Of a DNA stretch of 44,715 nucleotides, positions 1-44,715 are shown piece by piece. The notes under the pieces are model-generated. The model saw nothing but the letters and a program-made list of their open reading frames with translations, was not told the DNA's origin and did no database searches. Numbering within the stretch: the stretch's first letter is position 1; each line of letters opens with the position of its first letter. The stretch spans positions 1-44,715 of the forward strand of contig JAIPDC010000004.1 of NCBI GenBank assembly GCA_021737865.1, given 5' to 3'. Both the position numbers and the translations under genes were made by a program. Source of the DNA: Rhodoferax sp. Its GTDB lineage: Bacteria > Pseudomonadota > Gammaproteobacteria > Burkholderiales > Burkholderiaceae_C.

Positions 1-2712
<2,712 letters not shown>

Positions 2713-2723
2713 GCTGAATGAAG

Positions 2724-2747
2724 AACCCCGCAGCAAGCTACGGGGTA
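2724..2747. terminator. Hairpin downstream of gcvP (ACCCCG-cagcaagcta-CGGGGT)
   Basis: Perfect 6-bp inverted repeat right after the gcvP stop, between convergent genes; no clear T-run, so terminator function is tentative. Confidence 0.45.
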
Positions 2748-2765
2748 TCGGGTACCGACTGCCGG

Positions 2766-3746
2766 TTATTCTTTGATCTTTGCGAAGTCAACAATCTTTT
2801 GATATTTCAGGGTTTCCTCCCTGAGAAACCTCGGCATGTCGACATTCAATGGGGCGATAGTTGATCCTGAACTTTCCAGCGTCTTGCGTAGTTCTGGCGA
2901 CTGAAGCGATTCGGTCAGCGCCTTCCTGAGTTTTTCAACCACTTGCAACGGCAATTTGGCAGGTCCCATCAAGGCAAACCAAACGTTGATGTCCAGTCCC
3001 TTGAGGTATGGGTGCTCAGACAGGGTGGGAACTCCGGGTGTCACGGTCGATCGGACTCGCTCTGTGGTGCCAAGCGCAGTCAACTGCCCGCTATGGATAT
3101 ACGGTAATGCACTGGAAAGCACAAACACCCCCAAGTCGATGTTGTTGCCAAGCAAGTCATTGACAAGAGGAGCCACGCCACGGTAGGGTACGTGGGTCAT
3201 GCGTATCCCACACTCATCATTGATCATTTCGCCGGCAAGATGCAGCGCCGTCCCAACGCCCGAGCTGCCATAGCTTAATTTCTCAGGGTTTGCCTGCGCC
3301 AGGGTGATCAATTGAGCCATAGTTTTCACGCGGCTATGGCTTGAGGCGACCAGCACCATTGGTTGTGAACCAACCAGTCCAATCGGCGTGAAGTCTTTGA
3401 GCCGGTACTTGACTGTGGGCGAGACCAATCCCCTGATGGCAATTTCGTTGTTGGAGCCCACCAGCAGCGTGTAGCCATCGGCTACGGAAGCGGCGACTTT
3501 TTGCGCCCCAATTGCACCGCCCGCACCTCCCAGGTTTTCAACCACCACGGGCACTTGGAGCCTTTTCGACAGTTCTGCGGCCACGGCACGGCCTGTCAAA
3601 TCGGTGCTACCGCCGGGGGGGTAGCCTACGACGATTGAGATCGGTTTGTGCGGATAGACGGGTGACTGCGCCATTGCCGCGTGAAATAACGGCCAACCCA
3701 GAACAATCAGCAGGCAAAAGCGAGCGACAAAAAGAGGTTGCAACAT
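2766..3746 (-). CDS. Tripartite tricarboxylate transporter (Bug-type) substrate-binding protein
   Basis: Signal peptide plus YPHKPISIVVGYPPGGSTDLTGRAVAAELSKRL. Start set at the internal Met (3746) because the longer ORF runs into the upstream LysR gene. Confidence 0.9.
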   Translation of the reverse strand: MLQPLFVARFCLLIVLGWPLFHAAMAQSPVYPHKPISIVVGYPPGGSTDLTGRAVAAELSKRLQVPVVVENLGGAGGAIGAQKVAASVADGYTLLVGSNNEIAIRGLVSPTVKYRLKDFTPIGLVGSQPMVLVASSHSRVKTMAQLITLAQANPEKLSYGSSGVGTALHLAGEMINDECGIRMTHVPYRGVAPLVNDLLGNNIDLGVFVLSSALPYIHSGQLTALGTTERVRSTVTPGVPTLSEHPYLKGLDINVWFALMGPAKLPLQVVEKLRKALTESLQSPELRKTLESSGSTIAPLNVDMPRFLREETLKYQKIVDFAKIKE

Positions 3747-3765
3747 GGCCCGCCATTGTGCACTT

Positions 3766-4665
3766 TCAGTGCGAACTCGCCATCTGCCAAACCGCTTCTG
3801 CCAGCGTCCCCAAGGTTCGCTTGGGGCGGTATAGGCGTGCTTCAAACGCAACTTCCAGCCGTGCGTCCCCAATGACGGCCAATTGTCCCGAGTTGCACGC
3901 CACCGCCACGAGCGACCAGGGCAGCCATGCCACCCCAGCGCCCTTGAGTATGTATTCGAACATCGCATCGGCCGAATCGCACACCACGCTGCGGCATAGC
4001 AGCGGCGCCTGAGGGTGATTGGTCAGATGGTCTGTGACCAAACGACCCAGTGCCAGCGTGTCGGCATATGCCAGATAGGGAACGCTGACTCCGGCCTTGA
4101 AATCGTACCGAGCCTTGCCCAGCACCTCGCAGCGAGTCACGGGCACCAGCCGATCCTGTGCCAATGTCAAATGGCTGTATTGGCGTGCATTGAGCCGCAC
4201 CGCCAACAAGGGGTGGTGGTAGGTGAGCATGAAGTCAGCCTCGCCGCGCTCAAACAGTTGAGCAGTTTGGGCCAATGACTGGGTCCGCACATGTAACTCA
4301 CCGTCCGCCTTTTCAAGCAAGGGCATCAGACGCGGCATCCAGTCTGCGACCAAGTTACGCGCAAGAGTGCGACCGGTGGCCAGTGTGACAGACTGCTTGC
4401 CTTGGCCCGCTACGCCCAGCAATGCATCGCGCGCCTGCTCCACCCCGTGCAACAAGTCACTCGCATCAGCCATCAAACGCTCACCAGCGGCAGTCAGCGT
4501 TACCGGACTGCTGCCCCGCATCACCAGAGCGGTGCCCGCCCAGTCCTCAAGTGACTTGATCCGACGGCCAAATGCGGGATGGGTGACTTGGCGCAACTCG
4601 GCGGCGCGACTGAAGCTGCGCGTCTTGGCAAGTGCCAGCAGGTCTTCAAGCCATTTGAGTTGCAT
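3766..4665 (-). CDS. LysR-family transcriptional regulator
   Basis: N-terminal HTH (MQLKWLEDLLALAKTRSFSRAAELRQVTHPAFGRRIKSLEDWAGTAL), typical length. Confidence 0.93.
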   Translation of the reverse strand: MQLKWLEDLLALAKTRSFSRAAELRQVTHPAFGRRIKSLEDWAGTALVMRGSSPVTLTAAGERLMADASDLLHGVEQARDALLGVAGQGKQSVTLATGRTLARNLVADWMPRLMPLLEKADGELHVRTQSLAQTAQLFERGEADFMLTYHHPLLAVRLNARQYSHLTLAQDRLVPVTRCEVLGKARYDFKAGVSVPYLAYADTLALGRLVTDHLTNHPQAPLLCRSVVCDSADAMFEYILKGAGVAWLPWSLVAVACNSGQLAVIGDARLEVAFEARLYRPKRTLGTLAEAVWQMASSH

Positions 4666-4723
4666 CGTGAGGTCAGTTTGAGGCAGATGGATCAGTCATC
4701 CTACTTCAAAGCCGCGTTGCGAT

Positions 4724-5668
4724 TCAAGGTTTGTAACCCAGTAAGAAGGTCAGCGGTGACTCAAGTCGCTTGGACCAAGCTACTTCGTTGTGGCCCGCGC
4801 CTGAAAATACCAGCGATACCGAATTGGCACCGGTGTAGCCCTTTTCCCTGACAAGTGCATCCGCAAGATCCTGGTGTGGTGGGTATAGCGCATCGAGCTC
4901 TGTCGTCCCACGATCCATATACAGCCGATGGTTGGACGGGTCGGGCAGATGGTTGCGCAGGTAGTTGAACGTGGCTTGGGGAATGGCGGTGTTCTGCTCG
5001 AAACCGCCGATCCAGTGTGTGGACAGGCAGGCCGCCGCGCCGAACACATGTGGGTATTCGCTCATGGCATACAGCGAGATGATGCCGCCCATGCTGGAGC
5101 CCATGATGACGGTGTTGGCTGCATCGGGTCGGGTGACGTACTTTTTGTCGATTAGGGGCTTGAGTTCCTGCACGAGAAATCGCAGGTAGTCATCCGCTCG
5201 CGGCTTATCCTGCAGAAATTTGGCGGTAAATATGCTTCGGGCTGGCTCATCAATCAGCGGAACCGCCTTTTGCGCAAAGTACTCGGACCATCGTGTAGAT
5301 CCGGTGTTCCAGACGCCTACCACGATGGTGTCTTTGACCCGGCCTTCTTGCAGCAGCCTGCCTAACGCGGCATCCACATGCCAGCCCTTTTTGCTAAAGC
5401 TGGTGGCACCGTCGAAGATGGACTGGCCATCGTGCATGTAGAGCACAGCGTAGCGCTTGTCGGGGTTGTAGTCGTCGGGCAGCCATACATCCACGAGACG
5501 GGGCTCCACATGTTGCGAGGGCACCAGCCCCAGGCGCTCCATGCGGCCGCTGGAAATCACGGGGGCGGGAGATGTCGTGCTGCAGGCGGCAACAGCGGCG
5601 GCGGCGATTACTACGAGTAGCCGGGCGGTCTTTTGGAGGATTCGAAGCGTGTGGTGCGCAATGTTCAT
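4724..5668 (-). CDS. Alpha/beta hydrolase, enterochelin-esterase-like (esterase D type), predicted lipoprotein
   Basis: Lipobox-like AAVAACS; YAVLYMHDGQSIFD; nucleophile motif VIMGSSMGGIISLYAM. Confidence 0.85.
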   Translation of the reverse strand: MNIAHHTLRILQKTARLLVVIAAAAVAACSTTSPAPVISSGRMERLGLVPSQHVEPRLVDVWLPDDYNPDKRYAVLYMHDGQSIFDGATSFSKKGWHVDAALGRLLQEGRVKDTIVVGVWNTGSTRWSEYFAQKAVPLIDEPARSIFTAKFLQDKPRADDYLRFLVQELKPLIDKKYVTRPDAANTVIMGSSMGGIISLYAMSEYPHVFGAAACLSTHWIGGFEQNTAIPQATFNYLRNHLPDPSNHRLYMDRGTTELDALYPPHQDLADALVREKGYTGANSVSLVFSGAGHNEVAWSKRLESPLTFLLGYKP

Positions 5669-6588
5669 GGTGTCGTTCTCATGGTGGCGTTGTGTTGGGC
5701 TGCCGAAAACGCCTCTGACGCAATTTCCCAGATCGCGCGGACTTCCAGAAAACGATCTGTCGGCTCGCCCTCAAGCGGGTCATCGTCATGCGCAGGTCGC
5801 TGCTGTGCATAGTGCAACCATTGGGTGTCGTCGCCGGTTCCTATGCGCATGGGAAGAAGTTCAGCGTTGAAACTAAGATAGTCCCCGGTTTGAGCACCCC
5901 GTAAGAAACCCTCAAAGCAGCGCTGCCACATGGCGCGAAAGTGGGCCACATGCACCCCCTCGTCGCTCACCGGCGCCTGAATGCAGCCCGAATTGCTGAT
6001 GCGTCCGTGCATGAATCGAGTCCGCTCGAAAATGGGAGACAGTCGTTCCACGCGTTGGTCAAATTCACCGCCATAGGTGAGTTCGTGGCCGGTGTAGTAG
6101 TGCGACAGATCCACATTGAAGCGCACTTCGGGAAATCGCTCCACCATGTCCACGGTGCGCCGGATGTCCTGAGTAAGGGTAGCGCGGTGGGTCTCGATGT
6201 ACATAGCATAGGAGTGCTTGGCAGCCGCCTCGAGAACGGAGGCAACCAGCACGTCAATCTCTGCATCGCTTTCAAAGCTGGTTCCCAGATGAATGGTTGT
6301 AGCATCAAGTCCTCGTGCCTTGTGGTCCCGCGCAACCCCGTCCGCCTGCTGCGCTACCGTGATGCGCGCCATGCCCGTTGCGCGTAACCCGGCGGCCATC
6401 GTTTCATCGAACTGGTTCCAGCTCTGCGCGCCAATATGGCCGTCTGCCTTGAGAAGAGCGAGTTGCTCGTGCAGATGTGCCCTGTATCCGACCGAGCCGT
6501 GAGGCAGTTTGAGAATGGTGCCAAGGTTGATGTCCTTGCGCAGGTAGGGCGAGGCCTGTGTACCGTCATTGGTGCGGTCTGTGGTCAT
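5665..6588 (-). CDS. Sugar phosphate isomerase/epimerase-like TIM-barrel protein
   Basis: YIETHRATLTQDIRRTVDMVERFPEVRFNVDLSHYYTGHE resembles xylose-isomerase-like TIM barrels. Internal Met at 6588 chosen; 4-nt overlap with the downstream esterase. Confidence 0.7.
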   Translation of the reverse strand: MTTDRTNDGTQASPYLRKDINLGTILKLPHGSVGYRAHLHEQLALLKADGHIGAQSWNQFDETMAAGLRATGMARITVAQQADGVARDHKARGLDATTIHLGTSFESDAEIDVLVASVLEAAAKHSYAMYIETHRATLTQDIRRTVDMVERFPEVRFNVDLSHYYTGHELTYGGEFDQRVERLSPIFERTRFMHGRISNSGCIQAPVSDEGVHVAHFRAMWQRCFEGFLRGAQTGDYLSFNAELLPMRIGTGDDTQWLHYAQQRPAHDDDPLEGEPTDRFLEVRAIWEIASEAFSAAQHNATMRTTP

Positions 6589-6601
6589 TGCAGCTTGCGT
6601 A

Positions 6602-7447
6602 TCAGTCAGAGAGAATTTCGGGGCGCACGTAGGGATGGGCAAGTTCCTCATGGCCGCGATCAGCGTAGGGGTCCTTACCTGCAACAAGCACGACGTCGCG
6701 GTAGTCGTTTGGCGCGAAGCGGGAGTTGCCATATTTCCAGGGCAGTTCTGAGTGGGCCGACATGTAGTGATTCACCAGAGCCCGGCGGTAGCCCGTCTTG
6801 CGTACGTTGTTGAGGCTGCGGTGAAGGGTGTGGCCATTGAAGAATACGACCGAGCCAGCAGGCACTTGTGCCGCGACACCGCCTTCACGGGGGCCGAATT
6901 CGGCCTCCCAGCCATACGCTTCGAGAGCACCATCAAAGCGTGGATCAGGTATCGATTGGCTGGGCCACAAGGTGCCTTTGGTATGACTGCCGGGTTGCAC
7001 CCACAGACAGCCGTTGTCGATGGTGGCGTCGTCCAACGCAATCCACACGCCGATGAGGGAGTGGTCATGGGTTGGAATAAATGTCTCGTCCTGGTGCCAT
7101 GCCTGGCCGGGCTTGCCGGCGTTTTTGATAAACAGCATGGACTGCATGCATTTCACGTCCGCCCCGACTACCTGGGTTAGAACATCGACAATCGCCGGGT
7201 GGTGCAGCATGTCGCGCATCAATGGTGAAATCTTGTGCGGAAAATGGATGGCGAGCACAGATTTCAATGCATCCTCATTGATTGAATCGTACGAAGTCAC
7301 GCCGGCAATGGGCCCCCGGTGCCCACTGGCAATGGCAACTGTTTCCTTGCGCAGTGTCTCGACCGTTTGGGCACTCACCAAGCCGGGGCAAATCAGATAG
7401 CCTTCACGCTGATAGCGTGACTGCAGTGTTTCAGTGGGCAGGTTCAT
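6602..7447 (-). CDS. Phytanoyl-CoA dioxygenase (PhyH) family Fe(II)/2OG oxygenase
   Basis: WHQDETFIPTHDHSLIGVWIALDDATIDNGCLWVQPGSH contains the HxD iron ligands; start at 7447 overlaps the GH13 stop. Confidence 0.9.
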   Translation of the reverse strand: MNLPTETLQSRYQREGYLICPGLVSAQTVETLRKETVAIASGHRGPIAGVTSYDSINEDALKSVLAIHFPHKISPLMRDMLHHPAIVDVLTQVVGADVKCMQSMLFIKNAGKPGQAWHQDETFIPTHDHSLIGVWIALDDATIDNGCLWVQPGSHTKGTLWPSQSIPDPRFDGALEAYGWEAEFGPREGGVAAQVPAGSVVFFNGHTLHRSLNNVRKTGYRRALVNHYMSAHSELPWKYGNSRFAPNDYRDVVLVAGKDPYADRGHEELAHPYVRPEILSD

Positions 7448-9069
7448 ATCTTGACGGGCAGCAGCATGGCAGACCAGGGTTGCATCAATAGCGATGTATC
7501 TTGCTGGATGACGTCGCCAACGAACAGGGGGTGTCCCGCAGACGCGAAGGCCTGCGCCAGCGCGACGGTGCGGACTTGCGCACTCATGTTGAAGGCGCAC
7601 AGCACAGCGTCACCGTTGGCCGTGCGCAGTGCCAGGAGGACATGCGCATCGGCTTGCAGCGATTGAAGATCGCCGGTGCGCAATGCCGGGTGCGCACGGC
7701 GCATAGCCAAAAGCTTGCGGGTGAAATGCAAGGTAGACGAGGCATCCTCTTCTTGAACGTCCACGGCGCGCAACTGGTTGGCAGCATCCACAGGTAGCCA
7801 AGGGGTCGTGCTGCCAAACCCGCCATGCGGCGCATGTGCTTTCCAGGGGAATGGTGTGCGGCAGCCGTCTCGCCCCTTGTTGTGCGGCCAATGTGCCTTG
7901 CCCAAAGGGTCTTGAATGTCCTCATAAGGAACGTCCGATTCTGTGAGCCCCAATTCCTCGCCTTGGTAAATGAATAGCGTGCCGCGCAGGCAGGCCAACA
8001 AGGCCAGGAGTTGGCGGGCGCGCTGAGCATCGCCTTTTGCCCAACGTGTAGCCACGCGCGTGGCATCGTGGTTGGACAGCGCCCATGAAGGCCACGCGGT
8101 GCTGCCTGCATCTTCTTGCCATGGGGCATGGAACTCTACCAAACGTGCTGGGCTCGGCTGATCTCCCAGCAGCAAAAAGGAATAGGCGGTGTGCAAGCGC
8201 TTTTGTCCTTGCGTGTATTCGATCATGCGCTCCAGGTTGGTCTCGGAGCCGATCTCGGCGACCGTCATGCGCGCATCAAAGCTATCCATCAACAGGCGAA
8301 CCCTTTCCATGAAGTGAAGGGTCTCGGGCTGACAGACATCGTGCAGATGCGCTTGCATGGCAGCCGGAATGTCGCCACCCTTGCCAACGGGTTGCGCCGG
8401 GTTGTCCGTCAGGCTGCGGTTGTGGCAGTAGTAATTGGCGGTGTCGAGCCTGAAACCGTCGACACCGCGCTCCAGCCAGAATCGTCCAACTTCCAGAATG
8501 GCGTCCTGTACCTGCGGGTTGTGAAAGTTCAGGTCCGGCATCTGCGGCAGGAAATTGTGCAGGTAGTACTGCTTGCGGCGCGCGTCCCAGCTCCAGGTGC
8601 TTCCACCCATCCAGCTTTGCCAATTGCTCGGCGGTGAGCCATCGGGCTTGGCGTCGGCCCAGGTGTACCAATCGGACTTTGGGTTGTTGCGACTTTGGCG
8701 GCTTTCCTCAAACCAGGGGTGTTCGATGGCCGTGTGCGACCACACCTGATCAATGATGACCTTCAGACCCAGAGCATGCGCGCGGGCCACCAGTGCATCA
8801 AATTCTTCCAGTGTTCCAAATACCGGCGCTACGTTGCAGTAGTCGAGTACGTCATAACCAAAGTCTCGCATGGGTGAGGGAAAGAAGGGGGAAAGCCAGA
8901 TGCCGTCTACGCCCAGGTTCGCAACGTACTCGAGGTGCGCCGCGATGCCGCAAAGGTCGCCAATGCCATCACCATTGCTGTCGGCAAAACTGCGCGGGTA
9001 TATCTGGTAAATGGTGGCGCCGCGCCACCAGTCGTCATTTGCTCTTAATGCATTCACGGGTGGTTCCAT
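7444..9069 (-). CDS. GH13 alpha-glucosidase / oligo-1,6-glucosidase
   Basis: WWRGATIYQIYPRSFADSNGDGIGDLCGI; GVDGFRLDTANYY; SNHDATRVATRW. Confidence 0.95.
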   Translation of the reverse strand: MEPPVNALRANDDWWRGATIYQIYPRSFADSNGDGIGDLCGIAAHLEYVANLGVDGIWLSPFFPSPMRDFGYDVLDYCNVAPVFGTLEEFDALVARAHALGLKVIIDQVWSHTAIEHPWFEESRQSRNNPKSDWYTWADAKPDGSPPSNWQSWMGGSTWSWDARRKQYYLHNFLPQMPDLNFHNPQVQDAILEVGRFWLERGVDGFRLDTANYYCHNRSLTDNPAQPVGKGGDIPAAMQAHLHDVCQPETLHFMERVRLLMDSFDARMTVAEIGSETNLERMIEYTQGQKRLHTAYSFLLLGDQPSPARLVEFHAPWQEDAGSTAWPSWALSNHDATRVATRWAKGDAQRARQLLALLACLRGTLFIYQGEELGLTESDVPYEDIQDPLGKAHWPHNKGRDGCRTPFPWKAHAPHGGFGSTTPWLPVDAANQLRAVDVQEEDASSTLHFTRKLLAMRRAHPALRTGDLQSLQADAHVLLALRTANGDAVLCAFNMSAQVRTVALAQAFASAGHPLFVGDVIQQDTSLLMQPWSAMLLPVKI

Positions 9070-9204
9070 GGCGGTTGGGCGTTGCTTTGCTAGTGCGGAT
9101 GGGATGGATATTGAGAACTACTGTATTCAAAGCCAGTTCGGAAAACTTGCGTTGGATGACCCTTTCTGTGCGTAAACTTACCCAAATCAACAAACTACCC
9201 TGCC

Positions 9205-10047
9205 ATGAAGGTCGTCAATGAGCATGTTCAACATCCGGATCAGTCGTTTCGGTTGCTGCGCTTTGAGCTGGATGCATTCGCCCTGGAGCGGCATCGCCAT
9301 CCGCACTGGGAGCTGACCTGGATCGAGCAGGGAAGCGGGGTGCGTCTGGTGTCGGAGAACGCGAGCCCCTTTGCATCGGGTGACATGGTACTGCTCGCCG
9401 GCAATTTGCCACACACTTGGAAGAGCTTGCAATCAGAAGGGGCGACGCAGCACGTTGCAACGGTGTTGCAATTCCCTGCTGAATTACTGGACATAGCGGC
9501 GTTGCCAGAACTCTCCCAACTGAGACCGCTGATGCTACTGGCGCGCCGTGGCGCTAGCATTGGCGGCGAAGCCAGGCAAATGGTTACCAGGCTCTTGCAG
9601 GAGATGCACGCCAAGGACGCACTGGGAAAGGTGCTTGTGCTCTATGACATCTTGCGTTGCCTGTCGCTGCGTATGGGCGACCTCAGACCCGTGGCGAATC
9701 TGGCGTGCAAGCCAATAGATCATTCAGCTGTCGAATCCCGCATTGACCGTGTTTTCCAGTGGATTCACACCAACATCAGCAGTGAACTTCGCATGCAGGA
9801 CGCGGCTGCTCTGGCACATGTTTCGTGTGGCGCATTCAGCCGCTTTTTTCGGCGGGAGACCGGCAAAACCTATACAGACTATGTCAATGATGTTCGCTGT
9901 GCGCAGGCCTGCGCCATGTTGAGCGAGTCTGCGCTGCCGGTGTCAACGATTGCTACCGATTGCGGGTTCGGCACCAATTCCCATTTCAACCGGCAGTTCC
10001 TGTCCAGGCTGGGCGTTACTCCCAGCGCCTATCGAAGAAATATGTAG
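9205..10047 (+). CDS. AraC-family transcriptional regulator with cupin-like sensor domain
   Basis: Cupin-like N-terminus (HPHWELTWIEQGSG) and C-terminal AraC HTH (AALAHVSCGAFSRFFRRETGKTYTDYVNDVRCAQACAMLSES...CGFGTNSHFNRQF). Confidence 0.95.
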   Translation: MKVVNEHVQHPDQSFRLLRFELDAFALERHRHPHWELTWIEQGSGVRLVSENASPFASGDMVLLAGNLPHTWKSLQSEGATQHVATVLQFPAELLDIAALPELSQLRPLMLLARRGASIGGEARQMVTRLLQEMHAKDALGKVLVLYDILRCLSLRMGDLRPVANLACKPIDHSAVESRIDRVFQWIHTNISSELRMQDAAALAHVSCGAFSRFFRRETGKTYTDYVNDVRCAQACAMLSESALPVSTIATDCGFGTNSHFNRQFLSRLGVTPSAYRRNM

Positions 10048-10102
10048 CATAGGGTCTTCAATGATTTTCTGCGTATTCTGTTGCGATAGTGGTGGGGGAA
10101 AG

Positions 10103-10564
10103 TCAACAACCAGTATCCACCAAGAGAACGACCGGCGGCGTAGCCACATCGGCAGCAGGCGTGTACTGAACGGCGCATGTGCGCCAAGTCCCGGTGCCCC
10201 ATACAGGTGCTGTCTTGTGGGCGATGAAGTTGGGGTTTGCACCTGTGTAGAAATCAGCCGCAGGACTGATATTCATTGCCTTGGCCAGCTCTACTGCATC
10301 CTGGGCATATCCATACACTGTCCTGATGGTCACGGTTGCGCTCAGTGCTACTGAGCCAGTGGCAGCGTTAGTGACACCTGCAATGGCAGATTTGGTTTGA
10401 ATCATCGTGTTGGCGCTCATCATGGCGCCATGAAGTCCCTGCATGACGCTACGACGCGCGTCACTGGCCAAATCGACAAACTTCGGCAGCGCCACTGCCG
10501 CCAGTACGCCCAGAATCACAACCACCATGACCAATTCGATCAGGGTAAAGCCTTTTTGCCGCAT
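10103..10564 (-). CDS. Type IV pilin-like (MSHA-type) prepilin
   Basis: MRQKGFTLIELVMVVVILGVLAAVALPKFVDLASDARRSVMQGLHGAMMSANTM: class III/MshA prepilin signal and N-terminus; C-terminal Cys pair. Confidence 0.88.
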   Translation of the reverse strand: MRQKGFTLIELVMVVVILGVLAAVALPKFVDLASDARRSVMQGLHGAMMSANTMIQTKSAIAGVTNAATGSVALSATVTIRTVYGYAQDAVELAKAMNISPAADFYTGANPNFIAHKTAPVWGTGTWRTCAVQYTPAADVATPPVVLLVDTGC

Positions 10565-10589
10565 CTGCAGTCCTGACCCCGGCGTCACA

Positions 10590-11933
10590 CTATTTCATCA
10601 ACACATCAAGGTCAATGGCCAAACCCATGGCCAAATAACCCAGGCGATTGGGATGCAGCTTGTCGCCAGCGCCACCCAGCGTGTTGTCGGGAACGAATTC
10701 GGCGCGCATGCCGCCGGTTTGCGGATCAAGAATCGCTTTGTCGAAGTCAATCACCGCGTCAAACAGCCCCGAATTTCGAATGAAGTCGTTCAGCGCTTGG
10801 CGCTTGGCATCTTGTTCTGCAAAGCCATGGGCAGCGCTGGTAGAACCAAGCGCAGATGTGACCGTGGCACCAATGATTTTCAAATTTGGCTTTTGGGTGC
10901 GGATGCGCTCGATGATGGTTGTCATTTCTGCCTTCACGACGTCTGCATCACGGTTACCGTTCTTGCTGAAATCATTAATGCCTTCCATCCAGATCATGCT
11001 CTGGACACCGGAGAGTGACAGTACATCGCGTTCAAGACGTTGCCCGGCTGCGGGGCCGCCCGGGAATGGTTTTTGCGCCGAATATTCTGCTGGACCGGCG
11101 ACCTGATTGCCACCAATGCCCGCATTGACGACGACCAGCTTATTACCAAAGGCTGCACGCAGACGACGCGAGAGCACGTCTGTCCAGCGATCATCGCCAT
11201 TGATGGTCGACGCTGTGCCGTCGGTAATCGAGTCACCAAAAGCCACAATGGCACGGGTATCCGCCGGAGCCATCATGTCCACAGCATCCAGAAAATACCA
11301 CGACGCTGTGGCGAAGGGAAACGCGGCCTCTCCCTCGTCGTTGCCCTTGGCACCAGCCTTGGGTGCCGAGATGTACGAACTGCTCAAGGCTTTGGCATGC
11401 CAGGTCATGGGGCCGCTCTCACCAACCACATGAAAACTCACCGCCAGTTTGCGCCCCGTCAATGCAGCGACAGAACCTGGATTCACAAAGCGCAGAGGAA
11501 CCGGATCACTCCATGCAGATGCACCGGGTGCAACCGTGACGCTGTTTTTGCCACCGAACTGGACGGCCTGATTGGTTCCGGCCACCAGTGCTGAACTCGA
11601 CTGGTGCAAACCAACGAAGACACCGTCAAACGTGACCGGCTGAGCGCCCAGCGCATTTGACAGGCGAATACGCGTCTGACTCGTCCAGAGGTCGGGTCTG
11701 ACGATCATGCGAAAGCTTTGATCGTTCGCGCCATTTTGCGCAGATGGAAAAGCCCGGCTCAAATTGGGTTGCGCTGACGGATTGCCAACCGGGTACGGCC
11801 CTTGCACTGAACCTGTCCAACTGGTGACCCAGCCTTCGCTGCCGGCAGCCCAAAGCGGAGAGCCAAAGCTGGTAACAAAAACAAATAGTAAGGAAATGAA
11901 TGCAAATAGAGGGGGCGAAGATTTCAATTTCAC
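10590..11933 (-). CDS. SGNH/GDSL-type hydrolase, secreted
   Basis: Block I IVAFGDSITDG, GIGGNQV, terminal DKLHPNRLGY; signal peptide. GTG at 11933 preferred over ATG 12014: AAAGGAG sits just upstream of the GTG. Confidence 0.88.
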   Translation of the reverse strand: MKLKSSPPLFAFISLLFVFVTSFGSPLWAAGSEGWVTSWTGSVQGPYPVGNPSAQPNLSRAFPSAQNGANDQSFRMIVRPDLWTSQTRIRLSNALGAQPVTFDGVFVGLHQSSSALVAGTNQAVQFGGKNSVTVAPGASAWSDPVPLRFVNPGSVAALTGRKLAVSFHVVGESGPMTWHAKALSSSYISAPKAGAKGNDEGEAAFPFATASWYFLDAVDMMAPADTRAIVAFGDSITDGTASTINGDDRWTDVLSRRLRAAFGNKLVVVNAGIGGNQVAGPAEYSAQKPFPGGPAAGQRLERDVLSLSGVQSMIWMEGINDFSKNGNRDADVVKAEMTTIIERIRTQKPNLKIIGATVTSALGSTSAAHGFAEQDAKRQALNDFIRNSGLFDAVIDFDKAILDPQTGGMRAEFVPDNTLGGAGDKLHPNRLGYLAMGLAIDLDVLMK

Positions 11934-12040
11934 GAAAGAACTCCTTTTGTTGGAACAGCACGGTGCATTGTTTAACTGCACTGATTGGGACAATGTGCCT
12001 TTCATCTTAGCCACGCCTACTCATCAAAATGGCAACAATT

Positions 12041-12057
12041 TGTGCCAAAATGGCACA
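12041..12057. promoter_or_regulatory. Perfect palindrome TGTGCCA-AAA-TGGCACA, possible operator
   Basis: 7-bp arms, 3-bp centre, in the divergent intergenic region between the GDSL hydrolase and sdaA. Confidence 0.4.
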
Positions 12058-12336
12058 GGTCTTTTGTCAGAGCGCTGCGTCCACGGGCCAACGTCCGCGA
12101 GAACGACTGCAATGCGTCTCCCGTTGTCGGTGGCCAGTCAACACCACGCTTGAAATTACCAGACAATCGGGTGATTGGCGCCGTTTACCATCTCACATAC
12201 CAAGGACAAAATCATTGCGCCACAACTGGCGTCTTCAAAACCTCGGTTCCATGCTCGCCCAACATTCCATTCTCGACACAGCCCGCCGCGCAGCAAATGC
12301 CGCCAGCGCTTGAAACTCAAATGATGCAAACCACCC

Positions 12337-13728
12337 ATGGCCGTATCCGTATTTGACCTGTTCAAGATCGGCATAGGCCCCAGCAGCTCCCACACCGTGG
12401 GGCCGATGCGGGCAGCACGGCTGTTTGTGTTGCGGTTGCAGCAAGGCGCTCTGCTGGAGCAAACCACGCGAATGCGCTGCAGCCTGTATGGCTCGCTCGG
12501 CGCCACCGGCAAGGGCCACGCCAGTGACGTGGCCGTGTTGCTGGGTCTGTGTGGGCAAGAGCCGGACACAGTCGAGATCGACGCCATCCCCGCGCTGCTG
12601 GCCAGCATCCGGGGGGCCCACAGCCTTGCCCTGCTGGGGCGCCACCGCATCGATTTTTTCGAAAAAACCGACCTGCTTTTCCTGCGCAGCGAGACGCTGC
12701 CCTTTCACGCCAATGGCATGCGCTTTGTCGCCTTCAACGCGGCTGGCGATGAGATTGCCAACCGGATTTACTACTCGGTGGGTGGTGGCTTCATCCTGAG
12801 CGACGACGTGGCGACCGACGGCACACGCCAAAAAGTGATCGCCCCGGATGCCACTGTGCTGCCGCTGGCGTTTGGCAGCGGCGACGAACTGCTGACACTG
12901 GCAAAGTCGCGGGGCTTGAGCATCGCCCAGATCATGCGACGCAACGAGCAACACTGGCGCAGCGATGCCGAGATCGATGCCAACCTGCTGCGCATCTGGC
13001 AAGTCATGCAGGACTGCGTGGTCCGTGGCTGCCAGACCGACGGTGTATTGCCGGGCGGGTTCAAAGTGAAGCGCCGCGCCCATGCACTGCACCAGGCGTT
13101 GTGCAGCAACCCGGAAGCGGCCCTGCGCGACCCGCTGCAGGTGCTGGACTGGGTCAACCTGTATGCGCTGGCGGTGAACGAAGAAAACGCGGCGGGCGGG
13201 CGCGTGGTCACTGCGCCCACCAATGGCGCGGCCGGCATCGTGCCCGCCGTACTGCACTACTACAGCCGCTTTGTGCCCGGCTCCAATGACGCGGGCGTGA
13301 TGGACTTCCTGCTCACTGCTGCGGCCATTGGCATTCTGTACAAGGAGAACGCCAGCATCAGTGGCGCCGAAGTGGGCTGCCAGGGCGAGGTCGGGGTGGC
13401 CTGCTCCATGGCAGCGGGTGCCCTGTGCGCCGTGATGGGTGGCACGCCCGCACAGGTCGAAAACGCGGCCGAGATCGGCATGGAGCACCACCTGGGCCTG
13501 ACCTGCGACCCGGTGGGCGGGCTGGTGCAGATTCCGTGCATCGAGCGCAACGCCATCGCGTCCGTCAAGGCCATCAACGCCGCGCGCATGGCGCTGCGCG
13601 GCGACGGCTCCCACTTTGTGAGCCTGGACAAGGTCATCAAGACCATGCGCGAGACCGGTGCCGACATGAAAACCAAGTACAAGGAAACGGCGCGCGGCGG
13701 ACTGGCCGTCAATATCGTCGAATGCTGA
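12337..13728 (+). CDS. sdaA: L-serine ammonia-lyase (single-chain)
   Basis: [27 protein letters not shown] and [20 protein letters not shown]. Confidence 0.96.
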
Positions 13729-13758
13729 TGGCATCGTGCGCACCGTGATAATTCCCGC

Positions 13759-14280
13759 ATGACGCCACTGCACTCAGCCACCCCCGATACCAGCACACAA
13801 CCAAATAGCGTGCCCCGCCTCGCCGAACTGTTGCTCCGCAAACAGTGGCGTCTCGCAACGGCCGAGAGTTGCACCGGCGGGATGATCTCCGCCGCCTGCA
13901 CTGATCTGGCGGGCTCCAGCGCCTGGTTCGAACGCGGCTTTGTGACCTATTCGAACGACGCAAAGATGGAGCTGCTGGGTGTAGAAGAACGCATCTTGCG
14001 GCGGGCGGGTGCCGTGTGCCAGGGCGTGGCCAAGGCGATGGCCCTGGGCGCAATCGCGCAATCCCATGCAGAGGTTGCGGTAGCAGTGACGGGTGTCGCC
14101 GGCCCCACCGGTGGCAGCCCAGCCAAGCCGGTGGGAACCGTGTGGTTTGGCTTTGCCCTACCCGGCAAAGTGGTGACCGAGAAGTGCCATTTCGACGGCG
14201 ACCGCGCCACTGTGCGCTCGGCGACGGTGAACCACGCCATCAATCGCCTCATCGCGCTACTGGAGCTGGTAGACGATTGA
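13759..14280 (+). CDS. pncC: CinA-family nicotinamide-nucleotide amidohydrolase
   Basis: RLATAESCTGGMISAACTDLAGSSAWFERGFVTYSNDAKMELLGV; VAVTGVAGPTGGSPAKPVGTVW. Confidence 0.93.
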   Translation: MTPLHSATPDTSTQPNSVPRLAELLLRKQWRLATAESCTGGMISAACTDLAGSSAWFERGFVTYSNDAKMELLGVEERILRRAGAVCQGVAKAMALGAIAQSHAEVAVAVTGVAGPTGGSPAKPVGTVWFGFALPGKVVTEKCHFDGDRATVRSATVNHAINRLIALLELVDD

Positions 14281-14331
14281 CTCCGGTAATTTCTATATTT
14301 TGTAACCATTTGCCCATCGTTTCGGGCATCC

Positions 14332-14375
14332 CTTAAGAATTCCTTAAGGGAATTTTTCCCAAAAGCAACTACAGT
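14332..14375 (+). promoter_or_regulatory. Direct-repeat box CTTAAG-N5-CTTAAG + TTTTTCCCAAAA + CTACAGT upstream of dsbD (motif copy A)
   Basis: CTTAAG at 14332-14337 and 14343-14348 (11-bp period). CCCAAAA and CTACA have the same spacing as at 21382-21424. Confidence 0.6.
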
Positions 14376-14405
14376 CATCTCCATCTTTTCTACTGGAGAT
14401 GGCCC

Positions 14406-16208
14406 ATGCGGCATTGGATCGGGATTTATTTCAGGTACGTGCTGGCACTGGCGCTCAGTGCCAGCGGTGCGTGGGCAGCCCCAGCACTGACTGACAATTT
14501 TTTGCCACCGGAGCAGGCTTTTGCGTTTTCAACCCGCACGGTGGATGCCAAGACGATCCGCCTGCACTGGGACATCGCTCCCGGCTACCACCTGTACCGT
14601 GATCGAATCACGGTGCAAACCGACGCGACGAAAGTGAAGTGGGCCGCGCTGACCCTGCCACCGGCCAATGAGAAGTTCGACTCCAACTTCAACAAAACCA
14701 TGGCGGTGTACGAGCAGGCGTTGGACATCGAGGTCCACATGACTCAGGGCAACGCCAACAGCCCACTGACCGTCACCTGGCAGGGCTGTGCCGATGCGGG
14801 GCTTTGCTACCCGCCCGAGTCGGCAGCCCTGAACCCACTTTCGACTACACCATCAAATTCGGCTACAGCCCCCGTGGAATATGCGCAAGACGCTACGGAT
14901 TCAGTAGCATCTGCGCTGGCCTCTGGCAGCCTATTGCGCACCCTGGGAGTATTTGGCCTGGCCGGCTTGCTGCTGGCGTTCACACCCTGCGTGCTGCCCA
15001 TGGTGCCCATCCTGTCTTCGCTGATTGCCGGGCAAACGGGCGTGGTCAGTCGGAGCAAGGGCTTCAGCCTGGCACTGGCCTATTCGCTGGGCATGGCCCT
15101 GGTCTATGCCGGCTTTGGCGTCGCAGCCGGACTGGCAGGTGAAGGGCTTGCTGCTGCACTGCAAAACCCCTGGGTCTTGGGCGGTTTTGCACTGATGCTG
15201 TCGACGATGGCACTGTCCATGTTTGGCCTTTATGACCTGCAGATGCCCAGCGCCATCCAGAGCCGAGCAACAGAATGGTCCAACCGCTTCAAGGGCGGAT
15301 CGTATGCAGGCGTGTTCCTTATGGGTGGTGTCTCTGCATTGGTGGTGGGCCCCTGTGTGGCGGCTCCACTGGCTGGTGCCTTGGTCTACATCAGCCAGAC
15401 CAGGGACGTGGTGCTGGGTGGTCTGGCACTGTTTGCGATGGCACTCGGCATGAGCGTGCCCTTGTTGCTGGTGGGTTTATCTGCGGGCAGTCTGCTTCCA
15501 CGTGCAGGAGCCTGGATGGAGCGCGTCAAACAGGTGTTCGGCATGATGCTGTTAGGGGTTGCCATCTGGATGGTATCGCCCGTGCTACCCGCCACGGTGC
15601 ACATGCTGGCGTGGGCCGTCTGGCTACTGACCGGCGCGGCCCTGCTGGGCGTCTTTGGCCCGGCAACACCGCAACACGCACATACACCGGTGGCCGCACG
15701 CGCCAGTGGCACCGCGCTGGCCACGCTTTCGCTGGTGCTGCTGGTGGGGGCGTCGTCCGGCGGCCAATCGGTGCTGCAACCCCTGGGTCACCTGCATTCG
15801 ACGCAGGTAACGGGTAGCGCCGCTGCGCCCACGAATGCCAGCCTGAACTTTGAGCGCGTACAAAGCGTACAGGCACTGGACGCGGCCCTGATGCAGGCTC
15901 AACAAAAGGGCCAAACCGTGATGCTGGACTTTTATGCCGACTGGTGCGTGGCGTGCAAGGAGTTGGAGACCTTCACCTTTAGCGACCCACAAGTGCAAAA
16001 GCGCCTAGGCAACGTGGTGCTGCTGCAGGCAGACGTCACGGCCAACACTACGGCCGATAAAGATTTGCTCAAACGCTTTAGCCTGTTTGGGCCACCTGGC
16101 ATGGTGTTCTTTGACGGTGCATCCGCCAATCGCGTCGTGCACAAGGTGGTCGGCTATCAAAACGCCAGCGACTTTCTGACATCCCTGAGCCACGCAGCCA
16201 TTCGCTAA
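14406..16208 (+). CDS. dsbD: Thiol:disulfide interchange protein DsbD
   Basis: N-terminal alpha domain (GYHLYRDRI), transmembrane core FTPCVLPMVPILSSLIAG, C-terminal thioredoxin DFYADWCVACKELE. Confidence 0.95.
   Translation: MRHWIGIYFRYVLALALSASGAWAAPALTDNFLPPEQAFAFSTRTVDAKTIRLHWDIAPGYHLYRDRITVQTDATKVKWAALTLPPANEKFDSNFNKTMAVYEQALDIEVHMTQGNANSPLTVTWQGCADAGLCYPPESAALNPLSTTPSNSATAPVEYAQDATDSVASALASGSLLRTLGVFGLAGLLLAFTPCVLPMVPILSSLIAGQTGVVSRSKGFSLALAYSLGMALVYAGFGVAAGLAGEGLAAALQNPWVLGGFALMLSTMALSMFGLYDLQMPSAIQSRATEWSNRFKGGSYAGVFLMGGVSALVVGPCVAAPLAGALVYISQTRDVVLGGLALFAMALGMSVPLLLVGLSAGSLLPRAGAWMERVKQVFGMMLLGVAIWMVSPVLPATVHMLAWAVWLLTGAALLGVFGPATPQHAHTPVAARASGTALATLSLVLLVGASSGGQSVLQPLGHLHSTQVTGSAAAPTNASLNFERVQSVQALDAALMQAQQKGQTVMLDFYADWCVACKELETFTFSDPQVQKRLGNVVLLQADVTANTTADKDLLKRFSLFGPPGMVFFDGASANRVVHKVVGYQNASDFLTSLSHAAIR
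14854..14908 (-). repeat. 55-bp interspersed repeat, copy 2 (in-frame in dsbD)
   Basis: Minus strand GCTACTGAATCCGTAGCGTCTTGCGCATATTCCACGGGGGCTGTAGCCGAATTTG; aligns to copy 1 across its length. Confidence 0.6.
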
Positions 16209-16239
16209 AACTTTCTCCCACCTCTTCCTTTATCCAGCC

Positions 16240-16740
16240 ATGAAACACATCTACAGCAAAACACTCCAGCTCGTCTTGTTCACATTTCTGTGCGGCTCAG
16301 CCTTGGCCATGGAAATCGGTCAGCCAGCCCCAGACTTTGAATTGCCAGGCCGTGCCACCGCCGTGAAGCTGAGCGACTACAAGGGCAAGACCGTGTACCT
16401 GGACTTTTGGGCCTCATGGTGCGGTCCGTGCAAGCAATCCTTCCCGTGGATGAACGACATGCAGTCGCGCTACGGAGCCAAAGGCTTGCGTGTGGTGGGC
16501 ATCAACCTGGACCAGAAAAGCGAAGACGCCCGCGACTTTCTAAAGGAAAACGCGGCCAGCTTTGACGTGGCCTTTGACCAGGGTGGCAAGACCCCCAAGT
16601 CATTCGCCATCAAGGGCATGCCCACCTCGGTGCTGATCGGCCCCGATGGCAAGGTGATCAGCATGCACAGTGGCTTCAAGCCCGAACAAAAAGCCGAGCT
16701 TGAACAGCAGATCAGGCAAGCACTCCACCTAAAAGACTAA
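16240..16740 (+). CDS. TlpA/ResA-like periplasmic thioredoxin
   Basis: Signal peptide; YLDFWASWCGPCKQSFPWMNDM; GMPTSVLIGPDGKV. Confidence 0.93.
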   Translation: MKHIYSKTLQLVLFTFLCGSALAMEIGQPAPDFELPGRATAVKLSDYKGKTVYLDFWASWCGPCKQSFPWMNDMQSRYGAKGLRVVGINLDQKSEDARDFLKENAASFDVAFDQGGKTPKSFAIKGMPTSVLIGPDGKVISMHSGFKPEQKAELEQQIRQALHLKD

Positions 16741-16753
16741 CCAAGAAGGATGC

Positions 16754-16984
16754 ATGATGAAAAGAACCATTCTGAGCCTGTTGGCCATCACCTCACTCGC
16801 CTGGCTGGGCGGCTGCAGCAGCATCGGCCAGGTTAACGCCTGGGAAAAAGGCAACCTGGCCAAACCAGGCATGACGTTTGAGTCCGACCCGCTGGACCAG
16901 CGCTTTACCCAACACATTTACAGCAGCAAGGAAAACTCCAGCGGTGGCTACGGTGTTGGTGGTGGCGGTTGTGGCTGCAACTAA
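16754..16984 (+). CDS. DUF4266 small lipoprotein with Gly/Cys-rich C-terminus
   Basis: Lipobox LAWLGGC; VNAWEKGNLAKPGMTFESDPLDQRFTQHIYSSKENSSGGYGVGGGGCGCN. Confidence 0.85.
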   Translation: MMKRTILSLLAITSLAWLGGCSSIGQVNAWEKGNLAKPGMTFESDPLDQRFTQHIYSSKENSSGGYGVGGGGCGCN

Positions 16985-16995
16985 GGGCGTTCAAC

Positions 16996-18195
16996 ATGAG
17001 CACTCACAACACCCCCCCGAGCCAACAATCCGCCGGCGGCGTACTGCTGGCATCTTTGCTGTTGCCGGGTCTCGCCACGTTGGCAGTCATGGGACCCACA
17101 CCTGCGGCAGCCGAATCGGCCCCTGAGAAATCCACCATTGCTGTCAAGTACGGCAGCTACAGCGACAGCCAGCCGGGATGGGAGCGCGTCAAAGCCACGG
17201 CACCCCAGATTTACGTGCAGGTGCCCATTGCCGGAGAGTGGTCCATTGAAGCCTCCGGCGTGGTTGACAACGTCTCCGGTGCGACGCCCTACGCGCACAC
17301 GCAAAAGTCAGGCGCCAGCAGTGGCGGCAAGATGGGCATGAGCGACGAGCGCAAGGCTGGCGACGTCAAAATCACACGCTACATGGCGCGCTCTGCCATC
17401 TCGGCCAGCGTGGCCTACTCGAAGGAAAATGACTACACATCCACGGCATTGGGTCTGGAAGCACGCTGGTCCAGCGACAACAACAACCGCACTTGGACTC
17501 TGGGCTTTGGCGCCGCCAGCGACTCCATCGACAACACAGCAAGCGGCATCAATACCGCCATCAACGAGCACAAGAACACCCAGGAATTCATGGGGGGCAT
17601 CACCCAGGTACTGACTCCCACTGACATCGTCCAGCTCAACTTCACACGTGGTGTGGGCAGCGGGTATTTCAACGACCCTTACAAATCGTATGACCTGCGC
17701 CCCAGTCAGCGCGACACCTGGATTGCACTGGCCCGATGGAACCATTACCTGGAGCCTTTTGATGCTTCGCTGCGTACCAGCTACCGGCATTACAGCGACA
17801 CCTTTGGCGTGCAGTCGCATACCGTCGGCCTAGACTGGGTGCAGCCCGTTGGCAAGGTCGCCATTACCTCCGGCGTGCGCTACTACAGCCAGCAGGCGGC
17901 CAACTTCTACTTTGATCCGGTGCTCAATGCGCAGGGGCAATACGACGGCTTTGGCGCGCTCATGCGGGCTGCAAGTTTGAAAGACTACAAATCGGCAGAT
18001 CAGCGGCTGGCGGCTTTTGGTGCAGTCACACTGTCCATGAAAATCGCCTACACAGTCACACCCGATACGGTGGTGGACTTCAAGATCGAGACTTACCGGC
18101 AGTCGGCGGACTTGTATCTGGGCGGAACTGGCAGCCCCGGTCTGGCCCCCTTCAACGCCCAGTTCGTCCAGATTGGGCTCACGCGCAGGTTTTAA
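16996..18195 (+). CDS. DUF3570 family predicted outer-membrane beta-barrel with a flavinylation-like DNVSGAT motif
   Basis: Signal peptide, alternating amphipathic strands, C-terminal QIGLTRRF (BAM-type terminal aromatic). Motif VVDNVSGATPY encoded at 17260-17292. Confidence 0.85.
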   Translation: MSTHNTPPSQQSAGGVLLASLLLPGLATLAVMGPTPAAAESAPEKSTIAVKYGSYSDSQPGWERVKATAPQIYVQVPIAGEWSIEASGVVDNVSGATPYAHTQKSGASSGGKMGMSDERKAGDVKITRYMARSAISASVAYSKENDYTSTALGLEARWSSDNNNRTWTLGFGAASDSIDNTASGINTAINEHKNTQEFMGGITQVLTPTDIVQLNFTRGVGSGYFNDPYKSYDLRPSQRDTWIALARWNHYLEPFDASLRTSYRHYSDTFGVQSHTVGLDWVQPVGKVAITSGVRYYSQQAANFYFDPVLNAQGQYDGFGALMRAASLKDYKSADQRLAAFGAVTLSMKIAYTVTPDTVVDFKIETYRQSADLYLGGTGSPGLAPFNAQFVQIGLTRRF

Positions 18196-18204
18196 AATTC
18201 GGAC

Positions 18205-19137
18205 ATGAAACGCTGGTGCGCACTGCGGTTTGACTTCCGGGCCATGGCCTCGCCCTGCTCCATCCAGATGGATGGCCAGGACGAGCACACCATGCGCCAA
18301 GCCGCAACCGAGGCGATTGGGGAGGTCCAGCGCATCGAGCACAAATACTCGCGATACCGCGAGGACAGCATCGTCAGCCGCATTAATCAGTCGTCCACCA
18401 CGGGTGGGCAGGTCGCTGTGGACGGAGAAACGACTGAATTGCTGGGATTTGCACACGCTCTTTGGCTCATGAGCGACGGGTTGTTCGACATCACCTCGGG
18501 CGTTCTGCGCCAGGCCTGGGACTTTCGCGCCGCACGCCTGCCAGAGCCCGCCAAGCTGCAGTCCACGCTGGAAAAAGTGGGTTGGAACAAGGTGGAGCGC
18601 AGCGGCTCAACCGTGCGCCTCACCCAGCCCGGCATGGAGCTGGACTTTGGCGGCTTTGGCAAGGAATACGCAGCCGACCGCGCCGCTGCCGTATTGCACC
18701 GCCACGGCATTGCCCACGCGTTGGTCAATCTGGGTGGAGACCTGCATGCGCTGGGTGCGCGGGCTCTGCCCGAATTGCAAGACACTGCCTGGCAGATTGA
18801 GATTCAACACCCGCGCCCGGACACTGCCATCGGAAAATCGTCACTCGCGGTGCTGGCACTGCAGCAAGGCGGTCTGGCCACCAGTGGCGACTATGAGCGC
18901 TTCTTCATCCAGAACGGCAAGCGTTACTGCCACGTTCTTAACCCCCACACCGGCTGGCCGGTCACGCACTGGCAATCCGTCAGCGTGCTGGCTGCCAACA
19001 CCACGACGGCTGGCGCACTCACCACCATTGCCATGCTCAAACAAACCGATGCACTGGACTGGCTGTCAACCCAGGGCGTTCGCTATCTGGCCGTGCAACA
19101 CGACGGCCAGGTTCACAGCAGCTCGCAGTCGCTATAA
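18205..19137 (+). CDS. apbE: FAD:protein FMN transferase (ApbE)
   Basis: RIEHKYSRYREDSIVSRIN; GLFDITSGVL; ELDFGGFGKEYAADRAA; ALVNLGGDLHALG; HVLNPHTGWPV. No recognisable signal peptide. Confidence 0.94.
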   Translation: MKRWCALRFDFRAMASPCSIQMDGQDEHTMRQAATEAIGEVQRIEHKYSRYREDSIVSRINQSSTTGGQVAVDGETTELLGFAHALWLMSDGLFDITSGVLRQAWDFRAARLPEPAKLQSTLEKVGWNKVERSGSTVRLTQPGMELDFGGFGKEYAADRAAAVLHRHGIAHALVNLGGDLHALGARALPELQDTAWQIEIQHPRPDTAIGKSSLAVLALQQGGLATSGDYERFFIQNGKRYCHVLNPHTGWPVTHWQSVSVLAANTTTAGALTTIAMLKQTDALDWLSTQGVRYLAVQHDGQVHSSSQSL

Positions 19138-19185
19138 AAACAATAGCTACTCCCGCATATAGAACGGGGACTAGACCCTAATCTG
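19131..19185 (+). repeat. 55-bp interspersed repeat, copy 3 (spans the apbE stop)
   Basis: GCTATAAAAACAATAGCTACTCCCGCATATAGAACGGGGACTAGACCCTAATCTG. Confidence 0.7.
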
Positions 19186-20326
19186 ATATCTCAAGCGTAG
19201 TCACCATCAGCACATCACCGGCCTTGGTTCCACGGAGCTTGACCTTCACGCCAACCTTCAGGTCACTCACCACGCCTTCGCTGATAACCGCACTGGTGGC
19301 GTCGCAACGCTGGCCCCTGACCACAAAATTGGCCAAACTGGTGAATTGCTCGATTTTGGCTTCAATCTCCGCTTCGTCGAGCTTTTCCTCGCTCTCCACC
19401 CCAAGCGATCCGGCCTTTAGCACACCGCCCTGCCAGATGCCCTCGACCTCAAGGCGCTGCCCGATGGCCAGCACTTTGTAGGACGCCGCCAAGCTGGCGC
19501 TGCTCGCGTCAACCTCGACACTGCCCAGCATGAACCGGCTACCCGACAAGAGTGCCGTCACAAGTCCTTCGATTTCAACTTCGCCCTGGGGCAAACTGCT
19601 GCCTTGCAAACCCAGAAGCTTGAAACTATCAACTTGCAAACTGCCGCCCGATGACGACAACGCCCCCTGAACCCGCACCAACTGTCCCGAGCGCAGGCTG
19701 GCAATACTCTGGCCGGAAAGCGCAAAACCATTGAGCGTACCGGTGGCGGTGACGATGCCGGTGCACACCATGCTTGTGGCCGTCACCAGCGCCACCCGGG
19801 TTGCTGTCCAACGACTGCCGTCGATACCGCTTTGCAAACCCCACACTACGACGCGCATGCCATGGACCAAACCCGCAGTGCCGCTGAGGCCATCGAACAC
19901 CGTGGCAGCATTGGTCTCTATCAACATCCCGGCAACCATGAATTGCCCACCCTGAACCTGTGAAACCGCACCCTGTGCAATAGACCACACCGCGATCGCG
20001 TTGGCAACACCCAGGGTCAGGTCGGCTCCGCGCAGACCCTGCACATCGGCCACCATGCCCAGGCGCAGGTCCTGCGAACCGGCCGCCAACCCGTCAACCT
20101 GCACCGCGGCGGCCGTGTCATCAAACCGGATACCGTTAACAATCACGCTGCCAAAGCCAACAATCGTCCCCTGCGCAAACAGGCCGGTGCCACCTGTGCC
20201 AGGCAAGGCGGCAAAAAGGCTGCCACCCAACCCACCGCCGCCACCGCAACCGGCCAGACCACTGGCCACCAATGCCAGCAAACTGCGCCTGCTGACCGAT
20301 GGGCTCAACCCGTTGTGCTGTTTCAT
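19178..20326 (-). CDS. DUF5666 domain lipoprotein
   Basis: Lipobox LAGCGGGGG; repeated small beta modules (GTIVGFGSVIVNGIRFDDTAAAVQVDG; VRVQGALSSSGGSLQVDSFKL; VEIEGLVTALLSGSRFMLGSVEVDASSA). Confidence 0.8.
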   Translation of the reverse strand: MKQHNGLSPSVSRRSLLALVASGLAGCGGGGGLGGSLFAALPGTGGTGLFAQGTIVGFGSVIVNGIRFDDTAAAVQVDGLAAGSQDLRLGMVADVQGLRGADLTLGVANAIAVWSIAQGAVSQVQGGQFMVAGMLIETNAATVFDGLSGTAGLVHGMRVVVWGLQSGIDGSRWTATRVALVTATSMVCTGIVTATGTLNGFALSGQSIASLRSGQLVRVQGALSSSGGSLQVDSFKLLGLQGSSLPQGEVEIEGLVTALLSGSRFMLGSVEVDASSASLAASYKVLAIGQRLEVEGIWQGGVLKAGSLGVESEEKLDEAEIEAKIEQFTSLANFVVRGQRCDATSAVISEGVVSDLKVGVKVKLRGTKAGDVLMVTTLEISD

Positions 20327-21267
20327 GGTTTTGGTTTCCTTCTTGTCTTGCGTGGCTCGGAACTTACCTGTGTTTCCGCGACGGGTGCGTCTTGCTGGGT
20401 ATCGTTGAAGTAGACACCAAAGCGGACACGGTATTTAGGACCCGCCTGACCTTCGCTTCGCTGCTCCGCAACGGTTGCGGTCTGCAAAAATTGTTGAAGC
20501 GATTTGGCCCACAAGCGCCGGGCAAGTTGCTGCAACTGCTCGACCTGGGTGGCTGACAGATCGTGCGAAAAGGCACTTTGTTCAAGCTTTGGCGGTCCGA
20601 CACGGTCAGGCGCGAGGTTGTGCACAGCCGCTGCCAGGTGTTCGGCCACATTGGAGGCCAGAAAATGAAACGACTCGCTGCGGCCTTCATTGGGCACAAA
20701 GCCGTGGGTCTTGAGGACTACAAAGCCGTCCTCACGCAACTCGACCACCCCCAAGCGGACCAACTCGTCAAGCACGGCACGCGCACCCACGTCACGACTG
20801 ACCTCACCCACCAGCATGGTGAAATCGGGCTCGCCAGGCAAACCCCGACGTGGTGTGCGGGCAAGCGCCCGAGCCGACTGATCGGCATTCAAAAAGCGGG
20901 GCTCGCTGATCCAACGGGCCACCACCGAAGCCGCCATCGGAACCATCGGGGTGCGGCCGGCCGGCGCCTCCGGAGCGCTGCGCAGGCGCCTCACATCTTT
21001 GCGGTGCACCCCGGTTAGAAGTGAGATTCTGGTGTCGGAACTGCCCTTGTCAGCCAGCCCGTATGCGCCGGCAGCCTCGTCTACCAGGGCTTTTTTGAGC
21101 AAATCGACCAGGGAAGGCAACTGCAACCCGTGGTCGATCATCAAGCGGGCGAGCGGCTGCAATACGCGCGAAATGGCCTCAGCCGCCAGGGCAGGCTCGG
21201 GTAAGCCTACGGCGGTTTGAGGGGCAACTTCCGCATTCGGGTCGCCTTGACATGTATCTTCAATCAT
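20323..21267 (-). CDS. DUF6502 family protein
   Basis: ARLMIDHGLQLPSLVDLLKKALVDEAA...TRISLLTGVHRKDVRRLR; 4-nt overlap with the downstream DUF5666 start. Confidence 0.75.
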   Translation of the reverse strand: MIEDTCQGDPNAEVAPQTAVGLPEPALAAEAISRVLQPLARLMIDHGLQLPSLVDLLKKALVDEAAGAYGLADKGSSDTRISLLTGVHRKDVRRLRSAPEAPAGRTPMVPMAASVVARWISEPRFLNADQSARALARTPRRGLPGEPDFTMLVGEVSRDVGARAVLDELVRLGVVELREDGFVVLKTHGFVPNEGRSESFHFLASNVAEHLAAAVHNLAPDRVGPPKLEQSAFSHDLSATQVEQLQQLARRLWAKSLQQFLQTATVAEQRSEGQAGPKYRVRFGVYFNDTQQDAPVAETQVSSEPRKTRRKPKP

Positions 21268-21381
21268 GGGGTTTTGGGGCTTTTCAGTGTACGCCCACAT
21301 TGCCTGAGCACAAACTGTTACATGCATTTTATGGGTTTTTTTCCCAAATCAAGAGACTATTTCTGATTTTTGAACTATCCT

Positions 21382-21425
21382 CTTAAGCATGTCTTAAGGT
21401 ATTTTTTCCCAAAAATTGCTACATT
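21382..21425 (+). promoter_or_regulatory. Direct-repeat box CTTAAG-N5-CTTAAG + TTTTTTCCCAAAA + CTACATT upstream of the di-heme lipoprotein (motif copy B)
   Basis: CTTAAG at 21382-21387 and 21393-21398 (11-bp period); spacing to CCCAAAA and CTACA identical to the dsbD copy. Confidence 0.6.
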
Positions 21426-21453
21426 TGCATCATCTTTTTATAGGAGCCTCACC

Positions 21454-22941
21454 ATGAAACCCGCAATTCCCCACCTGACACTCAGCCTGATCGGCATCGC
21501 CGTGGCCACGCTTACAGCCTGCGGCGGCGGTGGCGGCGGAAGCACAAGCACAAGCACAAGCTCCAGCACGGTTGGCAACACTGGCACAACAGCGGTCGCA
21601 ATGACGGCCGTTACTGTCACTGTTATGGACGGGTTGATCCGAAACGCCCGGGTCTGTGTGGACAGCAACGTCAATGGCGTGTGCGATGCCGGCGAAACAC
21701 AGGGCTATACCGACGCCAGCGGCAAAGTGACACTTGAAGTACCCACGGCCAACCTGAATTCGGCACGCCTGATCGCGATGGTTGGAACCGATGCCACCGA
21801 CGCGGACACCGGGGGCGTGAAAACCGCCTACACCATGACCACACCGGCTGGAAAACTCAGCGTCATCAGCCCGTTGACCACCATGGTGCAGGCGAAAATG
21901 GAGAAAGACAATGTCAGCCTCCAGGCGGCAGAAAGCTATGTCCAGTCGCAAACCGGGCTCAGCATCTCCATGTTCGACGACTTCGTTGCCAAGCGCTCCA
22001 GCAGCACCGAGCACAAGAAAGCCGGAGACGTCGCGCGCCTGCTGGTACTCAGCACCCAAAAATCCAAGGAGACCCACACCGATGAAGCCAATAGTGCCTG
22101 TATCGCTGGCAAGTCGGACTCTGAGGCGGAGCACATTAAGGAAACCCACATCTACGAAGGATTGGTTAGCACCCTTTCCGACGTCCGCAGGACATCAGAC
22201 GAGTCGGAGCGTGACCACAACGACAACGACGACGAGGATCATGATGACAGAGTTCGCCAGGCTGCAGGTGTAGTCCCCATCTGCGGAACGACCACAACGA
22301 TTCCGACGCCGACATCCACTGCATCGGCAATTTCCGGAAAAACGCTTTACGCAGCAAGCTGCTCCTCTTGCCACGGCGCGAACCCTTCGCAGAACATCAG
22401 CAGCATCCTCAAGGGCGCCAACAATCCTTCCAAAATACTGAGCGCGATCAGCGGCAACAAGGGCGGCATGGGCTATTTGTCGGCAACCATTGCCACGCAG
22501 CAAGCCACCGACATCAGCGCCTACCTGGCCAACCCAACCGTGGCATCGAGCACGCCAACCCCAACTCCAACTCCAACTCCAACTCCAACTCCAACTCCAA
22601 CTCCAACTCCAACTCCAACTCCAACTCCAACTCCAACTCCAACTCCAACTCCAACTCCAACTCCAACTCCAACGCCAACGCCAACGCCAACGCCAACGCC
22701 AACACCGACTCCAACGGCGTCTGCTGCCAATGGCAAAGCGATCTACGCAGCCAGTTGTTCAGGTTGCCACGGCGCCAATGCAGCACTGGGAGGCAACAAT
22801 ATTCTTAATGGGGCCAACAACGCAACACTGATCACGAGTGCGATCAACGGTAATGTTGGTGGAATGGGCTTTCTATCGGCAACCATCACTGCCACGAAGG
22901 CAGCCGACCTCGCGGCCTTCCTGGCAACGCCGGGAATCTAA
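21454..22941 (+). CDS. Lipoprotein with two c-type cytochrome domains separated by a Pro-Thr repeat linker
   Basis: Lipobox LTACGGGGGG; CSSCH and CSGCH haem motifs in duplicated domains; (PT)n linker between them. Met at 21454 fits a GGAG upstream. Confidence 0.88.
   Translation: MKPAIPHLTLSLIGIAVATLTACGGGGGGSTSTSTSSSTVGNTGTTAVAMTAVTVTVMDGLIRNARVCVDSNVNGVCDAGETQGYTDASGKVTLEVPTANLNSARLIAMVGTDATDADTGGVKTAYTMTTPAGKLSVISPLTTMVQAKMEKDNVSLQAAESYVQSQTGLSISMFDDFVAKRSSSTEHKKAGDVARLLVLSTQKSKETHTDEANSACIAGKSDSEAEHIKETHIYEGLVSTLSDVRRTSDESERDHNDNDDEDHDDRVRQAAGVVPICGTTTTIPTPTSTASAISGKTLYAASCSSCHGANPSQNISSILKGANNPSKILSAISGNKGGMGYLSATIATQQATDISAYLANPTVASSTPTPTPTPTPTPTPTPTPTPTPTPTPTPTPTPTPTPTPTPTPTPTPTPTPTPTPTASAANGKAIYAASCSGCHGANAALGGNNILNGANNATLITSAINGNVGGMGFLSATITATKAADLAAFLATPGI
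22555..22716 (+). repeat. Hexanucleotide tandem repeat (CCAACT/CCAACG)n, 27 units
   Basis: 18 uninterrupted CCAACT units at 22561-22668, then mainly CCAACG variants; encodes (PT)n in frame. Confidence 0.98.
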
Positions 22942-22968
22942 AAGCAAAAACCGGGTCCCGCGCCGGCG

Positions 22969-24063
22969 TCATGCCTGCGCGGCAATGGGCACCAGCGTTC
23001 GCTGCACATCCCCGCACTGCGCCCGGTTGCGCAGTGCATGCTCCATGACCACCAGAGCCAGCATGGCCTCGGCAATGGGTGTAGCGCGAATGCCCACGCA
23101 GGGGTCGTGGCGACCCTTGGTTACCACCTGCGTCGGGTTGCCCGCCACATCAATCGAGTCACGCGGCGACAGGATGGAACTGGTGGGCTTGATGGCAATG
23201 CTGACCTCCAGGTCCTGCCCGGTGCTGATGCCGCCCAAAACGCCACCCGCGTTATTGCTGGCAAATCCTTCCGGCAGGAGCGAGTCACCATGCGTGGTGC
23301 CACGTTGCGCCACGCTGGCAAAACCGGCACCAATCTCCACGCCCTTGACTGCATTGATGCCCATCATGGCGTAGGCAATGTCAGAGTCCATCTTGTCAAA
23401 CAGCGGCTCACCCAGCCCCACGGGCACGCGCGAAGCACTGACCCGGATGCGCGCACCGCAGGAGTCGCCCGCCTTGCGCAGCGTGTCCATGTAATCCTCC
23501 AAAGCCTGCACATTGGCTACCGGCGCAAAAAAAGCATTGCTCGATACGTGATCCCACGACTCAAATGCAATCGGCATTTCGCCAATTTGCGTCATGCAAC
23601 CGCGAAAGGTGGTGCCGTATTGCTCCATCAGCCATTTCTTGGCCACTGCGCCAGCCGCCACCATCGGGGCGGTCAAGCGCGCACTGGAGCGCCCACCACC
23701 ACGCGGGTCGCGAATGCCGTATTTCTGGAAATAGGCGTAATCCGCATGGCCGGGGCGAAAAGTCTCCAGAATGTTGCCGTAGTCTTTGCTGCGCTGGTCG
23801 GTGTTCTCGATCAGGAGCGCAATCGGTGTGCCGGTGGTCTTGCCCTGGTACACGCCGCTGAGGATCTTGACCGCATCCGGCTCGTTTCGCTGCGTCACGA
23901 AGCGGCTGGTGCCGGGGCGGCGACGGTCCAGGTCACCCTGGATGTCAGCCTCGCAGAGGTCCATGCCGGGCGGGCAGCCGTCAATCACGCAGCCAATGGC
24001 CGGGCCGTGGGATTCACCAAAGTTGGTGACTGCGAAGAGATGTCCAAATGTATTACCGCTCAT
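22969..24063 (-). CDS. aroC: Chorismate synthase
   Basis: [63 protein letters not shown]. Confidence 0.98.
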
Positions 24064-24088
24064 GCGGCAGGATTATCCCTGAGATAGC

Positions 24089-24547
24089 TCAACCCGGCTT
24101 AGCCTCGCCCTGCGCCTCGGGCCAATCGTGGATGTAGGCCTTGAGCATCTTGTTCTCAAAATTCTGGCTGTCCACCACGGCACGGGCCACGTCGTAGAAG
24201 CTGATAACCCCCATCAGCATCCTGTGGTCCATCACCGGCATGTAGCGGGCGTGGCGGTCGAGCATCATGCGCCGGACCTCGTCCATGTCGGTCTCCATGG
24301 TGCAGGTCAGGGGGTGGTCATCCATAGCGGTGCGCACCAGGGTCTTGCCGATAGTGCCGCCACTTTTCACCAAAGTCTGAATCACCTCGCGAAAGGTGAG
24401 CATGCCCACCAGCTCGCCGTGTTCCATGACAACCAGCGAGCCAATGTCCCGCTCGGACATCAGGTCCAACGCCCGTGCCAGAGGCTCGTCCGGTGAGGCC
24501 GTGTAAAGCGTGCCGCCTTTGGCGCGCAGAATGTCGCTGACTTTCAT
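24089..24547 (-). CDS. CBS-domain protein
   Basis: MKVSDILRAKGGTLYTASPDEPLARALDLMSERDIGSLVVMEHGELVGMLTFREV; tandem CBS pair. Confidence 0.92.
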   Translation of the reverse strand: MKVSDILRAKGGTLYTASPDEPLARALDLMSERDIGSLVVMEHGELVGMLTFREVIQTLVKSGGTIGKTLVRTAMDDHPLTCTMETDMDEVRRMMLDRHARYMPVMDHRMLMGVISFYDVARAVVDSQNFENKMLKAYIHDWPEAQGEAKPG

Positions 24548-24637
24548 GGTGTTTCCCCGTGGCGCATGGATAAAAATGTTGCCCAAATATAGCCCACAAT
24601 CAGCAGGATTCCTGACACCATTCTTTGTGGAGAATTT

Positions 24638-25948
24638 ATGCCCGGCTACGCTGACCCCGGTTTTGACACCCTGGCCCTGCACGCAGGGGCCTCGCCCGAC
24701 CCCACCACGGGGGCGCGGGCGGTGCCGATCCACCTCACGACCTCATTTGTGTTCGAGTCCAGCGAGCATGCACAGTCGCTGTTCAATCTGGAGCGTGCCG
24801 GCCATGTCTACAGCCGCATCAGCAACCCGACCAATGCCGTTCTGGAGCAGCGCGTGGCAGCACTCGAAGGTGGCATTGGTGCCATCACCACCGCCAGCGG
24901 GCAGGCCGCCCTGCACCTGAGCGTGGCCACGCTGATGGGCGCCGGCTCGCACATTGTGGCGAGCACGGCGCTGTATGGCGGCTCGCAAAATCTGCTGCAC
25001 TACACCATGCGCCGCTTTGGCATTGAGACCACCTTCGTCAAACCCGGTGACATGGACGCCTGGCGCGCCGCCATCAGGCCCAACACCAAGCTGCTATTTG
25101 GCGAGACCGTTGGCAACCCGGGGCTGGACGTGCTGGACATTCCCACCGTCTCAACAATAGCCCATGACGCCGGTGTGCCGCTGCTGGTGGACTCCACCCT
25201 CACCTCGCCCTGGCTGATGAAGCCGCTGGAGCTGGGTGCCGATCTGGTCTACCACTCGGCCACCAAGTTTCTGTCAGGCCACGGCACGGTGGTGGGCGGC
25301 ATTGTGGTCGATGGTGGCAGTTTTGACTGGGCCAAAGCGTTTGAGACAACAGGCCGGTTTGAAGAGCTGGCCGCGCCTTACGAGGGCTTTCACAACATGA
25401 ATTTCAGCGAGGAAAGCACGGTAGGCGCTTTCCTGCTGCGCGCCCGGCGTGAAGGCCTGCGCGACTTTGGTGCCTGCATGAGCCCGCACACCGCCTGGCT
25501 GATCCTGCAGGGCGTGGAAACACTGGGTCTGCGCATGGCGCGTCACATGGGCAACACAGAAAAAGTGGTGCAATTTCTAGCCAGCCAGCCGCTAGTGGAG
25601 CGCGTGGGCCACCCGATGCTGGAGAGTCACAGCAGTCACGCCTTGGCGAAGAAGCTGTTACCACGCGGGGCTGGATCGGTGTTCAGCTTTGACCTGAAGG
25701 GCTCGCGCCGGCAGGGCCAGGTGTTTGTGGAATCGCTCAAGGTGTTCAGCCACCTGGCCAATGTGGGCGACTGCCGCAGTCTTGTCATTCACCCGGCCAG
25801 CACGACCCACTTTCGCATGACCGATGAGGCGCTGGCCGGTGCCGGCATCACCCAGGGCACGATCCGCCTGAGCATCGGCCTGGAAGACCCTGACGACCTG
25901 ATTGACGACCTCAAACGCGCATTGAAAGCGGCGGAGAAGGCAGCATGA
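24638..25948 (+). CDS. PLP-dependent O-acetyl/O-succinylhomoserine sulfhydrylase-type enzyme
   Basis: DTLALHAGASPDPTTGARAVPIHLTTSFVFES; YSRISNPTNAVLEQRVAALEGG; HSATKFLSGHGTVVGG. Confidence 0.92.
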   Translation: MPGYADPGFDTLALHAGASPDPTTGARAVPIHLTTSFVFESSEHAQSLFNLERAGHVYSRISNPTNAVLEQRVAALEGGIGAITTASGQAALHLSVATLMGAGSHIVASTALYGGSQNLLHYTMRRFGIETTFVKPGDMDAWRAAIRPNTKLLFGETVGNPGLDVLDIPTVSTIAHDAGVPLLVDSTLTSPWLMKPLELGADLVYHSATKFLSGHGTVVGGIVVDGGSFDWAKAFETTGRFEELAAPYEGFHNMNFSEESTVGAFLLRARREGLRDFGACMSPHTAWLILQGVETLGLRMARHMGNTEKVVQFLASQPLVERVGHPMLESHSSHALAKKLLPRGAGSVFSFDLKGSRRQGQVFVESLKVFSHLANVGDCRSLVIHPASTTHFRMTDEALAGAGITQGTIRLSIGLEDPDDLIDDLKRALKAAEKAA

Positions 25949-26763
25949 AATACACCGTTAACAACGCCCAAGCCTACTGCTACACCGGCGGCAAGCCCTT
26001 TGATGCCGCCAAGCCCACGGTCGTATTTATCCACGGCGTACTCAACGACCACAGCGTCTGGATTCTGCAAAGCCGATACCTGGCCAACCACGGCTACAAC
26101 GTGCTGGCAGTGGATCTGCCAGGACACTGCCGCAGCGCAGGCGAGGCCCCGTCCACCGTGGAAGAGGCGGCCGACTTCGTTGCCGCGTTGCTGGATGTAG
26201 CCGGTGTGGACAAAGCCGCGCTGGTAGGCCACAGCTGGGGCTCGCTGATTGCCCTGGAAGCCGCATCCCGACTGAAAGAACGCGTGACGCATCTGGTACT
26301 GGTGGGTACGGCGTACCCGATGAAAGTGTCGCCCATCCTCATCGAAACTTCGCTGAACGACCCGATGAAGGCACTGAACATGATCAACGTTTTCTCGCGC
26401 AGCACACTGGCAGCACCGCCCTCTGCCCTGGGGCCGGGTACCTGGGTGTTTGGGGCGAGCATGGCGCTGGGCAAGCGCGTGCTGGCCAGCAACCCATCGG
26501 TCAACGTCTTCCACCGTGGCTTCGTCGCCTGCGACCGCTACGCCAATGGCGAGCAGGCCATCAGCGCCATCACCTGCCCGGTGCTGTTTGTGCTGGGCGT
26601 GCAGGACCAGATGACCCAGCCCCGCGCCGCCCAACCCCTGATTGCCCAGGCCCGGGCCACCGGAAAAACCGCGAAAGTGGTCAGCCTGCCCGTGGGCCAC
26701 CACCAGATGACCGAGACCCCCGACGAAACCCTGTTCGCCATCCGCGACTTTTTAAAAAGTTGA
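25945..26763 (+). CDS. Alpha/beta hydrolase
   Basis: TVVFIHGVLNDHSVW; AALVGHSWGSLIALEAA; 4-nt overlap with the upstream gene. Confidence 0.9.
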   Translation: MKYTVNNAQAYCYTGGKPFDAAKPTVVFIHGVLNDHSVWILQSRYLANHGYNVLAVDLPGHCRSAGEAPSTVEEAADFVAALLDVAGVDKAALVGHSWGSLIALEAASRLKERVTHLVLVGTAYPMKVSPILIETSLNDPMKALNMINVFSRSTLAAPPSALGPGTWVFGASMALGKRVLASNPSVNVFHRGFVACDRYANGEQAISAITCPVLFVLGVQDQMTQPRAAQPLIAQARATGKTAKVVSLPVGHHQMTETPDETLFAIRDFLKS

Positions 26764-26769
26764 TCCACC

Positions 26770-27741
26770 ATGCGCCCAACATCCCTTGTCTCCGCCCTCA
26801 TTGCAGCCGCCCTGCTGGCCGCCAGCACCCTGGTGTCTGCCGCATTCCCCGACAAACCGGTCAAAGTCATCATCGGATTCCCCGCCGGCGGCCCGCTGGA
26901 TCAACACGCACGCCTCATCACCGACAAACTGCAGGCCGTGCTGGGCCAACCGGTGCTGATCGACTACAAATCCGGCGCAGGCGGCACGGTGGGTGCGCAA
27001 GAGGTGATGAAAGCCCCTGCGGACGGCTACACCCTCATGCTGGCCAACACCGGCGTCATGGTCATCAACCCCGCCATCTACGGCAAGCTGCCCTACGCCA
27101 CACTGCGCGATTTCACGCCCATTGCGCGCACAGCCATGCAGCCCCTGGCCCTGCTGGTCAACCCCAAGGTCCCTGCCAATACCCTGAAAGAGTTTGTCGA
27201 CTACGCCCGCGCCCGCCCTGGTCAAGTGAACTACGGCTCAGCCGGTAACGGCGGCATCAGCCACCTGGTGCCCGAGATGTTCAAGACCGCCACCGGCCTG
27301 TTCATGGTCCATATTCCCTACCGCGGCAGTGCCCCTGCGTTTACCGACCTGATGGGCGGCCAGGTGCAGTTCATGGCCGAGTCGATCCCACAGGCTGCCA
27401 GCTACCACAAGCAGGGCAAGGTGCGCGCACTGGCCGTGACCAGCCGCGAGCGCAACCCCGCCCTGCCCGATGTGCCCACCGTCATGGAGACCGGCATCAA
27501 AAACTTTGAGGTGGTCGGCTTCTATGGCTTTCTAGCCCCGGCCGGCACCCCCAAGGACGTAGTCGCCAAACTCAGCGATGCCTTCAAACAAGTGCTGGCC
27601 ATGCCAGAAGTGCGCAACCGCATGATCACCCAGGGGGCCGACCCGGCGTTTCTGGGTGCCGACGAGTTCGCCAAATACCTGGCCGCCGAAATGCCGCGCT
27701 GGGCCGATGCAGTTGGCAAGTCCGGGGCGAAACTCGATTAG
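26770..27741 (+). CDS. Bug-type tripartite tricarboxylate transporter substrate-binding protein
   Basis: FPDKPVKVIIGFPAGGPLDQHARLITDKLQAVLGQPVLIDYKSGAGGTVGAQEVMKAPADGYT. Confidence 0.93.
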   Translation: MRPTSLVSALIAAALLAASTLVSAAFPDKPVKVIIGFPAGGPLDQHARLITDKLQAVLGQPVLIDYKSGAGGTVGAQEVMKAPADGYTLMLANTGVMVINPAIYGKLPYATLRDFTPIARTAMQPLALLVNPKVPANTLKEFVDYARARPGQVNYGSAGNGGISHLVPEMFKTATGLFMVHIPYRGSAPAFTDLMGGQVQFMAESIPQAASYHKQGKVRALAVTSRERNPALPDVPTVMETGIKNFEVVGFYGFLAPAGTPKDVVAKLSDAFKQVLAMPEVRNRMITQGADPAFLGADEFAKYLAAEMPRWADAVGKSGAKLD

Positions 27742-27750
27742 CCCATCGGC

Positions 27751-27805
27751 GCTATTTTTTTGATAGCACCTCACGCAGTGTTATCAGGGGCTAGCGGCCG
27801 ATTTG
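27751..27805 (+). repeat. 55-bp interspersed repeat, copy 4 (3' end of the DUF4143 ATPase gene)
   Basis: GCTATTTTTTTGATAGCACCTCACGCAGTGTTATCAGGGGCTAGCGGCCGATTTG. Confidence 0.85.
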
Positions 27806-28998
27806 CCCGGCAACCAGTCAATGGCCTCGGCAAAACCCCGGCGTGCAACGCCACTTGCCAATGGGTCGACCCCCTGCCCTTGATCAATGATGGTTGCACT
27901 GACGGCACCGGTGTCATCCATGATGGCGCGCAGGCCACGGGCAAGGTAAGGGGACGTGGCACGGGCGGTTTTGACCTCCACTGCGTGCAGGGCGCCGCCG
28001 CGCTCCAACAGCATGTCCACCTCGGCCCCACCCGCCGTGCGCCAGAAGTGCGCGACACCGTGCGGATACGCCACAGCCTCACGGCGCAACAGGTCCTCCA
28101 TCACAAAGGTTTCCCAACTGGCGCCCCGAATCGGATGGCTATCCAGAACCTCCAGCGCGTCAATATTCAGCAGGTGATGAAGCAGACCGGTGTCGCGCAG
28201 GTACAGCTTGGGCGCCTTCACGAGGCGCTTACCGACGTTGCGGAAGTACGGCGGCAGGCGCCGCAGCAGAAAGCTTTGCTCCAGAATGTCCACGTAGCGC
28301 GCAATCGTTGGCTGTGACAGACCCAAAGCGGCGGCAAACTGGCTGAGGTTGGCCAACCCTCCCTGTGCGTGCGCCAGCATGGTGAGCAGTTTGCGCATCA
28401 CAATCGGGTCGGCGCTCACCCCAAGCGCGGGCAAGTCGCGTTCCACATAGGTGCGCAGGTAGGCCTCCCACCAATCCCGAAAGTTTCCACCACGCGCCGC
28501 CGCGCCCACTGCATCGGGAAAGCCACCGCTGAGCCATAGCTGCCGATAGTCCTTGATCGGGGCTTCGCCGGTGACCGCTTCCTGCACGGTCAGCGCGGAG
28601 AGTTCGAGAATGCCGACCCGCCCGGCCAGACTCTCGGACACCTGGCGCACCAGCGTCGGCTGGGCAGACCCCAAAATCACGAAGCGCCCCATGCGCTGGC
28701 GGTCGGCATCGATCGCACCGCGCAGCGCGTCAAACAAGGTGGGCAGGCGCTGCGCCTCATCAAGAATCAGCCCCGCGCTGCTGGTGCGAGCATCCAGCTG
28801 AAAGCGCGGATCTTCGGCGAACAAGGCGTGCGTGGCCGAATCTTCAAGGTCGAGGTAGGTGAAGCCAGCGAAGCTTTGGCGGGCCAGCGTCGTCTTGCCG
28901 ACCTGGCGCGCACCGAGTATGAGTACCGCTGGAAACTGTTGCGCGAGGTGCAGGAGGCGGTCAGAGCATAGGCGGGTGTACATATCACGCAAATTCAA
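27784..28998 (-). CDS. AAA ATPase with DUF4143 domain
   Basis: Walker A LILGARQVGKTTLARQ; LDLEDSATHALF; GLILDEAQRLPTLFDALR; C-terminal DUF4143-type VDMLLERGGALHAVEVKTA. Confidence 0.92.
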   Translation of the reverse strand: MNLRDMYTRLCSDRLLHLAQQFPAVLILGARQVGKTTLARQSFAGFTYLDLEDSATHALFAEDPRFQLDARTSSAGLILDEAQRLPTLFDALRGAIDADRQRMGRFVILGSAQPTLVRQVSESLAGRVGILELSALTVQEAVTGEAPIKDYRQLWLSGGFPDAVGAAARGGNFRDWWEAYLRTYVERDLPALGVSADPIVMRKLLTMLAHAQGGLANLSQFAAALGLSQPTIARYVDILEQSFLLRRLPPYFRNVGKRLVKAPKLYLRDTGLLHHLLNIDALEVLDSHPIRGASWETFVMEDLLRREAVAYPHGVAHFWRTAGGAEVDMLLERGGALHAVEVKTARATSPYLARGLRAIMDDTGAVSATIIDQGQGVDPLASGVARRGFAEAIDWLPGKSAASP

Positions 28999-29036
28999 AC
29001 TAATAATTTAATTTTACACGATATCCAACACCAACC

Positions 29037-29091
29037 GATGCAAAATTCATAGCACCTCACGCAGTGTTATAGAGGGCCAGCGGCCAATTTG
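29037..29091 (+). repeat. 55-bp interspersed repeat, copy 5 (3' end of yihY-like gene)
   Basis: Shares the exact 22-mer ATAGCACCTCACGCAGTGTTAT with copy 4 and AGCGGCC.ATTTG after it. Confidence 0.85.
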
Positions 29092-30264
29092 CCATATTTT
29101 TTCGGTCTGCTCGGTGCGCTCCACCAGCCAGGCGCTCAGCAACGGTTCCAGCAATGTCACGTCCGGGTCGACCAGCAACACGTAGCGGGCCTCGGAGCCG
29201 GGTTGCAGCACCTCATTCAAGCGGCCTATCCAGTCAAAGGACGTCAGCGTCTGCAACAGTGGCTCCAGACGCAACGGGTCCACATGCAAAGCGTGGCAGA
29301 GCTGGTCCAGGGTCAGGCCCTTGACGCCACCGGCGCGTGCGCGTTCGAGTTGCTGCACCGCCTCCAGTGAAATTTGAAAGCGCCAGCCATGCGGCAGGCG
29401 GCGCAGCGTGCCACCGGCCAGCAGGCTTGGCAGGTAGGCTGTGAGCGCGGCACCCAGCAACACGATCACCCATGCGACGTAGATCCAGATCAACAAAATC
29501 GGCAGCGTGGCAAATGCCCCGTAGACCACAGAATAAGTCGGAACGCTGCTCACATACAGGGCCAGCCCCTTCTTGGCCAGTTCAATGCCGCCCGATACGA
29601 ACAAGCCGCCAATCCAGGCGTGGCCCCAGCGCACATGGGTGTTGGGCACGTAGCGAAACAGGGCCGCCATACCCGCCCCCATCAGCGCAAATTGCAGCAC
29701 CTCCAGCAGCAGGGACACGCCGCCCGGCATGGCGCCCACCACGCCCTTGGAAAAAGAGATGGCATATGACGTCATGCTCAGACTCACGGCCAGCAGCACC
29801 GGCCCCAGCGTGATGGCGGCCCAATAGATCATCACCCGCTGCGCGAAAGGCCGCGAGGTGCGCACCCGCCAGATGTTATTCAATGTGCGGTCAATGGTGA
29901 ACACCAGCGCCAGCGCCGTACCCAACAGCACCGCCAGCCCGACAGCGCCGAGCTTGCTGGCCTTGCCCGCAAACTGGTTCAAATAGCCCAGCACCTGGCG
30001 TGCAATGTTGTCAGGCACCAGACTCTCGATCAGCCACTTTTGGAGCACATCCTGAAACTTCGCAAACATGGGGAAAGCCGTGAACACGGCCAACGCCACG
30101 GTGATGAAGGGAACCAGCGCGATGGTGGTCGTAAAAGTCAGGCTGCTGGCAGTCAAGCCCAGGCGATCCTCCCGGAAACGCTCCCGCAAGGTACGAATGG
30201 CGTGGATCCAGGGCACATGGGTGATTTCACTGATCCAGCCCCTCAGACGTTCAAGATTTTGCAT
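29047..30264 (-). CDS. YihY/BrkB family inner membrane protein
   Basis: RFREDRLGLTASSLTFTTTIALVPFITVALAVF; multiple TM segments. Met at 30264 preferred. Confidence 0.9.
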   Translation of the reverse strand: MQNLERLRGWISEITHVPWIHAIRTLRERFREDRLGLTASSLTFTTTIALVPFITVALAVFTAFPMFAKFQDVLQKWLIESLVPDNIARQVLGYLNQFAGKASKLGAVGLAVLLGTALALVFTIDRTLNNIWRVRTSRPFAQRVMIYWAAITLGPVLLAVSLSMTSYAISFSKGVVGAMPGGVSLLLEVLQFALMGAGMAALFRYVPNTHVRWGHAWIGGLFVSGGIELAKKGLALYVSSVPTYSVVYGAFATLPILLIWIYVAWVIVLLGAALTAYLPSLLAGGTLRRLPHGWRFQISLEAVQQLERARAGGVKGLTLDQLCHALHVDPLRLEPLLQTLTSFDWIGRLNEVLQPGSEARYVLLVDPDVTLLEPLLSAWLVERTEQTEKIWQIGRWPSITLREVL

Positions 30265-30284
30265 CCCGCTATGATGCCACCGAC

Positions 30285-30686
30285 ATGAACACCCCATCCC
30301 CTTACGTCAACTCCACGCGCTGGCTCGCCGTGGGCAGTGTGCTGTCACTGATTGCCCTGTCCCTGGCCTGGGAACTCTATCTGGCACCGCTGCGCCCGGG
30401 CGGCTCTTGGCTGGTGCTCAAGGCCCTGCCACTGTGCATTCCGCTGGCGGGCCTGCTGAAGAACCGCATGTACACCTACCGCTGGGTCAGCCTGGTGGTG
30501 TGGCTGTATTTCATTGAAGGCGTTGTGCGCGGATGGAGCGACAAGCCCCCCGGCAACTACCTTGCCATGGCAGAGATTGCGCTGTGCCTGACCCTGTTTG
30601 TGGCCTGCACGGCCCATGTGCGCCTGCGCCTGGCACACCCGCACGAACCCGACGCCCCGCAAGCCATCCCACAGGTAGCACCATGA
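30285..30686 (+). CDS. DUF2069 membrane protein
   Basis: Small 4-TM protein, GLLKNRMYTYRWVSLVVWLYFIEGVVRGWSD. Confidence 0.85.
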   Translation: MNTPSPYVNSTRWLAVGSVLSLIALSLAWELYLAPLRPGGSWLVLKALPLCIPLAGLLKNRMYTYRWVSLVVWLYFIEGVVRGWSDKPPGNYLAMAEIALCLTLFVACTAHVRLRLAHPHEPDAPQAIPQVAP

Positions 30687-32194
30687 CCCAACGCACCGAA
30701 CTATTGGAACAACTGCGCACCATCGTCGGCGCTGCCAACGTATTGACTGGCGGCGACCTCAGCCCCTATGAGCAGGACTGGCGAAAGCGCGAGCACGGCA
30801 AATCGCTGGCCGTGGTGCGCCCGGCCAGCACGCTTGAAGTGGCCGCAGTGGTCAAGGCTTGCGCAACGGCCGGCCTGAGCATCGTGCCCCAGGGCGGCAA
30901 CACCGGCATGGTGGTCGGCTCCACGCCGGACGCCAGCGGCACCCAGATCGTGCTGAGCCTGCAGCGCATGAACCAGGTGCGCACGCTGGACGGAGCCAAC
31001 CTGACCGTCACCGTAGACGCAGGTTGTGTGTTGCAGGCCATCCAGGAAACCTGCGAAAGGGCCGGCTATTTGTTCCCCCTGAGCATGGCGTCTGAAGGCA
31101 GCTGCACCATCGGCGGCAACCTGGGCACCAACGCCGGGGGCACGCAGGTGGTGCGCTATGGCAACACGCGCGAACTGTGCCTCGGCCTGGAAGTGGTCAC
31201 ACCGCAGGGCGAGATCTGGAATGGCCTTTCTGGCTTGCGCAAGGACAACACCGGCTACGACCTGCGCCACCTGCTGATTGGCTCCGAAGGCACGTTGGGT
31301 GTCATCACCGGTGCCATCATGAAGCTCTACCCGCTGCCCGCCGCCCAGCTAACCGCCTTTGCGGCCGTGCCCTCGCTGGAGGCGGCCGTGCAACTGCTCG
31401 GCTTGGCGCACCAGCACCTGAGCGCGGGTCTAACCGGCTTTGAAGTCATGGGGAAATTTGCGCTGAGCCTGGTGAGCAAGCATTTCCCGCAGTTGCGGGT
31501 GCCGTTTCAAGACGGTGAAGAGCCTGCCGCCGCGCCGGGCCGCCCCAAGCAAGGCACGGCCCCCTCGGGGGGCAGCGAAGCACACGAAGTGGGGAGCGTG
31601 GGGGCGCCATATTGTGTGGTTCTGGAGAATTCCGATCAGGAGTCCGAAGCCCACGCCCGCTCCTGCTTTGAGCGTTTGCTGGAAGTGGCCATGGAACAGG
31701 GCTGCGTTCTGGACGCCGTGGTGGCCGAGAGCATCAGCCAGGCGCGCGCACTGTGGCACATCCGTGAGAGCATTCCGCTGGCGCAGGCCCAGGAGGGGCT
31801 GAACATCAAGCACGACATCTCCATCGCCGTCTCGCGCATCCCCGAATTCGTGCGCCTGACCGATGCGCAGTTGCAAGCGGCCTACCCCGGCGCGCGTCTG
31901 GTCAACTACGGCCACCTGGGCGATGGCAACCTGCACTACAACGTGCAAGCTCCAGCAGGCGCCGATGCCGAAGCCTTTTTGCGCGATGACGAAAAAGGCG
32001 TCAACACCATCGTCTACGACATGGTGGACCGGTTCAACGGCTCCATCTCGGCCGAACACGGTGTAGGCAGCTTGAAGCGCGAAAAGCTGGCGCAACACAA
32101 ATCCCCCGTCGCGCTGGACATGATGCGCGCCATCAAGGCTGCACTGGACCCGCAGAACACCATGAACCCGGGGCGGGTGCTGGCCACAACGTAG
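30683..32194 (+). CDS. FAD-binding oxidoreductase (GlcD / D-2-hydroxyacid dehydrogenase-like)
   Basis: IVPQGGNTGMVVGSTPD; GSCTIGGNLGTNAGGTQVVRYGNTRELCLGLEVV; NYGHLGDGNLHYNV; SAEHGVGSLKREKL. Contains an in-frame repeat insertion. Confidence 0.92.
   Translation: MTQRTELLEQLRTIVGAANVLTGGDLSPYEQDWRKREHGKSLAVVRPASTLEVAAVVKACATAGLSIVPQGGNTGMVVGSTPDASGTQIVLSLQRMNQVRTLDGANLTVTVDAGCVLQAIQETCERAGYLFPLSMASEGSCTIGGNLGTNAGGTQVVRYGNTRELCLGLEVVTPQGEIWNGLSGLRKDNTGYDLRHLLIGSEGTLGVITGAIMKLYPLPAAQLTAFAAVPSLEAAVQLLGLAHQHLSAGLTGFEVMGKFALSLVSKHFPQLRVPFQDGEEPAAAPGRPKQGTAPSGGSEAHEVGSVGAPYCVVLENSDQESEAHARSCFERLLEVAMEQGCVLDAVVAESISQARALWHIRESIPLAQAQEGLNIKHDISIAVSRIPEFVRLTDAQLQAAYPGARLVNYGHLGDGNLHYNVQAPAGADAEAFLRDDEKGVNTIVYDMVDRFNGSISAEHGVGSLKREKLAQHKSPVALDMMRAIKAALDPQNTMNPGRVLATT
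31527..31608 (+). repeat. Palindromic GC-rich interspersed repeat inserted in-frame in the FAD oxidase gene
   Basis: gccgcgccgggccgccccaagcaaggcacggccccctcggggggcagcg...gtggggagcgtgggggcgcc: central CCCCC-TC-GGGGG hairpin with imperfect terminal inverted repeats. Translates as low-complexity PAAAPGRPKQGTAPSGGSEAHEVGSVGA. Confidence 0.75.
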
Positions 32195-32612
32195 TTACCG
32201 GTCAGATACCGCCACCGGGACACCCTCCGGACCGGCTACGCCCCGGCGGCGCGTGGCCTCGTCAATGAAGGCCAGAATGTCATCGAAATTCATTGGTTTC
32301 TGGAGAACCGGAACCTGCCGCGAGGCCATGATCTGACGGTGTTCCACGCCGCTGTCTGCGGTCATGATCAGGCACGGTAGCTGGCTGCCAAAACCGCCCG
32401 CGTCGCATCAACCACATCTGCGGCCGATGTAGCCCCCACCACGCTATGCCGTTGGATTGAAGTGCCACCGTCAGCGATTCAAGCAGTATCACATTGTCTT
32501 CCACCAGAGCCACACGAATGCCCCTTACAATCGAGCGCCGTTCCCGCGGCGCGACGGACACCCGGTCGCACTCCTTGGGCACCTCAACGGCAAACATGGA
32601 GCCACGGCCCAA
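32195..32612 (-). pseudogene. Remnant of a hybrid histidine kinase/response regulator (C-terminus only)
   Basis: GRGSMFAVEVP (end of HATPase) plus REC start VALVEDNVILLESLTVALQSNG in one frame, HSVVGATSAADVVDATRAVLAASYRA in a second, CLIMTADSGVEHRQIMASRQVPVLQKPMNFDDILAFIDEA in a further frame. Confidence 0.8.
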
Positions 32613-32761
32613 GTTTGATCGTGATCAATTTCCCCACATTCGCAGCAGGCCCTGGCGCCGCGCTGCCCGAAGTCCCCACCCATTGTTAAGCTGGTTTAAG
32701 GCACGGCGCGGTCTGTGGCGCAACAATGGGCCTTGACCACCATTGCCACCGATCGCTATTC

Positions 32762-33220
32762 ATGACCCGCATCCGACATTTCATGGCACAAGACCACCTG
32801 CATTGCGATGCCATTTTTGAGCGCGCCGGACGTTTGGCCGCTGAACGTGATTGGGATGGTGCTGCGACTGAATTTGCACAGTTCAGATCTTTGGTACTAC
32901 AACACTTTGACGCCGAGGAGACCTTGCTCTTTCCCGCCTTTGAAGAAAAGTCAGGCATGCGCATGGGGCCTACGCAGGTGATGCGTGGCGAGCATGTGCA
33001 GATGCGCCAGCTGATGGACGCAGCCAGCGCTGCCCTGCTTCAGGGGGAAGGGGATGGGGAAGAATACTCAGGCCACGCCGAGACGCTGCTGATCATGATG
33101 CAACAGCACAACCTGAAAGAAGAAAATGTGCTGTACCCCTTGTGCGACCAGCACCTCAGCGATCAGGCCAGCACGCTACTACCAAGGCTGCAAGAAATGC
33201 TAACCGACAAGGCCAACTGA
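32762..33220 (+). CDS. Hemerythrin-domain protein
   Basis: HDHLHCDAIFERA-type His ligands, LQHFDAEETLLFPAFEE, GEHVQMRQLM, MMQQHNLKEENVLYPLCDQHL. Confidence 0.92.
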   Translation: MTRIRHFMAQDHLHCDAIFERAGRLAAERDWDGAATEFAQFRSLVLQHFDAEETLLFPAFEEKSGMRMGPTQVMRGEHVQMRQLMDAASAALLQGEGDGEEYSGHAETLLIMMQQHNLKEENVLYPLCDQHLSDQASTLLPRLQEMLTDKAN

Positions 33221-33223
33221 ACC

Positions 33224-33460
33224 ATGGACGCGAAAAAAGCCGACATCGTCATCGACGCGCGCGAGATGGAGCCACCGGAGCCATTTGTGGTGACGATGGA
33301 CGCGCTGGATGCCATGGACCCGAGCCACACGCTGCTGCTGATCCTGACCCGGGAGCCCCATCCGCTGTACCGCACCCTGCAAAAACAAGGCTATGCCTAT
33401 CGCACCGAGATCACGGCCGACTACACCATTGAAATCCTGATCTGGCGCAAGGTCCCTTAG
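33224..33460 (+). CDS. DUF2249 domain protein
   Basis: VIDAREMEPPEPFVVTMDALDAMDPSHTLLLILTREPHPLYRTLQKQGYAY. Confidence 0.85.
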   Translation: MDAKKADIVIDAREMEPPEPFVVTMDALDAMDPSHTLLLILTREPHPLYRTLQKQGYAYRTEITADYTIEILIWRKVP

Positions 33461-34761
33461 TGCAAGCGCTCCTGTCTTTCGACCAGGGGCCGCCGATCAG
33501 TGCGCCGTTTCGCTATTTTTTAACGGCACCGCTGTTTGCCATCAGTGCCGGACTGCTTCTGCTGTGCAGCGGCCCCGAAGTGTTTGCGTCACGCTGGACG
33601 CCGCAGGCCCTCGCCCTCACCCACCTGATCACGGTCGGGTTCATGATGCAGGTCGTGCTGGGCGCATTGCAGCAGTTGCTACCGGTCATGGCCGGCGCCA
33701 ACTTCCAGCGCCCCCTGCTTGTTGCAACCACCGTGCATGCCGCGATCACGGCGGGTGGAATTCTATTGGTGCTGGCCTTTTTGACCTCGGTGCCACTCCT
33801 GTTTGGCTGCGCGGCAGCCGCTCTGGGCAGCGGGGTAGTCACTTTTATTGGTGCCGCTCTGCAGGCACTGCAGGGCGTGCCGTCAGGCAGCCCCATCGTT
33901 CGCGGGCTGCGACTCGGGCTGCTGGGTCTGCTTGTGACGGTCGTCATCGGGCTGCTGAACGCGGTGTTCATGGGTTGGTCCGTTGCCATGCCATTGCAAC
34001 AATTGGCCAACGTGCACCTGGGCTGGGGCTTTGTCGGCTGGGGCTGCGTGGTGCTGGCGGTGGTGGGCTCTGTGGTGGTGCCTATGTTTCAGCAGACACC
34101 GCACTACCCGGGCTGGTTCAATCGGGGATTTCCGGCGTCGGCTATCGCCATCGTTACGCTGTGGACGGCGGCCGAACTGTCGGACTACCCACGCAGCGCT
34201 GTCGCTTTGTCCGTCGGCGTAGTGCTGGTGTCTGCATCGCTCGCGTTCATAACCCTCAAGCTGCTGCTCAGAAGCAAGCGGCCCAGGCTGGACGCCGTCC
34301 AATGGCTGTGGCGGGTCGCCATGGTGAGCGCACTGGTGGCCTGCGCGCTGTGGCTGCTGGCGCAGGCGTCGGAAACCCTGGCCCAATGGCAGGTCTGGCC
34401 CCTGCTGTTTGGTACGCTGCTCTTGTTTGGCGGCTTCATGCCAGTGATTTTGGGCATGTTGTACAAGATCGTGCCCTTCCTGGTCTGGTTACACCTGCAG
34501 AACCTCGGCCATGGGCGCCTATTGGCACCCAATGTGAAGAAAGTCCTGGCCGAAAAACACATCAACGGCCAGATGCAGGCGCACTTTGCGGCCTATGGCT
34601 TGTTGCTGCTTGCAGCTCTGTGGCCCAACTGGTTCGTATATCCGGCAGGTGTGGCGCTGGTATTTGCGAACGGCTGGCTGCTTCGCAACCTGTTGTCGGC
34701 GGTGGCGGTGTACCGCAGCCACGTGGCAAAGCTCGAAAAACTTGACGCACCGCAGACCTAA
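33460..34761 (+). CDS. NnrS-like polytopic membrane protein
   Basis: GTG start overlapping the DUF2249 stop; PFRYFLTAPLFAISAGLLLL...TPQALALTHLITVGFMMQVVLGALQQLLPVM; His-containing TM helices. Confidence 0.7.
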   Translation: MQALLSFDQGPPISAPFRYFLTAPLFAISAGLLLLCSGPEVFASRWTPQALALTHLITVGFMMQVVLGALQQLLPVMAGANFQRPLLVATTVHAAITAGGILLVLAFLTSVPLLFGCAAAALGSGVVTFIGAALQALQGVPSGSPIVRGLRLGLLGLLVTVVIGLLNAVFMGWSVAMPLQQLANVHLGWGFVGWGCVVLAVVGSVVVPMFQQTPHYPGWFNRGFPASAIAIVTLWTAAELSDYPRSAVALSVGVVLVSASLAFITLKLLLRSKRPRLDAVQWLWRVAMVSALVACALWLLAQASETLAQWQVWPLLFGTLLLFGGFMPVILGMLYKIVPFLVWLHLQNLGHGRLLAPNVKKVLAEKHINGQMQAHFAAYGLLLLAALWPNWFVYPAGVALVFANGWLLRNLLSAVAVYRSHVAKLEKLDAPQT

Positions 34762-34830
34762 CACCATGCCTGCAGAAGACTGAGGGCTGTACCACTAAAA
34801 TTTGGCGCTAACTCGCAGCAACGCCAACAC

Positions 34831-35676
34831 ATGACCGACTCCACGACCAATCGCCCCGTGCGCAGCCAATATGAAGACTTTATGCGCCACGTGCACACCA
34901 CAGGCGTTGTCAAAGCCGACCGCACGGGCACCGGCACCCAGAGCGTGTTTGGCCACCAGATGCGCTTTGACCTGAACGAAGGCTTTCCCCTGGTCACCAC
35001 CAAGAAGGTGCACTTGCGCAGCATCATCCAGGAATTGCTGTGGTTTCTGACCGGCTCTTCCAACAACAACTGGCTCAAGGAGCGCGGCGTCACGATATGG
35101 GACGAATGGGCGCGCGACGATGGCGATCTGGGCCCCGTATATGGCGTGCAATGGCGTAGTTGGCCCACGCCGGGTGGCGGCCACATAGACCAGATTGCCG
35201 AAGTCATCAAGACCCTGAAGACCAACCCAGACTCGCGCCGCATCATCGTCAGTGCCTGGAACGTGGCCGATCTGGACAAAATGGCGCTGATGCCCTGCCA
35301 CGCCTTCTTCCAGTTTTACGTCGCACCCGCCACCGAGTCGGGTGGCAAGGGCAAACTCAGCTGCCAGCTGTATCAGCGCAGTGCCGACATCTTCCTGGGT
35401 GTGCCTTTCAACATTGCCAGCTACGCGCTGCTCACGCATATGGTGGCGCAGCAGTGTGACCTTGATGTGGGCGATTTCATCTGGACCGGGGGCGACTGCC
35501 ACATTTACAACAACCACCGCGAGCAGGTGGAACTTCAACTCAGCCGCGCGCCGTTCGCCTACCCGACCCTCAATATCAAGCGCAAGCCAGACTCCCTCTT
35601 TGACTACCAGTTTGAAGACTTCGAGGTAGTGGGCTACGAATGCCACGCCGCCATCAAGGCACCGGTGGCCGTGTGA
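34831..35676 (+). CDS. thyA: Thymidylate synthase
   Basis: [61 protein letters not shown]. Confidence 0.98.
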
Positions 35677-36572
35677 TAACCCGCAAGCAGCTGCTGGCTC
35701 TGGTGGCCATCACGCTCATGTGGGGCTTCAACTGGCCCATGATGAAGTATTCGCTGCGCGAATTGAGTCCGCTGTATTTCCGCGCCCTCACGATGACCGC
35801 CGGCGCCACCTGGCTCTACCTGTTCTACCGCTCGCGCGGGGTGCGCATGCTGCCGGTGGGCAAAGAGTGGGGCACGGTGGTCAAGCTCGGGCTGCCCAAT
35901 ATGCTGTGCTGGCACACAGCGGCCATTCTCGGAGTGAAAGAGCTGGCATCGGGTCGCGCCGCCATTCTGGGCTTTACCATGCCAATCTGGACGGTACTGA
36001 TTGGCACGCTGTTTCTGGGCGAAAAGCTGACGGCGCGCATTGCTGTTGCAGTAGTCGCCGTGGCCTGTGCCATCGGCCTATTGATCTCGCACGAAGTTGG
36101 AACCCTGGCCGGGCGGCCACTAGGCATTGCGTGGATGGAGCTGGCTGCCTTGGCGTGGGCCATTGGCACCATACTGATACGACGCAGCCACATTACCCTG
36201 CCTGCAGAGACGCTGACGGTTTGGATGATGGTGCTGACCTGTCTATGCCTGTGGACTTTTGCCTTTGTTCTGGAGCCGTGGCCGAGTTGGCAGTTCTCGG
36301 GGCCCATGTGGGGCAGCCTGATGTACGGGGCCTTCATCAACTATGGCTTTTCGCAGATCATCTGGTTTGGCATGGCGCGCAACCTGCCGCCCGCTACCAG
36401 CGCCATGAGCATCATGGCGGTCCCACTGGTTGGCACCCTGGGCGCCACGGTTATCGTCGGTGAATGGCCGCACTGGGAAGACTATGTCGCCATGGTCTGT
36501 GTGATGGCCGCCATTGCCGCCGTGCTGCTACCGGCGCGCAAGCGCGACAACCCGGCCATAGCAACCGATTGA
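35673..36572 (+). CDS. EamA/DMT-family transporter
   Basis: Ten-TM pattern, [30 protein letters not shown] start overlapping the thyA stop. Confidence 0.9.
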
Positions 36573-36597
36573 CCCCCTTTCCAGCCTGTAACTGCCC

Positions 36598-37101
36598 ATG
36601 CAACTGCACCTCATATTGGCCAAAGCACGCAATGGCGTCATCGGCAAAAACAACACCTTACCGTGGCATTTGCCCGAAGACATGGCGCACTTCAAGCGCG
36701 TCACCATGGGCTGCCCGGTCATCATGGGGCGCAAGACCTGGGACTCGCTCCCGCCGCGCTTTCGGCCATTGCCAGGGCGCGTGAACGTGGTTGTAACCCG
36801 GCAGAGTTCCTGGAGTGAAAATGGCGCTCAGCCCTCGCCAAGCTTGCGTGAAGCGCTATTATTTTGTGAGCAATATCAACATGTCTGGGTGATTGGCGGG
36901 GCAGAGCTCTACGCGCACGCGCTACCGTTCGCCAGCTCCGCCGTTGTGACCGAAATCGACACCGACTACGACGGCGACGCTTTTGCCCCACAATTCGGGC
37001 CTCAGTGGGTTGAAACAGCCCGTGAGCCCCACACCTCGGTCACCGGGCTGACCTTCAGCTTTGTGACCTATAGCAACCCCCAACCGCAACCCCGCACTTA
37101 A
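36598..37101 (+). CDS. folA: Dihydrofolate reductase
   Basis: HLILAKARNGVIGKNNTLPWHLPEDMAHFKRVTMGCPVIMGRKTWDSLP; VWVIGGAELYAHALP. Confidence 0.97.
   Translation: MQLHLILAKARNGVIGKNNTLPWHLPEDMAHFKRVTMGCPVIMGRKTWDSLPPRFRPLPGRVNVVVTRQSSWSENGAQPSPSLREALLFCEQYQHVWVIGGAELYAHALPFASSAVVTEIDTDYDGDAFAPQFGPQWVETAREPHTSVTGLTFSFVTYSNPQPQPRT
36817..36871 (-). repeat. 55-bp interspersed repeat, copy 6 (in-frame in folA)
   Basis: Minus strand GCTCACAAAATAATAGCGCTTCACGCAAGCTTGGCGAGGGCTGAGCGCCATTTTC; same length and conserved blocks. Confidence 0.6.
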
Positions 37102-37111
37102 GGAAAATGAG

Positions 37112-37711
37112 ATGTCAGGACACGGCTTTCACGTACACGGCCCGCACGACCACGAACTCGAACACGCCCAGCAAGGTGGTGGCGCGCACGGTGGTCACGA
37201 CGGCGGCGGCATGATCAACCAGATCGCCATGTTCACCGCCATCATTGCCACCATTGGTGCCATTTTTGGCTACATGGGCGGCGCCACCCAAGCCAATGCC
37301 GGCTTGTACAAGAACAACGCGGCTATCAAAAAGACCGAAGCATCCAACCAGTGGAACTACTTCCAGTCCAAGAGCACCAAGCAGTCGTTGGCAGAGATGT
37401 CGCGTGACCTGTCGACCAAGGACGACGAAAAGGCGAAATACCAATCCAAGGTCGATCGCTACGAAAAAGAAAAGAACGACATCAAGGTCGTAGCCGACAA
37501 GCTCGAAGCAGAGGCCACTGAGTGGGACCACAAAAGCGATGAACAAATGCACCAGCACCACCGCTGGGCGCAGTCCACGACCGTGCTGCAGGTCTGCATC
37601 GCCCTGGCGGCCATTGCTTTGCTGACCAAAAAGAAATGGTTGGAGTACGCGATGTTTGGCGCCGGTGCCGTGGGCCTGGGCGTAGGCGTGATGGCAGCGC
37701 TGCACATGTAG
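37112..37711 (+). CDS. DUF4337 domain protein
   Basis: His-rich N-terminus; IAMFTAIIATIGAIFGYMGGATQANAGLYKNNAAIKKTEASNQWNYFQSKSTKQ. Confidence 0.85.
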   Translation: MSGHGFHVHGPHDHELEHAQQGGGAHGGHDGGGMINQIAMFTAIIATIGAIFGYMGGATQANAGLYKNNAAIKKTEASNQWNYFQSKSTKQSLAEMSRDLSTKDDEKAKYQSKVDRYEKEKNDIKVVADKLEAEATEWDHKSDEQMHQHHRWAQSTTVLQVCIALAAIALLTKKKWLEYAMFGAGAVGLGVGVMAALHM

Positions 37712-37944
37712 CCATGAATCTCGCCACCTGAGTCGACACACGAGCGAGTGCCAATGATGCCAGACCGCGCCATTCGGAATGTGGCTGCGTCAAGACCACC
37801 CATCACGAAGATTGTGCTGACCCCTCATAGCGGTGGCGGGCATGTAAATGTGACACGTGTTGCACGCGCTGCGCAAAACCAACTTGTTAAAGGGCGAATC
37901 CCACTGTCTCGGAGTTGCATTTCTCACCAGACTAAGTAAAATTT

Positions 37945-37980
37945 GGTTATGCATATGCAACTATATACGACTGTATAACC
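37945..37980. promoter_or_regulatory. Operator-like inverted repeats upstream of the PIN/RHH pair
   Basis: GGTTAT...ATAACC flanks, GCATATGC palindrome (37951-37958) and TATAC-GACT-GTATA dyad (37964-37977), ending 3 nt before the GTG start. Confidence 0.5.
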
Positions 37981-37983
37981 ATT

Positions 37984-38400
37984 GTGCGAATAGTCCTTGA
38001 TACTTCTGTCTTGGTGGCTGCTGCTCGTTCGCGTAACGGGGCAAGTTACCAGCTTGTGTCCATGCTGCCAACTCCACGCTTTGACTTTGCGCTGACCATT
38101 GCCCTCTACACGGAATGGCAAGCTGTCTTGACCAGGCCGGAGCACATGCCGCCCGGGGTATCTGTGGATGCCGCGCTGGCTTACTTGCGTTACCTGGCAT
38201 CACTTGCGCACCTGCAAGACGTCCATTTTTTGTGGCGACCGTTTTTGCGTGACCCCGACGATGACATGGTGCTGGAGTGTGCCGTCGCATCGGGCAGTCA
38301 GTACATCGTGACACACAATGTCAAAGACTTTCGACGTGTGCCGGAACTGAAGGTGCAGGCCATCAAACCTGCTGATTTCTTGAACCTGTTGAGGAACTGA
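37984..38400 (+). CDS. PIN-domain toxin (putative toxin-antitoxin family)
   Basis: MRIVLDTSVLVAAARSRNGASYQL...FLRDPDDDMVLECAVASGSQYIVTHNVKDF; GTG start. Confidence 0.9.
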   Translation: MRIVLDTSVLVAAARSRNGASYQLVSMLPTPRFDFALTIALYTEWQAVLTRPEHMPPGVSVDAALAYLRYLASLAHLQDVHFLWRPFLRDPDDDMVLECAVASGSQYIVTHNVKDFRRVPELKVQAIKPADFLNLLRN

Positions 38401-38402
38401 CC

Positions 38403-38642
38403 ATGACCGCAATAACCATTCGTCTGCCAAACTCTGTTCACCAGAAGATCAAAGAGCTCGCCGCTCGGGATGACGTTTCCGTGAACCAGTTCATCGCCAG
38501 CGCTGCGTCTGAAAAGATGGCATCGGTCATGACGCTGGATTTTCTCAAGGAGGAAGCCGCCAAGGGTAAGCGCGGTGACTTTGACCACTATCTGAGCATG
38601 GTTCCGAATGTGCCTGCGCAGCCGGGTGACGAGCGGGTGTAA
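38403..38642 (+). CDS. Ribbon-helix-helix antitoxin (HicB-like/Arc-type)
   Basis: ITIRLPNSVHQKIKELAARDDVSVNQFIASAASEKM; begins 2 nt after the toxin stop. Confidence 0.88.
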   Translation: MTAITIRLPNSVHQKIKELAARDDVSVNQFIASAASEKMASVMTLDFLKEEAAKGKRGDFDHYLSMVPNVPAQPGDERV

Positions 38643-38841
38643 ACCCTGAACTCGATAAAGAAGAAGAATGCGACGGACAGCGGATCGCGCCTCGACATTC
38701 AGCCTCGCAACCCTATAGGGTGTTCACCAGCTATTTGAACTGAGGCGTGCCCAACAACGCAATATTTGTGACGTAGCGATATTTGCAGCCAGACAGGCAT
38801 ACCAGTCGTTACATTTCTATTTATATCCATATTTTCATAAA

Positions 38842-39624
38842 ATGAAACTTGCCACCTGGAACATCAACTCCCTGTCTGTGCGCCTGCCCCAGGTGCTGGA
38901 CTGGCTGGCCGCCCAAAGCGCATCCGGCTCGCCGATCGAGGTGCTGGCCCTGCAAGAACTGAAGATGACGGACGACAAGTTTCCGGTGGACGCCTTTACC
39001 GCCGCTGGTTACTGTGCCCAGTGGTTTGGTCAAAAGACCTACAACGGCGTGGCCCTGCTCTCACGCACACCCGCCACCGACGTTGTGAAAAACATCCCCG
39101 GCTTTGACGATGACATGGCCCGCGTGATTGCGGGCACGGTGGAAGAAGTGCGTGTCATTGGTGCCTATTTCCCCAATGGCCAGGAACCGGGCAGCGACAA
39201 GTTTGAGTACAAGATGGAATGGCTCAAAGGCTTGCGCAAATGGGTCAAGGCGGAGCTGGATGCACACCCCAAGCTGGTGCTTATGGGCGACTTCAACATC
39301 ACCTTTGACGAGCTCGACATGTGGGACCCGGTGGGCCTGAAGGACACCATTCACTGCACCGAAGAAGAGCGCTACCACCTGCGCGCGCTGATCGCCCTGG
39401 GCCTGCACGACAGCTTCAGGCTGTTCAAGCAGGCCCCCAAGAGCTTCTCTTGGTGGGACTACCGCGATTTTGCCTTTCGCCGCAACCGGGGCCTGCGCAT
39501 CGACCACATTTTGGTCAGCAATGCACTAAAACCCCTGGCGCAAGCCTGCTTGGTCGACAAGCTGCCGCGCACCAACGAGCGCCCCAGCGACCATGCGCCC
39601 GTGGTGCTGACGCTGGCGGCTTAA
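38842..39624 (+). CDS. xth: Exodeoxyribonuclease III
   Basis: MKLATWNINSLSVRLPQVLDWL; LALQELKMTDDKFP; GDFNITFDELDMWDP; RGLRIDHILVS; SDHAPVVLTL. Confidence 0.96.
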   Translation: MKLATWNINSLSVRLPQVLDWLAAQSASGSPIEVLALQELKMTDDKFPVDAFTAAGYCAQWFGQKTYNGVALLSRTPATDVVKNIPGFDDDMARVIAGTVEEVRVIGAYFPNGQEPGSDKFEYKMEWLKGLRKWVKAELDAHPKLVLMGDFNITFDELDMWDPVGLKDTIHCTEEERYHLRALIALGLHDSFRLFKQAPKSFSWWDYRDFAFRRNRGLRIDHILVSNALKPLAQACLVDKLPRTNERPSDHAPVVLTLAA

Positions 39625-40736
39625 GCCAGCAGGCTGTCGGCGCTTACGTAGGCCAGGCCCAAGTCACGCGCCACGGCCTCATACGTCACCTTGCCTTCGC
39701 AAACATTGAGGCCGTTGCGCAGGTGGGCGTTATCACGCAGTGCCACCTTCCAGCCCTTGTTGGCCAGAGAAACCGCGTGTCCGATGGTGGCGTTGTTCAA
39801 GGCAAAGGTCGACGTGCGGGCCACGGCACCCGGCATGTTGGCCACGCAGTAGTGCACCACGCCGTCGACCACGTAAGTGGGCTCGGCGTGGGTGGTGGCG
39901 TGTGATGTCTCGAAGCAGCCACCCTGATCGATAGCCACGTCGACAATGACCGCGCCCTTCTTCATGCGGGAGATGTGGTCACGCGTAACCAACTTGGGTG
40001 CTGCCGCGCCGGGCACCAGCACGCCGCCGATGACCAGGTCGGCATCCAGCACGGCTTCTTCAATGCTTGAAGCAGTGGAATAGACGGTGCTGATGCGGTT
40101 GCCAAAGACGAGGTCCAACTGGCGCAGGCGGTCCACGCTCTTGTCGATGACGGTGACCCGGGCGCCCAGGCCCACGGCCATTTGCATCGCATTCGTTCCG
40201 ACCACGCCGGCACCAATGATGACCACATGGGCGGGGGCCACACCGGGCACGCCGCCCAGCAACAGGCCACGCCCGCCGTGCTCTTTTTCCAGGTGGGTTG
40301 CACCGGCTTGAATCGCCATGCGCCCGGCCACTTCACTCATGGGTGCCAGCAGGGGCAAGCCGCCACCCGCACCGGTGATGGTTTCATAGGCAATGCAAAC
40401 CGCACCGGACTTGACCAGAGCGGCGGTCTGCTCAGGATCGGGAGCCAAGTGCAGATAGGTGTACAGAATCTGGCCGGGGCGCAGCATGGCGCATTCAACC
40501 GGCTGCGGCTCCTTGACCTTGACGATCATCTCGGCGCGGGCAAATATGTCAGCGGCTGTGGCCACCATCTCGGCGCCAGCCGCCTGATACTGGGCATCAT
40601 CCAGACCAATCGCAGTGCCTGCATGGTTCTGCACCATGACCGTGTGGCCGTTGGCCACCAATTCACGTACGCTGGCCGGGGTAAGACCAACGCGAAACTC
40701 GTTGTTCTTGATTTCTTTGGGGACTCCGATGCGCAT
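39621..40736 (-). CDS. ald: Alanine dehydrogenase
   Basis: [78 protein letters not shown]. Confidence 0.98.
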
Positions 40737-40836
40737 GACTATCTCCTTTGGTTATTTCGAATGTTTTGCGGGACAAGCCTTCAACTCTGTCCTCAACTGC
40801 TGAGGTCGCCATTGTCCGCAAAATCAGCCACAATAG

Positions 40837-40876
40837 TAGCAATATGAATCAAAAACCAAAGGCATTACTATTGCTA
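40837..40876. promoter_or_regulatory. Dyad TAGCAATA-N24-TATTGCTA upstream of ald
   Basis: Perfect 8-bp inverted repeat in an AT-rich intergenic region about 100-140 bp upstream of the ald start. Confidence 0.35.
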
Positions 40877-40917
40877 ATAAAAATTCACTGAAACCTGATG
40901 CTTGGATTTGATCGGGC

Positions 40918-40950
40918 AAAAAAATAGCTGCTATGTTTTAAATAGCAGCC
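40918..40950 (-). terminator. Rho-independent terminator for ntrBC
   Basis: On the minus strand GCTGCTAT-ttaaaac-ATAGCAGC followed by TATTTTTTT, about 35 nt past the ntrC stop. Confidence 0.75.
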
Positions 40951-40982
40951 TACACAACATCCACGAGGGACAGGAGCCGTAT

Positions 40983-42515
40983 TTACTCCAAACCCAGCTC
41001 CTGAATTTTGCGGGTGATGGTGTTGCGCCCGATGCCCAGCTTTTGGGCCGCCTCGATGCGACGACCCTTGGTGTTGGACAAGGCCGCCAAAATCATGCGC
41101 GACTCAAAGCGGTGCGTCAATACGTCCCACACATCCGTTTTGCCGGATTCCAGAAGCGCAATGGCTTCGGCTTCAAGTTCGAGCTCCCAGCCCCCGGCGG
41201 GTGCACTCGGAACGACCGTGGCCGGCACTGCGAGCGCCACCGGGGCCAAGTGCTGCTCCTTCACATCCGAATTAGCCGTCGCCGCCAAGATGTTTGCGGC
41301 CGGCGAAGCGGCACCAGCGCCGTTGTTTTCATCGGTAACACCGACCTCTGGCGGCAGGTCTTTGGGTTCAATCACCTGCGCGGGCGCCATCACGGTGAGC
41401 CAGTGGCAAATGTTTTCGAGCTGTCGCACATTGCCGGGGAAGTTGAACACCTCCAACCAGGCCAGCGCCGCATCCGATATGCGCTTGGGGTCCACACCCA
41501 GTTGCTGCGCGCTTTGCTGCAAAAAATGCCGGGTCAGCATGGAGATGTCCTCCTTGCGCTCCCGCAGGGCTGGCAAGCGCAGGCGAATCACGTTCAGGCG
41601 GTGAAACAAATCCTCACGGAACACGCCATCTTTGACGCGTTGCTCCAGGTCCTGGTGGGTCGCTGCGATCACCCGAACATTGGTCTTGACCGCGCTGTGC
41701 CCGCCAACGCGGTAGAAGTGGCCGTCGCTGAGCACCCGCAACAAGCGGGTTTGCAACTCAAATGGCATATCGCCAATCTCGTCCAGAAAAAGCGTGCCGC
41801 CGTCGGCCTGCTCAAAGCGGCCCCGGCGCATGGTTTGCGCGCCGGTGAAGGCGCCGCGCTCATGGCCAAAGAGTTCGCTCTCGAGCAGGTCCTTTGGGAT
41901 GGCCGCCGTGTTGATGGCGACAAACGGGCCGTTTGCGCGCGGTGAATGCTTGTGCAGGGCGCGGGCCACCAGTTCCTTACCCGAGCCGGATTCACCCGTG
42001 ATCATCACCGTGACATTGCTCTGGCTCAGGCGCCCGATGGCGCGAAAAACATCCTGCATGGCGGGAGCCTGGCCCAGCATCTCGGGCGCATCAGCCATGC
42101 GCTCCTCTGCAACCTCTTCACGCAGACTTTCTTCCACCGCACGCCGGATCAACTCGACGGCTTTGGGCAAGTCAAACGGCTTGGGCAAATACTCAAAGGC
42201 TCCGCCCTGAAAGGCGCTCACCGCACTGTCCAGGTCAGAGAACGCCGTCATGATGATGACGGGCAAGCCGGGGTGTTTTGCCTTCACCTTCTCCAGCAGG
42301 TCCAGGCCCGAGCCACCCGGCATGCGGATGTCGCTCACCAGAATCTGTGGGCCCTCGGCATCGGCCGCCGTGTTCAGCGCCGCCAGCACATCGCGGGGGT
42401 TGGAGAAACTGCGCGTGGGCAGATGCTCCCTCAGTAGCGCTTTCTCCAGCACGAAGCGTATGGACTGGTCGTCATCTACTATCCAAATCGGCTTCATTTT
42501 TTGCGTCCCATTCAA
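40983..42515 (-). CDS. ntrC: Nitrogen regulation response regulator NtrC
   Basis: IWIVDDDQSIRFVLEKAL; ITGESGSGKELVARALHKHS; ESELFGHERGAFTGAQ; C-terminal Fis-type HTH. Confidence 0.96.
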   Translation of the reverse strand: MNGTQKMKPIWIVDDDQSIRFVLEKALLREHLPTRSFSNPRDVLAALNTAADAEGPQILVSDIRMPGGSGLDLLEKVKAKHPGLPVIIMTAFSDLDSAVSAFQGGAFEYLPKPFDLPKAVELIRRAVEESLREEVAEERMADAPEMLGQAPAMQDVFRAIGRLSQSNVTVMITGESGSGKELVARALHKHSPRANGPFVAINTAAIPKDLLESELFGHERGAFTGAQTMRRGRFEQADGGTLFLDEIGDMPFELQTRLLRVLSDGHFYRVGGHSAVKTNVRVIAATHQDLEQRVKDGVFREDLFHRLNVIRLRLPALRERKEDISMLTRHFLQQSAQQLGVDPKRISDAALAWLEVFNFPGNVRQLENICHWLTVMAPAQVIEPKDLPPEVGVTDENNGAGAASPAANILAATANSDVKEQHLAPVALAVPATVVPSAPAGGWELELEAEAIALLESGKTDVWDVLTHRFESRMILAALSNTKGRRIEAAQKLGIGRNTITRKIQELGLE

Positions 42516-42572
42516 AAGCTTTGCGTGACAGTCCCCGGCTACGCGTTGCGAGCCAGCGCTGTCCCCAACATT

Positions 42573-43631
42573 TCACGGTAACGGAATCAATACCTTGAAA
42601 TCCGTACGGCCTGGCACGCTGTCAACCTCGATCAGGCCATGGTGCTGTTGAACAAAGGTTTGCGCCAATGTCAGACCCAAGCCGGAGCCGCCTTCCCTGC
42701 CCGACACCAGCGGATAGAAAATGCGGTCCTTGATCGAATCTGGCACACCAGGTCCGTTGTCAATGACATGCAATTCCAATGCCAACCGATAGCGCTGCTT
42801 ACCAAAAGTAACTTGGCGCAGCACGCGCGTGCGAAATGTGACGCTGGCGTCGCCCTCTTCCATACGCATGGCCAGCGCCTGGCAGGCGTTGTGCGCAATA
42901 TTGAGCACCGTCTGAATGAGCTGTTCGTGGTCACCACGAAACTCGGGAATGGAGGTGTCGTAGTCGCGTACCACGGCCAGGCCCTTTGGAAACTCGGCCA
43001 GAATCAGGGATCGAACCCGCTCACACACTTCATGGATGTTGACATCGCTCACCATATGCGGCTTGCGGTGTGGTGCCAACAAGCGGTCCACCAGACTTTG
43101 CAGGCGGTCGGCCTCACGGATGATGACCTGGGTGTACTCGGTCAGCTCTGCCGACTCGATTTCCATCTCCAGCAGCTGCGCCGCCCCGCGAATGCCGCCC
43201 AGCGGATTTTTGATCTCATGCGCCAGGTTGCGTATGAGCTCCTTGTTGGTCTGGGCCTGTTCCGCCAGGCGCTCCTCACGGTCCTGGCGGGTTTGTTGCT
43301 CCAGCGGAACCATTTCGACCACGATTTCCAGCGCAGGTTCGGTCCAGCTGATGATGATGTGAACGGGCATGGGCTCAACACCCACGCGCTTCAAAAAGGC
43401 GTCGTACCGCAGCACGGCAAATGCATTGTCTCGCACCCCATGCAAGGCGTTTTGCAGCAGTGCGGGCTCGGTAAAGGCATCGGCAAGACACGAGCCAACA
43501 ATGGAGCGCCGGGAGAGTCCCATGGCATCTTCCAGCGCCGAGTTGGCAAACACGACAACGGCATCGTTTTCCACCACGGCCACCAGAGTGGCCAGCAGGT
43601 CAAACGACTGAAACGGGGTTACGGCGTCCAA
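42573..43631 (-). CDS. ntrB: Nitrogen regulation sensor kinase NtrB
   Basis: PAS domain; LAHEIKNPLGGIRGAAQLLEME; HVIDNGPGVPDSIKDRIFYPLVSGREGGSGLGLTLAQ. TTG start likely. Confidence 0.94.
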   Translation of the reverse strand: MDAVTPFQSFDLLATLVAVVENDAVVVFANSALEDAMGLSRRSIVGSCLADAFTEPALLQNALHGVRDNAFAVLRYDAFLKRVGVEPMPVHIIISWTEPALEIVVEMVPLEQQTRQDREERLAEQAQTNKELIRNLAHEIKNPLGGIRGAAQLLEMEIESAELTEYTQVIIREADRLQSLVDRLLAPHRKPHMVSDVNIHEVCERVRSLILAEFPKGLAVVRDYDTSIPEFRGDHEQLIQTVLNIAHNACQALAMRMEEGDASVTFRTRVLRQVTFGKQRYRLALELHVIDNGPGVPDSIKDRIFYPLVSGREGGSGLGLTLAQTFVQQHHGLIEVDSVPGRTDFKVLIPLP

Positions 43632-43636
43632 GACGC

Positions 43637-44146
43637 TTACTTCAGCGCTGAAGGGGCAGGCGCTGAAGCGGCAGAACCCGCCGGCAAGCGGCTCAACTCC
43701 CGGCGAATGCCTTCAATATCGCGCTCGTTGCGGCTGATGCTGGCCTTGAGTTCCGCTACGCGCTCCAGGTATTTCTGGGGGTTGCGGGTTTCCGGACCCA
43801 GCTTCTCGGGTTCGCCGTTGTTGTATTCCTTGATCAATTCCTGCTGCCGGGCCTCGGACTTTTTCAGCTCCGATTCGAGAATCAGGCGTGAATCGGAATC
43901 CTTGGCGCGCTGGTCACCCGTATCCACCCGCTGGGCGGGCTGGGTTGCTGCTGCAACCCGGTTGGCATTGGGCTTGTGGGCCTGCACCACCGTGACATTG
44001 CCGCCAGAAACCAGCTTGCAACCCTTTGCCTGGGACTCGGTCACGGTGTTGGTGTATTCGTTGCCGCACCGGTAAATGCGGTCTTGTGCGCTGGCAGCGG
44101 TTGCCAGCGACAAAAGGGCGATAGGAATCAAAAAAACTATTTTCAT
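43637..44146 (-). CDS. DUF4124 periplasmic protein
   Basis: Signal peptide; QDRIYRCGNEYTNTVTESQAKGCKLVSGGNVTV. Confidence 0.85.
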   Translation of the reverse strand: MKIVFLIPIALLSLATAASAQDRIYRCGNEYTNTVTESQAKGCKLVSGGNVTVVQAHKPNANRVAAATQPAQRVDTGDQRAKDSDSRLILESELKKSEARQQELIKEYNNGEPEKLGPETRNPQKYLERVAELKASISRNERDIEGIRRELSRLPAGSAASAPAPSALK

Positions 44147-44263
44147 GCTGTGTCCACGCATCAATGTGCAGGGCGGGTTGGCCAGTATGCGTCAAAAAAC
44201 ATCAAAATCAAAATTCCCGCACCGCCATATCGCCGTTGGAGCAGCTTCGTTGCAATTGGTTTC

Positions 44264-44294
44264 AAAAAAAAGGACGGCCCGTGCCGTCCTTTTT
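44264..44294 (-). terminator. Rho-independent terminator downstream of glnA
   Basis: AAAAAGGACGGC-ccgt-GCCGTCCTTTTT hairpin with A/T tracts, potentially bidirectional. Confidence 0.9.
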
Positions 44295-44310
44295 ATCCGC
44301 CTGAGCTGAA

Positions 44311-44715
44311 TTACAGCGAGAAGTACATGTCGTACTCAACCGGGTGCACCGACATGCGGTAGCGCGTGACTTCGCCCATCTTGAGCTCAATGTACGCATC
44401 GATCATGGAGTCGGTGAACACGCCGCCCTTGGTCAGGAAAGCGCGGTCCTTGTCCAGGTGCTCCAGCGCCTGGTCCAGGCTGTGGCACACGGTTGGTACC
44501 TTTGCATCTTCCTCGGGAGGCAGATGGTAGAGGTCCTTGGTGGCAGCTTCGCCGGGGTGGATCTTGTTTTCCACGCCGTCCAGACCCGCCATCAACAGGG
44601 CCGCAAAGCCCAGGTAAGGGTTCATCAGTGGATCGGGGAAGCGGGCTTCCACGCGACGGCCCTTGGGGTTCGCCACGAAAGGAATGCGGATCGAGGCAGA
44701 ACGGTTCTTGGCGGA
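44311..44715 (-). CDS. glnA: Glutamine synthetase, type I; truncated by the window edge
   Basis: [52 protein letters not shown]-terminal part only. Confidence 0.97.

Follow-up and report, generated by a model that had tools for sequence, protein, structure and literature searches.

A DUF3570 outer-membrane barrel as a probable substrate of a signal-less ApbE in a DsbD-type flavinylation cluster of Rhodoferax sp.

In the stretch of Rhodoferax sp. DNA analysed here (44,715 nucleotides, referred to as the window), a DUF3570 outer-membrane barrel very probably carries bound flavin, as judged from its acceptor sites and by analogy with a modified relative. Taken as a whole, the explanation that we consider quite probable is that of a flavinylation cluster in which an FMN-bearing barrel would be loaded before export by an ApbE lacking a signal peptide, and from which electrons would have a route to haem or an outside acceptor. 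The genes for DsbD, a thioredoxin-like protein, DUF4266, DUF3570, and ApbE (Table 1) form one cluster on one strand at 14406–19137, with the same genes found adjoining in most of 80 related loci, and by its gene content this is a DsbD-type flavinylation cluster with DUF3570. A promoter and terminator scan of 13700–19400 gave counts close to those of shuffled sequence, and our search for a plasmid-borne relative found none.

Clusters of this kind have been described before. In the accessible parts of Meheust et al. (2021, eLife; PMC8238504), the arrangement DsbD/thioredoxin-like/DUF4266 (CxC)/DUF3570/ApbE is set out, ApbE-linked DUF3570 proteins are said to have two conserved [S/T]GA[S/T] motifs, and DsbD-to-thioredoxin electron transfer toward flavin is proposed. 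Compared with the clusters in those parts of the paper, the gene content, the C-terminal CxC of DUF4266, the two DUF3570 sites, and the lack of an FMN_bind gene are the same here, whereas the thioredoxin gene of the window is a Redoxin/AhpC-TSA member (PF08534) rather than PF13899, the latter being represented here by the C-terminal domain of DsbD. What is added relative to the same parts is the predicted extracellular-loop position of the sites, the ApbE without a signal, the exchange at the ApbE metal site, and a haem lipoprotein, and of these the first three seem to be new with respect to the literature. In the literature searched, DUF3570 or DUF4266 was named only in Meheust et al. (2021). 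An earlier note on this DNA had put forward the barrel as an ApbE substrate, an idea that is not new, as it had appeared in 2021 (PMC8238504), and because this main claim is already published, the locus is ordinary for its kind.

Table 1. Positions of the genes, sites, and residues discussed in the text
Feature	Position	Strand	Basis
DsbD, with N-terminal, transmembrane, and C-terminal thioredoxin domains; first cluster gene	14406..16208	+	DsbD_TM 308, DsbD_N 104, Thioredoxin_7 55 bits
TlpA-like periplasmic thioredoxin, WCGPC active site	16240..16740	+	Pfam Redoxin 87.6 bits
DUF4266 small lipoprotein, lipobox LGGC, end GGGGCGCN	16757..16984	+	Pfam PF14086 80.7 bits
DUF3570 outer-membrane barrel	16996..18195	+	Pfam PF12094 191.2 bits (cut-off 25; profile 6–426 of 427); AlphaFold2 pLDDT 86.7, pTM 0.83
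Putative flavinylation site 1, D91-N-V-S-G-A-T97 (D91 codon 17266–17268; acceptor Thr97 codon 17284–17286)	17266..17286	+	sequence and conservation in 69 sequences
Loop L2, residues 96–115, between strands 3 and 4, with both acceptors	17281..17340	+	strand map, loop-length variation
Putative flavinylation site 2, S105-G-A-S108 (acceptor Ser108 codon 17317–17319)	17308..17319	+	sequence and conservation in 69 sequences
ApbE without signal peptide	18205..19137	+	Pfam PF02424 254.2 bits (cut-off 25.6)
Glu154 of ApbE, within GGFGKEYA; canonical ApbE has Gly here	18664..18666	+	alignment
Conserved His243 of ApbE, corresponding to catalytic His257 of V. cholerae ApbE	18931..18933	+	alignment
Gly270 of ApbE, in the place of metal-binding Asp284 of T. 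pallidum Ftp	19012..19014	+	alignment to 4ifu, variant 4xdr
Lipoprotein with two haem c domains and Pro-Thr linker	21370..22941	+	Pfam Cytochrome_CBB3, two stretches

The 399-residue translation of the DUF3570 gene contains VVDNVSGATPYAH, begins with a signal peptide of about residues 1–39, and ends in a C-terminal Phe. The heptad DNVSGAT with its Asp and its Thr97 codon, as placed by the earlier note, is exact on this translation. While the site that it had singled out is indeed present, a second one was overlooked, and the protein has two [S/T]GA[S/T] sites (S94-G-A-T97 and S105-G-A-S108), with site 2 being 11 residues past site 1 and lacking an Asp three residues earlier. When the mature protein was shuffled 200,000 times, 0.7% of the shuffles contained the full heptad, and 0.0015% the heptad plus a nearby second [ST]GA[ST]. 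Moreover, among the window ORFs of at least 150 residues, only DUF3570 has a D-x-x-[ST]-G-A-[ST] motif. When 69 Burkholderiales-type DUF3570 relatives were aligned, site 1 read D-x-[VI]-S-G-A-[ST] in all 69 (D91, S94, G95, and A96 are invariant), with position 97 occupied by Ser (44) or Thr (25) and by no other residue, and site 2 read [ST][GST]A[ST], again in 69/69, with its Ala invariant and with Ser (55) or Thr (14) as the acceptor. A chance origin of the motif was ruled out by this conservation together with the shuffles, and the conservation of site 1 supports modification.

As summarised in a 2025 review (PMC12052999), the ApbE motif is D-x-x-[S/T]-G-A-[S/T], in which exchange of the Thr for Ala abolishes modification, Gly to Ala leaves about half, and replacement of the Asp by Ala makes little difference; for this last reason the Asp-less site 2 is still plausible. 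Also, the DUF3570 of Chlorobium luteolum was reported to be flavinylated by its cognate ApbE upon co-expression in E. coli (seen by UV in-gel fluorescence; PMC8238504), with the flavinylation being lost only when the serines of both [S/T]GA[S/T] motifs were mutated. This precedent and the conservation of the sites lend support to the view of the barrel as an ApbE substrate, in which Thr97 would carry FMN and Ser108 probably would as well.

We also examined a broad, class- and phylum-wide sample of 114 DUF3570 frames, whose genomes are all of the window's phylum and mostly of its class, counting an apbE within 2.5 kb as adjacent, and site 1 with Gly or a full second site as an intact-glycine site. 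Here, an intact-glycine site is present in all 65 of the DUF3570s adjoining an ApbE of the window's type (window-type), and of the 17 DUF3570s of determinable context without such a site, 14 have no apbE within 2.5 kb and three are beside a canonical signal-bearing apbE. The association of an intact site with a window-type ApbE neighbour gave p = 1.5e-8 in Fisher's exact test, a value that describes association only and not independent events, because the DUF3570 sequences share descent. Conservation of the heptad in DUF3570 proteins beside apbE, the point on which the earlier note had said its proposal could fail, was thus found both among the 69 aligned relatives (site 1) and in the broad sample, and the proposal is not refuted. 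As to whether the motif tracks the apbE neighbourhood, which the note had also suggested checking, the loci beside window-type ApbE are all intact, but another 26 loci have an intact DUF3570 site even though no apbE lies within 2.5 kb, and a strict rule whereby the motif occurs only with an adjacent apbE was rejected on their account.

The heptad (D-x-x-S-G-A-S) might instead have a structural function at the mouth of the barrel, in which case the neighbouring ApbE would have some other target. Although a large subfamily without a window-type ApbE has D-x-x-S-[NST]-A-S, such that the heptad is partly kept without its glycine, we judge this reading to be highly improbable, given that ApbE is known to modify these sites in its cognate DUF3570 in one case (PMC8238504), that only Ser or Thr is found at position 97 among the 69 sequences, that the glycine-containing site is present without exception beside window-type ApbE, and that no other known substrate family was found in the genome. 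Within the assembly, which is 79% complete, there is one ApbE, and neither FMN_bind nor DUF2271 gave any match; another ApbE substrate from these families was rejected at that level of completeness, and the remark in the earlier note that no FMN_bind gene is in view holds genome-wide within the same 79%.

Several other forms of DUF3570 were seen among the relatives. In a second subfamily, represented by the glycine-less proteins at loci L151 and L199, which were examined in detail, many members have D-x-x-S-[NST]-A-S at site 1, DUF3570 comes after the thioredoxin-DUF4266 pair, and the cluster includes an HZS_alpha-like protein (bearing haem motifs in L151), SH3-barrel proteins, and small barrels, with a canonical apbE several kb off. 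Directly 3′ of DUF3570 at L296, L301, and L309 lies an apbE of the canonical, signal-bearing kind, and site 1 of these DUF3570s has no glycine. At L002, L003, L004, L206, and L216, the DUF3570 open frames exceed 900 residues, about twice the usual length, and site 1 is D-T-W-S-G-A-[ST] in those examined.

With regard to the fold, the AlphaFold2 model of DUF3570, made with the 69-sequence alignment, has 16 strands spanning residues 47–398. The even turns of the barrel are 2–5 residues long and nearly constant across the family (mean 3.0, SD 1.2), and the odd loops range from 2 to 41 residues (mean 13.8, mean SD 6.8), with the acceptor-bearing L2 being the most variable loop and residues 107–113 having a pLDDT below 50. 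The strand number and the loop pattern support the assignment of DUF3570 as an outer-membrane barrel made in the earlier note. In the usual topology of outer-membrane barrels, both termini are periplasmic and the odd loops are hence extracellular, and with the side taken from this topology, both flavinylation sites are predicted to be extracellular, in L2. Structural matches to the model were generic barrels, such as FadL, PelB, and OmpG, with query-normalised TM scores below about 0.55, and because they are generic, these back a barrel and no specific function. No solved structure matching DUF3570 by sequence was found.

Turning to the enzyme, apbE starts nine bases 3′ of the DUF3570 stop and in the same frame, with the TAA codon (18193–18195) located four codons before its ATG. 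The fold begins at residue 14, with 13 residues preceding its AMAS motif, and because this stop prevents any longer N-terminal extension, a signal peptide cannot be accommodated; the N-terminal signal or lipobox of the canonical ApbE lipoproteins is lacking. Here, signal peptides were scored by a hydropathy rule along with the room before the fold. In the broad sample, 24 of 66 window-type ApbEs have no room for a signal peptide, and just one of the 66 (L143, with a possible hydrophobic start) shows a long hydrophobic stretch free of charges ahead of the fold, as compared with a signal-like stretch in 22 of 30 ApbEs sampled irrespective of DUF3570.

The metal site of this ApbE is also altered. 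In previous work, Asp284 was identified as an Mg2+ ligand in T. pallidum Ftp and His257 as the catalytic residue of V. cholerae ApbE (PMC5655446), while Asp285 is among the three conserved active-site residues named for ApbE (PMC12052999). Since this Asp is described as conserved and is a Gly across the whole window-type subfamily, the metal-binding Asp being absent from the window ApbE as well, the subfamily departs from the described pattern. The Glu (of GKEY) and Gly pair occurs in all 94 scorable window-type ApbEs beside DUF3570, but in only 1/30 of those sampled elsewhere, and we infer that the Glu would take over as metal ligand from the lost Asp. In a tree calculated without these two diagnostic columns, the DUF3570-linked ApbEs form one clade (support 0.90), which includes three DUF3570-free signal-less ApbEs. 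Loss of the Asp at the metal site could weaken the activity of window-type ApbE, and a more extreme possibility is that the enzyme is catalytically dead or altered and that the DUF3570 site is at present unmodified. This we view as very unlikely; the lost residue is indeed an Mg2+ ligand in Ftp and a conserved active-site residue, and Gly has replaced it throughout the clade, but many families share the exchange in fixed form, along with a new Glu by the metal site and an unaltered catalytic His, a pattern resembling ligand replacement, and the acceptor sites have stayed intact beside window-type ApbE.

The three DUF3570-free members are signal-less GKEY ApbEs (L201:7907-8879, L203:2258-3203, and L204:4527-5472) that have no nearby DUF3570, their neighbours being leuA-like or two-component genes. 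The generalisation that every signal-less Glu/Gly ApbE serves a DUF3570 was rejected because of these, whose genomes are also absent among the DUF3570 matches listed.

Without a signal peptide, the window ApbE should reside in the cytosol, where FAD is abundant, and most probably transfers FMN there. Moreover, a site in an extracellular loop would be out of reach of a periplasmic enzyme after membrane insertion of the barrel; together with the missing signal, this points to FMN transfer before export. As we envisage it, the window ApbE would attach FMN, drawn from cytosolic FAD, onto the unfolded DUF3570 precursor, and the FMN-bearing precursor would then pass through Sec and be folded into the outer membrane, such that the finished barrel would present FMN on Thr97, and probably on Ser108, in extracellular L2. 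We think that this timing, with attachment in the cytosol prior to export, is reasonably likely, and the C. luteolum DUF3570, which in E. coli was mostly found in the insoluble pellet and was still flavinylated (PMC8238504), fits such loading. Cytosolic transfer is itself known from the cytoplasmic ApbE of Klebsiella pneumoniae, which is likewise signal-less and acts on a cytoplasmic fumarate reductase (PMC12052999). However, that target stays in the cytosol, whereas the DUF3570 of the window, with its signal peptide, is predicted to reside in the outer membrane. With the FMN_bind proteins of the NqrC/RnfG/NosR type, the window system has in common the D-x-x-[S/T]-G-A-[S/T] heptad and the ApbE fold, but its acceptor is a putative barrel loop instead of an FMN_bind domain, and unlike the periplasmic lipoprotein ApbE of that type, the window ApbE has neither a lipoprotein signal nor the metal-binding Asp.

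Flavinylation of DUF3570 in the periplasm, either by an ApbE that is exported without an N-terminal signal or by some other ApbE, appears unlikely to us. Only one ApbE was found in the genome and nearly all window-type ApbEs are without a signal, even though the characterised ApbEs of exported proteins are periplasmic lipoproteins (PMC12052999). A signal-bearing canonical ApbE does adjoin some DUF3570 relatives, namely those at L296, L301, and L309, but these are the ones with a glycine-less site 1. Loading before export, which is the reading we prefer, would explain how a flavin transferase gains access to an outward-facing barrel site, and if true, it would overturn the idea that exported proteins can be flavinylated only with a periplasmic ApbE and exported FAD. 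Moreover, surveys limited to apbE genes with a signal peptide would miss enzymes of the window type. We lean slightly toward a still broader proposal, according to which a monophyletic cytosolic ApbE subfamily with an altered metal site would load FMN before export onto a Sec substrate, and this substrate would cross two compartments with its covalent flavins, display them on an extracellular loop, and be wired by a thiol relay plus, in some species, haem c.

The remaining genes suggest how such flavins might be reduced. DsbD is the better of two DsbD_TM matches in the genome, and the C-terminal C-x-C of DUF4266 is kept in 114/114 relatives. Electrons could pass from cytosolic thioredoxin to DsbD, the TlpA-like thioredoxin, the C-x-C tail of DUF4266, and the barrel flavins, from which either the haem lipoprotein or an acceptor outside the cell, for example Fe(III), would receive them. 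For this path and its direction, which are read from gene content, we regard the chances as even. The haem lipoprotein, whose Pro-Thr linker is encoded by about 27 copies of CCAACT (22555–22715), is a probable further member of the cluster, because its relatives recur behind apbE, starting at most 2.6 kb behind it in 20 of 72 loci, with haem motifs present in some and missing in others. A link to haem is suggested by this recurrence and by open frames of about 900–1000 residues in Duganella (L126:4877-7693 and L130:4646-7693), each combining a c-type haem motif, Ig-like (ASH/HYDIN-type) repeats, and a thioredoxin (Redoxin) end. The role of the system may be to reduce extracellular metal or to repair surface thiols, and if the scheme is true, the flavin in which a DsbD thiol chain ends at the cell surface would be a candidate electron route to extracellular acceptors.

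The Duganella haem-thioredoxin chimera is encoded upstream of DUF4266-DUF3570-ApbE. In the window, a DUF5666 lipoprotein (19178–20326, − strand) and a DUF6502 protein (20323–21327, − strand) are also encoded, and these recur near DUF3570 in 27 and 29 related loci, respectively, either behind apbE or between the DsbD and thioredoxin genes.
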